This document shows positions 1 through 64,000 of a stretch of DNA of 64,000 nt, one piece after another. The notes under the pieces are model-generated. The model worked only from the letters and a program-made list of their open reading frames with translations. It did no database searches and was not told the DNA's origin. The translations under genes and the position numbers were made by a program. Source of the stretch: Rosistilla ulvae (GTDB lineage Bacteria; Planctomycetota; Planctomycetia; Pirellulales; Pirellulaceae); NCBI RefSeq assembly GCF_007741475.1, contig NZ_CP036261.1:3038001-3102000 (forward strand), read 5' to 3'. The first letter of the stretch is position 1, and each line of letters starts with the position of its first letter.

Positions 1-765
1 GTCGATTGGCGAGGGCTCGATTTCGAAATCGAACTGCTCGACATTCAACAGCTGAACGATCGCTTGTTCGCCGGCGATTTTGACGTCGCCAAAACCAGCT
101 TCCACGCCGCGCTGCTGTTGGCCGATCAGACGCTGGTTCTGCCCAGCGGATCGGCGCTTGGGTTTGGCGTCGGCCCGTTGCTGCTTTCGGCTCGCGAGGG
201 GCAGGTTCCGGATTCGCTTTCACAGATGACACTCTGCCCCGGACGACACACCACGGCAACGTTACTGTTTCAGTTGTTCTATCCCCAAAAGACGGAGCTG
301 CAGCAGGTCGTCTTTTCGCAGATCATGCCGATGCTGCGACGCGGCGAAGCCGACTTTGGCGTCTGCATTCACGAGGGACGATTCACTTGGCAGTCCGAGG
401 GGCTTGGGCTGGTGGAGGATCTCGGCACGCGATGGGAATCCGAAACCGGGTGCCCTTTGCCGCTGGGCGGTTTGGTCGCGCGGCGAAGCTTGCCCGACGA
501 GACGCTGGCGCGGGTGCAGGGCGTGATTCACGATTCGCTCTGCTTCGCGATGGCCGATCGCAGCGCGGCGATTCCGACGATGCGACGATATGCCCAGGAG
601 TTCAACGACGAAGTTTTGATGCAGCACGTCGACCTGTACGTCAACGATTGGACTGTCGATCTGGGGCCGGTCGGTGCGAACGCGCTCAGCCAGCTTTCCC
701 AGCGTGCGGCGGCCAGCGGAATCTTGCCGAGTGGCTTGGAACCGTTACAGGTCTGGGGTCGCTAG
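1..765 (+). CDS. mqnD: 1,4-dihydroxy-6-naphthoate synthase (MqnD), 5'-truncated by window edge
   Basis: The frame is open from base 1, so the N-terminus lies outside the window; 254 residues are visible. MqnD makes 1,4-dihydroxy-6-naphthoate from cyclic dehypoxanthinyl futalosine in the futalosine route to menaquinone, with a periplasmic-binding-protein-like fold. Family hallmarks seen are the early VAKTSFHAALLL stretch followed by a LPSGSALGFGVGPLL loop, the FGVCIHEGRFTW segment and the DLGTRWESETGCPLPLGG segment. The downstream gene is a pyrophosphatase on the same strand about 165 bp away, with no functional link obvious. The TTG at base 64 is only an internal codon. Identification rests on these motifs and I am fairly sure of it. 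Confidence 0.88.
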   Translation, partial: VDWRGLDFEIELLDIQQLNDRLFAGDFDVAKTSFHAALLLADQTLVLPSGSALGFGVGPLLLSAREGQVPDSLSQMTLCPGRHTTATLLFQLFYPQKTELQQVVFSQIMPMLRRGEADFGVCIHEGRFTWQSEGLGLVEDLGTRWESETGCPLPLGGLVARRSLPDETLARVQGVIHDSLCFAMADRSAAIPTMRRYAQEFNDEVLMQHVDLYVNDWTVDLGPVGANALSQLSQRAAASGILPSGLEPLQVWGR

Positions 766-931
766 TGTCGATGGGGTTAGTTGATCCATTCATCGGCGTT
801 TCAATGGCGCGGTGCATTCCGGGCCAAAACTTCGGCCTGCACCTTGTTTCACTGCGGTGAATCGAGGACGATCAGAAAGTGTTGCACATCGTCTCACGCC
901 CTCCCTCCAAGCGACCCCTCAGCGGCCTTCA

Positions 932-2593
932 ATGAGTCTATTTGTCTTTGGTCACAAGAATCCCGATACCGATGCGATTTGTTCGGCGCTGGCCTATGCG
1001 AACTTATTAAAGAAGACCTCTCGGCCCGATGCGATTGCGTGCTGCTGCGGTCCGCCCAACAAGCGGACGGAGTTTGTCTTGCGAAGGGCGGGGCTCGATA
1101 CGCCGCGAATCGTAATGGATGTCCGTCCGGAAGTCGAAGACGTTTGCCGCACCGATGTCGTCACCGCTTGTGATACCGACATCTTTTCGGAGGTCTACGA
1201 GCGACTGAAGCAACATTCCTTGCGAGCGATCCCGGTTCTTTCCAGCGAAGGCGAATTGGTCGGGATTCTCAACTTGTTGGATCTGTTGGAGCTGGTCTTC
1301 CACGGCGACGGCGATCCGACCAAGTCGCGGACCGTCAATTCCAGCCTGGCCAAGATCTGCGAATGTCTGAAGGGGCACTTCCAACATGTCAGCAACGCCG
1401 ACCAACGCGATGACTTTATCGTCAGCGTGGGGGCGATGAGTGCTCACGGTTTCGTCGAACACATCAAAGACTACCCGCCCGAAAAGTTGTTGGTCGTCAG
1501 CGGCGATCGCCCGACGATCCAGTTGCCGGCGTTGGAGCGTGGCGTTCGGTGTTTAGTTGTCACCGGCGGATACACCCTTTCGCCCGGCCTGCTGGAACTG
1601 GCCAAAGCCAAAGACGTTTCGGTGCTGGTCAGTCCATTCGACACCGCGACGACGACGGTTCGAATCAAAAGTGCTCGCGGGATCGGACCGGCGATCACCG
1701 ATCGATTCCTCTCGTTGTCGAACAAGGACACGATCGCTTACGCCCGGTCGAGCGTCGAGCGTTCGCGGCAGTCGATCTTTCCCGTCGTCGACGATTCGCA
1801 GCGACTGTGTGGCGTGTTGTCGAAATCGGATCTGATCGATCCTCCGAAACCTCAGTTGGTGCTTGTCGATCACAACGAATTGGGGCAGGCGGTCGACGGA
1901 GCTGCCGAGGCGGAGATTATCGAAGTCTTGGATCACCATCGTCTTGGCGGCGGGCTGCGTTCGAGCCAGCCGATCCGGTTTATCAACGAACCCGTTGGTT
2001 CGACGTGCACGTTGGTGGCGATGCGATATCGCGCCGCGGGGATCGAACCGACCCCGGCTTATGCGCTCTGCATGGCCTCGGGGATCATCTCCGACACGAT
2101 CAAGCTGCGGTCGCCGACGACAACCGACATCGATCGCGAGATCTATGGCTGGTTGGCGAGTCTATGTACTTGTGACCTGGACGAATTCGCTCACGATTTC
2201 TTCGAGATCGGATCGGCGCTGCAGACCTGCAGTCCCGAAGAGGTTGTCGCCGAGGACTGCAAGGAGTTCAGCGAAGCGGGGCATCGGTTCTCGATTTCGC
2301 AGATCGAAGAGCTCGGCTTCGGCCTGTTCTGGGATCGGCAGCAAGAGATCCGCAAAGCGCTCGAAGGGCATGCCAAGGAGAAGGGGCTCGACTTTGCCGC
2401 TCTGCTGGTCACCGACATCAGTTCGTCGGGCAGCCTGTTGATGATGTCGAGCGAACCGGCCTGTTGGGAAGAGATCAATTACCCACGCGTCGGCCGCAAT
2501 CTCTACAAGCTGGAAAACGTGGTCAGCCGCAAGAAGCAATTGTTGCCGCTGATCTGCAGCCTGTTGGATTCGCAGCCCGAACCGATGGAGTAG
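932..2593 (+). CDS. ppaC: Manganese-dependent inorganic pyrophosphatase with CBS and DRTGG domains
   Basis: A 553-aa family II (DHH superfamily) pyrophosphatase, hydrolysing PPi to phosphate in the cytoplasm. The N-terminal DHH part starts with GHKNPDTDAIC (residues 7-17). An inserted regulatory region follows, with a first CBS half (about 70-125), a DRTGG-like domain (about 175-290) and a second CBS half (about 245-300). The catalytic part resumes with LVDHNE and EVLDHHRLGGG, and a DHHA2 domain closes the protein. CBS-containing family II enzymes are known to be controlled by adenine nucleotides, so regulation by AMP/ATP is expected by family. The frame is open upstream to 812, but the ATG at 932 puts the GHKNPDTD motif at its usual place. 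No strong Shine-Dalgarno is visible. Confidence 0.88.
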   Translation: MSLFVFGHKNPDTDAICSALAYANLLKKTSRPDAIACCCGPPNKRTEFVLRRAGLDTPRIVMDVRPEVEDVCRTDVVTACDTDIFSEVYERLKQHSLRAIPVLSSEGELVGILNLLDLLELVFHGDGDPTKSRTVNSSLAKICECLKGHFQHVSNADQRDDFIVSVGAMSAHGFVEHIKDYPPEKLLVVSGDRPTIQLPALERGVRCLVVTGGYTLSPGLLELAKAKDVSVLVSPFDTATTTVRIKSARGIGPAITDRFLSLSNKDTIAYARSSVERSRQSIFPVVDDSQRLCGVLSKSDLIDPPKPQLVLVDHNELGQAVDGAAEAEIIEVLDHHRLGGGLRSSQPIRFINEPVGSTCTLVAMRYRAAGIEPTPAYALCMASGIISDTIKLRSPTTTDIDREIYGWLASLCTCDLDEFAHDFFEIGSALQTCSPEEVVAEDCKEFSEAGHRFSISQIEELGFGLFWDRQQEIRKALEGHAKEKGLDFAALLVTDISSSGSLLMMSSEPACWEEINYPRVGRNLYKLENVVSRKKQLLPLICSLLDSQPEPME

Positions 2594-2789
2594 CAGCCCG
2601 TTTCACGTCTTATGCTTTCTTGACTTGAGACGGGCGTCAGGTGCCACAGCGACGCGTGCGGTAGCGACTCCACCACTAAGTAGTCCACGCCTGCAATGTC
2701 CATAATTGGCGTCCTGTTCCCGGCGTAGTATTGATAGAGATTCCGCGATAAAGGGCCCCACAAATGTCGTCTGCGTTGGCTTGCTCAGC
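2594..2789. other. Intergenic spacer before tandem array
   Basis: No credible gene. It holds the 3' flank of the pyrophosphatase gene and leads directly into the 119-bp repeat array. Short open frames here lack start signals and family resemblance. Confidence 0.5.
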
Positions 2790-3590
2790 GTCGATCGGCG
2801 TTTCAATAAACGGGACACTAATTCGCTCTGATCCTCGCTGATGAAACCTCGGCAGTTTTAGTGATCAGGCGAATCTGCCGGGTGCGGGGTTGATTAGCGT
2901 CGATCCGTGGAGATCGGCGTTTCAAGAAGCGGGACACTAATTCGCTCTGATCCTCGCTGATGAAACCTCGGCAGTTTTGGTGACCGAGCGAACCTGCCGG
3001 GTGCGGGCTTGCTTCGCGTCGCTCAGTGGAAATCCGTGTTTCAAGAAGCGGGACACTAATTCGCTCTGATCCTCGCTGATGAAACCTCGGCAGTTTTGGT
3101 GACCAGGCGAATCTGCCGGGTGCGGGTTTGATTAGCGTCGATCAGTGGAGATCGGCGTTTGAAGAAACGGGACTCTAATTCGCTCTGATCTTCGCTGATG
3201 AAACCTCGGCAGTTTTGGTGACCGAGCGAACCTGCCGGGTGCGGGCTTGCTTCGCGTCGTTCAGTGGAAATCCGTGTTTCAATAAACGGGACACTAATTC
3301 TCTCTGATCTTCGCTGATGGGAATCCAGCAGTTTTGGTGACTAGGCGAATCTGCCGGGTGCGGGGTTGATTAGCGTCGATCCGTGGAGATCGGCGTTTCA
3401 AGAAGCGGGACACTAATTCGCTCTGATCTTCGCTGATGAAACCCGAACAGTATTGGTGCCCGAGCGAATCTGCCGGGTGTGGGTTTGATTAGCGTTGATC
3501 AGTGGAAATCAGTGGAAATCAGTGGTTCAAGAAACGGGACACTAATTCGCCCTGATCTTCGCTGATGAGAATCTAGGTTGTTTTACTTGG
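2790..3590. repeat. Tandem array of 119-bp units, about 6-7 copies, alternating A/B types
   Basis: The core GGGACACTAATTCGCTCTGA recurs with its GGGAC at 2812, 2931, 3050, 3169, 3288, 3407 and 3536. The spacing is exactly 119 bp except the last, which is 129 bp because of a local AGTGGAAATC duplication. Each unit also carries CTGATGAAACCTCGGCAG and a CTGCCGGGTGCGG block. Neighbouring units alternate between a form with GATTAGCGTCGATC and one with GCTTCGCGTCG, making a higher-order repeat of 238 bp for most of the array. There is no spacer diversity, so it is not CRISPR. It sits between two genes whose 3' ends face it (pyrophosphatase and rpiB). Confidence 0.92.
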
Positions 3591-3741
3591 GACGCTTCTC
3601 TGGCGATCCAATCCACGATTGCTTTCGCGACGCCGGCGACTGTCGGCGATGTCCGTTTCGGTTCTCGCTGCGCGTTGTTTCTCGCAGTCGCCGCTCTCTC
3701 CACATCGGCGCAGCGACGGTTCACCTGCGCCCACCCAATCT

Positions 3742-4215
3742 TTACGCCTTCATGAATCGCTTTTCGATTTCCAGCAGCTTGGCCAGGCGTCGTGCGTGGC
3801 GTTCCGACGGGGTGTAGCGAGCGTTCATGAATGCGCGAATGCATTCCATTGCTAGCTCGGGGCCGATGATCCGGGCTCCGATGCACAACACGTTCATGTC
3901 GTCGTGTTCGACCCCTTGGCGGGCGGAATAGCTATCGTGGCAGAGTGCGGCGCGGATGCCGGGGATTTTGTTAGCTGCCACGCTGACGCCGACGCCGCTG
4001 CCGCAGACCAGGATCCCGCGGTCGGCTTTTCCCGATCGGATCGCTTCGCCAACGGCCAGGGCGAAGTCGGGGAAATCGCTGCTGGTTTCATCGTGAGCGC
4101 CACAATCGATGATCTGCAGATGCTGATCGGTGAGGGTTTGAGTGACCACCGATTTCAGCGGGAATCCGGCGTGATCGCCGCCGATGGCGTAAATCAGAGA
4201 AGATGCGTTGCTCAT
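3742..4215 (-). CDS. rpiB: Ribose 5-phosphate isomerase B
   Basis: A 157-aa RpiB/LacAB family protein, interconverting ribulose 5-phosphate and ribose 5-phosphate in the pentose phosphate pathway. The family marks are GGDHAGFPLK near the N-terminus, ADRGILVCGSGVGVSVAANK in the middle with the catalytic Cys region, and RAALCHDSYSARQGVEHDDMN. Length is normal for the family. The frame extends 48 codons upstream, but the ATG at 4215 gives the canonical N-terminus, so I chose it. It is divergent from rpsA, with about 290 bp between the starts. Confidence 0.93.
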   Translation of the reverse strand: MSNASSLIYAIGGDHAGFPLKSVVTQTLTDQHLQIIDCGAHDETSSDFPDFALAVGEAIRSGKADRGILVCGSGVGVSVAANKIPGIRAALCHDSYSARQGVEHDDMNVLCIGARIIGPELAMECIRAFMNARYTPSERHARRLAKLLEIEKRFMKA

Positions 4216-4508
4216 GGGCTGTGTTAAACGATCCTGGTTCTGGTTTTGTTTGAATTTGATTGGAATATTGCCGGGGGAAACGACGACGTCCGTTGTGGCG
4301 ACTAGGCGATTCTGATAGCCTTTCGTGTTGCTATCGCTGTTTTTTATTGTCAATCGCAAGGGTCGATTGAGAGCAGCTCGGCAATACTCTAACCCCGCTG
4401 GGATCGCGTTTTAGCTTCTCATCGAAGCTTCGTAAACATGGCGTCTAAATCAAAAGCCGTTTACGACAAGCAGCCACGCGAATCCGATCCTCAGCAACTG
4501 AGTCTTTC
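4216..4508. other. Divergent rpiB/rpsA intergenic region
   Basis: It must hold promoters for both rpiB and rpsA. I could not assign convincing -35/-10 boxes. No AGGAGG-like site lies before the rpsA ATG. Confidence 0.4.
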
Positions 4509-6281
<1,773 letters not shown>

Positions 6282-6340
6282 TCTCTGTTGCAAGCGTCGT
6301 CATCGAGTATGACAACGCAGCGACATGAAGCATTCAAACG

Positions 6341-6373
6341 AAACACCCAGCCGATTCGGCTGGGTGTTTTTTT
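6341..6373 (+). terminator. Intrinsic terminator of rpsA
   Basis: ACACCCAGCCGA pairs with TCGGCTGGGTGT in an almost loop-free stem and is followed directly by a T tract. It lies about 60 bp after the rpsA stop. This is the clearest Rho-independent terminator in the window. Confidence 0.92.
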
Positions 6374-6519
6374 ATGGAGTCGCCTCGAATCGCTGCGTCG
6401 ATTTTCAGGGCATGCGGCAGCGCGGCGAAAAGGTTGGGGGGGCGATTGCCTGCGCAGCAGGGGGCAGACGCGGCCGCGATTGAAAACTCGGGATGATGCC
6501 GCGGCCACCGGGCCGCAGG

Positions 6520-7563
<1,044 letters not shown>

Positions 7564-7812
7564 TGCTTGGTCTCGCCTTTGGGTTCCATGGATAGAGGGG
7601 TTGCTTCGTATCTCGCGCCAACGGACATCGTACGATAGCCGGCGAAGCAACGCATCGCGACTTGTCGCGTATCGATTGGAATCGCGAGGTCGGTCGAGTG
7701 GCACGAACGGCTTTCCAAAATCGAACGCTCGACAGCTACTGCCCTCGACCGATCCGATTCAGAAAGTCGTTTCGAGCGATATCGACGGGCGTTTTGATGG
7801 GGGGCGGTTAGA

Positions 7813-9432
7813 TCAGTTGCTGTGTGGAGAAGAGCTGCGAAGCAACTCGTCGATCCGGCTTTGCAGGTCTGCCGATTTGGAGATCAGTTCTGGGTAACGT
7901 TCCGCGAGTGTCTGGAGATTTGATTTGAGTGCGCTCGATGTCGCTTCACGCCGGTCGATATCGCTGCGTCGAAAATTGGCAAAGGCTTCGTTTAAACGGA
8001 GAACGTCATCGTGTGGCGCTCCTGAAAACTGAAGATTCGAAACGATCTCGGCAACCATAAACGCAAGCTTCATGTGCCCGGTTGGGTCGCCTGGTAACGG
8101 CGTATCGTCGCAGATTCCCGACCACGCCGACGCAAGCGTGGCGTCCCCCTGCCCCGCTTCCTCTGGGGCGAGCAATTCAAAATCTAGTTCCGAATTGTAC
8201 AACCCAAATTCACGCTGTTGCTCTTCCCACGCCTCGCGCGTCTCGAGCATCGAAAACGCAAATTCATTGTCCAGCTCTAAATGATGGCCATCGAGACACT
8301 CGAACCCGATCCCAAACATGCCGTCGGCCAGCATCTCACAAATCGGACAGTCGCATCCGATGGAGTGCTCTTCCACCTGGGGCGCTTCGATCCCTTCGAT
8401 GGTGCTCCCTAAGCCTCGAGGAACACGTCGGCGACTGCACTGGATGATGAAACTTGGGGAGGGGCCTTCTTCGAAGGGACTGGAAAGCCAATCGTTTTTC
8501 GCAACTCGCAAAAAATTGGTCAGTTCCGTCGCTGCATCCGCTTCGTATTGACTCGTCCGGTTCCCTGCTTCCCCCGAGCACCATCGCCAGCCCGCGCCGA
8601 TGACTTCGCGACAGAGGTCGAAATAGAGGCACATCTCTTCGCCCCCCATCGGTGCCGTCGCGTAGTCCGCCCAGTCGTCCGGCAGGGCGATCGTTGGACC
8701 GCCGTCTTGGACGCGTTGTTGTTGCCCCCAAGTCACTTGTTCAATCCACTGCCGCGCACCATGCAACAGTTCCCTCGGCATCCGTCCGCCCAGATCCGAA
8801 CGCGGTGTCATCAACCAATCGCGATGAATGGCGACCGTCGATTGGTAGCGATCCGATGCGTTTTCGCCAGCGTTGGTTTGCAGCCAAACGTCGTTGGCGA
8901 CCGTATCCAACACTCGGGATGCGATGTCCTGCAGGAAGGGGGCTCCATAAAGTACTTCGCGGTCGACATGCGGTTTGTTGATCGGCGTATCGCGAGGACG
9001 ATCGATTGCATCGAGTGAAGCGGGTTCATGCATTTCCCACCAAGGCGGCAAATGAATGCTAAGTGGGCAATGTTGGTTGCCCGCTTCATCGGCGACCATG
9101 GCAAAGTCAGCGTCGCGAGTCACCGGCATGAACTCCCCGCCACTGAAAACGCGTTTGCTCGGAAAATCGATCACGACCCATGCTTCGGAATTCGCCAGCG
9201 TCTTCAGCGCATCACCGTAACCGATTTCACGAATCGATAGTTCTTCGATCGATTTGCAGACCACGGAGGTGGAATAGCGTGACCAGAGACTCGCTGCTTC
9301 CTTCCAATCGGATGGATCATCCGACACCAACGCGATCAACGTCAGGACGTTGTCGGGGGCTAAGTCGGTCGCAGCGAAACAACGTGACGCTTCGATCATA
9401 ACCACTGTCGCTTGCGTCTCTTCTCGAATCAT
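7813..9432 (-). CDS. Hypothetical protein, 539 aa, with a Cys-rich CxCxxC patch
   Basis: I do not recognise a family. The ATG at 9432 is preceded by AAGGGAGGT at good spacing, which decides the start over the upstream in-frame TTG at 9498. The protein is soluble, acidic and rich in Trp and Glu. Its first 130 residues contain alternating beta-like stretches that could form a Rossmann-like or NERD-like fold; this is a guess. A patch CDCPICEML lies around residue 380, followed by ECLDGHHLELD, and could bind a metal. The C-terminal 60 residues look like a helical, coiled-coil-prone tail. It has no same-strand partner within 250 bp on its downstream side. Confidence 0.7.
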   Translation of the reverse strand: MIREETQATVVMIEASRCFAATDLAPDNVLTLIALVSDDPSDWKEAASLWSRYSTSVVCKSIEELSIREIGYGDALKTLANSEAWVVIDFPSKRVFSGGEFMPVTRDADFAMVADEAGNQHCPLSIHLPPWWEMHEPASLDAIDRPRDTPINKPHVDREVLYGAPFLQDIASRVLDTVANDVWLQTNAGENASDRYQSTVAIHRDWLMTPRSDLGGRMPRELLHGARQWIEQVTWGQQQRVQDGGPTIALPDDWADYATAPMGGEEMCLYFDLCREVIGAGWRWCSGEAGNRTSQYEADAATELTNFLRVAKNDWLSSPFEEGPSPSFIIQCSRRRVPRGLGSTIEGIEAPQVEEHSIGCDCPICEMLADGMFGIGFECLDGHHLELDNEFAFSMLETREAWEEQQREFGLYNSELDFELLAPEEAGQGDATLASAWSGICDDTPLPGDPTGHMKLAFMVAEIVSNLQFSGAPHDDVLRLNEAFANFRRSDIDRREATSSALKSNLQTLAERYPELISKSADLQSRIDELLRSSSPHSN

Positions 9433-10042
9433 CGGCCACCTCCCTTGAAAAATAGGTATGCAGAGTCTATCTGTATCACGATAGGCGACCTCTAACAATC
9501 ACTTTCTTGGAGGGGATGACGCTACCACGTTGGAGTCAATTTTCGTTCGAGTGACTCCTCTCGCCGCAGTGGTTTCCAATTGTGCTGGCAAGCGATGGTT
9601 GCCAGCGGTCGTTGTTGCCTGGAGCAGCGGTCCTTGTAGTCGAGTGTGAACGATATCGGTGCACTTGGGGCGGCGAACAGACAGCGGTTTCGGTTGCCGA
9701 ACCGTCGCGGGTACGACTTCCGAGCCCGAGCCCGAGCTCCGAGCCGCCGCTTCTGAGAGTTGTCTGCATGAGGCCCGACGCTAAAAAATCCTCGCTCCGG
9801 GAATCGGTCTCGCGATTTATTGCGCGGATGTGATGGTGCTAACCCAGCGTCCATTCGACACGATGCAGGCGTTGGTCGTTTGCGGAACGAAGCGGACTAT
9901 ATTTCGTCGCGATGCTGCGTTGGGTCGAGTACTTCTTGCTTTCGTCGTTACGGAGTGGGCGATCGACATCAGCCGCTCATCCACTCGGACGACAGGTCTT
10001 GTCGATATTTCCCGCCGCCGTCATGCGAATCGATCGGCAGGA
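9433..10042. other. Intergenic region without a credible gene
   Basis: Several short open frames occur on both strands, but none has a ribosome binding site plus a sensible product. The only structure seen is a short GAGCCC-type direct repeat near 9720-9740. Confidence 0.5.
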
Positions 10043-10959
10043 CTACGATCGAGAATGGCGGACCTGTTCGACAACTTGAACCGCGTGATTCTCGGGTTGA
10101 ATCCCGTGGCCGAAGCGGATGGCGTAGACCTGAGTGGCTTCGGCTCCCAGCAACACGATCATCGCGCTGTAGTAGACCCAGACAAGGATCACCGCCAGCG
10201 AAGCGGCAGCGGATCCTAGCTGCGCCCCAGGTTCGCTGTATCCGAAATAGATTTGCATGCCGAACCGGCCCACCAAAAACAGGGCTGTCGTAATCGCTGC
10301 CCCCACCATCACGTCGCGCCAGCGGACGTCGGCGTCGGGCATAAATCGAAAGATCGCCGCGAAGATGGTAAACACCACAGCAGCCTGAACGCCGTAGTTG
10401 ACGGTGCGAGCCACGATGCCGCTGATCCCGATGACTTCTCCCAATTGTTGGCCTGCGGTGGAAAGAACCGACGAGACGACGAGGGAGACGAGCAGCAGAA
10501 ATCCCAGTCCCAAGATCATCGCAAAGGAGAGCAGGCGTTTGCTGAGGATCGTCCGCAGCGTCGATGCATTGGGATCGGGTTTGACTTCCCACACGCGGTT
10601 CAACGCGTCTTGCAACGCTCCGACAACGCCGGTCGCTCCGACGATGATGCCCAAGAAACTGATCGCCGTCTTCCACCACGTGCCGCTCGATTCGCGGTTT
10701 TGCTGCAAAATCGTGGTTATCCCGTCGGCAGCCGCTGGATTTCCAAGCATGTCCGCCGCTTGGTCCTCCAGTACAGCTTCCGCTTTGGAGTGCGCCCTGT
10801 CGCTTTCGTAGGCGACCGATAATCCGTAGGTCAGCACCGATAAAAGCAGGTAAAGCAGCGGTGGCAGGGCAAAGGCTGTGTAGTAGGCTAATGCCGCGGC
10901 CAGCGTGTGGTGCAGCGGTCTTTGGAAAACTCCGAAAAGGTCTGTTTTAGGAAGTCCAT
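10043..10959 (-). CDS. YihY/BrkB family inner-membrane protein with an apparent frameshift
   Basis: The body matches the YihY/virulence factor BrkB family: LAAALAYYTAFALPPLLYLL at the N-side, then four to five further hydrophobic segments and VILVWVYYSAMIVLLGAEAT near the end. Its role is unknown; despite older names it is not RNase BN. The main reading frame has no sensible start and runs upstream to 11125 through un-family-like sequence. The ATG at 10959, in another frame, encodes MDFLKQTFSEFSKDRCTT, exactly the expected family N-terminus, and then hits a stop. Joining the two needs loss of two bases near 10903-10912, where a GT dinucleotide looks duplicated. It is either a pseudogene or a sequencing error. 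Confidence 0.8.
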
Positions 10960-11208
10960 GCGATTGCCGAGTTAGGAGTGCGATGCGTGCGTCTGCCGGG
11001 CAAAACCCGCAATCGACATTCTCGGCCGCGGATTCTTCAGACACTCGGCTCGCAAATCGCATACCGGCCCTGCCAGCAGCGATCGACGCCAAGGCGCTCG
11101 GCGATCGCGCTGTCCAATCATCCAACAGGTCGGTCGAAGAACGAACAGCGATCGGTAAAAGCGGAAGGGGCCAAACCGGCTCCGCTCATCCGCTGCGGCT
11201 AATCGCAG

Positions 11209-11958
11209 CTAGCGGTTGCGATCGTTGGGGGCATCAACACTTTTGTCGGCACTGGACGCTGACGCCGCGCGCGCTGCAGGCGCAGGTTTCGGAGTCGCGA
11301 TGGCAAGTGGAATGTACGCGTAGCCATCGGACTGTAGATTCACAATCGCAGTCAGCGCAGAAACCGCGACGTCGATGAAGTCGACGACTTCGTCGGGGGC
11401 ACCGCCTTGACCGCTTAATGCTTGACCACAGACGAAGAGTTCGACGCCAGCATCATGCAGTTGCCGCAAAAGTTTCAAGTTAGGATTGCTGGCCGTTTTG
11501 AACTTTGCTGTGTAAGCGTCTTCATTCAACACCGCCAGCGTTGCGCCACCGTGAAAGACGACTGCGATCTTGGCAGCGGCAGGTTTCGCTCCGGCACCGG
11601 CGTAGATATTCAAATACCTCGCAAGCTTCTCGACTCCCGCATTCAATTGCTCGGGATCGCCGCCACTTGTCAGATCGACAACCAGCTTTGTCCCGGCCCG
11701 AGGCTGCTGAACCGCCTTGGGCAAGGGGACGACTCCGCCATGATTCGCAATGACGGGATATACCAGCTGGCGAGACGAGCCCGCCTTCTCGTCGGCGTCC
11801 GCACGGTGCCGCATCCCTTTTCCATGTCCGAAACCAGCCCCTCGGCCACCACCAAACCCCAAACCGCGTCGTTCGCCAGGTTGGTTTTGCGCCGATGCGT
11901 GCGCGATCGCCAAGAGGCTAACAAACAGGATTGTTAACAATGAAATGCTTCGTTTCAT
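11209..11958 (-). CDS. Exported DsrE-family protein
   Basis: A 249-aa protein with a signal peptide (about 1-23), then a low-complexity Gly/Arg/His linker (about 28-55). A DsrE/DsrF-like domain follows, with KIAVVFHGGATLAVLNEDAY, a NPNLKLLRQLHDAGVELFVC stretch and LSALTA/NLQSDGYAYIPLA-like ending. The Cys in LFVCGQAL matches the conserved DsrE cysteine. The domain is known from sulfur-transfer proteins and from exported relatives of unknown role. It is the last gene of the sulfide cluster, about 100 bp after the di-haem peroxidase gene. AGGAG precedes the ATG. A palindrome lies at 12012-12023, so it may have its own promoter. Confidence 0.85.
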   Translation of the reverse strand: MKRSISLLTILFVSLLAIAHASAQNQPGERRGLGFGGGRGAGFGHGKGMRHRADADEKAGSSRQLVYPVIANHGGVVPLPKAVQQPRAGTKLVVDLTSGGDPEQLNAGVEKLARYLNIYAGAGAKPAAAKIAVVFHGGATLAVLNEDAYTAKFKTASNPNLKLLRQLHDAGVELFVCGQALSGQGGAPDEVVDFIDVAVSALTAIVNLQSDGYAYIPLAIATPKPAPAARAASASSADKSVDAPNDRNR

Positions 11959-12011
11959 AAGGTGGCTCCTTCGGGAGTGGTTGTGCGTAGGTGTTCAACC
12001 GCGTTAGGCGT

Positions 12012-12023
12012 TCGATATATCGA
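12012..12023. promoter_or_regulatory. 12-bp palindrome upstream of the DsrE gene
   Basis: TCGATATATCGA is a perfect palindrome 54 bp upstream of the DsrE start. It shares the core CGATATAT with the inverted 12-mers at 17716 and 17883 at the head of the same cluster. A role as an operator is inference only. Confidence 0.3.
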
Positions 12024-12059
12024 GTGCCACCGCACGGCAGGGAATCAGGGACGGAATGG

Positions 12060-13127
12060 CTAGCTTTCGTCGCGACGCGGTTTTCCCGCCGACGCGCGAA
12101 TCACCGATTCACCCGAACGCGATGGCAAGCGTGGAAAGCTGAGTTCGGGAAATTCACCCTCCAACGCTTCCATGAATGCCGTCAGGTCGGCGACCTCCGA
12201 TTCGCTTAGCTCGACGTCCAGCTGCGTAGCCGCCATCAATCGGCATGCTTCGGACAAGGAGCTCACGCGACCATTGTGAAAATAGGGAGCCGTAAGCGTG
12301 ATGTTCCGCAGCGTCGGCGTCTTGTAGTGATGATCATCTGCGGGATCGCCCGACGCGTTGGAACGCCCAAGGTCGGCGATCAAGTCGTATTTTGTGACGT
12401 AATCCGATTCGGGAATTCGCGGAAAGTGAGCGAACTCCGCTTCCCCATCGGGCTGCCAGCCATTCAGCGCGGGCCCGGAATGACACTCGGTGCAACCGGT
12501 CGATTCGAACAACTGCATGCCGCGGATTTGAGCCGGACTCATCGCATCCTTGTCACCGGCGAGATAGCGGTCCAGGGGCGAATTGGGCGTGATCAGAACC
12601 CGTTCGAATGCAGCGATCGCGTCGACGGCGTTTTCGATCGTGACCTCGCTATCCTTGCCATAGACACTTTGGAATTCGCGGATGTATCCAGGGATGTCTT
12701 CGATGCGACGGATCACTTGGTCGTGAGCGAGCATGCCCATTTCGACGTCGGCGACCATTGGGCCTTTGGCTTGTTCTTCGAGCGTCGCGGCGCGACCGTC
12801 CCAAAACTGGGAGGCTTGAAAAGCAGAGTTCCAGACGGTCGGTGCGTTGCGTGGCCCCGTCAGTCCGTCGACGCCCATCGAGGTTGCCCGGCCATCGTCG
12901 CCACCTTCCATCACGTTGTGGCATGTATTGCACGAGACCGTTCCCGTGGATGACAAGCGAGGATCAAAGAAGAGCTTCTTTCCCAGTTCGATCTTCTCTT
13001 GGGTGTCTCCCGGCAAGGAAGCGGTCTTTGGCAGCGAAGCAAAATCCTGGGCGTGGATGTTGGTGATTCCCAGAATCAAGATCGCAAGTGCGAGTGGTTC
13101 GATGAGTGCTCTTGTCGTGAAGGTCAT
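12060..13127 (-). CDS. Di-haem cytochrome c peroxidase family protein
   Basis: A 355-aa periplasmic CcpA/MauG-type protein with signal peptide (about 1-26). There are two haem c sites, CNTCH at 66-70 and CTECH at 212-216. The conserved ELGKKLFFDPRLS precedes haem 1, and NAPTVWNSAFQASQFWDGRA follows it. PTLRNITLTAPYFHNG lies near the C-terminus. Such enzymes reduce hydrogen peroxide with electrons from cytochrome c, or oxidise protein substrates. The ATG at 13127 gives the signal peptide; the frame is open further upstream without one. It follows the SQR gene by 64 bp on the same strand, so it is probably co-transcribed with the sulfide-oxidation genes. Confidence 0.9.
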   Translation of the reverse strand: MTFTTRALIEPLALAILILGITNIHAQDFASLPKTASLPGDTQEKIELGKKLFFDPRLSSTGTVSCNTCHNVMEGGDDGRATSMGVDGLTGPRNAPTVWNSAFQASQFWDGRAATLEEQAKGPMVADVEMGMLAHDQVIRRIEDIPGYIREFQSVYGKDSEVTIENAVDAIAAFERVLITPNSPLDRYLAGDKDAMSPAQIRGMQLFESTGCTECHSGPALNGWQPDGEAEFAHFPRIPESDYVTKYDLIADLGRSNASGDPADDHHYKTPTLRNITLTAPYFHNGRVSSLSEACRLMAATQLDVELSESEVADLTAFMEALEGEFPELSFPRLPSRSGESVIRASAGKPRRDES

Positions 13128-13191
13128 GGTTGGTAGATCCAGTGGAATGCGAAAGTCTTCGCAGGTGGGAGGGATTGGGGAAGGGAGACGA

Positions 13192-14376
13192 TCAGGCGCG
13201 GCCACGCAGCATACCGTGCCAGTAAAGTGCGGGGAGACCGAACTTCTTCAAAAGGAACATGCTGAAGCGTTCCTTCGCCTGTACAAACGGAAAGGTTTCC
13301 GCCGGTTGCCCGCTGTAATCGAATTCGGCTAAGACCAAGCTGTCGTAACCTGTCACCACGGGGCAGGATGTGTAACCATCATAGCTTGCAGTCAGCGGCT
13401 CTTGTTTGATCAGGGAGAGTAAATTGCTGACCAACACAGGAGCTTGTTTGCGCACCGCTGCGCCGGTTTTGGAAGTCGGCAAACTCGAAGCATCTCCGAT
13501 CCCGAAGACGTTGCGAAACCGCGTATGTTGCAGCGTGTGTTTGTCGACATCGACCCAGCCTGCTTCGTCAGCCAATTCACTGTTGGCGACAAAATCGGGG
13601 GCACTCATCGGGGGCGTGACGTGAATCATGTCATATTCGATGACCATCTCTTCGTCGGTGTCCATGTGCCGATAGACTGCTTCTTTGGATTCAGATCGGA
13701 TCTCGACAAGGTTATGGCGAAACCGAGGTTCAACGCCTTTTCGCGCCGCTACTTTTTCGAGCACCTCGCGATACTGATCCACCGCAAACAGGCGAGGCCC
13801 CGCAGTGGTGAAGATGACTTCGATGTCGTCGCGAACCCCATTGCGCCGGAAATAATCCTCCGCCAAATAGCATATCTTCTGTGGCGCCCCACCGCACTTG
13901 ACCGCACCGGCAGGCTGCGTGAACAACGCCACGCCCTGTTTCATGTTGCGAATCGATTCCCAAGTGCTGGCCACCGTGTCGATCGAATAGTTGCTGCACA
14001 CACCCTCCTTGCCGACAGCCTGTTTCAAGCCTTTGACCTTGTCCCAATTGAGCTGAATGCCGGGGGCAACGATCAAGTAGTCGTAGCTGATCGTTTCGCC
14101 ATCGCGAGTCGCCAGCTGATTGGATTGCGGCGTGAACGAATCGACAAAGCTCTTGATCCAGGTAACACCGTAAGGGATCAGATCGGCCTCGTCGCGTCCC
14201 GATTCCTCGGGCTTAAACATGCCCCCGCCGACCAAAGTCCACAGCGGCTGGTAATAATGCTTCTGTGACGGCTCGATAACCGCGATGTCAAGCGACGGAT
14301 TGGCGTTTCGCAGTCGCGCGGCAACCGTGATTCCAGCCGTTCCGCCACCGACGATAACGATTTGATGATGACTCAT
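13192..14376 (-). CDS. sqr: Sulfide:quinone oxidoreductase
   Basis: A 394-aa FAD enzyme that oxidises sulfide to polysulfide or a persulfide acceptor and reduces the quinone pool. The FAD-binding site is IVIVGGGTAGITVAARL at the N-terminus. Cys127 (EGVCSNYS) and Cys161 (AVKCGGAPQKICY) fit the redox-active cysteine pattern of the SQR type found in mitochondria and many bacteria. The FAD ribityl motif is FRNVFGIGDASSLPTSKTGAA. The ATG at 14376 fits the Rossmann start better than the one five codons upstream. The gene ends 64 bp before the peroxidase gene and starts 11 bp after DUF1641, which indicates an operon. Confidence 0.93.
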   Translation of the reverse strand: MSHHQIVIVGGGTAGITVAARLRNANPSLDIAVIEPSQKHYYQPLWTLVGGGMFKPEESGRDEADLIPYGVTWIKSFVDSFTPQSNQLATRDGETISYDYLIVAPGIQLNWDKVKGLKQAVGKEGVCSNYSIDTVASTWESIRNMKQGVALFTQPAGAVKCGGAPQKICYLAEDYFRRNGVRDDIEVIFTTAGPRLFAVDQYREVLEKVAARKGVEPRFRHNLVEIRSESKEAVYRHMDTDEEMVIEYDMIHVTPPMSAPDFVANSELADEAGWVDVDKHTLQHTRFRNVFGIGDASSLPTSKTGAAVRKQAPVLVSNLLSLIKQEPLTASYDGYTSCPVVTGYDSLVLAEFDYSGQPAETFPFVQAKERFSMFLLKKFGLPALYWHGMLRGRA

Positions 14377-14387
14377 AAAACTTGGCC

Positions 14388-15140
14388 TCAATGGTTAGAA
14401 GGAGTGGGAGGACATCGATCGCTTGCCGGTTGCTGGTCCAGCACACCGCCAAAGCATTTCGCGAATTGCAATCCAAACGAAAGTGCACGTTGCGTGTTGG
14501 GATCGCGAATCGCCCCCAACAGCCCCAAGAAGCCAACGCGTTTCGGGACCGGATGCTCACACGTACCGCGATGACAACTCGAAAGTGCGGATCCAGCCAT
14601 CCCCACCGTCGAAACCGAGTGCTCGCTAAGAACATCGGACCTCAGCAAATAACCGATCCGATCGAGTTCCTCTTTGCGGATCTGCCCACCCAAGTACAAC
14701 GCAGCGTGCAGGCCTTGTCGGACACTTTGTTCCAAGTCGATGCCTTCGGCTTTCACCTGCGTTGCCCATTCGTCGAAGACATCGACCGCGGTTGCGATCA
14801 GGTTCGGCATTTCATCCAACAACGCACTCCCTTCGGCGAGCTTCGGCAAGCGAGCCACCAGTCGCTCGAGCGCCTCCAGATTCGCCGGCTCAGTAATCTG
14901 AAGCATCAGTTGCATCAACCGCGTTCCACGCTGTTCGATGTCGATCCCCGCCTGCGACGCATTGCGACTGACCGCATCGAAAACGTCCACCGCGATCGCC
15001 AGCAAATTCGGCAACTCGCCCGCGGCGGTTAGCGCCTGATCGAGCGTCTCGGCATGATCTAGCAAACGATGCAGGACTTCCGCCGTATGCTGATCGTTCA
15101 ACCGATCGGCTAAAGAAGGTCTTTGAACTGTCGTTTCCAT
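14388..15140 (-). CDS. DUF1641 family protein
   Basis: A 250-aa soluble, helical protein. Repeated LPNLLAIAVDVFDAVS and MPNLIATAVDVFDEWA segments show an internal duplication. The family is known from SQR and formate-dehydrogenase neighbourhoods, and its biochemical role is not established. It is tightly packed before SQR (11 bp), which supports a shared function in sulfide oxidation. The ATG at 15140 was chosen because the 24 codons further upstream look non-coding. The C-terminal 40 residues contain Cys and Gly and match a GLLGAIRDPNTQRALSFGLQ segment typical of DUF1641. Confidence 0.85.
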   Translation of the reverse strand: METTVQRPSLADRLNDQHTAEVLHRLLDHAETLDQALTAAGELPNLLAIAVDVFDAVSRNASQAGIDIEQRGTRLMQLMLQITEPANLEALERLVARLPKLAEGSALLDEMPNLIATAVDVFDEWATQVKAEGIDLEQSVRQGLHAALYLGGQIRKEELDRIGYLLRSDVLSEHSVSTVGMAGSALSSCHRGTCEHPVPKRVGFLGLLGAIRDPNTQRALSFGLQFAKCFGGVLDQQPASDRCPPTPSNH

Positions 15141-15240
15141 GAATGGTCTTTCCGTTAGGTCCCCAAGCGTAAGTAGTCGACGAGGATCGACGACAATGAA
15201 AACAGGACGCAACTCAATCGCGAGCTGCGTTTCCCGGCGT

Positions 15241-16665
15241 TCAGGTGCTCATCGCGGGTTGCGGTTTGACGCTCGGCAATCCCGCAGCTTTCCAGGCGTT
15301 GTAACCACCGGTGAGATTGACCACGTCCTTGAAACCAGCGGCTTGTAGAACGCTGACACCGATCGCCGATCGGGCTCCGCTGCGACATTGCACAACCAGT
15401 TTTTGGTCGCGTGGCAGTTCGGCAAGCGTGGCGGGCAAACGACCAAGGAAGCGATGCTCCGCCGCGGCGATGTGGCCTTCGTTCCACTCTTCGTCGGAAC
15501 GCACATCGATCAGCTTTACAGCGCTCGCTTCGATCTCAGCAGCCAGGTCGGCGGGACTGCATGTCGCGTACGATTCGCTCGCCAAACTTTGCGACCGGAC
15601 TTCATTGCTATCGAAACCGCCACGGATTTCTTCGACGCCGATCTTGTGCAAGACGCGGGCAGCTTCTTCCAATTGCTGTGGTTCGCAGATCAGGTAGGTT
15701 GGTTTGTCGTAGTCGACCAACCATCCGGCCCACGCCGCCAGCATTCCCACCGGGATGTTAATCGTTCCGGGGAGATGCGATTTGGCGTATTCCGCCGAAG
15801 GCGACAGATCGATGACTGTGCCCGCTTGAACCGCATCGGAGAGACCGGCGATCGGCAACATCCTGTGATGATGTCCGGCGCCGAGAACCCGAGGTCCTTC
15901 TTTGTTCACCCGCTTCATCACGGCAAAATACTTTGGCGCTTCGGGTTGGTCGGCCAAGATATAGCGGACGAAAGCGTCTTCGTCGTCGAACTGCAGCGCC
16001 GGATTGAACAGCTTTTCATATCCGACAGTCGACGAGGGAATCGCACCGAGCCCTTTGCCACAAGCACTTCCGGCACCATGAGCAGGCCAAACCTGCAAAT
16101 ATTCGGGAAGCGATTTGAAACGCTCCGCGGACTTATATAGATCGCGAGCCCCGGGTTCGGCGGTCCCGGTCAGTCCCGCCGCTTCCTCTAATAGGTCGGG
16201 GCGTCCGATCGATCCGACGAAAACAAAGTCGCCGGTAAAGATGCCCATCGGCTTGTCCGCGCCACCCCCTTCGTCGGTCAACAGGAACGAGATGCTCTCG
16301 GGCGTGTGGCCCGGCGTGTGCAAAACGTCCATCCGGAGATTACCGATCATAAAATGGTCGCCATCGTGCAACAGGACACTTTTGTAACCGTCCAGATATA
16401 GATACTTCCAATCGGCGGTCCCTTCGTCGCTGACGTAGAGCGTCGCATCGACGCGATCGGCCAACTCGCGAGCTCCCGAAACGTAGTCGGCGTGGATGTG
16501 CGTCTCGGCCACTCCGACCAGCTTGAGTCCCTCTTTTTCCGCCATCGCGATATAGGGTTCGATATCGCGACCTGGATCGACAACCACTGCGACCTTTGCC
16601 CGTTGACAGCCGACCAGATAAGAAGCGTGAGCAAGTTTTTCATCGTAGAAATATTTGAGTAACAT
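15241..16665 (-). CDS. Persulfide dioxygenase-like MBL hydrolase with two rhodanese domains
   Basis: A 474-aa protein. The N-terminal metallo-beta-lactamase domain (about 1-250) has ETHIHADYVSG at 54-64, HTPGHTPES at 116-124 and a TGDFVFVGSIGRPDL loop, the ETHE1/CstB-type pattern for a mononuclear iron persulfide dioxygenase. Two rhodanese domains follow. The first (about 265-355) has Cys327 in YLICEPQQ, a degenerate loop. The second (about 370-465) has the active Cys427 in QCRSGARSA. Together they would oxidise glutathione- or protein-persulfides to sulfite and transfer sulfane sulfur. AAGGAG precedes the ATG at 16665; an open frame running on to 17694 is spurious. Confidence 0.92.
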   Translation of the reverse strand: MLLKYFYDEKLAHASYLVGCQRAKVAVVVDPGRDIEPYIAMAEKEGLKLVGVAETHIHADYVSGARELADRVDATLYVSDEGTADWKYLYLDGYKSVLLHDGDHFMIGNLRMDVLHTPGHTPESISFLLTDEGGGADKPMGIFTGDFVFVGSIGRPDLLEEAAGLTGTAEPGARDLYKSAERFKSLPEYLQVWPAHGAGSACGKGLGAIPSSTVGYEKLFNPALQFDDEDAFVRYILADQPEAPKYFAVMKRVNKEGPRVLGAGHHHRMLPIAGLSDAVQAGTVIDLSPSAEYAKSHLPGTINIPVGMLAAWAGWLVDYDKPTYLICEPQQLEEAARVLHKIGVEEIRGGFDSNEVRSQSLASESYATCSPADLAAEIEASAVKLIDVRSDEEWNEGHIAAAEHRFLGRLPATLAELPRDQKLVVQCRSGARSAIGVSVLQAAGFKDVVNLTGGYNAWKAAGLPSVKPQPAMST

Positions 16666-16697
16666 GATTGGGTTCTCCTTGCTAGAAACTGAGTTTG

Positions 16698-17522
16698 TTA
16701 CAACACCACCGATTTGAAAATCACAAACACCGCGACCAACACGACCGCGATCGAAAACGTTTTTTGCAGCGTCGGCCCCTTCAATCGCTTCGCAACGATC
16801 CCGCCGATCCACATCCCTACAAACCCGCCCGCCATGAATTGCAACGTCGTTGCCAACGACAGTTCGTTTCCATTCGCAATGTGCGACGCAACGCCGCTGA
16901 TGCTGACCAACACGATCACAAACAGCGAAGTACCGACGGCTTGATGGATCGCCATTCCGCTGAAGATGACAAGGGCCGGGACGATCACAAACCCGCCACC
17001 GACACCAAACATCCCCGACAACACGCCTGTCATCAGCCCGACGCCAACCAACAGTCGTGCACAGCGCGACGTTAACCGCAGTTTCCCGTCGGCATCGCGT
17101 TGGCAAGCGCTGCGATCGGGACCCGGTTCGTCTTCCGTCGGACAAACACCGCTGGGAAGCGAAGGATTGCCAGCCTTGGACCACATCCGTTGAGCAACGA
17201 CAAACATCAACAAAGCAAACATCACCAACAACACGTTGGCGGGAACCAGCGTGGAGAGATACGATCCGATCGGCGCCCCCAACATCCCGGCGACTGCAAA
17301 CAGTAGACCCGTTCTCAGTTCCACTTCGCCCCGGACCAATCGTGGGATCGCACCAAACAGAGCGGTTCCGCCAACGGCGGCGAGCGAAATTCCGACCGCC
17401 TCGCGAGGGCTGAAGGCGAGGCCATAAACCAACAGCGGAACGGCGAAGATTCCCCCGCCGCCGCCGGTCAGCCCCAAGGCAAATCCGACGATGGTGCCAA
17501 ACAGAATCGCTAGACCCAACAT
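16698..17522 (-). CDS. Sulfite exporter TauE/SafE family permease
   Basis: A 274-aa membrane protein. The two family repeats are visible: GFALGLTGGGGGIFAVPLLV near the N-terminus and GVLSGMFGVGGGFVIVPALV in the second half, with eight or so hydrophobic segments and a hydrophilic centre. TauE/SafE proteins move sulfur-containing anions, so export of sulfite made by the downstream persulfide dioxygenase is the likely role. GGAAGGAG precedes the ATG at 17522, which decides the start. It is the first long gene of the sulfide cluster, 33 bp before the MBL-rhodanese gene. Confidence 0.9.
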   Translation of the reverse strand: MLGLAILFGTIVGFALGLTGGGGGIFAVPLLVYGLAFSPREAVGISLAAVGGTALFGAIPRLVRGEVELRTGLLFAVAGMLGAPIGSYLSTLVPANVLLVMFALLMFVVAQRMWSKAGNPSLPSGVCPTEDEPGPDRSACQRDADGKLRLTSRCARLLVGVGLMTGVLSGMFGVGGGFVIVPALVIFSGMAIHQAVGTSLFVIVLVSISGVASHIANGNELSLATTLQFMAGGFVGMWIGGIVAKRLKGPTLQKTFSIAVVLVAVFVIFKSVVL

Positions 17523-17715
17523 GATCGTGCTCCTTCCGGCAAAACCCCTCTTGTCGAAGCCGAATCCGACACCCGGCAACCGTTACCACCGACCAGCGGT
17601 TGCTGCCGGCAGCATTCACAGTCATTTGATGGTTTGCACATGGCGGGTCTCTTTCTATTGCGAAGGCAAAGATTCGACAGCTCCTACAACGCAACAGTCG
17701 TTAGGTCACGATTCG

Positions 17716-17894
17716 GCGATATATTGAGCGTAAAAAAAGGACTCCTGATAACTCATTGCAAAAAGCGGAGTGAAACGCTTCGGTTCCCGCCAGCATCCCT
17801 CACCCCGGGGCTGGCTGTGTCTGACCGCTTCGGCTCTTTTGAGATCGCTTGCGTAGCCATCAGAACTCCTTAGCAGACACATTCAATATATCGC
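17716..17894. promoter_or_regulatory. Inverted pair of 12-mers at the head of the sulfide cluster
   Basis: GCGATATATTGA at 17716-17727 and its exact reverse complement TCAATATATCGC at 17883-17894 flank the 35-codon frame. SQR operons are often controlled by ArsR-type persulfide sensors that bind AT-rich dyads, so these could be operators. No regulator gene lies adjacent, and this is inference. Confidence 0.35.
17753..17860 (-). CDS. Possible 35-aa leader peptide
   Basis: TAAGGAGTTCTG precedes the ATG at 17860 with near-ideal spacing. The frame runs 35 codons to a TGA and is basic and Ser-rich, with no family resemblance. The stop overlaps a second ATG (ATGA) that opens only 16 codons. It could be a leader of the sulfide operon, the remnant of a lost regulator or chance. 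I see no cysteines. Confidence 0.3.
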   Translation of the reverse strand: MATQAISKEPKRSDTASPGVRDAGGNRSVSLRFLQ

Positions 17895-18107
17895 TACGTC
17901 ACGACATGTCAATGCAATTGTTCTTCCGATTTACGACGTTTTTTTTCCGTCACGCAAACACTTGCTTGGCGGCTTCGAGAGTGGCAGTGAAGCGATAGCA
18001 CGCGATGCCCCAGTGCGTCGCCACCACCAGCCTCCACCGAGCGGAGAGAATCATCGACAGCGAGACGCTAGTGGTTTGTCAAACCTTGATATATAGGACG
18101 GATGGTC

Positions 18108-18167
18108 GTGGACGAGGTCACGAGTCCCCATAGTCTGTGGCGTGAAAGGATTCGTGGCCTCGTCCAC
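18108..18167. repeat. REP-like hairpin
   Basis: GTGGACGAGGTCACGAGTC at 18108-18126 pairs with GATTCGTGGCCTCGTCCAC at 18149-18167, with 17 of 19 positions complementary. It lies just downstream of the thioredoxin gene and may also stop transcription. It looks like a dispersed planctomycete palindrome. Confidence 0.7.
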
Positions 18168-18196
18168 TACCGCAAATGTTTTGTGTTGACGCTGCA

Positions 18197-18613
18197 CTAG
18201 CTGTTTGCGAACGCGACGATTTGTTGGACGTTCAGCGCGCCCGACTGTCGCGCGACGGGGGCACCTGACTTGAACAAAATCATCGTGGGGATTCCCGTGA
18301 TGTCGAACTGACCTGCGGTCGTCGGCGCCTGTTCGGTGTTCAGCTTGGCAAGCAGGATGTTCGGCGAAAGCTGTGCAGCGGCTTCTGCAAACGCTGGCGC
18401 CATCATCCGGCAGGGACCACACCAGGGAGCCCAGAAGTCAACGAGTACCGGCACGTCGGTTTTGGCGATGAACTTGGCGAAGGAGCTTTCGGTCAGATCG
18501 ATCGGTTGCGATGGCAACAACGGCTGTTTGCAACGGCCACAGATGGGACTGTCGGCCAACTTCGAATCGGGTACTCGGTTCACTGCCGCACATGCGGCGC
18601 ATACTAAATTCAT
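18197..18613 (-). CDS. trxC: Thioredoxin 2-type protein with N-terminal zinc finger
   Basis: A 138-aa protein. The N-terminal CxxC pairs (C5/C8 and C25/C28) form the small zinc finger typical of thioredoxin 2. The thioredoxin fold follows, with the active site WCGPC at 64-68 and the cis-Pro in TGIPTMILF. It reduces cytoplasmic disulfides. Its place just upstream of the sulfide cluster, on the same strand, would suit recycling of persulfides, though 670 bp and a hairpin separate them. AGGAA lies upstream of the ATG. Confidence 0.9.
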   Translation of the reverse strand: MNLVCAACAAVNRVPDSKLADSPICGRCKQPLLPSQPIDLTESSFAKFIAKTDVPVLVDFWAPWCGPCRMMAPAFAEAAAQLSPNILLAKLNTEQAPTTAGQFDITGIPTMILFKSGAPVARQSGALNVQQIVAFANS

Positions 18614-18829
18614 GACTCAGATTCCTATCGAACCAATTGGGTAGCGGGAAAGAGCAAATTGCGTTCGGCAGACTGTCCCGGCGGATACAACTTTGATACA
18701 AGACGTCCCGTCGCGAACGACGATCAGCCAGCCACGACGAGGGCTTATCGTCTGCAGCGTGCGTTCTGCTAAACTGTCGCTCGCCCAACCAAGACATCAA
18801 AGCTCTACTCGACCGAAGGCACACAAGAC
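18614..18829. other. Divergent trxC/UbiB-kinase promoter region
   Basis: About 215 bp between two divergent starts. No feature stands out beyond the expected promoters. Confidence 0.35.
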
Positions 18830-20521
18830 ATGGATATTATCGACGTCCCTCAATTGGTTCGCAATGCGGACCGGTTCCGTGAAGTCGTCGCCGTCATGGC
18901 CAAACATGGATTGGCCGATTGGCTTTCCAACGCGCCGCTCCCTTGGCTCGATCGATTGCGCCGCAATTCGCCCGACCAAGACGATGCGGACCTGAGCACC
19001 GAAGAACGGATCCGTCTCGCGTTGACCGAACTGGGTACCACGTATATCAAACTGGGACAGGTGCTCAGCACCCGCCCGGATCTGGTCGGCCAGACGCTCG
19101 CCGATGAACTGGCCCAGCTGCGAGCGAACACGCCCGCCGACGCTCCGGCCGCGGTGATCGAGGCGATTCAATCGGAGCTGGGTGGAAGCGTCGAGGAACT
19201 GTTTGCCGAATTTGACACCACCGCGATGGCATCGGCTTCGGTTGGCCAAGTCCATCGAGCGACAACGCACGATGGCGAAGCGGTCGTGGTGAAGGTGCAA
19301 CATCCGGGCATCGAACGCCGGATCGTCAACGACTTGGAAATCATGCTCAAGCTTGCGGAACTAGGCGAGCAACAATCGGCGCGGCTGCGGCAATATCGTC
19401 CCGTTCAAACGACGCGGGAGTTCCAGAAAACGCTCTTGCAAGAACTCGACTTCGGTCGCGAGATGCGGAACATGGAAACCTTCCGCCGAAACTTCGCGAA
19501 GAATACCGAGGTGCGGTTCGCCAAACCGTATCCCGAACTCAGCTCGCGGCGTGTGCTGACGATGGAACACTTCGATGGGATCAGCGTATCGGAAAAGGAC
19601 CAGCTAGACCAATCGGGGCTCGACCTCCCCGTGATCGCCCGCCGGGGAGCGAATCTGTTTGTCGAGATGATCTTTCGCGATGGGTTCTACCATGCCGATC
19701 CCCACCCGGGAAACCTGATCGTGCTGACTCCCGACGACGCAACCCAAGGCGGAACCGACGCGGCCCTGGCGGTGCTCGATTGCGGCATGGTCGGCAGGAT
19801 CGACGAAAACTTGCGAGACGCTCTGGAAACGGCGCTTATCGCCGCCGTCGGTCAGGACTCTGCCAAACTCACCCAAGTCGTTGCGCGTATGGGCGAAGTT
19901 CCACGCGACTTCGACGAAGCTGCGATGCAAGGTGCGATCCAGGAATTGATCGATGACTACGCCCATCAATCGCTAAGCGAGTTCGACCTCAGCGGTTGCC
20001 TGCACCAAGTCATCGAGATCATCCGCGAACATCAGATCTACCTGCCCGCCAAGGTTGCGATGCTGTTGAAGGTCCTCGTGATGCTCGAAGGCACGTCGCA
20101 ACAACTGAGCCCCGATTTCAGCCTGGCCGAAATCATCAAGCCCTACGGCCGGCAAGCGATGCTCCACCGCTTCTCCGCCAAGAACCTCTATGGGCGGCTG
20201 AAATCGAACGCCGAAAACTGGCAAAACCTTGTCGAAATCCTCCCCAAAGATGCCGCTGAAATCTTGGACAACTTCAAGCGTGGCAAGTTCGACGTGCATC
20301 TGCAACATCGCCGCTTGGAACCGATCGTCAACCGGCTGGTGATGGGGCTCCTGACCGCCGCGTTGTTTGTCGGATCTGCGTCGATGTGCAGCAGCGAGGT
20401 TCCGCCCACGATTCGTGGCTTTTCGATCCCAGGATTTTTCGGCTGCGCGATCGCGATCGCGATGGGGACCGGGATCTGGCGCGACGTCCGCCGATCGTCG
20501 CGATATTCGAGCGACGATTAA
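18830..20521 (+). CDS. ABC1/UbiB family atypical kinase
   Basis: A 563-aa protein of the AarF/UbiB (ADCK) family, linked to quinone and lipid metabolism. Family marks are KLGQVLSTRPDL (KxGQ motif at 74-77), the Ala-rich loop ASASVGQVH (134-142) that replaces the P-loop, the catalytic Lys in VVKVQHPG (155) and HADPHPGN in the catalytic loop. DCGMVG stands in the DFG place. Two C-terminal membrane segments follow residue about 505. It is a monocistronic gene, convergent with the zinc-ribbon gene downstream. Menaquinone, not ubiquinone, is the likely quinone here given mqnD in the window, so I do not use the name ubiB. Confidence 0.92.
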   Translation: MDIIDVPQLVRNADRFREVVAVMAKHGLADWLSNAPLPWLDRLRRNSPDQDDADLSTEERIRLALTELGTTYIKLGQVLSTRPDLVGQTLADELAQLRANTPADAPAAVIEAIQSELGGSVEELFAEFDTTAMASASVGQVHRATTHDGEAVVVKVQHPGIERRIVNDLEIMLKLAELGEQQSARLRQYRPVQTTREFQKTLLQELDFGREMRNMETFRRNFAKNTEVRFAKPYPELSSRRVLTMEHFDGISVSEKDQLDQSGLDLPVIARRGANLFVEMIFRDGFYHADPHPGNLIVLTPDDATQGGTDAALAVLDCGMVGRIDENLRDALETALIAAVGQDSAKLTQVVARMGEVPRDFDEAAMQGAIQELIDDYAHQSLSEFDLSGCLHQVIEIIREHQIYLPAKVAMLLKVLVMLEGTSQQLSPDFSLAEIIKPYGRQAMLHRFSAKNLYGRLKSNAENWQNLVEILPKDAAEILDNFKRGKFDVHLQHRRLEPIVNRLVMGLLTAALFVGSASMCSSEVPPTIRGFSIPGFFGCAIAIAMGTGIWRDVRRSSRYSSDD

Positions 20522-20621
20522 CATCCCAGCGGACACCGCCAAGCGACTGCGCCGATTGCGGAGACGCTTCGGCCTGGCCGTCCTGCTGGCTCGATTGCAC
20601 ATCGACCTGCTGGAACCGCTG

Positions 20622-21086
20622 TTATTGCGCGGATGCCGCAGCGCCGATCAGCATGACAACTATCCCGAACACGCCGAACAAAAATGGCCTCCAGGCGATA
20701 TCGAATCGCTTGAACAGAAAAACGGTCGGCATGAAGGGGACGAAGAAGACCAACAGCGCGTTGGGAAGCGCCATCTCGGCCAGGATCTGCATGGAAAACC
20801 ATACCCGCCCCGCAAAGATCATCAGCCACCCCAGCGGCATCAGCGCAGGTGGTGAAAGGAAACCAACGATGAAGACCCCAACAAGCGCGATCCCAAAAAA
20901 CAACAGAGGATGACTGGTTTGTTTTTCTGGCGTGTCGGTCTCCGCCTCGATGTGAGGAGACTGACGCAGGACGCTCAGCGGAGGAACAGCGACCTCGTTG
21001 CCACAAGTGCACGGCCTTCGAGAACCCGCGTCACTTGAACGCACAATCAGCAAGTTTCCGCATTCGCACTTAACGGAATAGTTCAT
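20622..21086 (-). CDS. Small membrane protein with N-terminal zinc ribbon
   Basis: A 154-aa protein. The N-terminal KCECGNLLIV and CTCGNEVAVPP have two CxC pairs and form a zinc-ribbon-like domain. A linker of about 40 residues follows, then three to four hydrophobic segments. Such ribbon-plus-membrane proteins are common in planctomycetes and have no known function. The ATG at 21086 was preferred to one six codons upstream because the ribbon then starts near the N-terminus. It converges on the UbiB-type kinase gene. Confidence 0.7.
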   Translation of the reverse strand: MNYSVKCECGNLLIVRSSDAGSRRPCTCGNEVAVPPLSVLRQSPHIEAETDTPEKQTSHPLLFFGIALVGVFIVGFLSPPALMPLGWLMIFAGRVWFSMQILAEMALPNALLVFFVPFMPTVFLFKRFDIAWRPFLFGVFGIVVMLIGAAASAQ

Positions 21087-21404
21087 GAATATCTTTGGGC
21101 TCAACGGAGAATGGCCGCACCGATCGGATCGCGGCGTTGGAACTGCTATTTCAAAACGATGACGACGGCAACGACTTTGCTTCGTGTCGATAGACGCAGC
21201 CTACCGCCCCAAGCTATCGCATGCAGGCGGATACCGGACGCCGCTAGGACGGCGGTCACTCTGGTGGAATGCTACCATCGCTTCGGGGGTGTGGCAATCA
21301 GCCGGATGATCGAGCGCTCCCTAACCTGTCGCATCGTCGTTCCGACGCGACAGGTTGATTCGTAACGCGGTGACAAATGGATGCCACCGCGTTGCACGGT
21401 CAGG
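21087..21404. other. Intergenic region with a strong dyad
   Basis: It has no gene. AACCTGTCGC at 21323-21332 pairs perfectly with GCGACAGGTT at 21347-21356, 50-80 bp after the P-type ATPase stop. There is no T tract, so it may be a Rho-independent-like stem or a protein site. Confidence 0.5.
21323..21356. terminator. Dyad downstream of the P-type ATPase gene
   Basis: A 10-bp perfect inverted repeat with a 14-bp loop that itself contains a GTCG/CGAC pairing. It lies after the ATPase stop on the minus strand. It lacks a U tract, so termination is uncertain. Confidence 0.4.
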
Positions 21405-24107
21405 CTACGTCTGTGGGTGACGTTTCGCCCAGCTCCATTTGTGCAGCTCCATGATCGGCAGGATGGTCAACGCCAGCAACAACAACACGCCCCACTGATG
21501 CAGCGGCAGCGGTTCGGCGCCGAGCAGCGATTGCCCCAAGCTGGTGTGCATGGCGATGAAGTGGATTCCGAACGCAGCGAGCGTTCCGCCCAGCAGGATC
21601 GGGCTTCGCAGTGGCGATAGCGAGAACGCCGACTTGGTTTCCGAGCGGCAGTTGCCGATGTGAACGTTCTCGAACAAAACCAACAGCAACAACAATGCGT
21701 TGCGAGCCGAAGCGGCTTGCGCCTCGGTGGCGCCTTCGGGCAGGAACCATCGGAACGTCAAGAACCCGATCCCGCCGATGACTAGCGCGGCGACGACGGT
21801 TCGTTCGATCATCAATTGATCGAAGATGCGTTCCGACGGCGAGCGAGGCTTGCGTTTCAGCACGCCCCCTTCGTTCGGCTCAAACGCCAACGCAACGTCT
21901 TGAATTCCATTGGTGACCAGATTCAGCCACAGGATCTGCACGGGCAGCAGCGGCAGGTAGGGAGTGCCGGTGGCGATGGCCAACGTCATCAGCACCAACT
22001 CGGCCGCACCGGTGGAGATCAACAGGTAGATCACTTTGCGAATGTTGTCGTAGGCGACGCGGCCCTGTTCGACACCGCTGACGATCGTGGCAAAGTTGTC
22101 GTCGCTGATGACAAGTTCGCCCGCTTCCCGAGCCACATCGGTGCCGCTCTTGCCCATCGCAACGCCGATATTGGAAACTCGAAGCGCCGGCGCGTCGTTG
22201 ACTCCGTCGCCCGTCACGGCGACGAAGTGCCCAGCACTGCGAGCCGCTTCGACAATGTCCAGCTTCTGCCGCGGGGCGACGCGAGCAAAGACGCGCACGC
22301 GGCGGACCGCCTCGGCAATCTCCTCCTGCGATTTCCCCAACAGTTCGTCACCGGTCATGACCTGCGACTCGTCTTCGGCAAGCCCCAGTTGCCGCGCGAT
22401 CGCCAGCGCGGTGACGCGATGGTCGCCGGTGATCATCGAAACCGAGACGCCCGCATCGGCGCAATCCTTCACCGCTTCCTTCACCCCCGGACGCAGTGGA
22501 TCGATCATACCGACGAAGCCAAGAAAGCGCAGATTGGTCGGCTTTGCAGGAATCGATTCCGGCCTGATCGGTTCCTCGACGTGACCGTCGGCCAACGCAA
22601 GCACTCGATAGCCTTGTTCGGCCATGTGCGTCGCGGTTTGCTCCAACTGCTGACGGTCAAAATTCGCGTGGCTCGCTTCGCTGCACATCTCCAGCACGCG
22701 TTCGGGTCCACCTTTGACGAAGACCGACACACCGTCGTCGACGCGATTGTAGACCGCCGCGAATTGATGTTCCGACTCAAATGGAATCTGGTTCACCTGC
22801 GGGTGCGCATCGAGCGTACGCTCTCGGTCGCACCCCACTTTGTGCCCCAGCGAGAGAAATGCGACATCGACAGCATCGCCCCGCCAGTTCCACGTTCCAT
22901 CGTGCGGATGCAGATCCGCTTCGTTGCAAAGGACTCCCGCGCGGGCTAGCTCGACAAGCGTCGTGCCGCTCTCTTGGCTCGCCGGCTTGCCGTCCTGCAA
23001 GACTTCGCCCGAAGGAATAAAGCCTTCGCCAGTCACCTGAAAGACCGCTCCGTCGGGAGCGTGGATTTCGCGAATCGTCATCTCATTACAAGTCAACGTT
23101 CCGGTCTTGTCGGTCGCGATCAGAGTGCAGCTGCCCAGTCCTTCAACGGCTGTCAAACGCCGCACGATCAAACCATGTTTGGCCATCCGCGTCGTGGCAA
23201 CCGCCAGAGCGACCGTCATGGCGACGGGCAAGCCTTCGGGAATCGCCGCCACCGCCAACGCCACGGCGAACGTAAACATCTCGCCCACCGAATAGCCGCC
23301 CAACACAACGCCCATCGTTCCGATCGCGGCGGAGGCGACCAACATGATGATCGCAATCGCACGCGTGAACCGCTCCATCCGCTCCACCAGCGGCGGGCTG
23401 CCACCGGTGTCGCTCAGCACGTCGAGCGCCAGTTGGCCGACGCTGGTCGCACTGCCGGTGGCGACGACCAAGCCCTTGCCGCGACCTCGCGTCACGATCG
23501 ATCCGGCGTAGGTCATGTTCAAGCGATCGGCAATCGGCGTCGCTTCGGGACCCTCCCAATTTGCATCCTTCGTCACCGGCAACGATTCGCCAGTCAACAA
23601 CGATTCATCCGCTTCCAAGCCGTGAGCCGAGATCAAACGGATATCGGCGGGAATCCGGTTTCCCGATTCCAGCCAAACGACGTCGCCGGGGACGACACCT
23701 TCGGCATCGATCTCGGTCACTTCGCCATCGCGCTGCACCGTGGCGTGAATCTGCAACAACTTTTTCAAGGCGTGGCTGCTCTGTTCCGCCTTCCATTCCT
23801 GGTAGGAGCCGATGATCGCATTGAGCACCAGCACGCCCATGATGAATGCGGCATCTTTGACATCTCCCATCGCAACCGAAACGATCGCCGCGAGCGCGAG
23901 GATGTAGATCAGCGGACTGCGGAACTGACGCAGCACGATCGCCCACAGCGGAGTCGGCGGCTTTTGTGGCAGATGGTTAGGGCCGTATCTTTCCAGTCGC
24001 TGTTCCGCTTCGGCTCGGCTGAGCCCACGTTGCGTCGCATCCAATAGTTGCGACGCAGAGTCCGCATCGAGGCTGTGCCATGCAGCCATCGTTTGATCGT
24101 TGTTCAT
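21405..24107 (-). CDS. Cation-translocating P-type ATPase, Ca2+-ATPase-like
   Basis: A 900-aa P2A-like pump. The N-terminal cation ATPase domain is followed by TGES (172-175, actuator), PEGLP (290-294, in M4), DKTGT (333-337, phosphorylation site) and TGDGVNDAPAL (hinge). About ten membrane helices fit the pattern. The PEGLP motif and the absence of heavy-metal CPx motifs argue for Ca2+ or another hard cation, not Cu/Zn; the substrate cannot be fixed from sequence by eye. The start at 24107 fits the usual N-terminus, though no strong Shine-Dalgarno is seen. The upstream universal stress protein gene is on the same strand, 151 bp away. Confidence 0.93.
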   Translation of the reverse strand: MNNDQTMAAWHSLDADSASQLLDATQRGLSRAEAEQRLERYGPNHLPQKPPTPLWAIVLRQFRSPLIYILALAAIVSVAMGDVKDAAFIMGVLVLNAIIGSYQEWKAEQSSHALKKLLQIHATVQRDGEVTEIDAEGVVPGDVVWLESGNRIPADIRLISAHGLEADESLLTGESLPVTKDANWEGPEATPIADRLNMTYAGSIVTRGRGKGLVVATGSATSVGQLALDVLSDTGGSPPLVERMERFTRAIAIIMLVASAAIGTMGVVLGGYSVGEMFTFAVALAVAAIPEGLPVAMTVALAVATTRMAKHGLIVRRLTAVEGLGSCTLIATDKTGTLTCNEMTIREIHAPDGAVFQVTGEGFIPSGEVLQDGKPASQESGTTLVELARAGVLCNEADLHPHDGTWNWRGDAVDVAFLSLGHKVGCDRERTLDAHPQVNQIPFESEHQFAAVYNRVDDGVSVFVKGGPERVLEMCSEASHANFDRQQLEQTATHMAEQGYRVLALADGHVEEPIRPESIPAKPTNLRFLGFVGMIDPLRPGVKEAVKDCADAGVSVSMITGDHRVTALAIARQLGLAEDESQVMTGDELLGKSQEEIAEAVRRVRVFARVAPRQKLDIVEAARSAGHFVAVTGDGVNDAPALRVSNIGVAMGKSGTDVAREAGELVISDDNFATIVSGVEQGRVAYDNIRKVIYLLISTGAAELVLMTLAIATGTPYLPLLPVQILWLNLVTNGIQDVALAFEPNEGGVLKRKPRSPSERIFDQLMIERTVVAALVIGGIGFLTFRWFLPEGATEAQAASARNALLLLLVLFENVHIGNCRSETKSAFSLSPLRSPILLGGTLAAFGIHFIAMHTSLGQSLLGAEPLPLHQWGVLLLLALTILPIMELHKWSWAKRHPQT

Positions 24108-24258
24108 CTTGCTTTTAGCCTACGTTTGTCGTCCGTGATCTCTGCTGTCAATATTTGCAAATCGATACGCCTGCAAGAATGCCAAGCGTGTCCAGGGCGG
24201 CATGTCTCTTGCCTATGAAATGAAAGTCCGGTGGAGCGAGCGCAAATCCCGCCGGGGA

Positions 24259-25221
24259 TCAGCTGCCGGTTTGGTTGTCGTCATCCGCCGCCGATTCGGG
24301 CGAAATGAAGGCATCGGGTTTGATCGTCAACAACGAACACTTCGCCAACTCGAGAACACGTTCAGCCGTGTTGCCGATCAGCGCTCCGGCGATTCCCGAT
24401 CTCGCCATCGTTCCCAAGACGATCATCTCCACGTTCTCTTCATCTGCAAACTTGGCGACGGAGTCTCCCGCTTCGATTTTGCCTTCGATCAAATGGACGC
24501 GGCGATCCCGATGGCTCAATCCGAACGGTTCGAGCACCTCATCGACCTCTTTCGCGATATCCGCCTCGGAGCTTTTGCGGAAGTTGGCGAGATCGTTCGC
24601 AGAGAAGGTCGACTTTAACAGCGTCGGAGTAAACAGCACCCATGCATGCACGACGTGCATTTCCTTCTGCTGCAATTCCGCGAGCGACTTCGTGAGGTCC
24701 AGGACTTCGCGCGTCATCTTGTAGTGCGCCGAATTGTTCCGCGCGGGATCGATGGCGGCGACGATCCGCCCCGATGACGCTGCGTAGTTCGGGTGAATAA
24801 GCGCCAAGGCACAAGGACTGTTCCGCATCAGACGGCTGCCGGTGGTGCCGTAGAAGGCGGAACTGCGGCTGTTTGTTCCTCGCGTCACACGAACCAGCAG
24901 ATCGTGGTCGGCGTGGAAGACCTCGTCGCAGAGCGCTCGCGACGTCTTGCCTCGCAGAACTTTTGTCGTGACGTCCAGTCCCTGTTTGCGAATCGGTTCG
25001 GCGAGCTCTTCGAGCTTCTGCTGCTTGTCGTCGAGCATCAACTGCTGATGAGCTTCCGAATGCGGGACGACGTTCCGTGCGATCCAGGAAAGATCGGGCA
25101 GCACATCGACAAGCGTCAACCGCGCCTTGCTGGGCACGGCGACCGAGAGCGCCCAGTCCAATGCGGGATGTGTGGTGCTGCGCGTGTCGAGAGCAATGAG
25201 AATGTTCCGAAATCGTTTCAT
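24259..25221 (-). CDS. Universal stress protein with two Usp domains
   Basis: A 320-aa tandem Usp protein. The first domain (about 1-145) starts FRNILIALDTRS and has a degenerate nucleotide loop around STAFYGTTGSRL-like sequence. The second domain (about 150-305) starts RIVAAIDPA and carries the ATP-binding pattern GTMARSGIAGALIGNTAERV. Such proteins respond to energy and oxygen stress. Its place just upstream of a cation pump on the same strand could mean joint control. Confidence 0.9.
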   Translation of the reverse strand: MKRFRNILIALDTRSTTHPALDWALSVAVPSKARLTLVDVLPDLSWIARNVVPHSEAHQQLMLDDKQQKLEELAEPIRKQGLDVTTKVLRGKTSRALCDEVFHADHDLLVRVTRGTNSRSSAFYGTTGSRLMRNSPCALALIHPNYAASSGRIVAAIDPARNNSAHYKMTREVLDLTKSLAELQQKEMHVVHAWVLFTPTLLKSTFSANDLANFRKSSEADIAKEVDEVLEPFGLSHRDRRVHLIEGKIEAGDSVAKFADEENVEMIVLGTMARSGIAGALIGNTAERVLELAKCSLLTIKPDAFISPESAADDDNQTGS

Positions 25222-25762
25222 GAAGTGCGGCCTGCGTTTGGAGCGTCGAGAACGGATGTGCGGCGAATCTGCTTTACGTTAAGCAACCGTTGTGCCAATA
25301 GAAATTTTTGGCGGTGCTAAGTGGATGGGGGGCGGGATCTGACAAGCACGTCGCCTACTGTGCGTCCTTGTCACACACTGCGCGCCTCATTGGGGATTGT
25401 CTGGCGATTCCAGAGGGCCCCGCGGGCTGGTGTTCATGGGCGGATTCATCGAGATTTCCCAACTCCGCCTTATTGCAACCTCTGGCTAGCGATACGCCTG
25501 CGTTGCGGCAAGTTGTGGAAGATTCGGGGGGGATTTCTTCGCGATATCACAGCGATTGAGGGCCTTTGCTGAGCTCAATCGCTCGCGCGATGAACGAGAT
25601 CCCTTGTTGCCCTCTCACCGCGGTCCAATGGGGCGCACTTTGGGGCTCCGCTAGCCGGAGCATCGAGCTGGGATTCGGTCGTTGCCAGAAGGTGGGAGAG
25701 GCATTCCCGATCGAGCAATCCGCGGCTGGGGATTCCGAATCGCAGGATGCGTCTGCCAGGGG
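25222..25762. other. Intergenic region without a credible gene
   Basis: Short open frames on both strands lack start signals. It separates the Usp gene start from the end of the receiver gene and should carry the Usp promoter, which I could not place. Confidence 0.5.
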
Positions 25763-26125
25763 TCAGACGGCGGAAAGGACGCGTTGGATCGCTGCCTGAA
25801 GGTCGCTGCTGCGGATCGGTTTGACGAGGAATTCGTCGACGCATCCCCAACTATCGTTTTTGGGTTTGTCTTTCGAGGAGACGACGATAACGGGGACACG
25901 CTGCGTCTTGCGGATCTCGGCGACTGCTTCGAGTCCGCACAATTCGGACATCATGATGTCGGTGATCACGAGATCCGGTTCTTCGCGCTGACACAAATCG
26001 ACAAGCTCTCGACCGTTGGCTGCGATCCCGACGACTTCATGCCCGAAGCGTGGCAGGATTCGCCGGAAATAGTCGCGAATTTCCGGCTCGTCGTCGGCGA
26101 CGACGATTCGCAGAACTTTGGTCAT
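25763..26125 (-). CDS. Single-domain response regulator
   Basis: A 120-aa CheY-like receiver. The acidic pocket is VVADDEPE (residues 8-15), the phospho-acceptor Asp is in LVITDIMM (about 55), and the Lys is in EFLVKPI. There is no output domain. Its ATG overlaps the stop of the histidine kinase gene (ATGA at 26122-26125), which indicates translational coupling and a cognate pair. It could relay phosphate or act by protein contacts. Confidence 0.92.
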   Translation of the reverse strand: MTKVLRIVVADDEPEIRDYFRRILPRFGHEVVGIAANGRELVDLCQREEPDLVITDIMMSELCGLEAVAEIRKTQRVPVIVVSSKDKPKNDSWGCVDEFLVKPIRSSDLQAAIQRVLSAV

Positions 26126-28815
26126 GGATCTGTTCCTTCCAGGGGCAGCATAATTCTGAATTCAGCACCTCCCCCTTCGTCGCAGTTTCCCGCTGCAATC
26201 GTACCGGAGTGGGCGTCGATGATTCTCTTAGCAATTGCCATGCCCAAACCCGTCCCCTTCGATTTCGTCGTGAAAAACGCTTCGAAAGCTCGACTTTTCT
26301 GCTCCTCCGAAAGACCGGGACCGTTATCGCGGACCGAAACGCACACTCCGGGCGCGCCATTGAACACCCCGGACGAACATTCGATATGAATCCGAACCGG
26401 ATCGCTTCCCGCCGCAAGCGCATTCTCGTAAAGGTTCCGGAACACCTGCTCCATCCGAAACGCGTCGATGTCGCAGACCGGATCGATCCCTTGCGGCTGC
26501 TCGATAAGCTCTGCGTCGCGGTGGGCATGCGCCGAATCGATCTGTGTCCACGCGCTCCGCCAGACGCTGCTGAGTTTGCGCGGCGATCGTTCCAGGTGGA
26601 TCGGTGCCGCGTAATTGCGTAGCTCTTCCAGCAGATGATGCAGCGCGTCTTTTGCGTTGGCGATCTTTTGCAGATCTCGACTCGCTTCCGTACCCTCGAC
26701 AATCTCGAACTCAAGCATTTCGACTCCAACTTGGATTCGTTGCAGCGCGTTGCGACTCTCGTGCGCAATCGCTGTATGCATCTGCCCAATCGTTGCCAAC
26801 CGTTCGGATTGGACCAGTTGCTCGCGGGCGATTTGCAATTCTGTCATGTCGGTGATCAGTCCCTCCAGCGCCAGCAGATTGCCCTCTGCATCCCAGACGC
26901 CGCGGCCGTGATCCCACATCCAACGCGGCTGACCATCGCGATGGCGAATCCGATACACCACTTGATACGGTTGTTTCTTCGCAAGAGCCGATTGGATCTG
27001 ATCCCACAATGCTTCCCTGTCTTCGGGCACGATCAGATCGAACCACTCGGGGCTGCCCGCCATGATGTCTTCCGCAGGATAGCCGCTCAAGTTTCGGCAA
27101 CCATCGCTGATGAACTCGGTCGGCCAGTCTTTATCGTTGAGACAACGATAGGCGGCTCCGGGAAGGTTGCTGACCAAAGTCGCCAGCTGACGTTGGCTCT
27201 CTTGCAGCGCCGCCTCGGTCTGCTTGCGCTGCGTCACATCGCGAGCGATGATCGAGTAACCGATCGTCGCTGCTTCGGGACTGCGGATCGCCGAGATCGT
27301 CAACGACACGTCGATCCGCCGGCCATCTTTCGCCACACGGACGGTCTCGAACTGGTCGATCTGCTCCCCACGCTGCAGGCGCCCCTGCAGTTCCTGGAAC
27401 TCGTCACGTCGGTCTTCGGGGATCAGAATCGAGATCGGCTGACCGACCGCCTCGTCCGCCGAATATCCGTAGATCTGCTCGGCACCTCGGTTCCACGTTT
27501 CGATCGTGTTGTCCAAGCTATTGCTGATCACGGCGGCGTCGGTCGATTCGACAATCGCCACCATCCGCCGCTGCGCTAAATCGACTTGCACCCGCTCGAT
27601 GGCCAGTCCCGCCAGATTCGCGCAGTGCGTGGCGAACGTCAGGTCACTCTCCTCTGGAACGCAAGGCTCGTGGCAATACATCGCAAACGCCCCAAGAACA
27701 TCTCCAGTCGACGAAACGATCGGTTCGGACCAACATGCGCGTAGATTAGCCCGAGCTGCCAAGTCGCGGTAATCGTCCCACAGCTGGCTTTTCTGTATAT
27801 CGTCGACAATGACGCGTTGCCCCGTGAAGGCGGCAGCCCCGCATGCGCCGGCCGATGCCCCCATCGCAACCCCGTCGATTGCCTTGGAATAGGATTCGTC
27901 GAGCCCGACGGTCGCGCCATGCCGCAGCGTGCCACTCTCGCGATCCAACAACATCACGCAGCCGAGGGTTCCCGGGCGTGTCCGTTCGGCAAACGTGACG
28001 AGAGTTGTCAGAACCTTTTCCAAGGAATCGCCTCGCGCCAGACATTCGAGCACCTCGGTGTGACCACGCAGCTCTGATTCCAACCGCTTGCGATCGGAGA
28101 TGTCGCGAACGATCCCCGAAAAAATCCGCTGCCCCGCGATCTGCAGTTCACTAACTGCAAGCTCCATCGGAAACGTCGAACCGTCCTTCCGGCGACCGAT
28201 CACTTCACGCCCGATCCCGATGATCTTCCTCTCGCCCGTCGCGAGGTAGTTTCCGACGTAGCGATCGTGTTGCGAGTGATACGGTTCGGGCATCAACTCT
28301 TTAACGTTGCGACCGATCGCCTCCGCGGCGGCGTACCCAAACAACCGCACCGCAGCCGGATTGAACGACTGGATCGTCCCTCGCTGGTCGATCGTGATGA
28401 TCGCGTCGACAGCCGATTCGACCACCGCCTTGGTCAACGCTTCGGAACCCTCCTGCGAGACATGCGTCGCGTCGATGTCGGTGCTGATTCCAAACCAATG
28501 GGTGACCTCGTTGTTTTCGTCGAACATCGGCTCGGCGCGGACCAGATGCCAACAGTAGCTTCCATCGGCCATTCGATAGCGGGTCTGAAACTCATAGCTT
28601 TTTGGATTGCGAACCATCCTCCCCCAGTCGTTGACGACGCGATCACGGTCCTCGGGATGAATCACGTCCGACCACCCCCAACCGATCGCTTCATCCGGAG
28701 ACTGTCCGGTGCGCTCATGCCACTTTCGGTTGAAGAAATCAGCCTCGCCATCGGGACGGCAGGTCCAGACAAGCGAAGGTAAAGGATCGGCCAGTTGTTG
28801 AAAGTGTTGATTCAT
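26122..28815 (-). CDS. Multi-PAS/GAF sensor histidine kinase
   Basis: An 897-aa soluble kinase with no membrane segment. In order it has PAS (about 5-120), PAS (125-245), GAF (250-410), PAS (415-530), PAS with PAC (535-665), then HisKA with phospho-acceptor His685 in IAHESRNALQRI. The HATPase domain ends the chain, with the N box NLYENALAAG, G1 DNGPGL and G2 GTGLGMAIAKR. The signal is presumably cytoplasmic; the four sensory domains cannot be assigned ligands by eye. It is coupled by ATGA to the receiver gene and is divergent from the NtrC-type gene. Confidence 0.93.
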   Translation of the reverse strand: MNQHFQQLADPLPSLVWTCRPDGEADFFNRKWHERTGQSPDEAIGWGWSDVIHPEDRDRVVNDWGRMVRNPKSYEFQTRYRMADGSYCWHLVRAEPMFDENNEVTHWFGISTDIDATHVSQEGSEALTKAVVESAVDAIITIDQRGTIQSFNPAAVRLFGYAAAEAIGRNVKELMPEPYHSQHDRYVGNYLATGERKIIGIGREVIGRRKDGSTFPMELAVSELQIAGQRIFSGIVRDISDRKRLESELRGHTEVLECLARGDSLEKVLTTLVTFAERTRPGTLGCVMLLDRESGTLRHGATVGLDESYSKAIDGVAMGASAGACGAAAFTGQRVIVDDIQKSQLWDDYRDLAARANLRACWSEPIVSSTGDVLGAFAMYCHEPCVPEESDLTFATHCANLAGLAIERVQVDLAQRRMVAIVESTDAAVISNSLDNTIETWNRGAEQIYGYSADEAVGQPISILIPEDRRDEFQELQGRLQRGEQIDQFETVRVAKDGRRIDVSLTISAIRSPEAATIGYSIIARDVTQRKQTEAALQESQRQLATLVSNLPGAAYRCLNDKDWPTEFISDGCRNLSGYPAEDIMAGSPEWFDLIVPEDREALWDQIQSALAKKQPYQVVYRIRHRDGQPRWMWDHGRGVWDAEGNLLALEGLITDMTELQIAREQLVQSERLATIGQMHTAIAHESRNALQRIQVGVEMLEFEIVEGTEASRDLQKIANAKDALHHLLEELRNYAAPIHLERSPRKLSSVWRSAWTQIDSAHAHRDAELIEQPQGIDPVCDIDAFRMEQVFRNLYENALAAGSDPVRIHIECSSGVFNGAPGVCVSVRDNGPGLSEEQKSRAFEAFFTTKSKGTGLGMAIAKRIIDAHSGTIAAGNCDEGGGAEFRIMLPLEGTDP

Positions 28816-29216
28816 TGCTACAGCTCTCTCGCTCGATGCATCGAAGTCTCATTCCGCAACGCCAACTCCCTCCCAGGTCATGACGGGAAGCCGCTACGGT
28901 CAAACGGGATGCCTGGTGCACGACCGGCTCGATTCGAATCGGAATATTCTAACGCGATTCGACATCTTAACCATGACGAAGGATACGTCTGAACACTGGT
29001 TTGGGGGGCGGGAACAGGCAGAGTCCTCACACGAAACGGAACCGCCAGCAAGGCAAATCCTTGTTTCAAATTGAGCGATCCAATGGCACACCCTAGCGTA
29101 CGGTTCCTCCGGAAAATCGGACGCCTGCGCATGCCGGGGAATTGGGCAAAGCAAAAAAAGTTTCAGCCCTGGATCCGCCAGTTCGCACGATCGGCCATTC
29201 GCGATAGACTACCGAA
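28816..29216. other. Divergent promoter region between kinase and NtrC-type regulator
   Basis: About 400 bp with no gene. I looked for a -24/-12 sigma-54 element and found no good match here; TGGCACACCCTAGCG at 29075 has the wrong spacing. Confidence 0.45.
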
Positions 29217-30557
29217 ATGACAGAAGACACCTTTGATATATTGTTCGTCGAGGACGATCCGGAGTTCAGCTCAGGCTACGTTCGATGGTTCGATAAACAC
29301 GGACACAGCGTCGAACACGCGACCACTGGGCAGGAAGCGGTCCGCCGATGCGATCAGCGTGAATTCGACATCATCGTGCTCGATTGGAATCTGCCGGGAC
29401 TGAGCGGGCTGGAACTCGTGCAGCGGATGTGCGAAGAAAATCCCGATACCGAGATCATCGTGCTGACCGGCGAGGGGACGATCGAAAAGGCTGTCGAATC
29501 GATGCGCCGCGGCGTCTTCGATTTTCTGTCCAAACCGTTTTCGATGAGTGGTCTCGAACGACGCTGCAAAGCGGCACTCGAACGCAGACGGCTGAAAATG
29601 GAAAACGCCCGATTGCGCGAAGTCATCGACCGCGGACGGACGCCCGATCGCAAGATGATCGGGGAATCGAAACCGATGAAGACGCTTTACCGGTTGATCG
29701 ATCGCGTGGCTCCCACCGACAAAGCCGTTCTGATCCAAGGCGAAAGCGGAACGGGAAAAGAACTTGTCGCACAAGCGATTCACGCCGGCAGTCCTCGCGC
29801 ACAACGCCCCCTCGTCACGATCAACTGTGCGGCGCTGCCGGAACAGTTGGTCGAGAGCGAACTGTTTGGACACGAGAAGGGAGCGTTCACCGGAGCGACT
29901 GCCGCAAAGCCGGGGCTATTTGAAATCGCCGACGAGAGCACGCTGTTCATCGATGAGATCGGGGAACTGCCGCTCTCGCTGCAGCCCAAGTTGCTGCGCG
30001 TGCTCGAAGATGGTTCGCTGCGCCGCGTCGGATCGCATAAGCAGCGCCGCGTTAACGTCCGCATCGTCGCGGCAACCAACCGCGACTTGCAACAAGAGGT
30101 GGCGGAGCATCGATTCCGCGAAGATCTGTTCTACCGCATCAATGTGATGCCGCTGAATCTACCGCCGCTGCGGCAGCGGACCGGCGACATTGAATTGCTG
30201 ATCGATCATTTCCTTGGCAACGATTGGGAGATCGAAGCCGATGCCCGCGCCGCGTTGCTCAACTGCCAATGGCCCGGCAACATCCGCCAACTGATCAATA
30301 CGATCGACCGCGCCCAGATCCTCGCCGACGACGGCGTCATCACGATCGAAGACCTTCCGGCCGAAATGACGTCCCGGAAAAAGAGCGTGGTTTCCGAAAA
30401 GGCCCCCGCAGACAGTTCGATCTACGCGGTGATGCGGGCCCATCTGATCGACGTGCTCCGGCGCGAGCAAGGCAATAAAACCCAAGCCGCGCAGGCCCTC
30501 GGCGTCGACCGCCGCAAGCTGTATCGGATGCTGCTGCAATACGACATCGGCGAATAG
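29217..30557 (+). CDS. NtrC-family sigma-54-dependent response regulator
   Basis: A 446-aa activator. The receiver has phospho-acceptor Asp56 in VLDWNLPG. The AAA+ domain has Walker A GESGTGKE (175-182), the sigma-54-contact loop GAFTGA (222-227) and Walker B STLFIDEIGE. A Fis-type HTH ends the protein (TQAAQALGVDRRKLYRML). It activates RNA polymerase carrying sigma-54. Being divergent from the kinase/receiver pair, it is probably driven by that kinase. A hairpin plus T tract follows the stop at 30573-30596. Confidence 0.95.
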   Translation: MTEDTFDILFVEDDPEFSSGYVRWFDKHGHSVEHATTGQEAVRRCDQREFDIIVLDWNLPGLSGLELVQRMCEENPDTEIIVLTGEGTIEKAVESMRRGVFDFLSKPFSMSGLERRCKAALERRRLKMENARLREVIDRGRTPDRKMIGESKPMKTLYRLIDRVAPTDKAVLIQGESGTGKELVAQAIHAGSPRAQRPLVTINCAALPEQLVESELFGHEKGAFTGATAAKPGLFEIADESTLFIDEIGELPLSLQPKLLRVLEDGSLRRVGSHKQRRVNVRIVAATNRDLQQEVAEHRFREDLFYRINVMPLNLPPLRQRTGDIELLIDHFLGNDWEIEADARAALLNCQWPGNIRQLINTIDRAQILADDGVITIEDLPAEMTSRKKSVVSEKAPADSSIYAVMRAHLIDVLRREQGNKTQAAQALGVDRRKLYRMLLQYDIGE

Positions 30558-31935
30558 CTCTCGCCTGGGTGCCACTGGCTTTGCCAGTGTTTTTTTATCG
30601 AAGTCCCAAGGTTGGCATCACCGAGCCAAGTTGCCAAGGTGTTCGATCTCCAACGAAACGTCCCGCAAATCGAAGCTCAGCAGTACCCTGGTGGCACTGG
30701 CTTTGCCGGTGCTGTTTTAATCGAAGCCCAACGTGGGCATCACCGAACCAAGTTGCCAATGTCGTGGCTCTTCAACGTCGTGTTCTGGGGCCAAGGACAC
30801 TGGTCGGTCGTCGGAGATTTTCTGGGTTGGAAACCGTTTCGATGATCAACGTTTTGGGACTTCGGCTCGACGCACGGGCAAAGCCCGTGGCACACCGGGT
30901 GGTGGGTGGCACTGGCTTTGCCGGTGCCGTTTTAATCGAAGTCCCAACGTGGGCCTCAACGAACCAAGTTTCCAACGTGTTCGATCTCCAACGAAACGTC
31001 CTGCAAATCGAAGCTCAGCAGTACCCTGGGTGGCACTGGCTTTGCCGGTGCTGTTTTAATCGAAGCCCAACGTGGGCATCACCGAACCAAGTTTCCAAGG
31101 TGTTCGATCTCCAACGAAACGTCCTGTAAATCGAAGCTCAGCAGAACCCAGGGTGGCACTGGCTTTGCCGGTGCCGTTTTAATCGAAGCCCAACGTGGGC
31201 ATCACCGAACCAAGTTTCCAACGTGTTCGATCTCCAACGAAACGTCCTGCAAATCGAAGCTCAGCAGAACCCTGGGTGGCACTGGCTTTGCCAGTGCTGT
31301 TTTAATCAAAGTTCTAAGTTTGGCATCACCAAACCAATGATCCAACGTCGTCAATCTTCAACGATCGGTCCTTGGTTCGAAGAGGATTGGTTCGGTCGCC
31401 GAAAAGGGCTGTTGAATTTGGATGCCGTTTTGATGATCAACGTTTTGGGACTTCGGGGCACAGCACGGGCAAAGCCCGTGGCACCCTGACCCTGGGTGCC
31501 ACTGGCTCTGCCAGTGCTGATTTAATCGAAGTCCCAAGGTTGGCATCACCAAACCAAGTATCCAACGTCATCAATCTCGATCGATAGGTCCTTGGTTCGA
31601 AGAGGATTGGTTCGGTCGCCGAAAAGGGCTGTTGAATTTGGATGCCGTTTTGATGATCAACGTTTTGTGACTTCGGGGCACAGCACGGGCAAAGCCCGTG
31701 GCACCCTGGCCCTGGGTGGCACTGGCTTTTCCAGTGCTTTTTCTATCGAAGTCCTAAGGTTGGCATCACCCCGCCAAGTTGCCAAAGTCGTGGCTCTGCA
31801 ACGTCGTGTTCTGTGTCCAACGACACTGGTCGGTCGTCGGAGATTTTCTGGGTTGGAAACCGTTTCAATGATCAACGTTTCGGGACTTCGGGGCACAGCA
31901 CGGGCAAAGCCCGTGGCACCATGATCGCTTCAAAA
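30558..31935. repeat. Mosaic array of 123-bp and about 215-220-bp repeat units
   Basis: The palindrome CACTGGCTTTGCC(A/G)GTG heads eight units, at about 30573, 30696, 30911, 31035, 31158, 31281, 31500 and 31720. The gaps are 123-124 bp or 215-220 bp. The longer units carry an extra block ending with the palindrome CACGGGCAAAGCCCGTG, seen four times, near 30873, 31464, 31684 and 31904. Two 220-bp units starting near 31371 and 31591 are almost identical. Because 123 is a multiple of three, long open frames run through the array, but they are artefacts. Confidence 0.92.
30573..30596 (+). terminator. Intrinsic terminator formed by the first repeat palindrome
   Basis: CACTGGC and GCCAGTG pair around a TTT loop and are followed at once by a run of T, 16 bp after the NtrC-type stop. 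The same palindrome recurs through the repeat array downstream. Confidence 0.8.
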
Positions 31936-32036
31936 TTGATGGTTCGATTGACTTGCCGAATGTCAGTGAAGAGACTGGTCTCTTTAAAGGTCGCCTCCGG
32001 GCGTGGCTCGCCCCCCTTCACCAGTTTGGTAAACAA

Positions 32037-34838
32037 ATGTCTGCGGAACATTTGCAACGGAAGTCCTTCGTGACACGTATCGCCCGCCAACAAACCCGAC
32101 GTGTTTGTGCGGCGTTTTTCCTGCGAACATTTTCGATTTTCGCACTCGCAGTGACCCTCGTGGCATTGCAGTCGATGACGCCCGCCGCGGCGGAAGACGA
32201 TGCGGCGGCAAAGCCCAACATCGTCGTGATCCTTGTCGACGACATGGGCTACGGCGATCCAGGCTGCTTCAATCCGGAGTCGAAGATTACGACACCTCAT
32301 ATCGATTCGCTAGCCCGCGACGGGATGCGGTTCACGGACGCCCATGCGCCGGGACCGTTGTGCCACATGTCCCGCTATGGCCTGATGACCGGGCGTTATC
32401 CGTTTCGCACCGACGTCAGCCGCTGGCCGACACAACCGTTGATCGCACCAGGCCAGATGACGATCGCTTCGCTGGCTAAATCCCAGGGCTACCAAACAGC
32501 GATGGTTGGCAAGTGGCATCTCGGTTTCAAAGAGAACGGGTACGACCAACCGCTGCCCGGTGGTCCCGTCGACTGCGGCTTCGACAGCTTCTTTGGAATC
32601 CGCGCTTCGACCGATATCCCTCCCTATTTCTACATCCGTGGCAACGAAGCCGTTCAACCGCCGAGCGACCGGATCGAAGCGAACAGCAGCGAAGGCTGGT
32701 CGCCGATTCAAGGTGAGTTCTGGCGTGCTGGCGGCATCGCTCCCAATCTGCAATTGAAAGACGTCCTGCCGCGGTTTACCGAAGAAGCGACGTCGATCAT
32801 CAAGCGACACGCAGAGAACAAGAAGGACGCGCAGCCCTTGATGCTCTATCTCGCCTATCCCGCTCCCCACACGCCATGGCTCCCTTCCGAAGCCTTTGCC
32901 GGCAAGAGTGGAGCGGGGATGTACGGCGATTTCCTGATGATGGTCGACGATCAAATCGGCCGCGTTCTCGACGCGTTGCGGGCTGCGGAAATGGAAGACG
33001 ATACGCTGGTTGTCTTCACTTCGGACAACGGGCCGGTCTGGTACGACGCCGATACCGAGCGGTTCGATCACGATTCCACAGGCGGCCTGAAAGGAATGAA
33101 GGGGGACGCATGGGAAGCTGGCCACCGGATGCCGTTTATCGCCCGATGGCCGAACCGCGTTGCAGCGGGAAGTACGAGCGAACAACTTGTCTGCTTTACC
33201 GATCTGTTGGCGACGATGGCTGATCTTTTTGAGGTTCCGCTGCCGGACGACGCGGCTCCCGACAGCTACAGCTTCCTCCCGGCTTTGACCGGCAAAGCCG
33301 CCGGCGAAACCGAACTGCGAGATGAGTTTGTGATGCAACCTGGCGCCCGGTCGATGATGACGATCCGTCAGGGCAACTGGAAACTGATCACCGCGCTCGG
33401 TTCGGGCGGCTTCAGCAAACCGTCGCGGATTTCATCGGGCGCTGGAGACCCCGCGGGCCAGTTGTACGACCTTGGGAAAGATCTCGGCGAATCGAATAAC
33501 CTCTACGCGGCAAAACCAGAAATTGTCACTCGTTTGACGGCGCAACTCAAACAAATTGTTGAATCCGGACGCAGCCGACCGCTGGCGGCCAGCAAAGATG
33601 TCGCGCGCGTCGATCCCGGTTCGCTCGATGGCAAAGTGATGTGCGGCTACCAAGGTTGGTTCAGCTGTGACGGCGACGGTAACGAAATGGGCTGGACTCA
33701 TTGGGCCCGCAATCCACGCAAACCGTTTGCTCCCGGAAACGTAACGGTCGACCTCTGGCCCGACCTCAGCGAATTCAGCCCCGAGGAAAAGTATGCCACC
33801 GGTTTTCGGCATGCCGACGGCCGCGTGGCGGAAGTCTACAGCAGCACAAACCGGCAGACGGTACTGCGTCATTTCCAGTGGATGCAGGAGTATGGAATCG
33901 ACGGCGTCTTTGCACAGCGGTTTGCCAACGGTCTAAAAAATGAAACACTCAAGCGGCAGAAGGATGCCGTGCTTGAGAACGTTCGCGCCGGAGCGGATCG
34001 ATATGGCCGCACGTTTGCGGTGATGTACGATCTGAGCGGTCTGCGAGCTGGCGAAGTCGCCAACGTCTGGGACGACTGGCGTTCGCTTCGGGAAGAACAA
34101 AAAATCACAACAAGCCCCGGCTACCAGCACCACGAAGGAAAGCCGGTCGTGGCAGTTTGGGGCGTCGGTTTCAACGACGATCGCAAATACTCGCTGGCCG
34201 AGTGCCATGAATTAGTCCGTCGATTGAAAGCCGATGGATGCACGGTGATGCTGGGCGTTCCCTCTTGGTGGCGTGAAGGAACGCGCGACGCAGTCGATGA
34301 TCCGGCATTGCTCGAGGTTTTGAATCTGGCCGATGTACTGAGTCCCTGGACGATCGGCCGGTATCGAACACCGAAAGAAGCGTCGCGCCACGCGGCTCAA
34401 GTTTGGCAGCCCGATCAGAAATGGTGCGCTGATCGTGAGATCGATTTCCTGCCCGTCGTTTATCCAGGTTTCAGCTGGCACAACCTGAAGGGAGCGCCGC
34501 TCGACGCGATCCCACGCCTCAAGGGCGAGTTCTTGTGGTCGCAAATTGCGGCGGCGAAACGGATAGGCAGCCGGATGATCTACGTGGCGATGTTTGATGA
34601 AGTCGACGAGGGGACGGCGATCTTTAAGTGCACCAACGATCCACCGGTCGGCGAAGGTGTCGAGTTTCTGACGTACGATGGATTGCCCAGCGATCATTAT
34701 CTGAAACTGGTCGGCCACGCCGCGAAAGTGCTCCGCGGCGAAGCTCCAGCGACCGACACACTGCCGACGCTACCAAGTCGCTCCGTTTCTCGAACGCCCG
34801 ACCTTTATTACGACGACACGCGCGATCCGGCCCGATAA
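32037..34838 (+). CDS. Secreted sulfatase fused to a GH71/99-like domain
   Basis: A 933-aa exported protein with a basic n-region and hydrophobic signal (about 18-52). A type I sulfatase domain follows (about 58-515), starting NIVVILVDDMGYGD, with the modified-Cys site PLCHMSR at 107-113 and MVGKWHLG. The third site residue is Met, where the formylglycine motif has Pro (CxPxR). The rest (about 530-910) resembles glycoside hydrolase 71/99-like domains: KVMCGYQGWFS, TVDLWPDLSEF, HFQWMQEYGIDGVFAQRF and MIYVAMFDEVDEGTAIFK. The joint role would be removal of sulfate and cleavage of a sulfated glycan. I chose the ATG at 32037 over the upstream ATG at 31953 because it fits a signal peptide. Codon frame runs through without a break. 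Confidence 0.9.
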   Translation: MSAEHLQRKSFVTRIARQQTRRVCAAFFLRTFSIFALAVTLVALQSMTPAAAEDDAAAKPNIVVILVDDMGYGDPGCFNPESKITTPHIDSLARDGMRFTDAHAPGPLCHMSRYGLMTGRYPFRTDVSRWPTQPLIAPGQMTIASLAKSQGYQTAMVGKWHLGFKENGYDQPLPGGPVDCGFDSFFGIRASTDIPPYFYIRGNEAVQPPSDRIEANSSEGWSPIQGEFWRAGGIAPNLQLKDVLPRFTEEATSIIKRHAENKKDAQPLMLYLAYPAPHTPWLPSEAFAGKSGAGMYGDFLMMVDDQIGRVLDALRAAEMEDDTLVVFTSDNGPVWYDADTERFDHDSTGGLKGMKGDAWEAGHRMPFIARWPNRVAAGSTSEQLVCFTDLLATMADLFEVPLPDDAAPDSYSFLPALTGKAAGETELRDEFVMQPGARSMMTIRQGNWKLITALGSGGFSKPSRISSGAGDPAGQLYDLGKDLGESNNLYAAKPEIVTRLTAQLKQIVESGRSRPLAASKDVARVDPGSLDGKVMCGYQGWFSCDGDGNEMGWTHWARNPRKPFAPGNVTVDLWPDLSEFSPEEKYATGFRHADGRVAEVYSSTNRQTVLRHFQWMQEYGIDGVFAQRFANGLKNETLKRQKDAVLENVRAGADRYGRTFAVMYDLSGLRAGEVANVWDDWRSLREEQKITTSPGYQHHEGKPVVAVWGVGFNDDRKYSLAECHELVRRLKADGCTVMLGVPSWWREGTRDAVDDPALLEVLNLADVLSPWTIGRYRTPKEASRHAAQVWQPDQKWCADREIDFLPVVYPGFSWHNLKGAPLDAIPRLKGEFLWSQIAAAKRIGSRMIYVAMFDEVDEGTAIFKCTNDPPVGEGVEFLTYDGLPSDHYLKLVGHAAKVLRGEAPATDTLPTLPSRSVSRTPDLYYDDTRDPAR

Positions 34839-34972
34839 ATTGTCCGTCGCAAGCGGTTGGCCATCGCGTCAGCGCGAACCGAAGCCCCGGGCGTCGTTGA
34901 TACACCAATTCGCCAGCTGATAGAATCAACGCCGCCGATCAATCCAACCGAAAACGCTATTCCTGGCCCGAC

Positions 34973-35872
34973 GTGACTCCACCGAATCGAATCAACCTGC
35001 CAACTCTCTGTCTCCGTCTGGGAGCGTTTCTTTGCTTCGCCGGTTGGACCTGGGTTCATTATTACTGGGAGGGCCCCTACGGCGTGCTGCTGTGGCACGA
35101 CGCGACCTTCGAATTCGCCACGTGTATGGGGCTGACGTGGGAAGAGTTTGTTGGTGACGGGTTCAACGATGGCTTCGTGCAGCAATGGATCGCCAAACTC
35201 TGGTGGCTCTACCTCGCCTGCACTCTCTTGACGATTACGGTCCGCCAAAAGTCGTGGCTTCAGATGGTCGGTTTAGTTCTGGGCAGCGGCCTGCTGGTCG
35301 TGCTCAGCTACGCCGCTTACGTCGCCTCGCAAAACCAGCTGCCGATGTTCATCGAACACGGCGGGCAGATGCTCAGCCCAATTCTGCTTGTCATGGCGTT
35401 GGCTCTCGGCGCCCGACACCGCGCGACGGTGATCACCGCGATCGTCGCCGTCATCCTGACCTTCGCGGGGCACGGCAGTTATGCACTCGGGCTGTGGCCG
35501 ACGCCCGGGAACTTCTATGCCATGACGACGCTGATCCTCGGCGTCGAATATCCCACCGCTCAAACGATGCTGCGAATCGCAGGAGTCCTCGATTTTGTCG
35601 TCTGCATCGGGATCTGCATTCCCTACCTGCGACGCCCGGCCGCGTTGTACGCCAGCCTCTGGGGATTTTTGACAGCCATCGCCCGGCCAGTTGCCGGTAT
35701 GTCGTGGGGACTCAACTACTGGGGCGCCGACCAATACCTGCACGAAGCGGTGCTGCGAGCCCCTCACTGCTTGATCCCACTGTATCTGTTTTTATTGTGG
35801 CGGCAACCACCTTCGACGGACAATTTGGATAAACTAGAGCCGACTGACTCCGAACTAATGGGAAACGAATGA
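34973..35872 (+). CDS. Hypothetical multi-pass membrane protein
   Basis: A 299-aa protein starting with GTG. About eight hydrophobic segments are spread over the length, with aromatic-rich loops (WVHYYWEGPYG near residue 28). No family is recognised. Its stop overlaps the start of the PhoD-type gene (ATGA at 35869-35872), so the two are translationally coupled. A phosphate- or lipid-related role for the pair is a guess. Confidence 0.75.
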   Translation: MTPPNRINLPTLCLRLGAFLCFAGWTWVHYYWEGPYGVLLWHDATFEFATCMGLTWEEFVGDGFNDGFVQQWIAKLWWLYLACTLLTITVRQKSWLQMVGLVLGSGLLVVLSYAAYVASQNQLPMFIEHGGQMLSPILLVMALALGARHRATVITAIVAVILTFAGHGSYALGLWPTPGNFYAMTTLILGVEYPTAQTMLRIAGVLDFVVCIGICIPYLRRPAALYASLWGFLTAIARPVAGMSWGLNYWGADQYLHEAVLRAPHCLIPLYLFLLWRQPPSTDNLDKLEPTDSELMGNE

Positions 35873-37737
35873 AGCCGCAAAACTACAACCATCTTGGTCT
35901 CTACAAATCACTTGCTCTCGGTTGTCTGGCGATGCTCTTCGCCGCCACGCCGCTGCTGGCTCAGCCCGGTACGAAGAAAAAGCCTAGACGCAATCTGTTG
36001 GCGATTCCCGAGGTGGAGCGTAGCGAAGTCATCTGTTTCGCGCTCTACACCGTTCACGACAACACGCTTAAGTTGACAGCCCAGTTGTATCCGTTGGAAT
36101 CGAGCGACGACCGAACCGTTCGTCTGGAAATCGAAAAGGATGGCAAGTGGGTCGAAGTCGCCAAAACCAAGGTGATCGAAACGGGCTGGACGGCGCCGTT
36201 CCGCGTCGAGAACTGGGATGACGCACAACAACGCAAGTATCGTGTGATGCATGGTCTCAAAGCGAGCTACGAAGGGATCATCCGCAAGAACCCCGTCGAC
36301 AAAGATGAGATCGTCGTGGCTGGCTTTACCGGCAATTCGATCCAACCGGCTCACGGCGGCGACATCTCTCGCCAAGACCTGATCGACAACGTGAATCGAA
36401 TCGACGCCGACGTCTTGTTCTTCTCCGGCGATCAAGTCTACGACCACAACCGTCACTACGCCGCGTGGTTGAAGTTTGGCCGCGATTTTGGCGAGATCAT
36501 CAAAGACCGACCGACCCTTTGTCTGCCCGACGATCACGATGTGGGGCAGCCGAACTTGTGGGGCGAAAACGGCAAGATCTCGACGCTCAGCGGCAATGCC
36601 GACGGTGGCTATCGCCAACCGGGAGTCTATGTGCAGGAAGTCGAACGAGCTCAGACCAGCCATCTTCCCGATCCTGTCCATCCGCGGAAGATCGGGCAAG
36701 GAATCGGTGTCTATTACACCAACTTGAACTGGGGCGGCATCGACTTCGCGATCCTCGAAGACCGCAAATTTAAGTCGGGCCCCGCGGGCCGAGTTCCTAA
36801 GCAGGGACCGCGCCCCGACCACATTCGCAATCCGGAATACGACCCGGCCAGTGTCGACGTCGACGGCGCGGTTCTACTTGGCCAGCAGCAACTCGATTTC
36901 CTCGACGCTTGGGCCGCCGACTGGCATCAGGCGAAGATGAAAGTCGCCCTTTCGCAAACGATCTTCTGCGGCGGAGCTCACATTCACGGCGCCGCCAACG
37001 GCCGACTGCATGCCGACATGGACTCCAACGGCTGGCCACAAACCGGCCGCAACAAGGCCCTGAAATCGCTCCGCAAAGCGTTTGCCTTCCACTACGCCGG
37101 CGACCAACACTTGGCGACGCTCTTCCATCATGGCGTCGATGAATACCGCGACGCCGTCTGGTCGTTCTGCGTGCCCTCGATCGCCAATCTGTATCTGCGT
37201 TGGTGGGAGCCGTTGGAACCTGGCGCGAACCGCGAACCGGGTAGCCCCGAATACACGGGCGACCAACTGGATGGCTTCGGCAACAAGGTTACCAACTACG
37301 CCGCCGCCAATCCGGAAAAGATGCCCGCCGGCAATCTGCTGAACACCCGCGCCGCCGGCTTCGGCATCGTCCGCCTGAACACAAAGACCCGCGAGATAAC
37401 GATGGAGTGTTGGCCGCGGAACGTCGACGTCACCGATCCGTCGGCCAAACAGTATCCCGGCTGGCCGCGGACGATCTCGCAATTCGACAACTACAATCCA
37501 CCCTCTTGGGGGCAGCTGGGTGAGTTGACGTTTGACGTCGATTCACCGGTCGTCCAGTTGGTCGATTCCGCTAACGGCGAGATCCTCTATACCGTTCGCG
37601 TCAGCGGAAAACGCTTTGCTCCCGGGGCTCCGAAAGGCAAAACCTTCCACGTCAAAGTTGGCAAAGACAGCCCCGACACGGTCGTGATCAAAGACGCCAA
37701 TGTCGGCAGCCCCGCCCAATCGGTCCAGGTGAAATAG
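35869..37737 (+). CDS. Exported PhoD-like phosphatase/phosphodiesterase
   Basis: A 622-aa protein with signal peptide (about 1-32). The metallophosphatase core shows VVAGFTGNS, DVLFFSGDQVYDH, LCLPDDHDVGQPN and HYAGDQHLATLF, matching PhoD-type alkaline phosphatases, which release phosphate from phosphodiesters outside the cytoplasm. An N-terminal beta domain (about 45-140) and a C-terminal beta domain (about 530-620) flank it. The start is fixed by the ATGA overlap with the membrane-protein gene. Substrate cannot be told; the combination with the sulfatase fusion upstream suggests scavenging of polymers. Confidence 0.85.
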   Translation: MKPQNYNHLGLYKSLALGCLAMLFAATPLLAQPGTKKKPRRNLLAIPEVERSEVICFALYTVHDNTLKLTAQLYPLESSDDRTVRLEIEKDGKWVEVAKTKVIETGWTAPFRVENWDDAQQRKYRVMHGLKASYEGIIRKNPVDKDEIVVAGFTGNSIQPAHGGDISRQDLIDNVNRIDADVLFFSGDQVYDHNRHYAAWLKFGRDFGEIIKDRPTLCLPDDHDVGQPNLWGENGKISTLSGNADGGYRQPGVYVQEVERAQTSHLPDPVHPRKIGQGIGVYYTNLNWGGIDFAILEDRKFKSGPAGRVPKQGPRPDHIRNPEYDPASVDVDGAVLLGQQQLDFLDAWAADWHQAKMKVALSQTIFCGGAHIHGAANGRLHADMDSNGWPQTGRNKALKSLRKAFAFHYAGDQHLATLFHHGVDEYRDAVWSFCVPSIANLYLRWWEPLEPGANREPGSPEYTGDQLDGFGNKVTNYAAANPEKMPAGNLLNTRAAGFGIVRLNTKTREITMECWPRNVDVTDPSAKQYPGWPRTISQFDNYNPPSWGQLGELTFDVDSPVVQLVDSANGEILYTVRVSGKRFAPGAPKGKTFHVKVGKDSPDTVVIKDANVGSPAQSVQVK

Positions 37738-37741
37738 CGCG

Positions 37742-37802
37742 GGTGCCGCGGCACCGACGACATTGTAAATGGCCGAGTCCTCTGCGACGCAAGGGACTCG
37801 GC
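37742..37802. terminator. Paired palindromes between convergent genes
   Basis: GGTGCCGCGGCACC is a perfect 14-bp palindrome at 37742-37755. GCCGAGTCC at 37772-37780 pairs with GGACTCGGC at 37794-37802. They lie between the convergent PhoD-type and flavoprotein genes and likely end transcription from both sides. No T tract is seen. Confidence 0.55.
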
Positions 37803-37897
37803 GCCAGTGGCCTACGGTTTGAAGGCTTGTTTAAAACGTCATGTCCGGCGATAGCTTGAGGAGACGGACTGATAGCAGCTCTGCGATCGCTGACGTT

Positions 37898-39472
37898 TTA
37901 ACGCGAAACGCTGCTTTGTCCTGCTGAAGTCCCGCACGATGGCGCGGCATCGTCCTGGAAGGCCAGGTCGGTCGAACAGACGCCGGTCGATGGGAGTTCC
38001 AGGTGGACGTCGCGAGCCGCCTCGAGATCGCCCGCAAGTTCGGCGACGATCGAACGGACTTGTTCGTAACCTGTCATCATTAAAAAGGTCGGCGCACGCC
38101 CGTAGCTTTTCATCCCCGCCACGTAAAATCCGCTTTCGGGGTGCCGCAGTTCAGCCGCTCCATGAGGCGGCACCGATCCACAGCTGTGGCGGTTTGGATC
38201 GATCAAAGGTCCTAGGGTTCGGGTCGCTTCGGTCGCTGGATCCAGGTCCAGTCGCAGTTCCCGCAGCATGGCCAAGTTCGGTCGCGACCCCGCCGAGACA
38301 ATGATCTCGTCGACAACCACCTGCGGATTCCCCTGCAGGTCGCTGATTTCGAGACCGTCGCCATGTTGCTTGACCGCTCCGATCGATAGCCCTGTCAAAA
38401 GGGAGACGCTGCCGTCGTCGACCGCTTGTTTTACGCGAGTCCCCAGAGCACCACGCTCCGCGATTTCATCGGCACTCCCGCCTCCCCAAAGTTTGGCCGG
38501 GTTGCTGCGACGGACAGCCCAGGCGACCAACGTTGACGGCGACGCTTTTGCCAGCTCGACGAGACTCAAAACGTTACCCGTCGCCGAGTGTCCCGAACCG
38601 ACAACGAGGACGCGTTTGCCGGCGTAGCGGTCGCGGTCGCGGCACAGAATGTCGGGCATCCCGTAGCGGATGTTGGCTTGGAACTGCTGCTCGCCGTCGG
38701 CCGGAATGCCACCCGCTCCCATTGGGTTCGGATCGCTCAGAGTTCCCGAAGCGTCGATCACCGCGCGTGCATAGAACCGCTGCGGGCCTGTCGGTGTTTC
38801 GGTAACGATCATAAAACCGGCTGCATCGCGACGGCCGTCCTTCATCCGATCGTGTCCCTCACGCGACACCGAGACGACTTTGTGATCCAGTCGAATGTGA
38901 GGCGCAATGTCCGAGTGTGCGGCCAGCGGATCGAGAAACGTTTCGACAAATTCTGCCGCGTAGGGAACGTAAGCTCCCTCTGGCTGCTGCCAGTTCGATT
39001 CCGACTCCAGCAGCCTTTGGCCCGCGGGGTCGATCAGGTAGGACCACGGCGTGAACAACCGGACGTGGCCCCAAGACCGAATGCCGGCGGCGACCTTTGA
39101 TCCCGCTTCAAGAATAATAAAGTCTTGCCCTCGTTCGACGAGATTTGCCGCAGCGGCGAGCCCAACGGGTCCGCTGCCGATGATGGCGACGGGAAGCGAG
39201 TTCTGGGACTCCGCCTGCGGCGCAGGCTTCGGCAGCGGAGCGATGTTTGAAATCGTTGTCGGTTCGGCTGGACTAGGAGTCCCGCAACAACTAGCTGCCG
39301 GTTTCTCGTCGGCTGTCGAGCAGCTGTCACCGGTCAAACCGATAGGAGCCGAACCACAGCAGCCCCCGCCGCCGGGGACTACATCCTCGGAAGCTGTGTG
39401 GGATGTTGACGGAGGATAAAGACTCTCCTTGGCGAGGATGAAGTCGCGGCGAGAAGGTTGATGCTGATTCAT
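37898..39472 (-). CDS. FAD/NAD(P)-dependent oxidoreductase of an arsenic operon
   Basis: A 524-aa flavoprotein. After a Cys-rich leader (C38/C39, C51, C62/C63, in GGGGCCGS and ASCCGTPS) the FAD Rossmann motif is VAIIGSGPVGLAAAANL (from 95), and a second dinucleotide motif is VLVVGSGHSATGN. It resembles flavin monooxygenase-like proteins found in ars operons (ArsO-like); the reaction is not established. The gene is the last of the Acr3 operon, 80 bp after the 82-aa gene. The ATG at 39472 was chosen over a longer frame to 39649. A DxxF-type active site is not obvious. Confidence 0.85.
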   Translation of the reverse strand: MNQHQPSRRDFILAKESLYPPSTSHTASEDVVPGGGGCCGSAPIGLTGDSCSTADEKPAASCCGTPSPAEPTTISNIAPLPKPAPQAESQNSLPVAIIGSGPVGLAAAANLVERGQDFIILEAGSKVAAGIRSWGHVRLFTPWSYLIDPAGQRLLESESNWQQPEGAYVPYAAEFVETFLDPLAAHSDIAPHIRLDHKVVSVSREGHDRMKDGRRDAAGFMIVTETPTGPQRFYARAVIDASGTLSDPNPMGAGGIPADGEQQFQANIRYGMPDILCRDRDRYAGKRVLVVGSGHSATGNVLSLVELAKASPSTLVAWAVRRSNPAKLWGGGSADEIAERGALGTRVKQAVDDGSVSLLTGLSIGAVKQHGDGLEISDLQGNPQVVVDEIIVSAGSRPNLAMLRELRLDLDPATEATRTLGPLIDPNRHSCGSVPPHGAAELRHPESGFYVAGMKSYGRAPTFLMMTGYEQVRSIVAELAGDLEAARDVHLELPSTGVCSTDLAFQDDAAPSCGTSAGQSSVSR

Positions 39473-39552
39473 GATGTGCCCTTCGATGATGTGGGTTGAA
39501 TTCGATGGAGTCGATACAGCAAGCCACCAAACGACGTTAGCTTTACACACGC

Positions 39553-39801
39553 TTAACAGTGGTTCGCAACAGCGGTTTCCATTGCGACCGTTGCCATCGA
39601 TAGCTGGTAGCACGATTCGAACTCCGGACACTTCCGACACGCGTCCCATTGCTTGATATCGGTTTCGATATGCGGCTTGCTCTGAATCATTCCGTGCGAC
39701 TCGTCGGTCCGAATCGAAAAAACTTTACCCATCGGATCTCCCGAGCCAACCCGGCGTGGGAAGATCTTTCCAAAACAGGTTTTATGTTCCGTCTCGTTCA
39801 T
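39553..39801 (-). CDS. Small Cys-rich protein between Acr3 and the flavoprotein
   Basis: An 82-aa protein with [10 protein letters not shown] in its second half and further cysteines at the N-terminus (KTCFGK) and at its last residue. The C-x2-C-x5-C spacing suggests a metal or metalloid site. Its start overlaps the Acr3 stop (ATGA at 39798-39801), so it is translated with it. I know no function; arsenite binding or handing over to the pump or flavoprotein is inference. Confidence 0.7.
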
Positions 39802-41063
39802 AGCTCACCCTCCAAGCTTGTCTGTGGTTGCATTACGATTGCTTCATTCATTTCGTTTCCCGTTCCGCCAGCAAACCAGCCCTTGGTCTTCAGGCAGAAT
39901 TTCACTAACGCCAACATCAACGGCACTTCGATCAACACGCCGACAACAGTTGCCAATGCCGCACCGGATGACAATCCGTACAGCATCGTCGCCGTTGCAA
40001 TCGCGACTTCGAAGTGGTTCGAGGCGCCGATCATTGCGGTCGGTGCCGCGGTTTCGTAGTTGAATCCCAATCCCTTCGAGATCCCGTATCCGAGTGCGAA
40101 GATCAGGACCGTTTGTAGGGTCAGCGGAATCGCGATCCAAAGGATTGTCAGCGGGTTCGCGACGATCGTCTCCCCTTTGAAGGAGAACAACAGAACCAGC
40201 GTCGCCAACAGCGCCGTGGTCGTGACGGGAGTCAGGTATCGCAAGAACCGATCTCGGAACCACGCTTCTCCCTTCGTCGCGAATAACCACTTCCGCGTAA
40301 AGTATCCGGACACCAACGGCAGGGCGACGTAGATCGCGATCGACAACAACAACGCCTTCCACGGGACCGGCAACTGGCCAACTCCCAACAGGAAACCGCC
40401 CAGCAGTCCGTACAGCACCAGCATCGTCAACGAATTGATCGCCACCATAATCAACGTGTGGCCGTCGTTACCTTTGGCCAGATATCCCCACACCAAGACC
40501 ATCGCCGTGCAGGGTGCGATCCCCAACAGGATGCATCCGGCGAGATAGCTGCGCCACAGCGGCACCTGCAGCATCTTCACCCCATCGACGAGGACAACTT
40601 CTCCCGCACCATAGGTCGCACCGACTTCGACGTCCGCGCCCAACGGAGCTTTGACATAATCGACCGCATCGGGCCCGATCAGCCCCAGGAAAACGGTCCC
40701 CAAGAAAAAGCTAGCGATCGCGTACATCGTGAACGGTTTGATTGCCCAGTTGATCAACAGTGTCAATCCGACGGGCCGGATCGCCTTGCCGGCGCGAACG
40801 ACTTCGCCAAAGTCGATCTTGACCATGATCGGGAACATCATGAAGAACAGGCAGATTGCGATCGGTATCGAGACGACCGGGGCATCTCCGGAATAGATCG
40901 CCATCGCGTCGAGCGACTTCGCCAACCCCGGGGCAACCTTTCCCAACACGATCCCCGCGACGATGCACAGTCCAACCCAGACCGTGAGGTAGCGTTCAAA
41001 GAACCCGATCCCGCCACCGGAATTCGGCGCGTCGTTTCCGGGGCAACTCGATGTTTCGTCCAT
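39798..41063 (-). CDS. acr3: Acr3-type arsenite efflux transporter
   Basis: A 421-aa membrane protein of the bile/arsenite/riboflavin transporter superfamily. It exports As(III). The family Cys is in [17 protein letters not shown], and the two core repeats end with [14 protein letters not shown]-like sequence (seen as [15 protein letters not shown]). About ten helices are visible. It is first of a three-gene operon with the 82-aa Cys protein and the flavoprotein. No arsC or arsM is present in the window, and the only ArsR gene is 3.7 kb away on the other strand. Confidence 0.94.
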
Positions 41064-41270
41064 TTGCTCTTCTCGCTTCGTGTTCCGCTAAACAGTGCAT
41101 CGCCGATAAACGATTGCGATGTTCAAAAAAAGGGAGAGATGGTCCGCTACACTCTGTCCGCGGCGCGACAAAACCGTCGCCACCTTCACTCTACTCCGCT
41201 TATCGGCGATAGACGATAAAGACTACAGTCTTTTCCCGCGGAAGTCAAACGGCACCCTCCGCCGCACCAA

Positions 41271-41343
41271 ATACCAGCACGAGACGCAAGCGAGTGGACG
41301 AGTAAGTAGCACCGAACCACTCGCTTGCGCGTCGTGCTAGTAT
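41271..41343. repeat. REP-like inverted repeat, family 1, copy A
   Basis: A 27-nt left arm at 41271-41297 and right arm at 41317-41343 pair at 24 of 27 positions. The family core is AGCACGAAGCGCAAGCGAGTG, here in a slightly changed form. A degraded half copy begins near 41375. Confidence 0.85.
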
Positions 41344-41436
41344 GGGCGCTCAGATGTGATAGCCCACGCGAACCAATACCTGCACGACGCGCAAGCGAGT
41401 GATACCGAACCACGAGTTCGCACATCGTGCAAGAAG

Positions 41437-41501
41437 GTCGCCTTTCGCTCCGCGAAAGTGCGTTACGCACTCATCGCTCTTTCGCGGAGCGAAAGGCGAC
41501 C
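41437..41501. repeat. REP-like inverted repeat, family 2
   Basis: A perfect 23-bp inverted repeat, left arm 41437-41459 and right arm 41479-41501, with a 19-nt loop. The arm contains TCGCCTTTCGCTCCGCGAAA. A related copy lies at 45309-45370. Confidence 0.88.
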
Positions 41502-41520
41502 AACAAGCCTCCGCGGCAAA

Positions 41521-41600
41521 GCCAATACAAGCACGAAGCGCAAGCGAGTGAACGAGTAAGTGTCATCGAATCACTCGCTTGCGCTTCGTGCTAGTATGCC
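41521..41600. repeat. REP-like inverted repeat, family 1, copy B
   Basis: Left arm at 41526-41550 and right arm at 41572-41597 share the family 1 core with copies at 41271 and 45226. Confidence 0.85.
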
Positions 41601-41892
41601 AACGCGACACTCTTCCCAAAAAAATCTGATCCCCTTTGGTCGAGCGCGCAAGCAATCGCTTCGAGCCCGCAAAACACAACGTCCCGGGACTCCAGATCCC
41701 GCTCGGCCGTCACCTGCCAAACTCCGCTGGCAACCGCTTTTCCGAAATTCCGCTGAATCTCCTATATGCGCGCGGACGAATACAGCATTAGTATTCGCTT
41801 AGGCGGATATGCTTTGTGAAGCCGCTGCCCCAACGCTATCCCGCTCTGTTCCTACAGAGGGGATTCCGTTTCCCCAACCGAAGGATTGTCTG

Positions 41893-42714
41893 ATGAAACG
41901 CACAAAATCGCACGTTCGAACGCTCGCCGCTTTGACTCTCGCCGCCTGCTCACTGGCCGGAACAACTCCGGTTACGGCTCAGCAAACGACGTCGACCGTC
42001 TTCGCTGGCCCCGCCGACGCGGCGTTGCAAAACGCGTCCCGCGACGGGAAGTATCTGTTTGTCTATTTCTGGAAACAGGATGACCAACAGACTCAGTCGA
42101 TGCAGGGCGTGTTCGATCAAGCGACCGGCGCGATGGCGAATGTCGCCAATGCGATCCGCGTGAACATCACCGATCCTACCAACGCATCGATCGTCGAAAA
42201 GTTCGGCGTCAGTCGCGCTCCGATGCCACTCTCGCTGGCGATCGCTCCCAACGGCGCCGTCACCCAAGGGCTGCCGGTATCGTTCAACGAAAATCAGTTG
42301 CGGGAAGCTGTCGTCAGCCAGGGGACGGCTGCCTGTTTAAAAGCGATGCAGGATCGCAAGTTGGTTTTGTTGTTCGTGAAGCAAAACATCGACGCTACCG
42401 CTTTCCAAGGCGCTCGTGAATTGACGCAGGACGAACGCTTCGCCGCTTCGACTCAGATCGTCAACATCGATCCGACCGACGCGTCGGAGCAGAGCTTCCT
42501 GCAGACGTTGAAGGTCGACGCCTCTGCCGGTAACGGAGTGCTGGTTGTCATGACGCCTGCGGGACAGCCGGTCGCGACGATTGCTGAAAACGCGACTAAA
42601 GATCAGATCATCCAACGCTTGACCGCTGCCAGTACATCTTGTTGCCCCGACGGAAAGTGCGCTCCCGGCCAGCAATGTTGCCCCGGCGGCAACTGCGCTC
42701 CCGCCAAGAAGTAG
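41893..42714 (+). CDS. Exported thioredoxin-like protein with Cys-rich C-terminus
   Basis: A 273-aa protein with signal peptide (about 1-29). Two thioredoxin-like halves follow; the first resembles FVYFWKQDDQQTQSM, and neither has a CxxC active site. The C-terminus is a tandem CCP(D/G)G(K/N)CAP motif, separated by GQQ, which could bind soft metals. I chose the ATG at 41893 because it starts the signal peptide. The ABC permease gene starts 59 bp downstream, so the protein may be the periplasmic partner of that transporter. Confidence 0.75.
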   Translation: MKRTKSHVRTLAALTLAACSLAGTTPVTAQQTTSTVFAGPADAALQNASRDGKYLFVYFWKQDDQQTQSMQGVFDQATGAMANVANAIRVNITDPTNASIVEKFGVSRAPMPLSLAIAPNGAVTQGLPVSFNENQLREAVVSQGTAACLKAMQDRKLVLLFVKQNIDATAFQGARELTQDERFAASTQIVNIDPTDASEQSFLQTLKVDASAGNGVLVVMTPAGQPVATIAENATKDQIIQRLTAASTSCCPDGKCAPGQQCCPGGNCAPAKK

Positions 42715-42773
42715 TCGTCTCGATCTGTCCACACCACACCAAGTCATCGATTCAGAGTCAGGAGACCAACTGC

Positions 42774-43991
42774 ATGAACCTCAAAAAACTAGTCTGGCGA
42801 GAGCTCTTTGAGCGGAAGAGCCAGATGATCACGATCTTTGTCGGCATTCTGTTGGGCATCACCACCGTGATCGCCATCAAGAACATCACCTACTATTCCG
42901 AGATGGCTGTTGCGCGGGAGATGGACAGCTTGGGTGCCAACATCTTGGTGCTTCCCAAGTCGGTTACGCTGCAGGATTACTACTCAGCCGATATACACAA
43001 CGAGACGATTCCTGAGGAATACGCCCTGCGGCTGACGATGTCGAATCTCGCCGGCGTCGACAACCTGTCGCCTAAATTGTGCGTGCCTGTCGACTTGGAA
43101 GGGCGTCAGTTCACGCTGACCGGAATCCTGCCCAAGAGTGAATTCCAGGCCAAAGCGGCTTGGGGTGGCGCCGGGATCTTCTCGCGCCCAATCGGTTGTG
43201 GAGCGATCGACGTCGGCGTCGCCGCTGAGCCGGAGGACAAGAAAACGCTCGTTCGCAATCGCGTAATCGACGATCTGGCGACCGATGAAGCGTTGGTCGG
43301 CGCGGATACCGCGTCGGTCCTGGGGATCGAAGAAGGCCAAACGCTCGACCTGATGGGCAAACAGTTCTCCGTCGTTGCGGTGTTGCCCGAAACGGGAACC
43401 GTCGACGATTCGCGGATCTTCGCTCATCTGCACACGGTGCAAGAGATGGCGGACAAAGAGGCGGTGGTCAGCTGTATCGAGATCGTCGGCTGCTGCAAAG
43501 AGATCTCGGCCGGACTTGTCGACAACGTCAACAAGTTGCTCCCCGAGGCGAAGGTTGTCACGGTGACTCAGGTCGTTGCGACGCAGACCAAAGTCAACGG
43601 CATGATGGAGCAGTTGTCGATGATCTTTGTTGCCATCATCGTGGTTATCGGTGGGGCGGGGATCGCAAACTTCATGTTCGCTAACGTCTACGAACGCCGT
43701 CGCGAGATCGGCACGCTGATGTCGCTGGGGGCGGAGTCGCATTTGATCCTGCGGATCTTTTTGCTCAAGGCGTTGTTGTTGGGATTTGCCGGTGGCGTGG
43801 GCGGATTTCTGATCGGCACTGCTCTGGCCGTCACGCTCGGGCCACGCTTGGCCAACGTTCCCGTGCTACCGATGCCGGTCCTGGCGTTGTGGGCGATCGG
43901 AATCTCCGTCGGCACGACTCTACTGGCCAGCTACTTTCCCGCTCGCAATGCGGCTCGTCTCGATCCCGTCACATCCTTTCAGGAGGTTTAA
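42774..43991 (+). CDS. MacB/FtsX-type ABC transporter permease
   Basis: A 405-aa permease. There is one N-terminal membrane helix (about 20-37), a large periplasmic MacB-PCD-like domain (about 45-270) and three C-terminal helices, as in MacB/LolCE proteins. VYERRREIGTLMSLGA is the typical cytoplasmic coupling segment. CAGGAG stands before the ATG at 42774. The periplasmic domain has two adjacent cysteines in EIVGCCKEIS. The ATPase gene follows after 3 bp. Known relatives extrude peptides, lipoproteins or toxins; the substrate here is unknown. Confidence 0.9.
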   Translation: MNLKKLVWRELFERKSQMITIFVGILLGITTVIAIKNITYYSEMAVAREMDSLGANILVLPKSVTLQDYYSADIHNETIPEEYALRLTMSNLAGVDNLSPKLCVPVDLEGRQFTLTGILPKSEFQAKAAWGGAGIFSRPIGCGAIDVGVAAEPEDKKTLVRNRVIDDLATDEALVGADTASVLGIEEGQTLDLMGKQFSVVAVLPETGTVDDSRIFAHLHTVQEMADKEAVVSCIEIVGCCKEISAGLVDNVNKLLPEAKVVTVTQVVATQTKVNGMMEQLSMIFVAIIVVIGGAGIANFMFANVYERRREIGTLMSLGAESHLILRIFLLKALLLGFAGGVGGFLIGTALAVTLGPRLANVPVLPMPVLALWAIGISVGTTLLASYFPARNAARLDPVTSFQEV

Positions 43992-43994
43992 ACC

Positions 43995-44690
43995 ATGTTG
44001 TCGATGGAAAATGTAACGAAGACTTACGAGATGCACGGCCAGAGCGTGGTCGCCTTGGACGATGCGACGCTGGAGATTCCCGAGGGAGATTTTGTCTCGT
44101 TGATCGGGCCCAGCGGCAGTGGCAAAAGCTCGCTGTTGGTGATGCTCGGCGGGATGCTCTCGCCGACCTCCGGCCGCGTGTTGTTGAACGGCCAATCGAT
44201 GTACGACCTCAATGCCGACGGCCGCGCTCGGATGCGAAAGGCGAACATCGGGTTTGTGTTTCAGACGTTTAACTTGATTCCGTATCTATCGGCCATGGAG
44301 AATGTCCAAATTCCGCTCTACCTTTCGGGAACCGCTGAATCCGACCACGACGATCGGGCGGCGGAGCTGTTGGAGCGGGTTGGTTTGGGGGACCGCTTGC
44401 ATCACAAACCGACCGAACTGAGCGTGGGGCAACAGCAGCGCGTCGCCTTGGCGCGGATGTTGGCAAACGACCCGGCGGTGATCCTAGCGGACGAGCCGAC
44501 GGGGAACTTGGATCCCGAGACGAGCGAGCAGGTGATCGGCTACTTCGAAGAGTTCAATCGCGAAGGGCGGACGATCGTGATGGTGACGCACAACCCCGCG
44601 GCGGCTGAGCGAGCGAAGCGTGTCTTGAAGCTTCGCAACGGCAAGATCGTCGACGACCGCGCGTCGCTGCAAACCGTTGGTGCCGCGTAG
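43995..44690 (+). CDS. ABC transporter ATP-binding protein, LolD/MacB type
   Basis: A 231-aa ATPase. Walker A is GPSGSGKS (38-45), the signature is [14 protein letters not shown] and Walker B is [30 protein letters not shown] is the typical LolD/MacB Q-loop region. It follows the permease gene after 3 bp and surely forms the transporter with it. Confidence 0.95.
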
Positions 44691-44809
44691 ATCTGTCAAC
44701 TACTAGGTTGAACCAGTCGCGTACCCCCCGTTACAATGCTGCGACAAAATGCATCATGGCGATCGGGATACGCGACTGCCGTCCAATCATTCGGAAAGGC
44801 CATTGGGCT

Positions 44810-45214
44810 ATGAGTACCACGACCGACCAACAGCTTCTGACCGACATGTCGACAGTTCCGCTGGCGGCGATCGGCGACCAGATCAACACGGTCTTTCGGG
44901 CGTTTGCCGACAGCACGCGGCTGCGAATTTTGCATCTGTTGGTCGACGACGAGATCTGCGTGGGGAACCTCGTCGAGATCCTGCAATTGCCTCAACCAAC
45001 CGTCTCGCGACACCTGGCCTATCTGCGAAAAGCGAACCTGGTCGACGTCCGCAAAGATGGACTGTGGTCCCATTATTCGCTTGCTCCTGCCCAATCTTGT
45101 TTCCAGCAAAAGCTGTACGACTGCCTCGGGGACTGTTTCAACGACGTCCCGGAACTGCAGCAAGACACGCTCCGCGCAAAACAGCTAAAAGAAGAAGGCG
45201 GCTGCTGCGAATAG
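44810..45214 (+). CDS. ArsR-family metalloregulator
   Basis: A 134-aa winged-helix repressor. The family core is ADSTRLRILHLL, then DEICVGNLVEILQLPQPTVS for the recognition region and RKDGLWSHYSL for the wing. Cysteines at 50, 97, 105, 109, 132 and 133 could sense metalloids or metals; the ELCVCDL pair of classical ArsR is reduced to one Cys. The ATG at 44810 was chosen over an upstream frame start at 44708. It lies 119 bp after the ABC ATPase on the same strand and likely controls the block. Confidence 0.9.
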   Translation: MSTTTDQQLLTDMSTVPLAAIGDQINTVFRAFADSTRLRILHLLVDDEICVGNLVEILQLPQPTVSRHLAYLRKANLVDVRKDGLWSHYSLAPAQSCFQQKLYDCLGDCFNDVPELQQDTLRAKQLKEEGGCCE

Positions 45215-45225
45215 CGCGTGCATCG

Positions 45226-45289
45226 CAAATACGAGCACGAAGCGCAAGCAAGTGATTCCAGAACCACTCGCTTGCGCTTCGTGCTAGTA
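45226..45289. repeat. REP-like inverted repeat, family 1, copy C
   Basis: Left arm 45226-45253 and right arm 45264-45289. It matches copies A and B at 41.3-41.6 kb and lies 12 bp after the ArsR stop. Confidence 0.85.
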
Positions 45290-45308
45290 TGGATAGGTCC
45301 CCAACCAT

Positions 45309-45370
45309 GGTCGCCTTTCGCTCCGCGAAAGTGCGTTCCGACTCTGCGTTCTTTCGCTCCGCGAAAGTGC
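45309..45370. repeat. REP-like repeat, family 2 copy
   Basis: GGTCGCCTTTCGCTCCGCGA at 45309 continues as in the 41437 element. A second near-palindromic CTTTCGCTCCGCGAAAG follows at 45351. Confidence 0.8.
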
Positions 45371-45502
45371 ATCGCCCCCTGCGAGACATCTCCATCCCTT
45401 CCCTATAACCTCTCGCAAATCGAGCGTCACGCGACGTATCAGCAAATCTTTTTCCTGTGGAATGCCCCACGTCGGTCAGCGGCCTGTGGTATTGGTATTA
45501 CC

Positions 45503-45901
45503 ATGGCACCAACAATACCACCTCACGAGTCTGCGATGCTGAACAACGAGCCAATGATCGGAATTTGGTGGGACCATGCAGGGCGGCTGGCAGTCTTCGC
45601 CGAACCGGTCAATCCTTCCCAAGCGGTTTGCGGGATCTGCGACAGCGACTTCGCACACGACGCCTGTTGGCATGAAGCAGCAAAACAGCTTTCGCTTTCC
45701 ACAACCCGCGAATATTTCGACGTCCCACGAGGCCGAGTGATGTGGCACGCGAAAAATTCTCGAAGCGTCATTCTGCATGGCAACGGAACGACGCCAGATC
45801 GGCTGGAATCCATCGCTTCCAAGTTTCAGCTATCGAACTGGCGTGCTGAAACGGACCTGCATTACATGGTCGGCAACTCAATCGATAAATTTTTCGAGTA
45901 G
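45503..45901 (+). CDS. Hypothetical protein, 132 aa
   Basis: No family recognised. The sequence has GIWWDHAGRLAVFAEPV at the N-side, CGICDSD and ending DLHYMVGNSIDKFFE. It seems soluble. The start may be the ATG at 45503 or that at 45536. An open frame runs further up to 45218 through the repeat elements, which is unlikely to be translated. Confidence 0.55.
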   Translation: MAPTIPPHESAMLNNEPMIGIWWDHAGRLAVFAEPVNPSQAVCGICDSDFAHDACWHEAAKQLSLSTTREYFDVPRGRVMWHAKNSRSVILHGNGTTPDRLESIASKFQLSNWRAETDLHYMVGNSIDKFFE

Positions 45902-46021
45902 GTGTCGATTCAAGGTGGTGTCAACCATTGAATGTTTAGAATGGTTTTCATTATCGGGCCACCTCGAGAGATTGAAGGCATCATTGACGCCGTGCGAATG
46001 CACGGTGTTGGTTAATTCCAA

Positions 46022-46399
46022 TCACTCTCCAGGACAATAGCGTGTCGCGACACGCTCGCGACTTTCCTGGCGTTTCATCGGTACGACTCTATCCTGCCAC
46101 GACTCGCCGTGGGCGACTCGCTCGTCGAACCAGGTCCAATCGTCGTCGAGCATCGGTGGATGTTTGCTGAGGAATATCCAGTCGCATTCCTGGGCGGTCA
46201 TCATCGCCGCTTCGATCGTTTGCCCGAAATAGGCATCTTCCCCGGCGATCTCGACCCAAATCCCCGCTCGATCCGCAACCCACTTCATCCGTACCTCACC
46301 GATTTTGTGAACGTATTCGGGAAGCACTGTGGTTTGGATCGCTTGTTTTAAGCTTGCTCGATCTCGTTCGCTAAGCATCGGTTTCCCCATCGACTTCAT
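46022..46399 (-). CDS. Hypothetical protein, 125 aa
   Basis: No family recognised. It is a soluble, Trp-rich protein (VRMKWVADRAGIWVEIAGED in its middle). The ATG at 46399 was chosen; the frame is open upstream to 46747 over the HTH gene, without sense. It is last in a minus-strand group with the HTH and phosphatase genes, 80 bp after the HTH stop. Confidence 0.6.
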   Translation of the reverse strand: MKSMGKPMLSERDRASLKQAIQTTVLPEYVHKIGEVRMKWVADRAGIWVEIAGEDAYFGQTIEAAMMTAQECDWIFLSKHPPMLDDDWTWFDERVAHGESWQDRVVPMKRQESRERVATRYCPGE

Positions 46400-46479
46400 T
46401 CGCACACTCTTACGTATTCGCTGACAAACGGAACGGATACGGTCATCGATTACGCGTAAATCGGAGTCTTCACGTTGTA

Positions 46480-47193
46480 TTAACAACTCCGGTATTTTTC
46501 GATTTGGGACGGGACGTCGATGATCGAATTGGGCATCCGCGGGGACATCCAATTGCAGATCGCCGCGTTGCGCGCCAAGAACTCCGCTTCCGATTTCCAC
46601 GGGACCATTAGAAAGTCGACGTGAGCCTGCCAAACGGTGCGAATGAACGCATCGGGACAGTCGCGGAATGCCGCCATGAAGACCGTATGGAAATTGGCGA
46701 GCACAACGCTCGGAAGGTTCAGCCGAGCATTCCATTGCATGGCCCAAGCCCTTTCTTCATGCAACTCGCTGAAGTTGTGGTTCTCATGAATCCAGCGGGC
46801 GACGAAGTCGATCTCCGATAGCGTCATCGGATCGTCCACTGTGAAAAAGTCTCGGTAATGATCAACAGCTTCGGATTGACGCGACATGGCCGACTCGCGG
46901 ATGTTCATCGGAATGAGGATGCGATAGTTCAGCGGCAAACGGTAGCTGGCGGTTTCTTTGTCGAAGTACCATGGCACTCCGGCATACGTCAAAACTTGCA
47001 GGTCGCGTGCGACGGTTCGCGTCGAACAACCGATCACGCGAGCGATTGCTTTGACGTCGTAGTTCTTGCCCGAATGAATCAAGCCTAGCAAACGCAAAAC
47101 GCGAGCGAGTCGATCGGCTTGCTGCACGCGTCGGTCGCGGTCGGGACGTGTTTTGATTTCCAACGGATCGAAGGGCTTCGGTTTGTCGTTCAT
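46480..47193 (-). CDS. HTH-domain transcriptional regulator
   Basis: A 237-aa protein. The N-terminal region has an HTH: RVLRLLGLIHSG, then DVKAIARVIGCSTRTVARDL, as in DeoR/WYL-type regulators. The C-terminal half is not a recognisable WYL domain. GGAGA lies before the ATG. The start overlaps the phosphatase stop (47190-47193), so the two are coupled, perhaps as part of one response. Confidence 0.75.
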   Translation of the reverse strand: MNDKPKPFDPLEIKTRPDRDRRVQQADRLARVLRLLGLIHSGKNYDVKAIARVIGCSTRTVARDLQVLTYAGVPWYFDKETASYRLPLNYRILIPMNIRESAMSRQSEAVDHYRDFFTVDDPMTLSEIDFVARWIHENHNFSELHEERAWAMQWNARLNLPSVVLANFHTVFMAAFRDCPDAFIRTVWQAHVDFLMVPWKSEAEFLARNAAICNWMSPRMPNSIIDVPSQIEKYRSC

Positions 47194-47924
47194 TGAAGGT
47201 CTCCATCTTGGGCGGTTCCACTTTGCTCCACCGACCAGGTCGTTCCGGTGGCGGGCTCCAGCGCGGTTAGCCGACCGCCGAATCCACATCCGGTATCGAT
47301 ACAGATGAGATGACGATAGTTTCTGACGATCCGATTTGGCGTGTGCCCCACGACGACCAACTTGCCGCTGACGTGCGGCGGCGGCACTGCGCCATCGATC
47401 GAGGTCCAACGCAACAGGCTCGACGGCTGGTCTTTCATCGCTAAATACGGGTCATAACAAGCATGGGTGAAGACACAGGTTTGCGTCTCGTAGAACGCCA
47501 AGCAGCGGCTCAAGAATTCCCAATGGCTGTCCGGGACGAGGGAGAGCTTCGCCGAGATGATCGACGGTTGGGGGCGATAGGAATCGAGCGTTTGTTGCCC
47601 GCCCGCATGGCGAAACCGATCCAACGCGTAACGATCGAATCGCGCGTCGAGCATCATTTCATCATGATTCCCAAGGACGGGGACCAGATGGCAAGAACTG
47701 TCGAGTTCGATCAACGCTTCGATCACGCCGCGCGCATCGGGACCGCGGTTGACGTAATCGCCCAACGGCACGATCGTGTCGCCACGTCTGGGCCGTATTT
47801 CGGCGATCAACCGCCGCAGCGCGTCGGCGTGCCCATGGATGTCGCCAATCGCAATCGTGCGACCACCGTCTGTGTCAATGCTTGTCTTCGTCAGTTTTCT
47901 TGCTCCTAGGTCGGTGTGGAGCAA
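47190..47924 (-). CDS. PPP-family metallophosphatase, ApaH/PrpE-like
   Basis: A 244-aa protein. GDIHG (27-31), GDYVNRG (55-61) and GNHDE (85-89) are the PPP signature; the usual DRG has N for the first D. The later His residues are in VFTHACYD and VVVGHTPN. It may act on phosphoproteins or on dinucleoside polyphosphates. The start is uncertain: the frame's TTG at 47924 is a weak start, and a CTG lies 12 bp after GGAG. It ends in the HTH gene start. Confidence 0.85.
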   Translation of the reverse strand: MLHTDLGARKLTKTSIDTDGGRTIAIGDIHGHADALRRLIAEIRPRRGDTIVPLGDYVNRGPDARGVIEALIELDSSCHLVPVLGNHDEMMLDARFDRYALDRFRHAGGQQTLDSYRPQPSIISAKLSLVPDSHWEFLSRCLAFYETQTCVFTHACYDPYLAMKDQPSSLLRWTSIDGAVPPPHVSGKLVVVGHTPNRIVRNYRHLICIDTGCGFGGRLTALEPATGTTWSVEQSGTAQDGDLQ

Positions 47925-47994
47925 ACGTGAAATTACGTTTGCCTACCTCTAATACCCGAAACAAGCGCAGCAATGCGCTGGCCGCCGCCCCCAT
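47875..47994 (-). CDS. Possible 39-aa leader frame overlapping the phosphatase start
   Basis: AGGAGGCCATT precedes an ATG at 47994, the best Shine-Dalgarno in the region. The 39-codon frame overlaps the phosphatase start in another frame. The peptide begins MGAAASALLRLF and has a basic tail. Translation could couple to the phosphatase, which lacks a good start of its own, but a sequencing frameshift is also possible. Confidence 0.35.
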   Translation of the reverse strand: MGAAASALLRLFRVLEVGKRNFTFAPHRPRSKKTDEDKH

Positions 47995-48523
47995 AATGGC
48001 CTCCTGATGACCTAAGTCGTTTCAGCTGCGGGAGATAAAAAAATCCATTTTGTCAGCTCCCAACTCGCGGAATGACAAACATGGGTCCGTGACAAAGTGG
48101 CGTCTGAATACGTCGCGACAAGATCCCCCTTCGGCGAAGCCGTCGGGAAATGAGGCATTCGTAAGCATCGCGACCGCCTGCGTTCGCGCCCTCGGTCGTC
48201 GCTTCCTTCGAATCCCGCTGTTACATTGACGTCTGCCCAATTGTGTTCGTTCGGCTCTTTTCTCAGCGGCACAAACCCGTTGTTAGAAACCGGAGACCGT
48301 AGCGGGGCTGACTCGTTCGCTTCACACAGCCGATTGCTCGGTTGGAGTTGGTCGCGGGGGCAGCGGCCCCGAGCTGGTTGACGAAGGTTTTCATATGCGT
48401 TGTTCGTGTTTGGCTTGTTGTTTGCAACAACGTGCCTCCGCTCGACGCATAGCGGCCGGCAGGTTGGCAGTTCCGCTGACAACGGCGGCGATACAGGCGA
48501 ACAGGAGATTGGGAGGAGACGAC
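47995..48523. other. Intergenic region before the ZIP gene
   Basis: It has no gene I can support. The minus strand holds a 156-codon open frame that looks non-coding. A GTTGTTTGCAACAAC dyad at 48417-48431 is the only clear structure. Confidence 0.5.
48417..48431. promoter_or_regulatory. Dyad about 95 bp upstream of the ZIP gene
   Basis: GTTGTT and AACAAC pair around TGC. It could be an operator for a metal-responsive repressor; this is inference. Confidence 0.25.
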
Positions 48524-49240
48524 ATGAACGAACTGGTTCAGGTGTTATTGTTGACGACGATGGCGGGAGCGGCGATTCCGATCGGCGGTGCGATCGCGAT
48601 GGTCGAGCGGATTTCGCCGCAGTGGCTCGAAGAGGAGTTCCGGCACAGTGTGATCGCCTTTGGCGGCGGTGTGTTGATCTCCGCCGTTGCGTTGGTGCTG
48701 GTCCCCGATGGTGTGAAGGCGTTGTCGCTGGGATGGATCGTGGCGGCGTTTGTTGCCGGGGCGATCGTGTTTTGGGGGCTGGAGACCTTGTTGGCGCGAT
48801 CGCAAAGTTCGGTCGCTCAATTGGTGGCGATGCTGTCCGACTTTATTCCCGAGGCAATCGCGCTGGGAGCGGCGTTCGCGCATGGCGAAAGCACCGGAGC
48901 GCTGCTGGCGGTATTGATCGCACTGCAAAACCTGCCCGAGGGGTTTAATGCGTTCCGCGAGCTGAGTGTGAGCGGTAACGTCCGCGGCGGCAAGTTGGTG
49001 TTGATGCTCGCCGCCTGTGTTCCGTTGGGGCCGCTGGCCGGTTGGATCGGGTACCATCATCTGGCCGAGTACCCCAGCGTCGTCGGCTTTATCATGCTCT
49101 TCGCCGCCAGCGGAATCCTGTACCTGACGTTTCAAGATCTGGCACCGCAGTCCCGCAGCGAGAGCCAGCGTGCGCCGGCGATCGGTGCGGTGTTTGGTTT
49201 CCTGTTGGGAGTCGTGGGGCAGGTTTTGCTCGACGGCTGA
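48524..49240 (+). CDS. ZIP family metal transporter
   Basis: A 238-aa membrane protein with about eight helices. The two ZIP motifs are DFIPEAIALGAAFAHGES and LQNLPEGFNAFREL. It would import Zn2+ or a similar divalent metal. GGGAGGAG precedes the ATG at 48524 and decides the start; the open frame upstream to 48395 is not likely used. Confidence 0.88.
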   Translation: MNELVQVLLLTTMAGAAIPIGGAIAMVERISPQWLEEEFRHSVIAFGGGVLISAVALVLVPDGVKALSLGWIVAAFVAGAIVFWGLETLLARSQSSVAQLVAMLSDFIPEAIALGAAFAHGESTGALLAVLIALQNLPEGFNAFRELSVSGNVRGGKLVLMLAACVPLGPLAGWIGYHHLAEYPSVVGFIMLFAASGILYLTFQDLAPQSRSESQRAPAIGAVFGFLLGVVGQVLLDG

Positions 49241-49303
49241 AATGGGAGCGGCTTCTGAGAACCGTTCGAACTCCAGCCGTTGCGGCCTGCCGTCGAGAGA
49301 CGC

Positions 49304-50002
49304 TTACGCCAGGTCGATGAGCATGATTTCGGCGTCGGTCGTGGCGGTGATCTCTAACGTCGATTCGTCGCTGATCGCCGCGCCGTCGCTGGTGGCCATC
49401 GCCTGGCCGTTGAGCGCGATCGAGCCGCGGAGGACTTGTAACCAGCCGTGTCTTCCTTCGGCGAGCGGTGTCTGGGCGGAGTGGTTCGCGTCCAGCTTCG
49501 ACAGGAAAATCCGAGCGTCCTGATGGATCGAGAGCGAACCGTCCGCTCCATCGGGTGAGGCCACCATCCGCAGCGTGTTGGTAAGTTCGCTATCGTCGAA
49601 ACGCTTCTGCTCATAACTCGGAACAATCCCCGATCGGCTCGGGTGCAGCCAGATCTGATAAAGATGGGTCGGTTCATCGGCCGAAGGGTTGAATTCACTG
49701 TGCGTGATTCCCGTCCCCGCGGTGATCCGCTGGAATTCGCCCGGACGTAAGACCTCGCCATTGCCGAGTGAGTCCTTGTGTTCCAACGCCCCCTGCAGCA
49801 CATAAGTAACGATCTCCATGTCGCGGTGCGGGTGCGTGCCAAACCCACGGCCGGCAGCGATATGGTCCTCGTTGATCACCCGCAAGGCACGAAACCCCAT
49901 CTGTGCCGGATCGCGGTACGATGCGAAGGAAAACGTGTGGTGTGTGTTGAGCCAACCGTGATCGGCATGCCCACGGTCATCGGCTTTGCGAACCTTGATC
50001 AT
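49304..50002 (-). CDS. Pirin family protein
   Basis: A 232-aa bicupin. The N-terminal cupin has TFSFASYRDPAQMGF and the metal site FGTHPHRDMEIVTYVLQGAL with His/His/Glu. Pirins of the YhhW type have quercetinase activity in vitro; their physiological role is unclear. GGAG lies before the ATG. The gene is convergent with ZIP. Confidence 0.92.
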   Translation of the reverse strand: MIKVRKADDRGHADHGWLNTHHTFSFASYRDPAQMGFRALRVINEDHIAAGRGFGTHPHRDMEIVTYVLQGALEHKDSLGNGEVLRPGEFQRITAGTGITHSEFNPSADEPTHLYQIWLHPSRSGIVPSYEQKRFDDSELTNTLRMVASPDGADGSLSIHQDARIFLSKLDANHSAQTPLAEGRHGWLQVLRGSIALNGQAMATSDGAAISDESTLEITATTDAEIMLIDLA

Positions 50003-50301
50003 TGCGATACTCCTCTACTTCTCCAATCAAGTCGGCTGTGCGTAAATAGTTTACACGTAAAGCATTGGCGAGTCAAGGAGGAGGCGGTTGGTTCCGGGAC
50101 AACACCGTTTCTCCCCTTTGGTGCTCCACCTGGTCGACGCGATGGCGTCTGCCGGACATGCCACCAATCGACCCAGGGGACCAGGCGGCCACAGTGACTC
50201 GGGGCGTTGAACGAAACCAATTCGTGATGTTGTGGACGGCGACCTGAATCTTAGCAATCTGAAGGACGGATCCGCCATGACGTTCCCGAGTTGCCGCTTT
50301 G
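50003..50301. other. Intergenic region without a gene
   Basis: About 300 bp with no convincing frame, repeat or hairpin. Confidence 0.4.
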
Positions 50302-51204
50302 TCATTCGTTCGGGATGGAGCCGGAACCGAATTGGCCTTTCTTACTGGCCGGTTTGGGGGCCGCGGATCCGTCGGCGGCTTGTGAGTTGAGAGACCAGTC
50401 GTAGTCGAGAAACGCGACCGATGTTTCGTTGCGGGAAGCTCGGAGGATCGCCTGTTTGACTCCGTCGTCCTCGACTCGATCGGCTAGCCATGGCAGATAA
50501 CCGCCGACGGGGGCCCAGTCGCCGCCGTACCAGTCCAACAGCGGACTCAGTCGGAGTGTGTCGCTGGCCGCGTCATAGGTCACGTATTTTGTTTGGTTTG
50601 CGAATTGAATGCTCTGGTCCTCTAACTGTTTTGTTAGGCGGGGCCCAGTGTAGGCTTCGGCCCGGATCGCCGGGCAACTCTTCGCAGCGCAAACCAAGGC
50701 GACGTGGATACGAGGTTCGCGAAATCGCTTGCGGATCAACTCGTGTTCGATCTCGTTAAGGCTGAACGTTTCGCCGTACAGGATGTGTTCTTTCAGATCA
50801 AAAAACTCGGTCCCTTCGACGTTGTAGTTCATCACCGAATCACGAATTTTGTGAGTGATGACGCCATTGATGACAAACGCGTTGTAGGCATTGCAAAACA
50901 GTGCCAACTGATCCGCCGACGTGGTCAACTTGCTGGGCTCTGATTCGGAAAGCTGCCGCAAGTAGGTGCGAAAAAGGTGATCGCGAGCGATGCCGTCGTA
51001 GTCTACCAACCCGTTCTCGACGTGTGTCTTGAGTAGATAGTCCCATAATGCATGGTCGACGCCCGACGCATCGGGATGCGGCGTCGGTTTGGTCGACAAC
51101 TGCACCTCTTGAAACGCTTTGGCCGCGACGACGATCGGTACGGAGAACGAAACGATCGCCAGCCAGAAAAAGGGGCCATAATAGGACGCTTTGCTTTTAT
51201 TCAT
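50302..51204 (-). CDS. DUF547 family exported protein
   Basis: A 300-aa protein with an N-terminal signal or anchor segment (about 12-28). The DUF547 core is LALFCNAYNAFVINGVI, then HVALVCAAKSCPAIRAEAYT, including the conserved CxxxxCP. Function of the family is unknown. AGGAA precedes the ATG. It begins 47 bp after the flavoprotein/polyferredoxin gene and likely shares its transcript. Confidence 0.88.
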   Translation of the reverse strand: MNKSKASYYGPFFWLAIVSFSVPIVVAAKAFQEVQLSTKPTPHPDASGVDHALWDYLLKTHVENGLVDYDGIARDHLFRTYLRQLSESEPSKLTTSADQLALFCNAYNAFVINGVITHKIRDSVMNYNVEGTEFFDLKEHILYGETFSLNEIEHELIRKRFREPRIHVALVCAAKSCPAIRAEAYTGPRLTKQLEDQSIQFANQTKYVTYDAASDTLRLSPLLDWYGGDWAPVGGYLPWLADRVEDDGVKQAILRASRNETSVAFLDYDWSLNSQAADGSAAPKPASKKGQFGSGSIPNE

Positions 51205-51251
51205 CGGTTGTGTTCCTGCAATTTGCTTCTGTGATGTGTGGCTTCGCGTCG

Positions 51252-53657
51252 TCAGACAACTTCGCGTTTTCGAGGTTTGATCAATGGTGAGTTGACGATA
51301 GGAAGCGATGCTGACGCATTCTGTTTTGCGATGGGCAAGTCACCTAGATGCAGGATCTCCATCGGGCAGCGAACAATGCACTCATTGCAGCCGACGCAGG
51401 GTGAATCCTCCAAAGTGATCGGTTCGCCTTTCAACGCGCTCGATTTGATGTCGATCCCCATCTGGCAGTACTGATTACAAACGTTGCAGTCGATGCACTT
51501 GCCTTTCTCCGGCGTGATTTTGAATTGAGACCAGCGTCCCCAAAAGTTCATCCAGAACGCCAATGGACACCACATCCGGCACCACACACGTTGTCCAAGG
51601 AACGGATACAGGCCGATTGCGACCGCGCCGGCCAGGGCCGTTCCAACCCACAAGTTGTATTGCCCCAGCGGTCCTTCAAATCCGTAGAGATCGGCGATCG
51701 TTGCAACGGTGGCCAACGCGACAAAGATGAAACCCATCCGCTCCATCTTGCGAGGCGTATCACCCTTGGGCCCGCGGTGGCGAAAACCATTGCCGACGGT
51801 TTCTGCGAGCGCTCCGCACGAACAGATGTACGAGCAGTAGATCTTTCCCCAGCGAATCGTCACCAGTGGAATCACGATGAAGGTCAGGACAGCTGCCCAA
51901 ACGACACCGACGACCGCGACGGTATGCCACCAGGCGGGATCGCCGGGCCCAACCGCTGGATCGACGTTGAAAGCTCCCATGTTCAAAGGCCACGCATTCA
52001 GCGATCGAGTCAGCAGCGGTGTCCACGGATTGCGACCGATGAAGACAGCAAGGAACGTCGGAATCCCCCACCACAAGGTCCACTGCGTTGCGATGATCGT
52101 CAGGTTCCGCCGCCAGATCAGCCGATGGTTTGCCTTGATCGCCCAGTACAAACCGAATCCGGCGATCGCCGAGAAGTAGACCAGGTAATAGAGTCCGTAG
52201 GCATTGCTGAAGTACTTCGGGACAACGTTGTACAACCAAGTAAAACCTGGCACAAAGTAGGGGCCATCGCCTGCTGCAGATGGATCGAGTGTGAGGACGT
52301 CCGGTGCAACCAGTGATCCTGCATACAGCAAACCGCCGGCGATCAGCATGGAGGTTGAGTGCGGTATGTTGAACAACGCAGCATGCCCGCGCGATTGCAT
52401 GTTTCCATTGATGAGTTTCAACGCCAGCAGGCTGAGCCAAGCGATTGGCAGGACGGTTCCCGTCAGAAACGCGGCGAAGCCCAGTTGTGTCGGTCCTACG
52501 ATCGACTCCAACCCTGGTAGCAACAGCTTGCCCTCGCCCGCCGCATCGGGGTGAAACACAAAGTTTTTTGAGTAGAAATAAACGAAGATGCCGACGAGCA
52601 AACCGACGACAGACAACGCCAGCCGCTTGCCAGTCCAAACGCCGTCGAGTTCCAGCCCCATATCCATCAGGAAATCGACCGGCGGAAGCGTTCCTATCTG
52701 CACGATCACATGGTCGTTCGCCAACGTGTGTGATTGCCCATCGACGTCGATATCGACTTCGTCGTCGCGTATCGCTTTGAGATTGCTCTGGTACAGAATG
52801 TTCAGCCGACCATCGCGTTGGGCCTGTTCAATCAACTGGCGATTTTCTTCTTTGGCTCGAAACAGGTCATCGCCGCGATACGAAAGGGTGACCCGGTTGT
52901 GTGGCATCAACAGCAGGGCTGCTTCGATCGCCGAGTTCCCTCCACCGACGACCATGATGTCGGCATCGTTGTAGTCTTCCGGAGTGTGCAGTCGGTAGGT
53001 GACCTTTGCAGCGTTGTCAGCACCGGGGCACTCGAGTAGTCGTGCCTGACCTTGCCGCCCAACTGCGACCAGCACTTGTTGTGTCGGAAACGATTTCCCC
53101 GATTTCGTCTCGACCTCGAACCGCCGCTCTCCAACCTTCCGTACGCGATCAACCTCAGTCTCTTCCTTGATGTGCAACTTCCTTTCGTCAACCAAGCGAT
53201 TGACTCGGGCCAGAAATTCGTCCTTATCCAAGTCTTCGTCGAAATCGAGCTTGCTCTCATTGCGCACAAACTGCGGCTCGGCGTAGACCTTCTTACCGGG
53301 CGGAAAGCTGCGAACGGTACTGGCAATTTTGTTGCGTTCGAGAACGACATACTTCAGCCCCCGTTCCTGCGCCTCCATCGCGGCGGACAATCCGGCAGGT
53401 CCCGCACCGATGATGACGAGGTCGAGCCGCCCATCATCCGCCGCCGTCCCATCATCGAATTTCATCTTCGCGATGACGCTGGCGCCCTGATTCGCGGCCA
53501 CTTTGACCAGCGGCAGCCCCGTGACATCGCCAATGACGTAGATGCCTTTCACGCTCGATTCGTAACGGCCATTGACGATCGGCAGGATTTCCTGCGGCGG
53601 GACCGTGGCAAAATAAGACGTCTTCTTGCGGTCCGACTTGGTTACGTTTGCCGCCAT
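51252..53657 (-). CDS. Flavoprotein fused to a NosR/NapH-like polyferredoxin membrane protein
   Basis: An 801-aa protein. Residues 20-66 hold a thioredoxin-reductase-type ending, SSVKGIYVIGDVTGLPLVKV. The FAD Rossmann motif follows at 80-92 (LVIIGAGPAGLSA) and the NAD(P) motif at 233-247 (DIMVVGGGNSAIEAA). After residue 340 six or more membrane helices occur. CSYICSCG (608-615) and WCRMWCP (692-698) are NapH/CcoG-like. Two 4Fe-4S clusters follow: C721/724/727/731 and C754/757/760/764. It would carry electrons from NAD(P)H through flavin to iron-sulfur centres at the membrane; the acceptor is unknown. GGGAGGT precedes the ATG. The domain order is unusual; see findings. Confidence 0.9.
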   Translation of the reverse strand: MAANVTKSDRKKTSYFATVPPQEILPIVNGRYESSVKGIYVIGDVTGLPLVKVAANQGASVIAKMKFDDGTAADDGRLDLVIIGAGPAGLSAAMEAQERGLKYVVLERNKIASTVRSFPPGKKVYAEPQFVRNESKLDFDEDLDKDEFLARVNRLVDERKLHIKEETEVDRVRKVGERRFEVETKSGKSFPTQQVLVAVGRQGQARLLECPGADNAAKVTYRLHTPEDYNDADIMVVGGGNSAIEAALLLMPHNRVTLSYRGDDLFRAKEENRQLIEQAQRDGRLNILYQSNLKAIRDDEVDIDVDGQSHTLANDHVIVQIGTLPPVDFLMDMGLELDGVWTGKRLALSVVGLLVGIFVYFYSKNFVFHPDAAGEGKLLLPGLESIVGPTQLGFAAFLTGTVLPIAWLSLLALKLINGNMQSRGHAALFNIPHSTSMLIAGGLLYAGSLVAPDVLTLDPSAAGDGPYFVPGFTWLYNVVPKYFSNAYGLYYLVYFSAIAGFGLYWAIKANHRLIWRRNLTIIATQWTLWWGIPTFLAVFIGRNPWTPLLTRSLNAWPLNMGAFNVDPAVGPGDPAWWHTVAVVGVVWAAVLTFIVIPLVTIRWGKIYCSYICSCGALAETVGNGFRHRGPKGDTPRKMERMGFIFVALATVATIADLYGFEGPLGQYNLWVGTALAGAVAIGLYPFLGQRVWCRMWCPLAFWMNFWGRWSQFKITPEKGKCIDCNVCNQYCQMGIDIKSSALKGEPITLEDSPCVGCNECIVRCPMEILHLGDLPIAKQNASASLPIVNSPLIKPRKREVV

Positions 53658-53740
53658 CGTACCTCCCTGTACGGATTGAGATTGATTTCGAGAGCGGCGT
53701 TTCCTGAAGTTATCAAAGAGCGATCACGCCAACGGACCGA

Positions 53741-55261
53741 TTATGGAATCCGTTCCAATTGCTGTCTGTGAACTGACGCACCAACGGACGACGGAGAGAG
53801 AATTGGCGTCTGAGCGTGACGCGGCGACTGAAGCAGCAACGCCAAGACATTGTCGGTAAAGACGGGATCCGCGGTTAGTTTGCGGTGGCTCGTGTGCAGG
53901 AACGTGACGCTATCCCAACGAATGGGGGAAGCGGGGCGTGTTGAAACGGCGTCGACAGGCTGCTCGGTCATTACTGCGCTGTGCCGCGTGGTCGTGTCGT
54001 CACCGGGCACGCTGTGCGCGACTTCCAGCTGTCCGGATTCCGTGTCGATGGACATCACGGCGGGCGTTTCAATCGCGTCGCCAGCGTACAGATGCAACGT
54101 GACTCCCGGCGGTGGCGTCGCCGGAATATCGAGCGACTGGTGGAATTGCTTGGCTTTGAGCAAACACTTGCGTTGATGATCCAGAGCAATACACTCGCGC
54201 GCTTCGCGATCAGCAACATCCGGCAACAGTTCTTGCAAGATGGCGTCTTGGTTCGGATCGGCTAATCCCCATTTCATCTGCCGCCACAGCTCTGGATCGT
54301 AAAAGTCATATGCTTGATCGGAATTCTTGGCATCGACGAGCGTTTGATGACGCGGCCGCGGTAACATCTGGTAGATCGATGGCATCGTTCCCAACCCCGC
54401 CGGTGGATAATAGGGAAGCACGCGCGACAACTGATGTCCATTGACCAGGTCCCGAAGCGCGAACGCCGATCCGGCATTGGGAGTTCCGACCATCACCAAC
54501 CGCTCCACGTTTCTCGCTCCCTCCCAGTCCAGCGTTGGCAACGAACCATCTTCGGGCAGCTGCTGCGAACCGTACCGTAAGTAATATCGGGAGAGCAGGC
54601 CGCCGAGAGAATGCGCCACGATGTCGAATCTGATCTCCGTGTCGGTGATTCCGTACCGGTTTGCGTACTCAGCTCGAATGTATTCACGCTTCTCGGCGAT
54701 GAATCGATCGAGCAACGCCGCGTTCTCCGCGACGTCTCGCCGCCAGTCGTAGTCGAACTGGAAACAGGTGAAGTGCTCGTCCCCATAATTGAACTCATCC
54801 GATTTGGGAGCGGAGGAATCGCGATATCCACCGACGCCGAGGGTTTGAAGTATCTGGTTGTACGCTTGCAGTTCCACCGGTATCCCGAACACGCTCAATT
54901 CCAAGTACGCCAGTGTTCCATCGCTGTGAACGCTGTCTCGCAATTGTGACAGCGGAACACCCTGGCCCATCGGCAACGATACCTCTGCAAGATCGTCGGA
55001 TTGCTGACGACGAAAACGAATCTTGTCGTACTTCCCCCAGACGATCTTACCGGTCTCTTCATCGACCAGCCGTGAACCCAACACGCCCGGGATCACGATC
55101 ACCGGATTGCGTTCATAGTCGGGCCGCTGCGCCAGAGGGTTGTAGATCGCGGCAAGCGACGAATTGGGATGGTCCGTCGCACAGCCGGGGACAAACAAGA
55201 GCAGAGCCAACGCGGGGAGCAACAGACTGTGCGCACGAAGAGAAGATCGAACCGCCATCAT
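53741..55261 (-). CDS. LCAT-like lipoprotein acyltransferase/lipase
   Basis: A 506-aa exported protein with a lipobox ending in Cys27 (LLFVPGC). NPVIVIPGVLGSRLVD starts the alpha/beta hydrolase of the lecithin:cholesterol acyltransferase type. The nucleophile is in DIVAHSLGGLLSRYY (GxSxG as AHSLGG). WRRDVAENAALLDRFI and MVGTPNAGSA are further family marks. It would hydrolyse or transfer acyl chains of membrane lipids at the cell surface. I chose the start at 55261 because it gives the lipoprotein signal; the frame extends upstream to 55522 without sense. Confidence 0.85.
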   Translation of the reverse strand: MMAVRSSLRAHSLLLPALALLLFVPGCATDHPNSSLAAIYNPLAQRPDYERNPVIVIPGVLGSRLVDEETGKIVWGKYDKIRFRRQQSDDLAEVSLPMGQGVPLSQLRDSVHSDGTLAYLELSVFGIPVELQAYNQILQTLGVGGYRDSSAPKSDEFNYGDEHFTCFQFDYDWRRDVAENAALLDRFIAEKREYIRAEYANRYGITDTEIRFDIVAHSLGGLLSRYYLRYGSQQLPEDGSLPTLDWEGARNVERLVMVGTPNAGSAFALRDLVNGHQLSRVLPYYPPAGLGTMPSIYQMLPRPRHQTLVDAKNSDQAYDFYDPELWRQMKWGLADPNQDAILQELLPDVADREARECIALDHQRKCLLKAKQFHQSLDIPATPPPGVTLHLYAGDAIETPAVMSIDTESGQLEVAHSVPGDDTTTRHSAVMTEQPVDAVSTRPASPIRWDSVTFLHTSHRKLTADPVFTDNVLALLLQSPRHAQTPILSPSSVGASVHRQQLERIP

Positions 55262-55992
55262 GGCATCGATGCAGCAATACGCCACCAGCTGAACCGACCG
55301 ATGAGACTCGGTTGCATTGTTAACGATCCAATGCAGCGGGGCACGAGCGAACCAAGCAGTGATGGCAAACACCGCCCAGGCGGCAGGAATGGGATTGTCT
55401 TTCGTCCATGGTTGCATCATCGAGGTCGTCCGTGACCAATTGAAAGAGACGGTAGCCAAAGCTACGTTTTCGAGCATCAGCAGCGCGATGTGCGAACGGA
55501 TGCCAGGCTTCCGCTCCGCCATTCGCTATTCAGTGGCCATCGGAATGCATGTTTCCAATCGTCGCATCCGCAGACTGCCGAGTCTGTGAGACTCAACACA
55601 ATTGCTGGTGAACTGAAGATGTGCCGCGTTGCTAGCAGGAGTTTTCCGGTTGAACGAAGCAGACCGGTTTGTAATTTCCCGTATTCCTCGGGCTGGAAAT
55701 GCGTCGTCCGATTGAGGTGACACACGGCGACAAACCAAACTCAAACCTCGCCCCGACCATTCTCGCGAGCTGGCTTACGATAGATAGGACGCTTCACGTC
55801 ACCTGACGTCGTTAAACGGTGAACTGCGACAACGGTGAGGCACTTCACAGACCACAGGCTCCGGTATTTCGTAAATCAATCCTCACCCGTGTGTGTCGGC
55901 TCACACAGCAAACGGACTTGCCTAGCCGATAGGAACAAGACAGAAGTTCTGGTTCCTCGTTCCCCCGTGCCAACCTTTCGTAAGGATGCCCA
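55262..55992. other. Intergenic region without a supported gene
   Basis: Open frames of up to about 90 codons occur on both strands, but none has a start signal and a family. A minus-strand extension of the LCAT frame (to 55522) could be a short missed gene. No repeat is seen. Confidence 0.45.
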
Positions 55993-56274
55993 ATGTCTCG
56001 AAAATTACTCGCCACTGCGTCAGTTGTTGGCATTGCTACGCTTGGATGCTTGCTGCTTTCCGGATGCCGCCAATCGGGAGCCTGCCACAACGGTAGCTGC
56101 CCCGCTCCTTCGGCCAGCTATGGATCGCCTTCGCAATCACAACCCGCGTATCAGGGTTCTGGATCGAGCAATTCGACGCTATCGCCTCCAACTCCCGCCC
56201 CAACGCAAAACTACTCATCTCCGGGCGGTTCGGGCACACGTTCTGCACCATCTGGCGGCTCGGGCACACGTTAG
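55993..56274 (+). CDS. Small Ser/Gly/Pro-rich lipoprotein
   Basis: A 93-aa protein with signal peptide and lipobox LLLSGC at 20-25. Two more Cys follow (ACHNGSC). The rest is low complexity, ending with a repeated SGTRSAPSGGSGTR. AAGGAT stands before the ATG. No function known; such small lipoproteins are common in planctomycetes. Confidence 0.7.
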   Translation: MSRKLLATASVVGIATLGCLLLSGCRQSGACHNGSCPAPSASYGSPSQSQPAYQGSGSSNSTLSPPTPAPTQNYSSPGGSGTRSAPSGGSGTR

Positions 56275-56467
56275 GCGATCCAGGAACCGAATAGATGATG
56301 CGATTCTTGAGGCGGCGGAATGGCAGCCTATTCGCCAACACAAGCGTCTACAAAAAGTTTCCTTGAATTGTGTAAGCATCGCACGGGTACACCGTCTACT
56401 CTTGCGAAGTGCTTCACGTTTCCGACGTGACGCAGATACAATTTGCATCCGAAACGAAGTCGGCCCT

Positions 56468-56689
56468 ATGGAAACAGAATTGTCCAGCGATCGAGATCAA
56501 CAAGTCGCCGGGGCTTCCGTCAAACAGCAACATGCCGCATCTCATCAACCCGTTGCACCGACGCAGCGCTGGCGTCTCGAACGCCCGTCCCACGTGCTGA
56601 GGGCATTGCCTGAAGCGATCATCGAAGGGGATTACGGTTGCGCTGCGAGTTGCCAGGAAGCGGGCGATAGGATCGGAGCCGCTCAATGA
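56468..56689 (+). CDS. Hypothetical 73-aa protein coupled to Pit
   Basis: Its stop overlaps the Pit start (ATGA at 56686-56689). The sequence is rich in Gln, His and Ala, then has HVLRALPEAIIEGDYGCAAS. No family recognised. Pit genes usually follow a PhoU-like DUF47 gene; here this short frame takes that place. It may be real or only a leader. Confidence 0.45.
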   Translation: METELSSDRDQQVAGASVKQQHAASHQPVAPTQRWRLERPSHVLRALPEAIIEGDYGCAASCQEAGDRIGAAQ

Positions 56690-57792
56690 TCGTCCTTCTT
56701 GCCCTCGTTGCTGGCGTGTTGCTGGCCTACGCCAATGGTGCGAACGACAATTTCAAGGGCGTCGCCACGCTTTACGGCAGTGACACGACGACGTACCGCC
56801 GAGCACTCGTGTGGGCGACGGTAACCACTGCGGCAGGTTCGCTGACCGCCGTTTGGCTCGCTCGCGAACTACTCGAACGATTCTCTGGCAAAGGAATCGT
56901 TCCCGACGCGCTGGTCGCTCAGAACGAATTTGGCGTTGCTGTCGCGTTGGCGGCGGGCGTGACGGTGATGCTCGCGAGCCGCCTTGGGTTTCCAATTTCA
57001 ACCACTCACGCTTTGGTGGGTTCGATGGTCGGCGCGGCGGGGGCCTCAACGTTTGCCGTCGATTGGAATGTTCTTTCGACCAAGCTGATGGCACCGCTGT
57101 TGCTAAGCCCACTGATTGCGATCCTCGTAACGGCAGTCCTCTATTTGACGTTTCGTCGAATTCGGATCGCGATGGGGATTACGAAAGAGACCTGTCTTTG
57201 CAGTGGCCGCGAGGTCGTCGAGGTCGTTCCATTGGGATCGTGCGCGATGTCGATGTCGCGTGCCGAGGAGCTTTCAATCAGGTTGGGAACCAACGTCAGT
57301 TGCCGAGATCACTATGCCGGTAACCTAGTGGGTGTCGACGCGCGGCAGACGCTCGACACGATGCATTTTCTTTCCGCAGGAATGGTGAGCTTTGCGCGTG
57401 GACTAAATGACACGCCAAAGATCGCCGCGCTGCTTCTGATTGTTCCCGCTCTGAATTCCCTGACCGCGACAGTCGTCTGCGGCTTGGCGATCGGCATCGG
57501 CGGCTGGTTCGGTGCGAAGAAGATCGCCGAGAAGCTGAGCCACGGAATTACTGAAATGAACGCAGGCCAGGGATTCTCCGCAAATCTCGTCACGTCGATC
57601 CTGGTCGTCTTCGCAAGTCGCTGGGGCTTGCCCGTATCGACCACTCATGTTTCGTGCGGCGCACTGTTTGGCATCGGAAGCCTAACCGGTCAAGCGAACT
57701 GGAAGTCGATAGCTCATATCTTGCTCGCCTGGGGCACAACCCTACCCGCCGCTGCGCTAATCGGCTGGCTCGTCTTCAACGCGTTAACGTAG
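56686..57792 (+). CDS. pit: Inorganic phosphate transporter, Pit family
   Basis: A 368-aa membrane protein. The two PiT repeats are GANDNFKGVATLYG with FPISTTHALVGSMVGA, and FARGLNDTPKIAAL with LPVSTTHVSCGALFGIG. It imports phosphate (or metal phosphate) with protons or sodium. A hydrophilic loop with five Cys (about 165-205) divides the halves. The start is fixed by the ATGA overlap with the 73-aa frame. Confidence 0.93.
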   Translation: MIVLLALVAGVLLAYANGANDNFKGVATLYGSDTTTYRRALVWATVTTAAGSLTAVWLARELLERFSGKGIVPDALVAQNEFGVAVALAAGVTVMLASRLGFPISTTHALVGSMVGAAGASTFAVDWNVLSTKLMAPLLLSPLIAILVTAVLYLTFRRIRIAMGITKETCLCSGREVVEVVPLGSCAMSMSRAEELSIRLGTNVSCRDHYAGNLVGVDARQTLDTMHFLSAGMVSFARGLNDTPKIAALLLIVPALNSLTATVVCGLAIGIGGWFGAKKIAEKLSHGITEMNAGQGFSANLVTSILVVFASRWGLPVSTTHVSCGALFGIGSLTGQANWKSIAHILLAWGTTLPAAALIGWLVFNALT

Positions 57793-58497
57793 CCCAGACC
57801 ACGCGTTTTCATCCAAATTTCGACACGATAAAGCCGCTGAACACTCGGTGCAACGCGATCGCGAGGTATCTCGCCACCTCCGATAACGCGATTCCTCTGC
57901 TGCACGATGCCCCTCTGTCGGCAATGATCGGATGCACCGTCGCCCCAAGACGCCAATAAATACTGAAGACTAAGCAGGTTGGGTGTTTCGAGAACCTGTA
58001 GACCGGTGATCGACCTGCACAAGCAGTAAAGCGAGTGAGCGCGAAGATTTTTGGAACAAGGCCCACGAGAAGGGAAACCAGCTCGATTCCCCGGCCCCCC
58101 CTGATTTTTTTGCATGGTGTGGGCAATAAAACGTCTGCAGCAACTCCGATGTCGAGTTTACGAACGGCTATGTCATCAGCCCAGGGCGGTATACGAACTC
58201 TGTAAACACCGCATCGATGTCGGCAGCAACCATCGTTATAGGCCCCTCGGTGGGCGAAACAATCCTGTTCGACCTGTGACAGAGGAACCATTTTTAGGAC
58301 AGGCATCGCACGGCGATCACGGTGTTGACGAAAACTGGAGGCTGGACTGGTGCCGGGCGGATTGGCGGTTGTGATGGATCTTACTGGGACGCAAATTAGC
58401 TTGCGGTGACCTCGATTCTCACGGTGACTTTACAACGGTAGCCGGATTCGTGCGAGGATTCTGGTGAGAGGGAGCGTTAGGAGGTCACCCCGTCGGC
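57793..58497. other. Intergenic region without a supported gene
   Basis: Open frames on the minus strand (57809-58306) read as non-coding. No terminator or repeat stands out. It lies between Pit and the transposase. Confidence 0.45.
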
Positions 58498-59427
58498 TCA
58501 GGAGCGACGGTTGGCTTGCTCCTTAGCGATTGCGTGCTGGGTCATATTGTTCATCGCAAAGAAATTGCCGCGGAGGCGGTGAGAATGCAGCATTCGGTCG
58601 ATTCGGGGCTGCCAGGCTTCGACATTTGTCTCCAGCCTACTGAAGATTTCCTTAATCGTCGCGTTCATGTTGGCTTTGCCATTGCGGTACATCCGGCCGG
58701 TGTAATCGACCAACATCATATAACTGCCCAGTGGAAACGTTTCCAATATTCCCTCTCGGCTGCACTTATCTTTCACGCTGCGACCTTCGATCGGGACCAG
58801 CCAGAGATCCTGCTCCATCGAACCGGCTAAATCACTAGCAGCAACCGTCCCCTCCCGTGCCGCTCGAAGCCTAGGGAGTTGTCCCTTGCAGCGAACATGA
58901 TCGACGCGTTGCTTGATCGATGTGTGGCAGCTTTGTTCAGGCGTGTTGGCAATTCCAGCTGCTAAGGGGTTGAGGTCGATGTAAGCGCACGTTGCCAACA
59001 GCGCTTCGTTATCGATGATCGCTATGCTTTTGTAACGTCCCTCCCAAAACGTCCCGCGACAGTGATCTGCTCGATTCGCCAATCGCGCCAGAGGTTCCTT
59101 GAGCGACTTTATGAACCAACCGAGATTTTTCAGCTGGTTGCGAAGTTCCATCACTCGATTTTTCTCTTTGGCATACTGTTCGATCCAGTTCGTCACAGCT
59201 TTTTCGTTGCTGAAGTCGAGCGTCTTCGGCGGATAAACGGCAATCCATCGCCGAATCACATCGGATGCGAACCATTCGTCGGCAACCTTCGGGTCCAAGC
59301 GACACAGCACGTGCAAGTGGTTGTTTAGAATCGCAAACCCACCGACCGAGAGGGCAAAGTTCTCAGTCAACTTTTGCAGCCGATCTTCGATCCAGTGCTT
59401 TCGGTCGTGGTTGCCATCAACCATCAA
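58498..59427 (-). CDS. REP-associated tyrosine transposase (RAYT, HUH/Y1), frame broken
   Basis: The visible frame encodes 309 aa of a TnpA_REP-like Y1 transposase: HUH site in ILNNHLHVLCRL, GTFWEGRYKS and the catalytic Tyr region CAYIDLNPLAAGI. The true start is the ATG at 59518 in another frame, giving MTIARNLLVDPST followed by WYHCISRCVRQVFLMVDG and then a stop. A CCATCAA unit occurs three times at 59414-59434; losing one copy restores the expected VFLMVDGNHDRKHW. Such proteins are known to act on REP palindromes. It is probably inactive as it stands, or phase-variable. Confidence 0.85.
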   Translation of the reverse strand: MMVDGNHDRKHWIEDRLQKLTENFALSVGGFAILNNHLHVLCRLDPKVADEWFASDVIRRWIAVYPPKTLDFSNEKAVTNWIEQYAKEKNRVMELRNQLKNLGWFIKSLKEPLARLANRADHCRGTFWEGRYKSIAIIDNEALLATCAYIDLNPLAAGIANTPEQSCHTSIKQRVDHVRCKGQLPRLRAAREGTVAASDLAGSMEQDLWLVPIEGRSVKDKCSREGILETFPLGSYMMLVDYTGRMYRNGKANMNATIKEIFSRLETNVEAWQPRIDRMLHSHRLRGNFFAMNNMTQHAIAKEQANRRS

Positions 59428-59630
59428 CCATCAAGAACACTTGTCGAACACACCGGGAAATGCAATGGTACCAACGCGTTGTTGACGGATCGACCAGAAG
59501 ATTTCGAGCTATTGTCATTGCAACGTCTCCAGAAACCTGCCCCGTAACTATATTCTACGCAACCGCAGGTTTATTGTACCAGTCGGCGTACCTGTCCTTC
59601 ACCCTTTCTCACCCTTTTTGCCTTTCCTTT

Positions 59631-60191
59631 TCAATCGTGTGAATCCTCTTCGACCCCGACTCTCTTGGACTCGTCTGGTTTGAACATTTCCCCGTCAACG
59701 ATCACCACGCGATCCATCTCCATCCAAATGTCGGCCGTTCTGCAATCCACATCGTCAACTTCCCAACGGGTTCCATCATCGAGAGTGATTTGGCGACCGC
59801 CATATTTGACTTTGGCAATGACGCCAGCCTTTACAAGCGACTGTTGTTGTCCACTTTCAGCATTTGCTTTCGCGACTGCCTCTAACCTCTGTTGAGCGTT
59901 CAAATAGAGCAATTGCGGGTCTTTTGCCCTATAGCCTTTCAACCCGTTCGTCGGACAAGGGCCAGCTTCTGTCAATTCGAGATAGTAGGTCCAACCTAGC
60001 GAAGTGAGTTCATTGTCTTTGTCGACCAAACGTCTCCGACGAATCGCCTTCAACGTCCGACATTGAACGAAACCTCGAAAGACATGGTCTTGGGCAATGT
60101 AGCAAACGGCTAAATGCATCTCTGCTGATAGTCGATACTTCTGCTGAATGAAGTACTGGTCCATGGCTGTGGGTACGGATTGATTATTCAT
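59631..60191 (-). CDS. Hypothetical 186-aa protein downstream of the helicase
   Basis: No family recognised. The N-terminal 100 residues look helical with a possible winged helix (RLVDKDNELTSLGWTYYLEL), and the C-terminal half holds beta-like strands (VIAKVKYGGRQITLDDGTRW). The start overlaps the helicase stop by 8 bp, so the two are coupled, which supports a shared function. Confidence 0.65.
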   Translation of the reverse strand: MNNQSVPTAMDQYFIQQKYRLSAEMHLAVCYIAQDHVFRGFVQCRTLKAIRRRRLVDKDNELTSLGWTYYLELTEAGPCPTNGLKGYRAKDPQLLYLNAQQRLEAVAKANAESGQQQSLVKAGVIAKVKYGGRQITLDDGTRWEVDDVDCRTADIWMEMDRVVIVDGEMFKPDESKRVGVEEDSHD

Positions 60192-63100
60192 GGATTGAGC
60201 GGATGGCTTCTTCGATTCGATCTCTTGCGGATTGTGAAAGACGTGTTAGGCCGATGCTTCTTGCTACGGAGACTGCTGGATCAGTTTCAGTCAGCAATTC
60301 GCTTTCACATTGAATTAGACCCGTTAGCTCTGCGATCGAGATTTCGTCAACACTTCGACGATCATCGTCGGATTTGGCGGGCCGAAACTTGACGACCGGC
60401 TGGGATGCGTCGCTTGCCCAAAGGAACCGTCCGGTTGATTCGTCTGTTGAAAGGACATCACCAAGTAGGTCAAGAATGCGGCATTGAATGTTCGCCCCCG
60501 TTCGAGCAAATCCGTGAGCTCTGGCGATCTGCTTGGCGAGGACGTCATCTCGTATGGGTGCTTCGTTTCGCAAGACCTCCATCGCCATTTGCCTCAAGTC
60601 ATCATCATACGATGAATCAAAGAAACGATCTTGATTGCCGACCGCATCGGCCAACTTCACGCGTGCGTAGTAAATTGTGGATTCAGACTCGGGTGCAGAT
60701 GCCACTGTAGGCGTCGGGGCAGACTGCACCGGCTTAAGTTCGATACTTGGGACCGGTTCCTGAATGTCCGGTGTGTTTGCTTGCTGTGTTGCCCTCGCCT
60801 CTTCGAGGAGTCTGGAAAGCTGCTGGTCCAATGTTTCGGAGGCTGACTTGGCATCGTACCACCAGTCGGGTGACCAAACTCGCAAGATGTTCCAGCCGAG
60901 ATTCTCCAGCACCATTTGCCGAGTCTTATCACGATCACGTGCAACCGCACTTCGGTGGTAGGTCGCTCCATCGCATTCGACTCCGGCCAAAAAGGCACCT
61001 GGCTTATCGGGATGTCGAATGCCCAGATCAACGCGAAATCCGGACACTCCAACTTGAGGCACGACTTGCCAGCCCTTGCATTGCAGGACTTCAGCAACAG
61101 CCTCCTCGAACGGCGAATCGAATCCGCCGACGCTTCCTTCGGTTCGCGCCGCGATCGCTTCGGGACCCTTCTCTGCATAGTCCAGGAAAGCCTTCAGATC
61201 AGCAACGCCGCGAGCTTTTGAGCGTTCCGCATTCAGCTCATCGGCCTTGAAGGATGAAAAGACCACCAGTTCTTGGCGAGCTCTTGTAACGGCAACGTTC
61301 AATCGCCTCTCGCCTCCATCGCGGTTGAGAGCACCGAACGTTACCGGAATACTCTTGCCTGAAATGTCACGACCGAACGTGATCGAAAACAGCATCACGT
61401 CTCGCTCGTCACCTTGAACGTTTTCCAAGTTTTTGACCACCGTGGGTTCGATGCGTTCGTCGGCGAAGTACCAATCGAGCTCTGGGAAATCTCGCTGAGC
61501 TTGATCGAAGAGGTCCTGGATCAGAGACTGTTGTTGACTGTTGAAGGTGATGACACCGAACGTCAAACGCTTTTCCTCCGGCAACTGGAGATTGCGTTTC
61601 ATTCGTGCGACCGCATCGCGGACGATTGCTTCGGCTTCTTTGCGATTCGTTCGACTTTTTCCACGATCGTAGACCGCTTCGGGGAGATGGACGAAAGAAA
61701 CTCCGCGGTCGTCGGACTCTGCTGCTGGAAACGTAACGAGATTATTGCCGTAGTAGTTCCAGTTCGAGAAGGCAATCAACGATTCATGTCGGCTCCGGTA
61801 GTGCCAATTCAACTGCAACGTCGGCAGCCCAGATGCTTTCGCCTCATCGAGAATACTCTCAAGATCTTTGTCGTGATCCTCGATCTCATCATTGGTCTCA
61901 TCGTCATCGGTGCGACCAAAGAAATTGGTTGGAGGTAACTGTTTGGGGTCGCCAACGATGATCGTTTGCCGGCCACGAGCGATCGCTCCGACAGCGTCCC
62001 AAGTCGTGATCTGTGATGCCTCGTCAAAAATCACGACATCAAACAAGGCTTGATCCGCAGGCAAGTATTGCGCGATGGAAAGCGGTGACATCAATAAGCA
62101 CGGTGCCAGCTTTCCAAAGGCTTCCGGCATCGAACCGATGACTTCGCGAATCGACTTGCTGGGACGAGTCAGTCCGATTTGGTGACGTAGCAGACCGAGT
62201 TCGCTTTTCTTGGGGATGCCCTCCACAGGCAGATTATGTGCAATCGATTGCTTGGCTCGCGATGCGGCCGCCGCCCGGGCTTGTTCGTCCAACGCTCGGA
62301 AGTCGGCGATGACGTCCTCATGTTTGAAACGTTGAAATGATCGAAGCACCTCGTCACGATCGATGACGCCACGAATCCACCATTGCGAGTAGGCGAGACG
62401 AAAACGGTCCACCAAATCATGTGCATCGAGTTCGCCATTCTCCAAAGCCTTCACGAACGGATTCAGGCCCGCAGTCTTTGCCGCCTTCTTCACTTCGCAC
62501 CAAGACGTCCACCGTTGAAGACTGCTTCGATTCGTTTCAATCTGCTGTGCGGCGGCAAGCGAGGTTTCGACACAATCCCGCGTTTCTTTTGCCAAGGGCA
62601 TCCCACCGGACACTTTCGCAAACGCATTGACACCCACCAAGAACGCTTGGGTCGCTTTGAGAAAGTGGGCGGCGGAAAGGAAGAGCGGCGAATCGATGTT
62701 CTTTCCGTTGATGTGAGGATGAACGGCTTTCGAGATCTCGTTTGTTGTCCCCAGCAACTTGCCGGCTGCGACGATTGCACTGCGCAGTTTCCCTGCCTTT
62801 GTCAATTGTACGTCGACCTTCGCCGTGTCTGTCTTCGTCGCATCCCAGTGAAGTGTTTGGTTCGCAAGCGGACTGGCGGCAATGATTGCCAGTTGACGGC
62901 GAACGTTGCGAATCGCTGCAATATCCGTCTCCGGATTCGCAACGCCGCTGGACGCGTATGTCTGCAACAGGCGAGCGAATTTTCGCTTCGCGAACCATGA
63001 CATTGGATAGAACGCCGAAACTGCCTGACGCCAACCATGGTCAATTTCATCCAACGGAATTGCGTCAAGTGAATCTGCGTAGTCGGCGTTCATGGATTGC

Positions 63101-64000
63101 ACCGCGCCCTGGTAAGCGTCGATGGCTTGATTCAACTCCGCTTTGGCAGTGGGAAATTTGGCGAATTGCTTGTGGAACAGAATCCGAACATCCTCGTCAG
63201 CACAATTGATCAGCGACTTCGCTAGCAGATTCAGCGCATCCATTTCGGCAAGCGAACAATCCAGCCGCTGACCGATACCGATTTCCTTTGCAAATGAGGC
63301 CAATGTATCCCGCAAGTTCGTCGCAACACTCTGCAGTTGTTTGCACTGAGCAAGAAGCGATTGTTCCCACGAAGCCGACCATTGTGTGTGCTTGATCATC
63401 GGCAACGTCGACGACCGATCAATCGCGTCGTAGTTAAGCGAAAGTGATTCAATGGTGCGAGCGAGGTGTTGATATGCATCACGGTCATGCTTGACAGTAT
63501 CAGCCCATTCAAATTTGGGCGTTGGTTGATCGCCTCCCTTGACGCAGGTCCCCATCGCTTCGAAGGCTGACCATCCGTTGGGATGAGTTAGGTGGATCGA
63601 AGCGACGTAGGCATTCAATTCGTCACGGCGAATCTTCAAGCGTTCGCTGATGCTGAGCCAATCGTTCTGGCTGACTCGACGATTGTTTTGCCAAGCAGAG
63701 TCCAACTGCCCAAGAAACTTGCGTCGCTCGGCCTTGTTGCTGTGCAATTCGAGACAGCAATCACCAAGACCGTGTTCCTTCAGTCGCCTGTAAACAACGT
63801 CCAACGCAGCCGTCTTTTCCGCCACAAACAAAATTGTTTTTCCCACGGCCAAACACTGCGAAATAATGTTGGCAATCGTTTGACTTTTGCCCGTCCCTGG
63901 CGGCCCGACCAGAACAAAATCTTGCCCTTCTGATGCGGCCATGACGGCGGCCAGCTGAGATGAGTCGGCGGGCAGCGGATGATAGATATCCTTGGGGGCG
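60184..64000 (-). CDS. Large helicase with Vsr-like nuclease and DUF3320, N-terminus outside window
   Basis: About 1271 residues are visible; the frame is open to the window edge. Walker A is VLVGPPGTGKSQTIANII, preceded by LPADSSQLAAVM. After a long helical insertion come DVVIFDEASQ (Walker B), GDPKQLPP, NWHYRSRHESLI, NVQGDERDVMLFS and RRLNVAVTRARQ, the superfamily 1 helicase motifs. A PD-(D/E)xK/Vsr-like (MTES_1575) nuclease follows (VECDGATYHRS with DLGIRHPD before it), and a DUF3320 domain ends the chain. This architecture, usually with an N-terminal DUF4011, is known from defence islands. The missing part presumably lies beyond base 64000. Confidence 0.9.
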   Translation of the reverse strand, partial: APKDIYHPLPADSSQLAAVMAASEGQDFVLVGPPGTGKSQTIANIISQCLAVGKTILFVAEKTAALDVVYRRLKEHGLGDCCLELHSNKAERRKFLGQLDSAWQNNRRVSQNDWLSISERLKIRRDELNAYVASIHLTHPNGWSAFEAMGTCVKGGDQPTPKFEWADTVKHDRDAYQHLARTIESLSLNYDAIDRSSTLPMIKHTQWSASWEQSLLAQCKQLQSVATNLRDTLASFAKEIGIGQRLDCSLAEMDALNLLAKSLINCADEDVRILFHKQFAKFPTAKAELNQAIDAYQGAVQSMNADYADSLDAIPLDEIDHGWRQAVSAFYPMSWFAKRKFARLLQTYASSGVANPETDIAAIRNVRRQLAIIAASPLANQTLHWDATKTDTAKVDVQLTKAGKLRSAIVAAGKLLGTTNEISKAVHPHINGKNIDSPLFLSAAHFLKATQAFLVGVNAFAKVSGGMPLAKETRDCVETSLAAAQQIETNRSSLQRWTSWCEVKKAAKTAGLNPFVKALENGELDAHDLVDRFRLAYSQWWIRGVIDRDEVLRSFQRFKHEDVIADFRALDEQARAAAASRAKQSIAHNLPVEGIPKKSELGLLRHQIGLTRPSKSIREVIGSMPEAFGKLAPCLLMSPLSIAQYLPADQALFDVVIFDEASQITTWDAVGAIARGRQTIIVGDPKQLPPTNFFGRTDDDETNDEIEDHDKDLESILDEAKASGLPTLQLNWHYRSRHESLIAFSNWNYYGNNLVTFPAAESDDRGVSFVHLPEAVYDRGKSRTNRKEAEAIVRDAVARMKRNLQLPEEKRLTFGVITFNSQQQSLIQDLFDQAQRDFPELDWYFADERIEPTVVKNLENVQGDERDVMLFSITFGRDISGKSIPVTFGALNRDGGERRLNVAVTRARQELVVFSSFKADELNAERSKARGVADLKAFLDYAEKGPEAIAARTEGSVGGFDSPFEEAVAEVLQCKGWQVVPQVGVSGFRVDLGIRHPDKPGAFLAGVECDGATYHRSAVARDRDKTRQMVLENLGWNILRVWSPDWWYDAKSASETLDQQLSRLLEEARATQQANTPDIQEPVPSIELKPVQSAPTPTVASAPESESTIYYARVKLADAVGNQDRFFDSSYDDDLRQMAMEVLRNEAPIRDDVLAKQIARAHGFARTGANIQCRILDLLGDVLSTDESTGRFLWASDASQPVVKFRPAKSDDDRRSVDEISIAELTGLIQCESELLTETDPAVSVARSIGLTRLSQSARDRIEEAIRSIHE

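Follow-up and report, generated by a model that had tools for sequence, protein, structure and literature searches.

A Probable Circular Permutant of a YpdA/Bdr-Type Flavoprotein Joined to a NapH-Like Membrane Iron-Sulphur Module in Rosistilla ulvae and Its Relatives Across Phyla

The Locus and Its Gene Product

The window analyzed here, a stretch of 64,000 nucleotides from Rosistilla ulvae (NZ_CP036261.1, positions 3,038,001 to 3,102,000), encodes a protein of 801 amino acids on its reverse strand. As the first-pass annotation of this DNA had described, the translation of the open reading frame (ORF) starts with a segment, here called the tail (residues 24–65), that lies ahead of the FAD motif GAGPAG at residues 84–89, and the end of the core runs into membrane helices, the first of which is predicted by AlphaFold2 (AF2) and hydropathy to start at about residue 343, and two CxxCxxCxxxC motifs (721–731 and 754–764). 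The tail comprises the stretches S34–D44 (SSVKGIYVIGD) and V51–G58 (VKVAANQG), and the NAD(P) motif GGGNSA is located at residues 238–243. The features are, in order of translation:

53662–53668, reverse strand: ribosome-binding-like AGGGAGG 5′ of the ATG (by eye)
51252–53657, reverse strand: whole gene, 801 amino acids, tail, FAD/NAD(P) core and NapH-like membrane [4Fe-4S] module (ORF translation, profile searches, orthologue)
53463–53588, reverse strand: tail, residues 24–65, probable displaced C-terminal segment of the FAD domain, N-terminal here (tail profile, AF2, couplings)
53526–53531, reverse strand: G43-D44, GD motif of the tail (G in 219/219, D or E in 218/219 aligned rows)
53427–53462, reverse strand: linker, residues 66–77, from the putative old C-terminus to the old N-terminus (pLDDT about 82–89 by block)
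52635–53426, reverse strand: FAD/NAD(P)-binding core, residues 78–341, YpdA/Bdr-like (Pyr_redox_3, 6.5e-42; fold match to Bdr 7a76)
53391–53408, reverse strand: FAD GxGxxG motif GAGPAG, residues 84–89, with Ala88 at the YpdA Cys position (translation, alignment)
52857–52877, reverse strand: R261 to R267 of the NAD(P) domain, HRRxxxR-like with other spacing (conservation in 219 rows)
51513–52634, reverse strand: membrane module, residues 342–715, eight helices by our own count, second half NapH-like (TIGR02163, Fer4_5, AF2 helices of modest confidence, hydropathy)
51816–51836, reverse strand: cysteine loop C608-C612-C614, predicted to be cytoplasmic (36/36 class B rows; topology prediction)
51567–51581, reverse strand: C693 and C697 (CxxxCP), second membrane-edge cysteine motif (36/36 class B rows)
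51465–51497, reverse strand: [4Fe-4S] motif CIDCNVCNQYC, residues 721–731 (motif, class B alignment)
51366–51398, reverse strand: [4Fe-4S] motif CVGCNECIVRC, residues 754–764 (motif, class B alignment)
50302–51204, reverse strand: downstream DUF547 gene, 300 amino acids, a recurrent neighbor (PF04784, 2.6e-24)

The gene and the DNA directly upstream of it revealed neither a further tail nor a duplicated core nor an extra module. A missing module encoded upstream, which the first-pass annotation had allowed for, was rejected, as the frame is closed by an in-frame stop 23 codons 5′ of the ATG and the first gene upstream codes for an LCAT-like protein. An assembly or frame error was likewise rejected in view of orthologues without internal stops that are 97% (G002) and 76% (G015) identical.

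Conservation of the Rotated Domain Order

Enzymes of the thioredoxin reductase fold belong to the best-studied flavoproteins and are described with the tail in last position. The rotated order, with the tail ahead of the FAD/NAD(P) core, is real, conserved and widespread: sought in other genomes, it was found in the 76% identical orthologue, which belongs to another genus and aligns over residues 7–793, and in 79 of the 80 loci retained in the search of genome contigs, and the 77 permuted loci whose phylum is named come from 12 phyla. Among 269 distinct related ORFs, a set collected mostly by permuted profiles and hence tilted toward permuted members, 218 are tail-first and 43 canonical, while in eight the tail was undetected and none carries a tail on both sides, the last count resting on a short tail profile. 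This count replaced a first one with a looser cut and duplicates kept (112 permuted, 46 canonical, 13 without tail). In viral contigs, whose loci were used in the tree and order counts only, the match begins at residue 13 in 7 of 34 loci, which are thus tail-first, and only at residue 44 or later in the other 27. Occurrence is patchy, as a genome of the same genus (G001) contains no orthologue (best E 1.2e-4). The permuted form is overlooked by annotation; the two deposited names seen were only "NAD(P)-binding domain-containing protein".

Known families point to the same arrangement. The NCBIfam models for YpdA and TRX_reduct align with residues 79–338/339 and end at profile positions 262 of 316 and 251 of 300, respectively; therefore, the C-terminal part of both models is absent after the core. 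Residues 23–49 resemble residues 268–294 of 5ygq, a C-terminal tail, with 6.1 bits, a score that alone is not significant. A profile of permuted tails, however, matches the canonical relatives L282–L288 on their C-terminal tails with 38–57 bits and a Sphingobium protein with 45 bits. This homology to canonical C-terminal tails is strong evidence for a change of order.

What was permuted is visible because close kin with canonical order exist in Woesearchaeota and Pseudomonadota. The locus L034, 42% identical to the 801-residue protein over the core, encodes core and then tail, and it aligns with the permuted profile at positions 63–322 and subsequently at 13–49. That L034 is a mis-assembled oddity was rejected, since L138, from a second genome, shares with it 70% identity and the canonical order. 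Matching tails downstream of the core occur also in L282–L288, in which the segment after the tail was judged by eye, and in L319, the Sphingobium protein WP_231568103.1. The latter represents Pseudomonadota flavoproteins with cyclic-nucleotide-binding (cNMP) domains, whose tails are the closest found and which differ from the permuted protein in their FAD-NAD-tail order; WP_231568103.1 has class A-like neighbors, and its tail is followed by a pair of cNMP domains and by several Fe-S motifs.

The permuted ORFs fall into two classes according to the side on which an Fe-S module is attached. In class A, a ferredoxin is joined at one side of the cut; in class B, which includes the 801-residue protein, a membrane Fe-S module is joined at the other. 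By motif search, 161 of the 218 permuted ORFs carry an Fe-S motif ahead of the tail and 36 carry one downstream of the core; the remaining 21, which have it at neither place, all run off the sequence at the 3′ end. Classes A and B share the hairpin in which the cut is made, namely the one ahead of the canonical tail.

Predicted Docking of the Tail

How the tail docks was assessed by pLDDT and pTM, secondary structure and couplings. The AF2 model of the whole protein reached a pLDDT of 72.6 and a pTM of 0.75. The model of residues 1–345 reached 88.5 and 0.84, in agreement with the earlier proposal that the N-terminal piece packs on the core. In this model, the ten-residue blocks over residues 21–70 have pLDDT values of 84, 96, 75, 92, and 89; those of the tail thus span 75–96, and block 41–50 with the GD motif is the lowest. 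AF2 hence places the tail confidently, and short strands at residues 25–26 and 337–338, present in both models, agree with the canonical hairpin. Residues 24–65 are predicted to fold onto residues 78–341 at the canonical tail site, thereby supplying the G-[D/E] flavin-binding turn. Within the tail, G43 is conserved in 219 of 219 aligned rows and Asp or Glu at position 44 in 218; we take G43-D44 to be the flavin-binding motif.

Couplings were calculated with every row kept, and 12 of 335 columns filled to less than 70% were left out. Two tail-core pairs exceed the controls, in which the best tail-core value was 1.51 (12 neighbor swaps and six shuffles), namely I62-L80, ranking first of 50,433 residue pairs (3.26), and A63-E95, ranking sixth (1.87). 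The pairs D44-F118 (1.50) and L25-L337 (1.15, rank 44) fit the model, yet they lie inside the control range. Structure alignment 1 comprised the query and 76 of the 80 rows from genome contigs (without L034, L044, L054, and L064), and structure alignment 2 comprised the query and 70 rows (additionally without L058, L059, L060, L062, L071, and L089).

Docking of the tail on the partner protomer, giving a domain-swapped dimer, we consider improbable: low-molecular-weight thioredoxin reductases are homodimers according to passages of PMC8564101 and couplings are blind to whether a contact is made within or between chains, but the linker is short and the monomer models place both tail and linker at high confidence.

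A second alternative reads the N-terminal piece as what is left of the first of two tandem modules after truncation, with the second module working without a tail. That circular permutants arise by duplication and subsequent truncation is plausible, and the deep branching is left unsettled by free trees; tandem duplication and truncation may have been the route to the permutation. Applied to the protein as it stands, this reading, which the first-pass annotation had offered, is not supported. A duplicated core occurs in 0 of 269 ORFs and a two-sided tail in 0 of 269, no tail was detected by the tail profile after the core in the 218 permuted ORFs, and the closed frame and the LCAT-like gene upstream leave no place for the module. 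Moreover, 218 of 219 rows retain G-[D/E], and co-variation with the core exceeds the controls for two residues of the tail, so that we regard a leftover as most unlikely.

Circular permutation, as initially proposed from the sequence, is thus supported jointly by the conserved order, the canonical kin, the confidently modeled tail, the two couplings and the kept G-[D/E]. In our judgment, the 801-residue protein is probably a YpdA/Bdr-type NAD(P)H flavoprotein that has been circularly permuted in nature and joined to a NapH-like membrane [4Fe-4S] module.

Cofactor Sites and Relation to Known Families

The fold assignment to the thioredoxin reductase type stood and could be refined: the flavin half is nearer to YpdA/Bdr (TIGR04018; PDB 7a76, 7a7b, and 7apr) than to thioredoxin reductase proper. 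YpdA/Bdr shares the FAD/NAD(P) core and is the best PDB match by sequence and fold (Bdr 7a76 versus core: Z 22.0, rmsd 6.1, 259 aligned). The TIGR04018 score of 145.5 bits does not reach the cut-off of 339.9. The permuted protein differs from YpdA/Bdr by the N-terminal position of the tail, the fused Fe-S modules and the replacement of a cysteine by Ala, Ser, Gly, or Thr. This is the conserved Cys of the YpdA FAD motif GGGPCG, which we presume to have a role in that enzyme; Cys occurs at this site in 0 of 219 rows and Ala, Ser, Gly, or Thr in all 219. The same fold (Z about 18–20), the GxGxxG motifs and two conserved Arg of the NAD(P) domain are shared with low-molecular-weight thioredoxin reductases and thioredoxin reductase-like ferredoxin NADP+ reductases. 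The latter use a separate Fe-S partner, which in the permuted protein is attached covalently, with another domain order and no redox CxxC. The redox CxxC of low-molecular-weight thioredoxin reductase (TIGR01292) is not present in the 801-residue protein, in which Cys210 is the sole Cys of the flavin half, and 4 of 219 rows contain a CxxC, spread over about three positions. A thiol reductase function is therefore unlikely, as both a catalytic CxxC and the YpdA Cys are missing.

HRRxxxR is given as an NADPH motif in passages of PMC8564101. R261 (212/219 rows) and R267 (209/219) resemble it but are spaced differently, so that they favor NADPH over NADH only weakly.

In the membrane half, the nearest named models are NapH/MauN (TIGR02163, 47.8–49.1 bits, 5.4e-13, cut-off 213.05) and NapH (NF007013), both below cut-off, and Fer4_5 is matched as well. 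The second half of the membrane module, the paired cysteine motifs and the two [4Fe-4S] motifs are shared with NapH/MauN, from which the permuted protein differs by extra N-terminal helices and the covalently joined flavoprotein. The two [4Fe-4S] motifs and the membrane-edge cysteine pairs, which we take to be the hallmark of NapH, are present in 36 of 36 class B rows. Thirteen Cys are invariant in these rows, those of the two classical [4Fe-4S] motifs and five further ones in the membrane half, in which no His is invariant. Solved structures gave only short ferredoxin matches to the membrane half (best E 0.002). One observation that counts against the docked tail is the VIA match of the whole-protein model, in which a few residues from the C-termini of Bdr and of several thioredoxin reductases were paired with model residues near 723–735, outside the residues 1–345 model.

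Among the matches listed in the open-licence PMC literature, no permuted pyridine-nucleotide flavoprotein was found by title and abstract opening. The FMN-bind1 double-flavinylated proteins, as described in parts of PMC11334425, are also a natural circular permutation of an electron-transfer flavoprotein, with another fold, covalent FMN and an extracytosolic location.

Origin of the Permutation

Trees were calculated without tail-less ORFs and partial cores, the second also without canonical rows with a core score ≤105 bits; it was built from 25 of the 43 canonical rows and from 69 of the 216 permuted rows that were eligible, namely 25 selected loci plus others drawn at random. In the free trees, the permuted rows were not recovered as one group. 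As these trees did not settle the deep order, only the test in which permuted rows were held together bears on a single origin: constraining the 69 sampled permuted rows to one group gave a tree whose log-likelihood exceeds that of the free quick tree by 16.8 (p-AU 0.79). Separate permutations in the class A and class B lineages would fit the canonical groups falling among permuted ones in the free trees and the three changes that the permuted label needs in the second tree. The held-together tree and the cut in the same hairpin in both classes speak against them, and we consider separate events possible but doubtful compared with one ancient event.

Proposed Mechanism and Significance

We infer that a conduit from NAD(P)H to the membrane is the best mechanism. 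NAD(P)H, more likely NADPH, would reduce FAD in the cytoplasmic module, and FAD, as no dithiol center is present, would hand over electrons singly to the two [4Fe-4S] clusters. These clusters and the site formed by C608, C612, C614, C693, and C697 at the membrane face might act as a relay from which electrons could pass to a quinone or a periplasmic partner. The opposite direction, from a quinol or periplasmic donor via the membrane Fe-S module and FAD to NAD(P)H, is the less probable course, albeit one to be taken seriously: the sequence contains nothing that fixes direction, and NapH is a quinol dehydrogenase ferredoxin subunit, but low-molecular-weight thioredoxin reductases take NADPH as donor in the passages of PMC8564101 that describe them.

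In the conduit from NAD(P)H to the membrane, the new chain ends would sit at the flavin-domain hairpin and might serve as an attachment port, used for a ferredoxin on one side of the cut in class A and for a membrane Fe-S module on the other in class B. On balance, we lean slightly toward the broader view that an ancient, probably single permutation made a large cross-phylum family of NAD(P)H flavoproteins in which the cut is a plug-in port, for ferredoxins upstream and membrane Fe-S modules downstream, and which as a whole forms a general gateway for NAD(P)H into electron transport at the membrane and envelope. The occurrence of the permuted form in 12 or more phyla indicates that the fold tolerates, and evolution has retained, a rearrangement at the FAD site. 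If the conduit reading is true, these proteins are a widespread, uncharacterized entry of NAD(P)H into membrane and envelope electron transfer.

The evolution of the permutation is directly testable, as canonical and permuted relatives lie beside similar neighbor genes. Both the canonical Sphingobium relative and class A relatives adjoin homologous b-type-cytochrome-like membrane genes and c3-type cytochrome genes. A DUF547 profile built from six neighbors, including that of the window (L001), matches ten loci, those six and L002, L105, L120, and L197.

A Permuted Flavoprotein in the Window

The 801-residue protein described here has a well-known flavoprotein fold in a naturally occurring, circularly permuted form that is widespread and serves as an Fe-S-coupled module. 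Its gene and the adjoining genes are:

53657-51252, minus strand: flavoprotein ORF, 801 residues (translation)
53741-55522, minus strand: LCAT-like gene, upstream of the flavoprotein (Pfam)
50302-51204, minus strand: DUF547 gene, downstream of the flavoprotein (Pfam)

Residues 79-338 match as a Pyr_redox/YpdA-like core, and the C-terminal region carries Fe-S motifs (Pfam, NCBIfam). The YpdA model match ends at 262 of 316 profile positions and that of the thioredoxin reductase model at 251 of 300, i.e., the C-terminal ends are not reached, and the part absent from these matches is the N-terminal ILPIVNGRYESSVKGIYVIGDVTGLPLVKVAANQGASVIAKM (residues 24-65), hereafter the tail. The first-pass annotation had placed this segment before the FAD core and proposed a permuted thioredoxin-reductase-type fold, and both the observation and this main interpretation are upheld. 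It had offered as an alternative a truncated first module of a tandem pair, of which there is no sign, since the frame is closed 23 codons upstream of the start, a GGGAGG sequence is present at the start, and the LCAT-like gene adjoins upstream.

Completion of the Fold by the Tail

Structure prediction agrees with the permuted reading, and the tail is predicted to dock on the core. AlphaFold2 gave a pLDDT of 72.6 and a pTM of 0.75 for the whole protein (77-row alignment), the membrane half being the poor part, and 88.5 and 0.84 for residues 1-345 (71 rows). In the latter model, the ten-residue blocks of residues 21-70 have mean pLDDT values of 84, 96, 75, 92, and 89, the weakest being the one that holds the GD motif. 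Both models contain short strands at 25-26 and 337-338, as would be expected for a canonical hairpin interrupted by the cut. Fold searches aligned residues 75-339 with Bdr residues 1 to 266-271 (Z 21.9-22.0, rmsd 6.1-6.2, 259 aligned); as the aligners follow chain order, neither the tail of Bdr nor the N-terminal segment was paired. When the whole-protein model was searched, residues near 723-735 were instead aligned with a few residues from the C-terminal ends of Bdr and several thioredoxin reductases. As an independent test, direct-coupling analysis was applied to the permuted alignment (219 rows, effective 201; 50,433 pairs), and it ranked the tail-core pair I62-L80 first (3.26) and A63-E95 sixth (1.87). 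The 18 control runs, 12 with tails swapped among near relatives and 6 with tails shuffled randomly, reached a tail-core value of 1.51 at most. Other pairs, among them D44-F118 (1.50) and L25-L337 (1.15, rank 44), fall inside the control range and carry no evidential weight.

Distribution and Architectures

The search for the same order in other genomes bore out the permuted reading as well. Among the best 80 of 488 relatives kept from the genome_contigs scan, 79 are tail-first and one, the Woesearchaeal relative L034, is canonical. Over all collected loci, 269 distinct ORFs have a core at E <= 1e-25: 218 are tail-first, 43 are canonical, and in 8 no tail was detected (L240 and L242, both among the 8, are open at the 5' end of the available stretch). 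None of the 269 has a tail on both sides of the core or a duplicated core. As most of the searches used permuted profiles, these proportions should not be read as natural frequencies. The permuted loci with a named phylum (77 loci) cover 12 phyla. In phylum-wise genome samples, each including one centre genome already known to carry the gene, the permuted form was scored by query coverage (match start at profile position <=22, E <= 1e-40). For the window's phylum, it was present in 49 of 199 genomes (any match in 52); the corresponding figures are 24 of 198 (47) for the phylum of Emticicia, 4 of 200 (10) for the phylum of Sphaerotilus, and 56 of 188, one of them weak (59), for the phylum of Kofleriaceae. 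Tail-first flavoproteins were also seen on seven environmental contigs filed as viral (L154-L160), for which an origin from host DNA and carriage by phages are equally likely.

The Fe-S partner is fused to opposite sides of the cut in two classes. In class A (~440 aa), an N-terminal extension with [4Fe-4S] motifs is followed by tail, FAD, and NAD parts, where the chain ends; in class B (~700-850 aa), to which the window's protein belongs, tail, FAD, and NAD parts lead into membrane helices and two [4Fe-4S] motifs. This follows from a motif search in the 218 permuted ORFs, in which Fe-S motifs precede the tail in 161, follow the core in 36, and are found on neither side in 21, every one of which runs off the 3' end of the available stretch. 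The relatives from Pseudoalteromonas and Emticicia come from plasmid records and are both deposited as NAD(P)-binding domain-containing protein; in the Emticicia protein, ferredoxin matches and a hydrophobic N-terminus (by eye) precede the tail, and the chain ends after the NAD domain. Furthermore, Myxococcota frames of 1149-2040 codons (matches L312, L316, and G494) hold the permuted core plus further domains, and a class A-like protein (L118, 958-3447) has weak C-terminal ferric-reductase/DUF4405-like matches below the Pfam cut-offs, which would suit a fused b-type membrane cytochrome.

Cofactor Chemistry and Proposed Electron Path

Glycines 84, 86, and 89 and the acidic residue 107 are kept in all 219 rows, as is G43, and residue 44 is D or E in 218. 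Thiol chemistry is unlikely, judged by these alignments, because Cys is found at the YpdA position in 0 of 219 rows and any CxxC in only 4, at scattered places. R261 (212/219) and R267 (209/219) resemble, but with different spacing, the HRRxxxR motif, which is described as binding the NADPH 2'-phosphate (PMC8564101); this likeness makes NADPH likelier than NADH, without settling the choice. The class B alignment (36 rows) shows 13 invariant cysteines, namely residues 608, 612, 614, 693, and 697 together with the eight that form the two [4Fe-4S] motifs, and no invariant histidine in the membrane half. With eight helices, which we selected on the basis of the AlphaFold2 model and hydropathy, the two chain ends and the 608-614 loop, which bears four K/R, are predicted to be cytoplasmic. 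This half is NapH-like, yet it scores far under the NapH family cut-off. Domain order, conservation, and cofactor motifs are observed; electrons might pass from NAD(P)H to FAD, from there over [4Fe-4S] to a membrane-edge cysteine site, and on to a quinone or a periplasmic partner, in either direction.

Canonical Relatives and Origin of the Permutation

L034 aligns with profile positions 63-322 and then 13-49, and a counterpart in a second genome is 70% identical. Its gene (3641-6891) lies directly 3' of two genes which we take, by eye, to be a putative 2-oxoacid:ferredoxin oxidoreductase pair; this pair suggests a ferredoxin:NADP+ reductase role. The C-terminal tails of Pseudomonadota L282-L288 score 38-57 bits with the permuted-tail profile, compared with 6-23 bits for other canonical proteins. 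In the Sphingobium relative (L319, WP_231568103.1), the order is FAD, NAD, and tail, after which come a pair of cNMP-binding domains and several Fe-S matches. Two genes lie 3' of it: one matches cytochrome b561 below threshold, and the other is annotated as a member of the cytochrome c3 family. As the b561-like neighbour is homologous to a neighbour at 53 of 80 loci (best 80 of 488 genome_contigs relatives), canonical and permuted flavoproteins look like occupants of the same system. At L319 (4001-6517), the annotated start (4040) falls within the FAD domain, whereas sequence homologous to the query is already present from 4001, so that the deposited start is probably too late. A single origin of the permutation is favoured rather than established: in two free quick trees, canonical groups are interspersed with permuted ones, several of them joined at weak forks, and a tree in which all 69 sampled permuted rows are constrained to one group is 16.8 log units better than the free tree (p-AU 0.79).

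Gene Neighbourhoods

No prior description of the permuted flavoprotein was found in searches of open PMC papers. The class A cluster looks like a conduit, so far unrecognised, for electrons from NAD(P)H to the envelope. At class A loci (L024-L103, e.g., L039, L086, and L043), crude gene calling finds a b-type-cytochrome-like membrane gene clustered at 53 of 80 (best 80 of 488) and multiheme cytochrome c3/c7 genes at 53 of 80 (best 80 of 488); 20 loci also share a gene without Pfam match, which by eye resembles an outer-membrane barrel. DUF547 genes lie near the flavoprotein at ten loci, Lentisphaerota L036 included, the profile having been built from six of the ten (the other four being L002, L105, L120, and L197), and the DUF547 protein starts with a membrane anchor (by eye). 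Moreover, 17 loci, among them L035, L042, L047, and L078, have a gene of a type that carries Sel1 and ankyrin repeats (Pfam assignment for L042 only) close to the flavoprotein and often immediately 3' of it.
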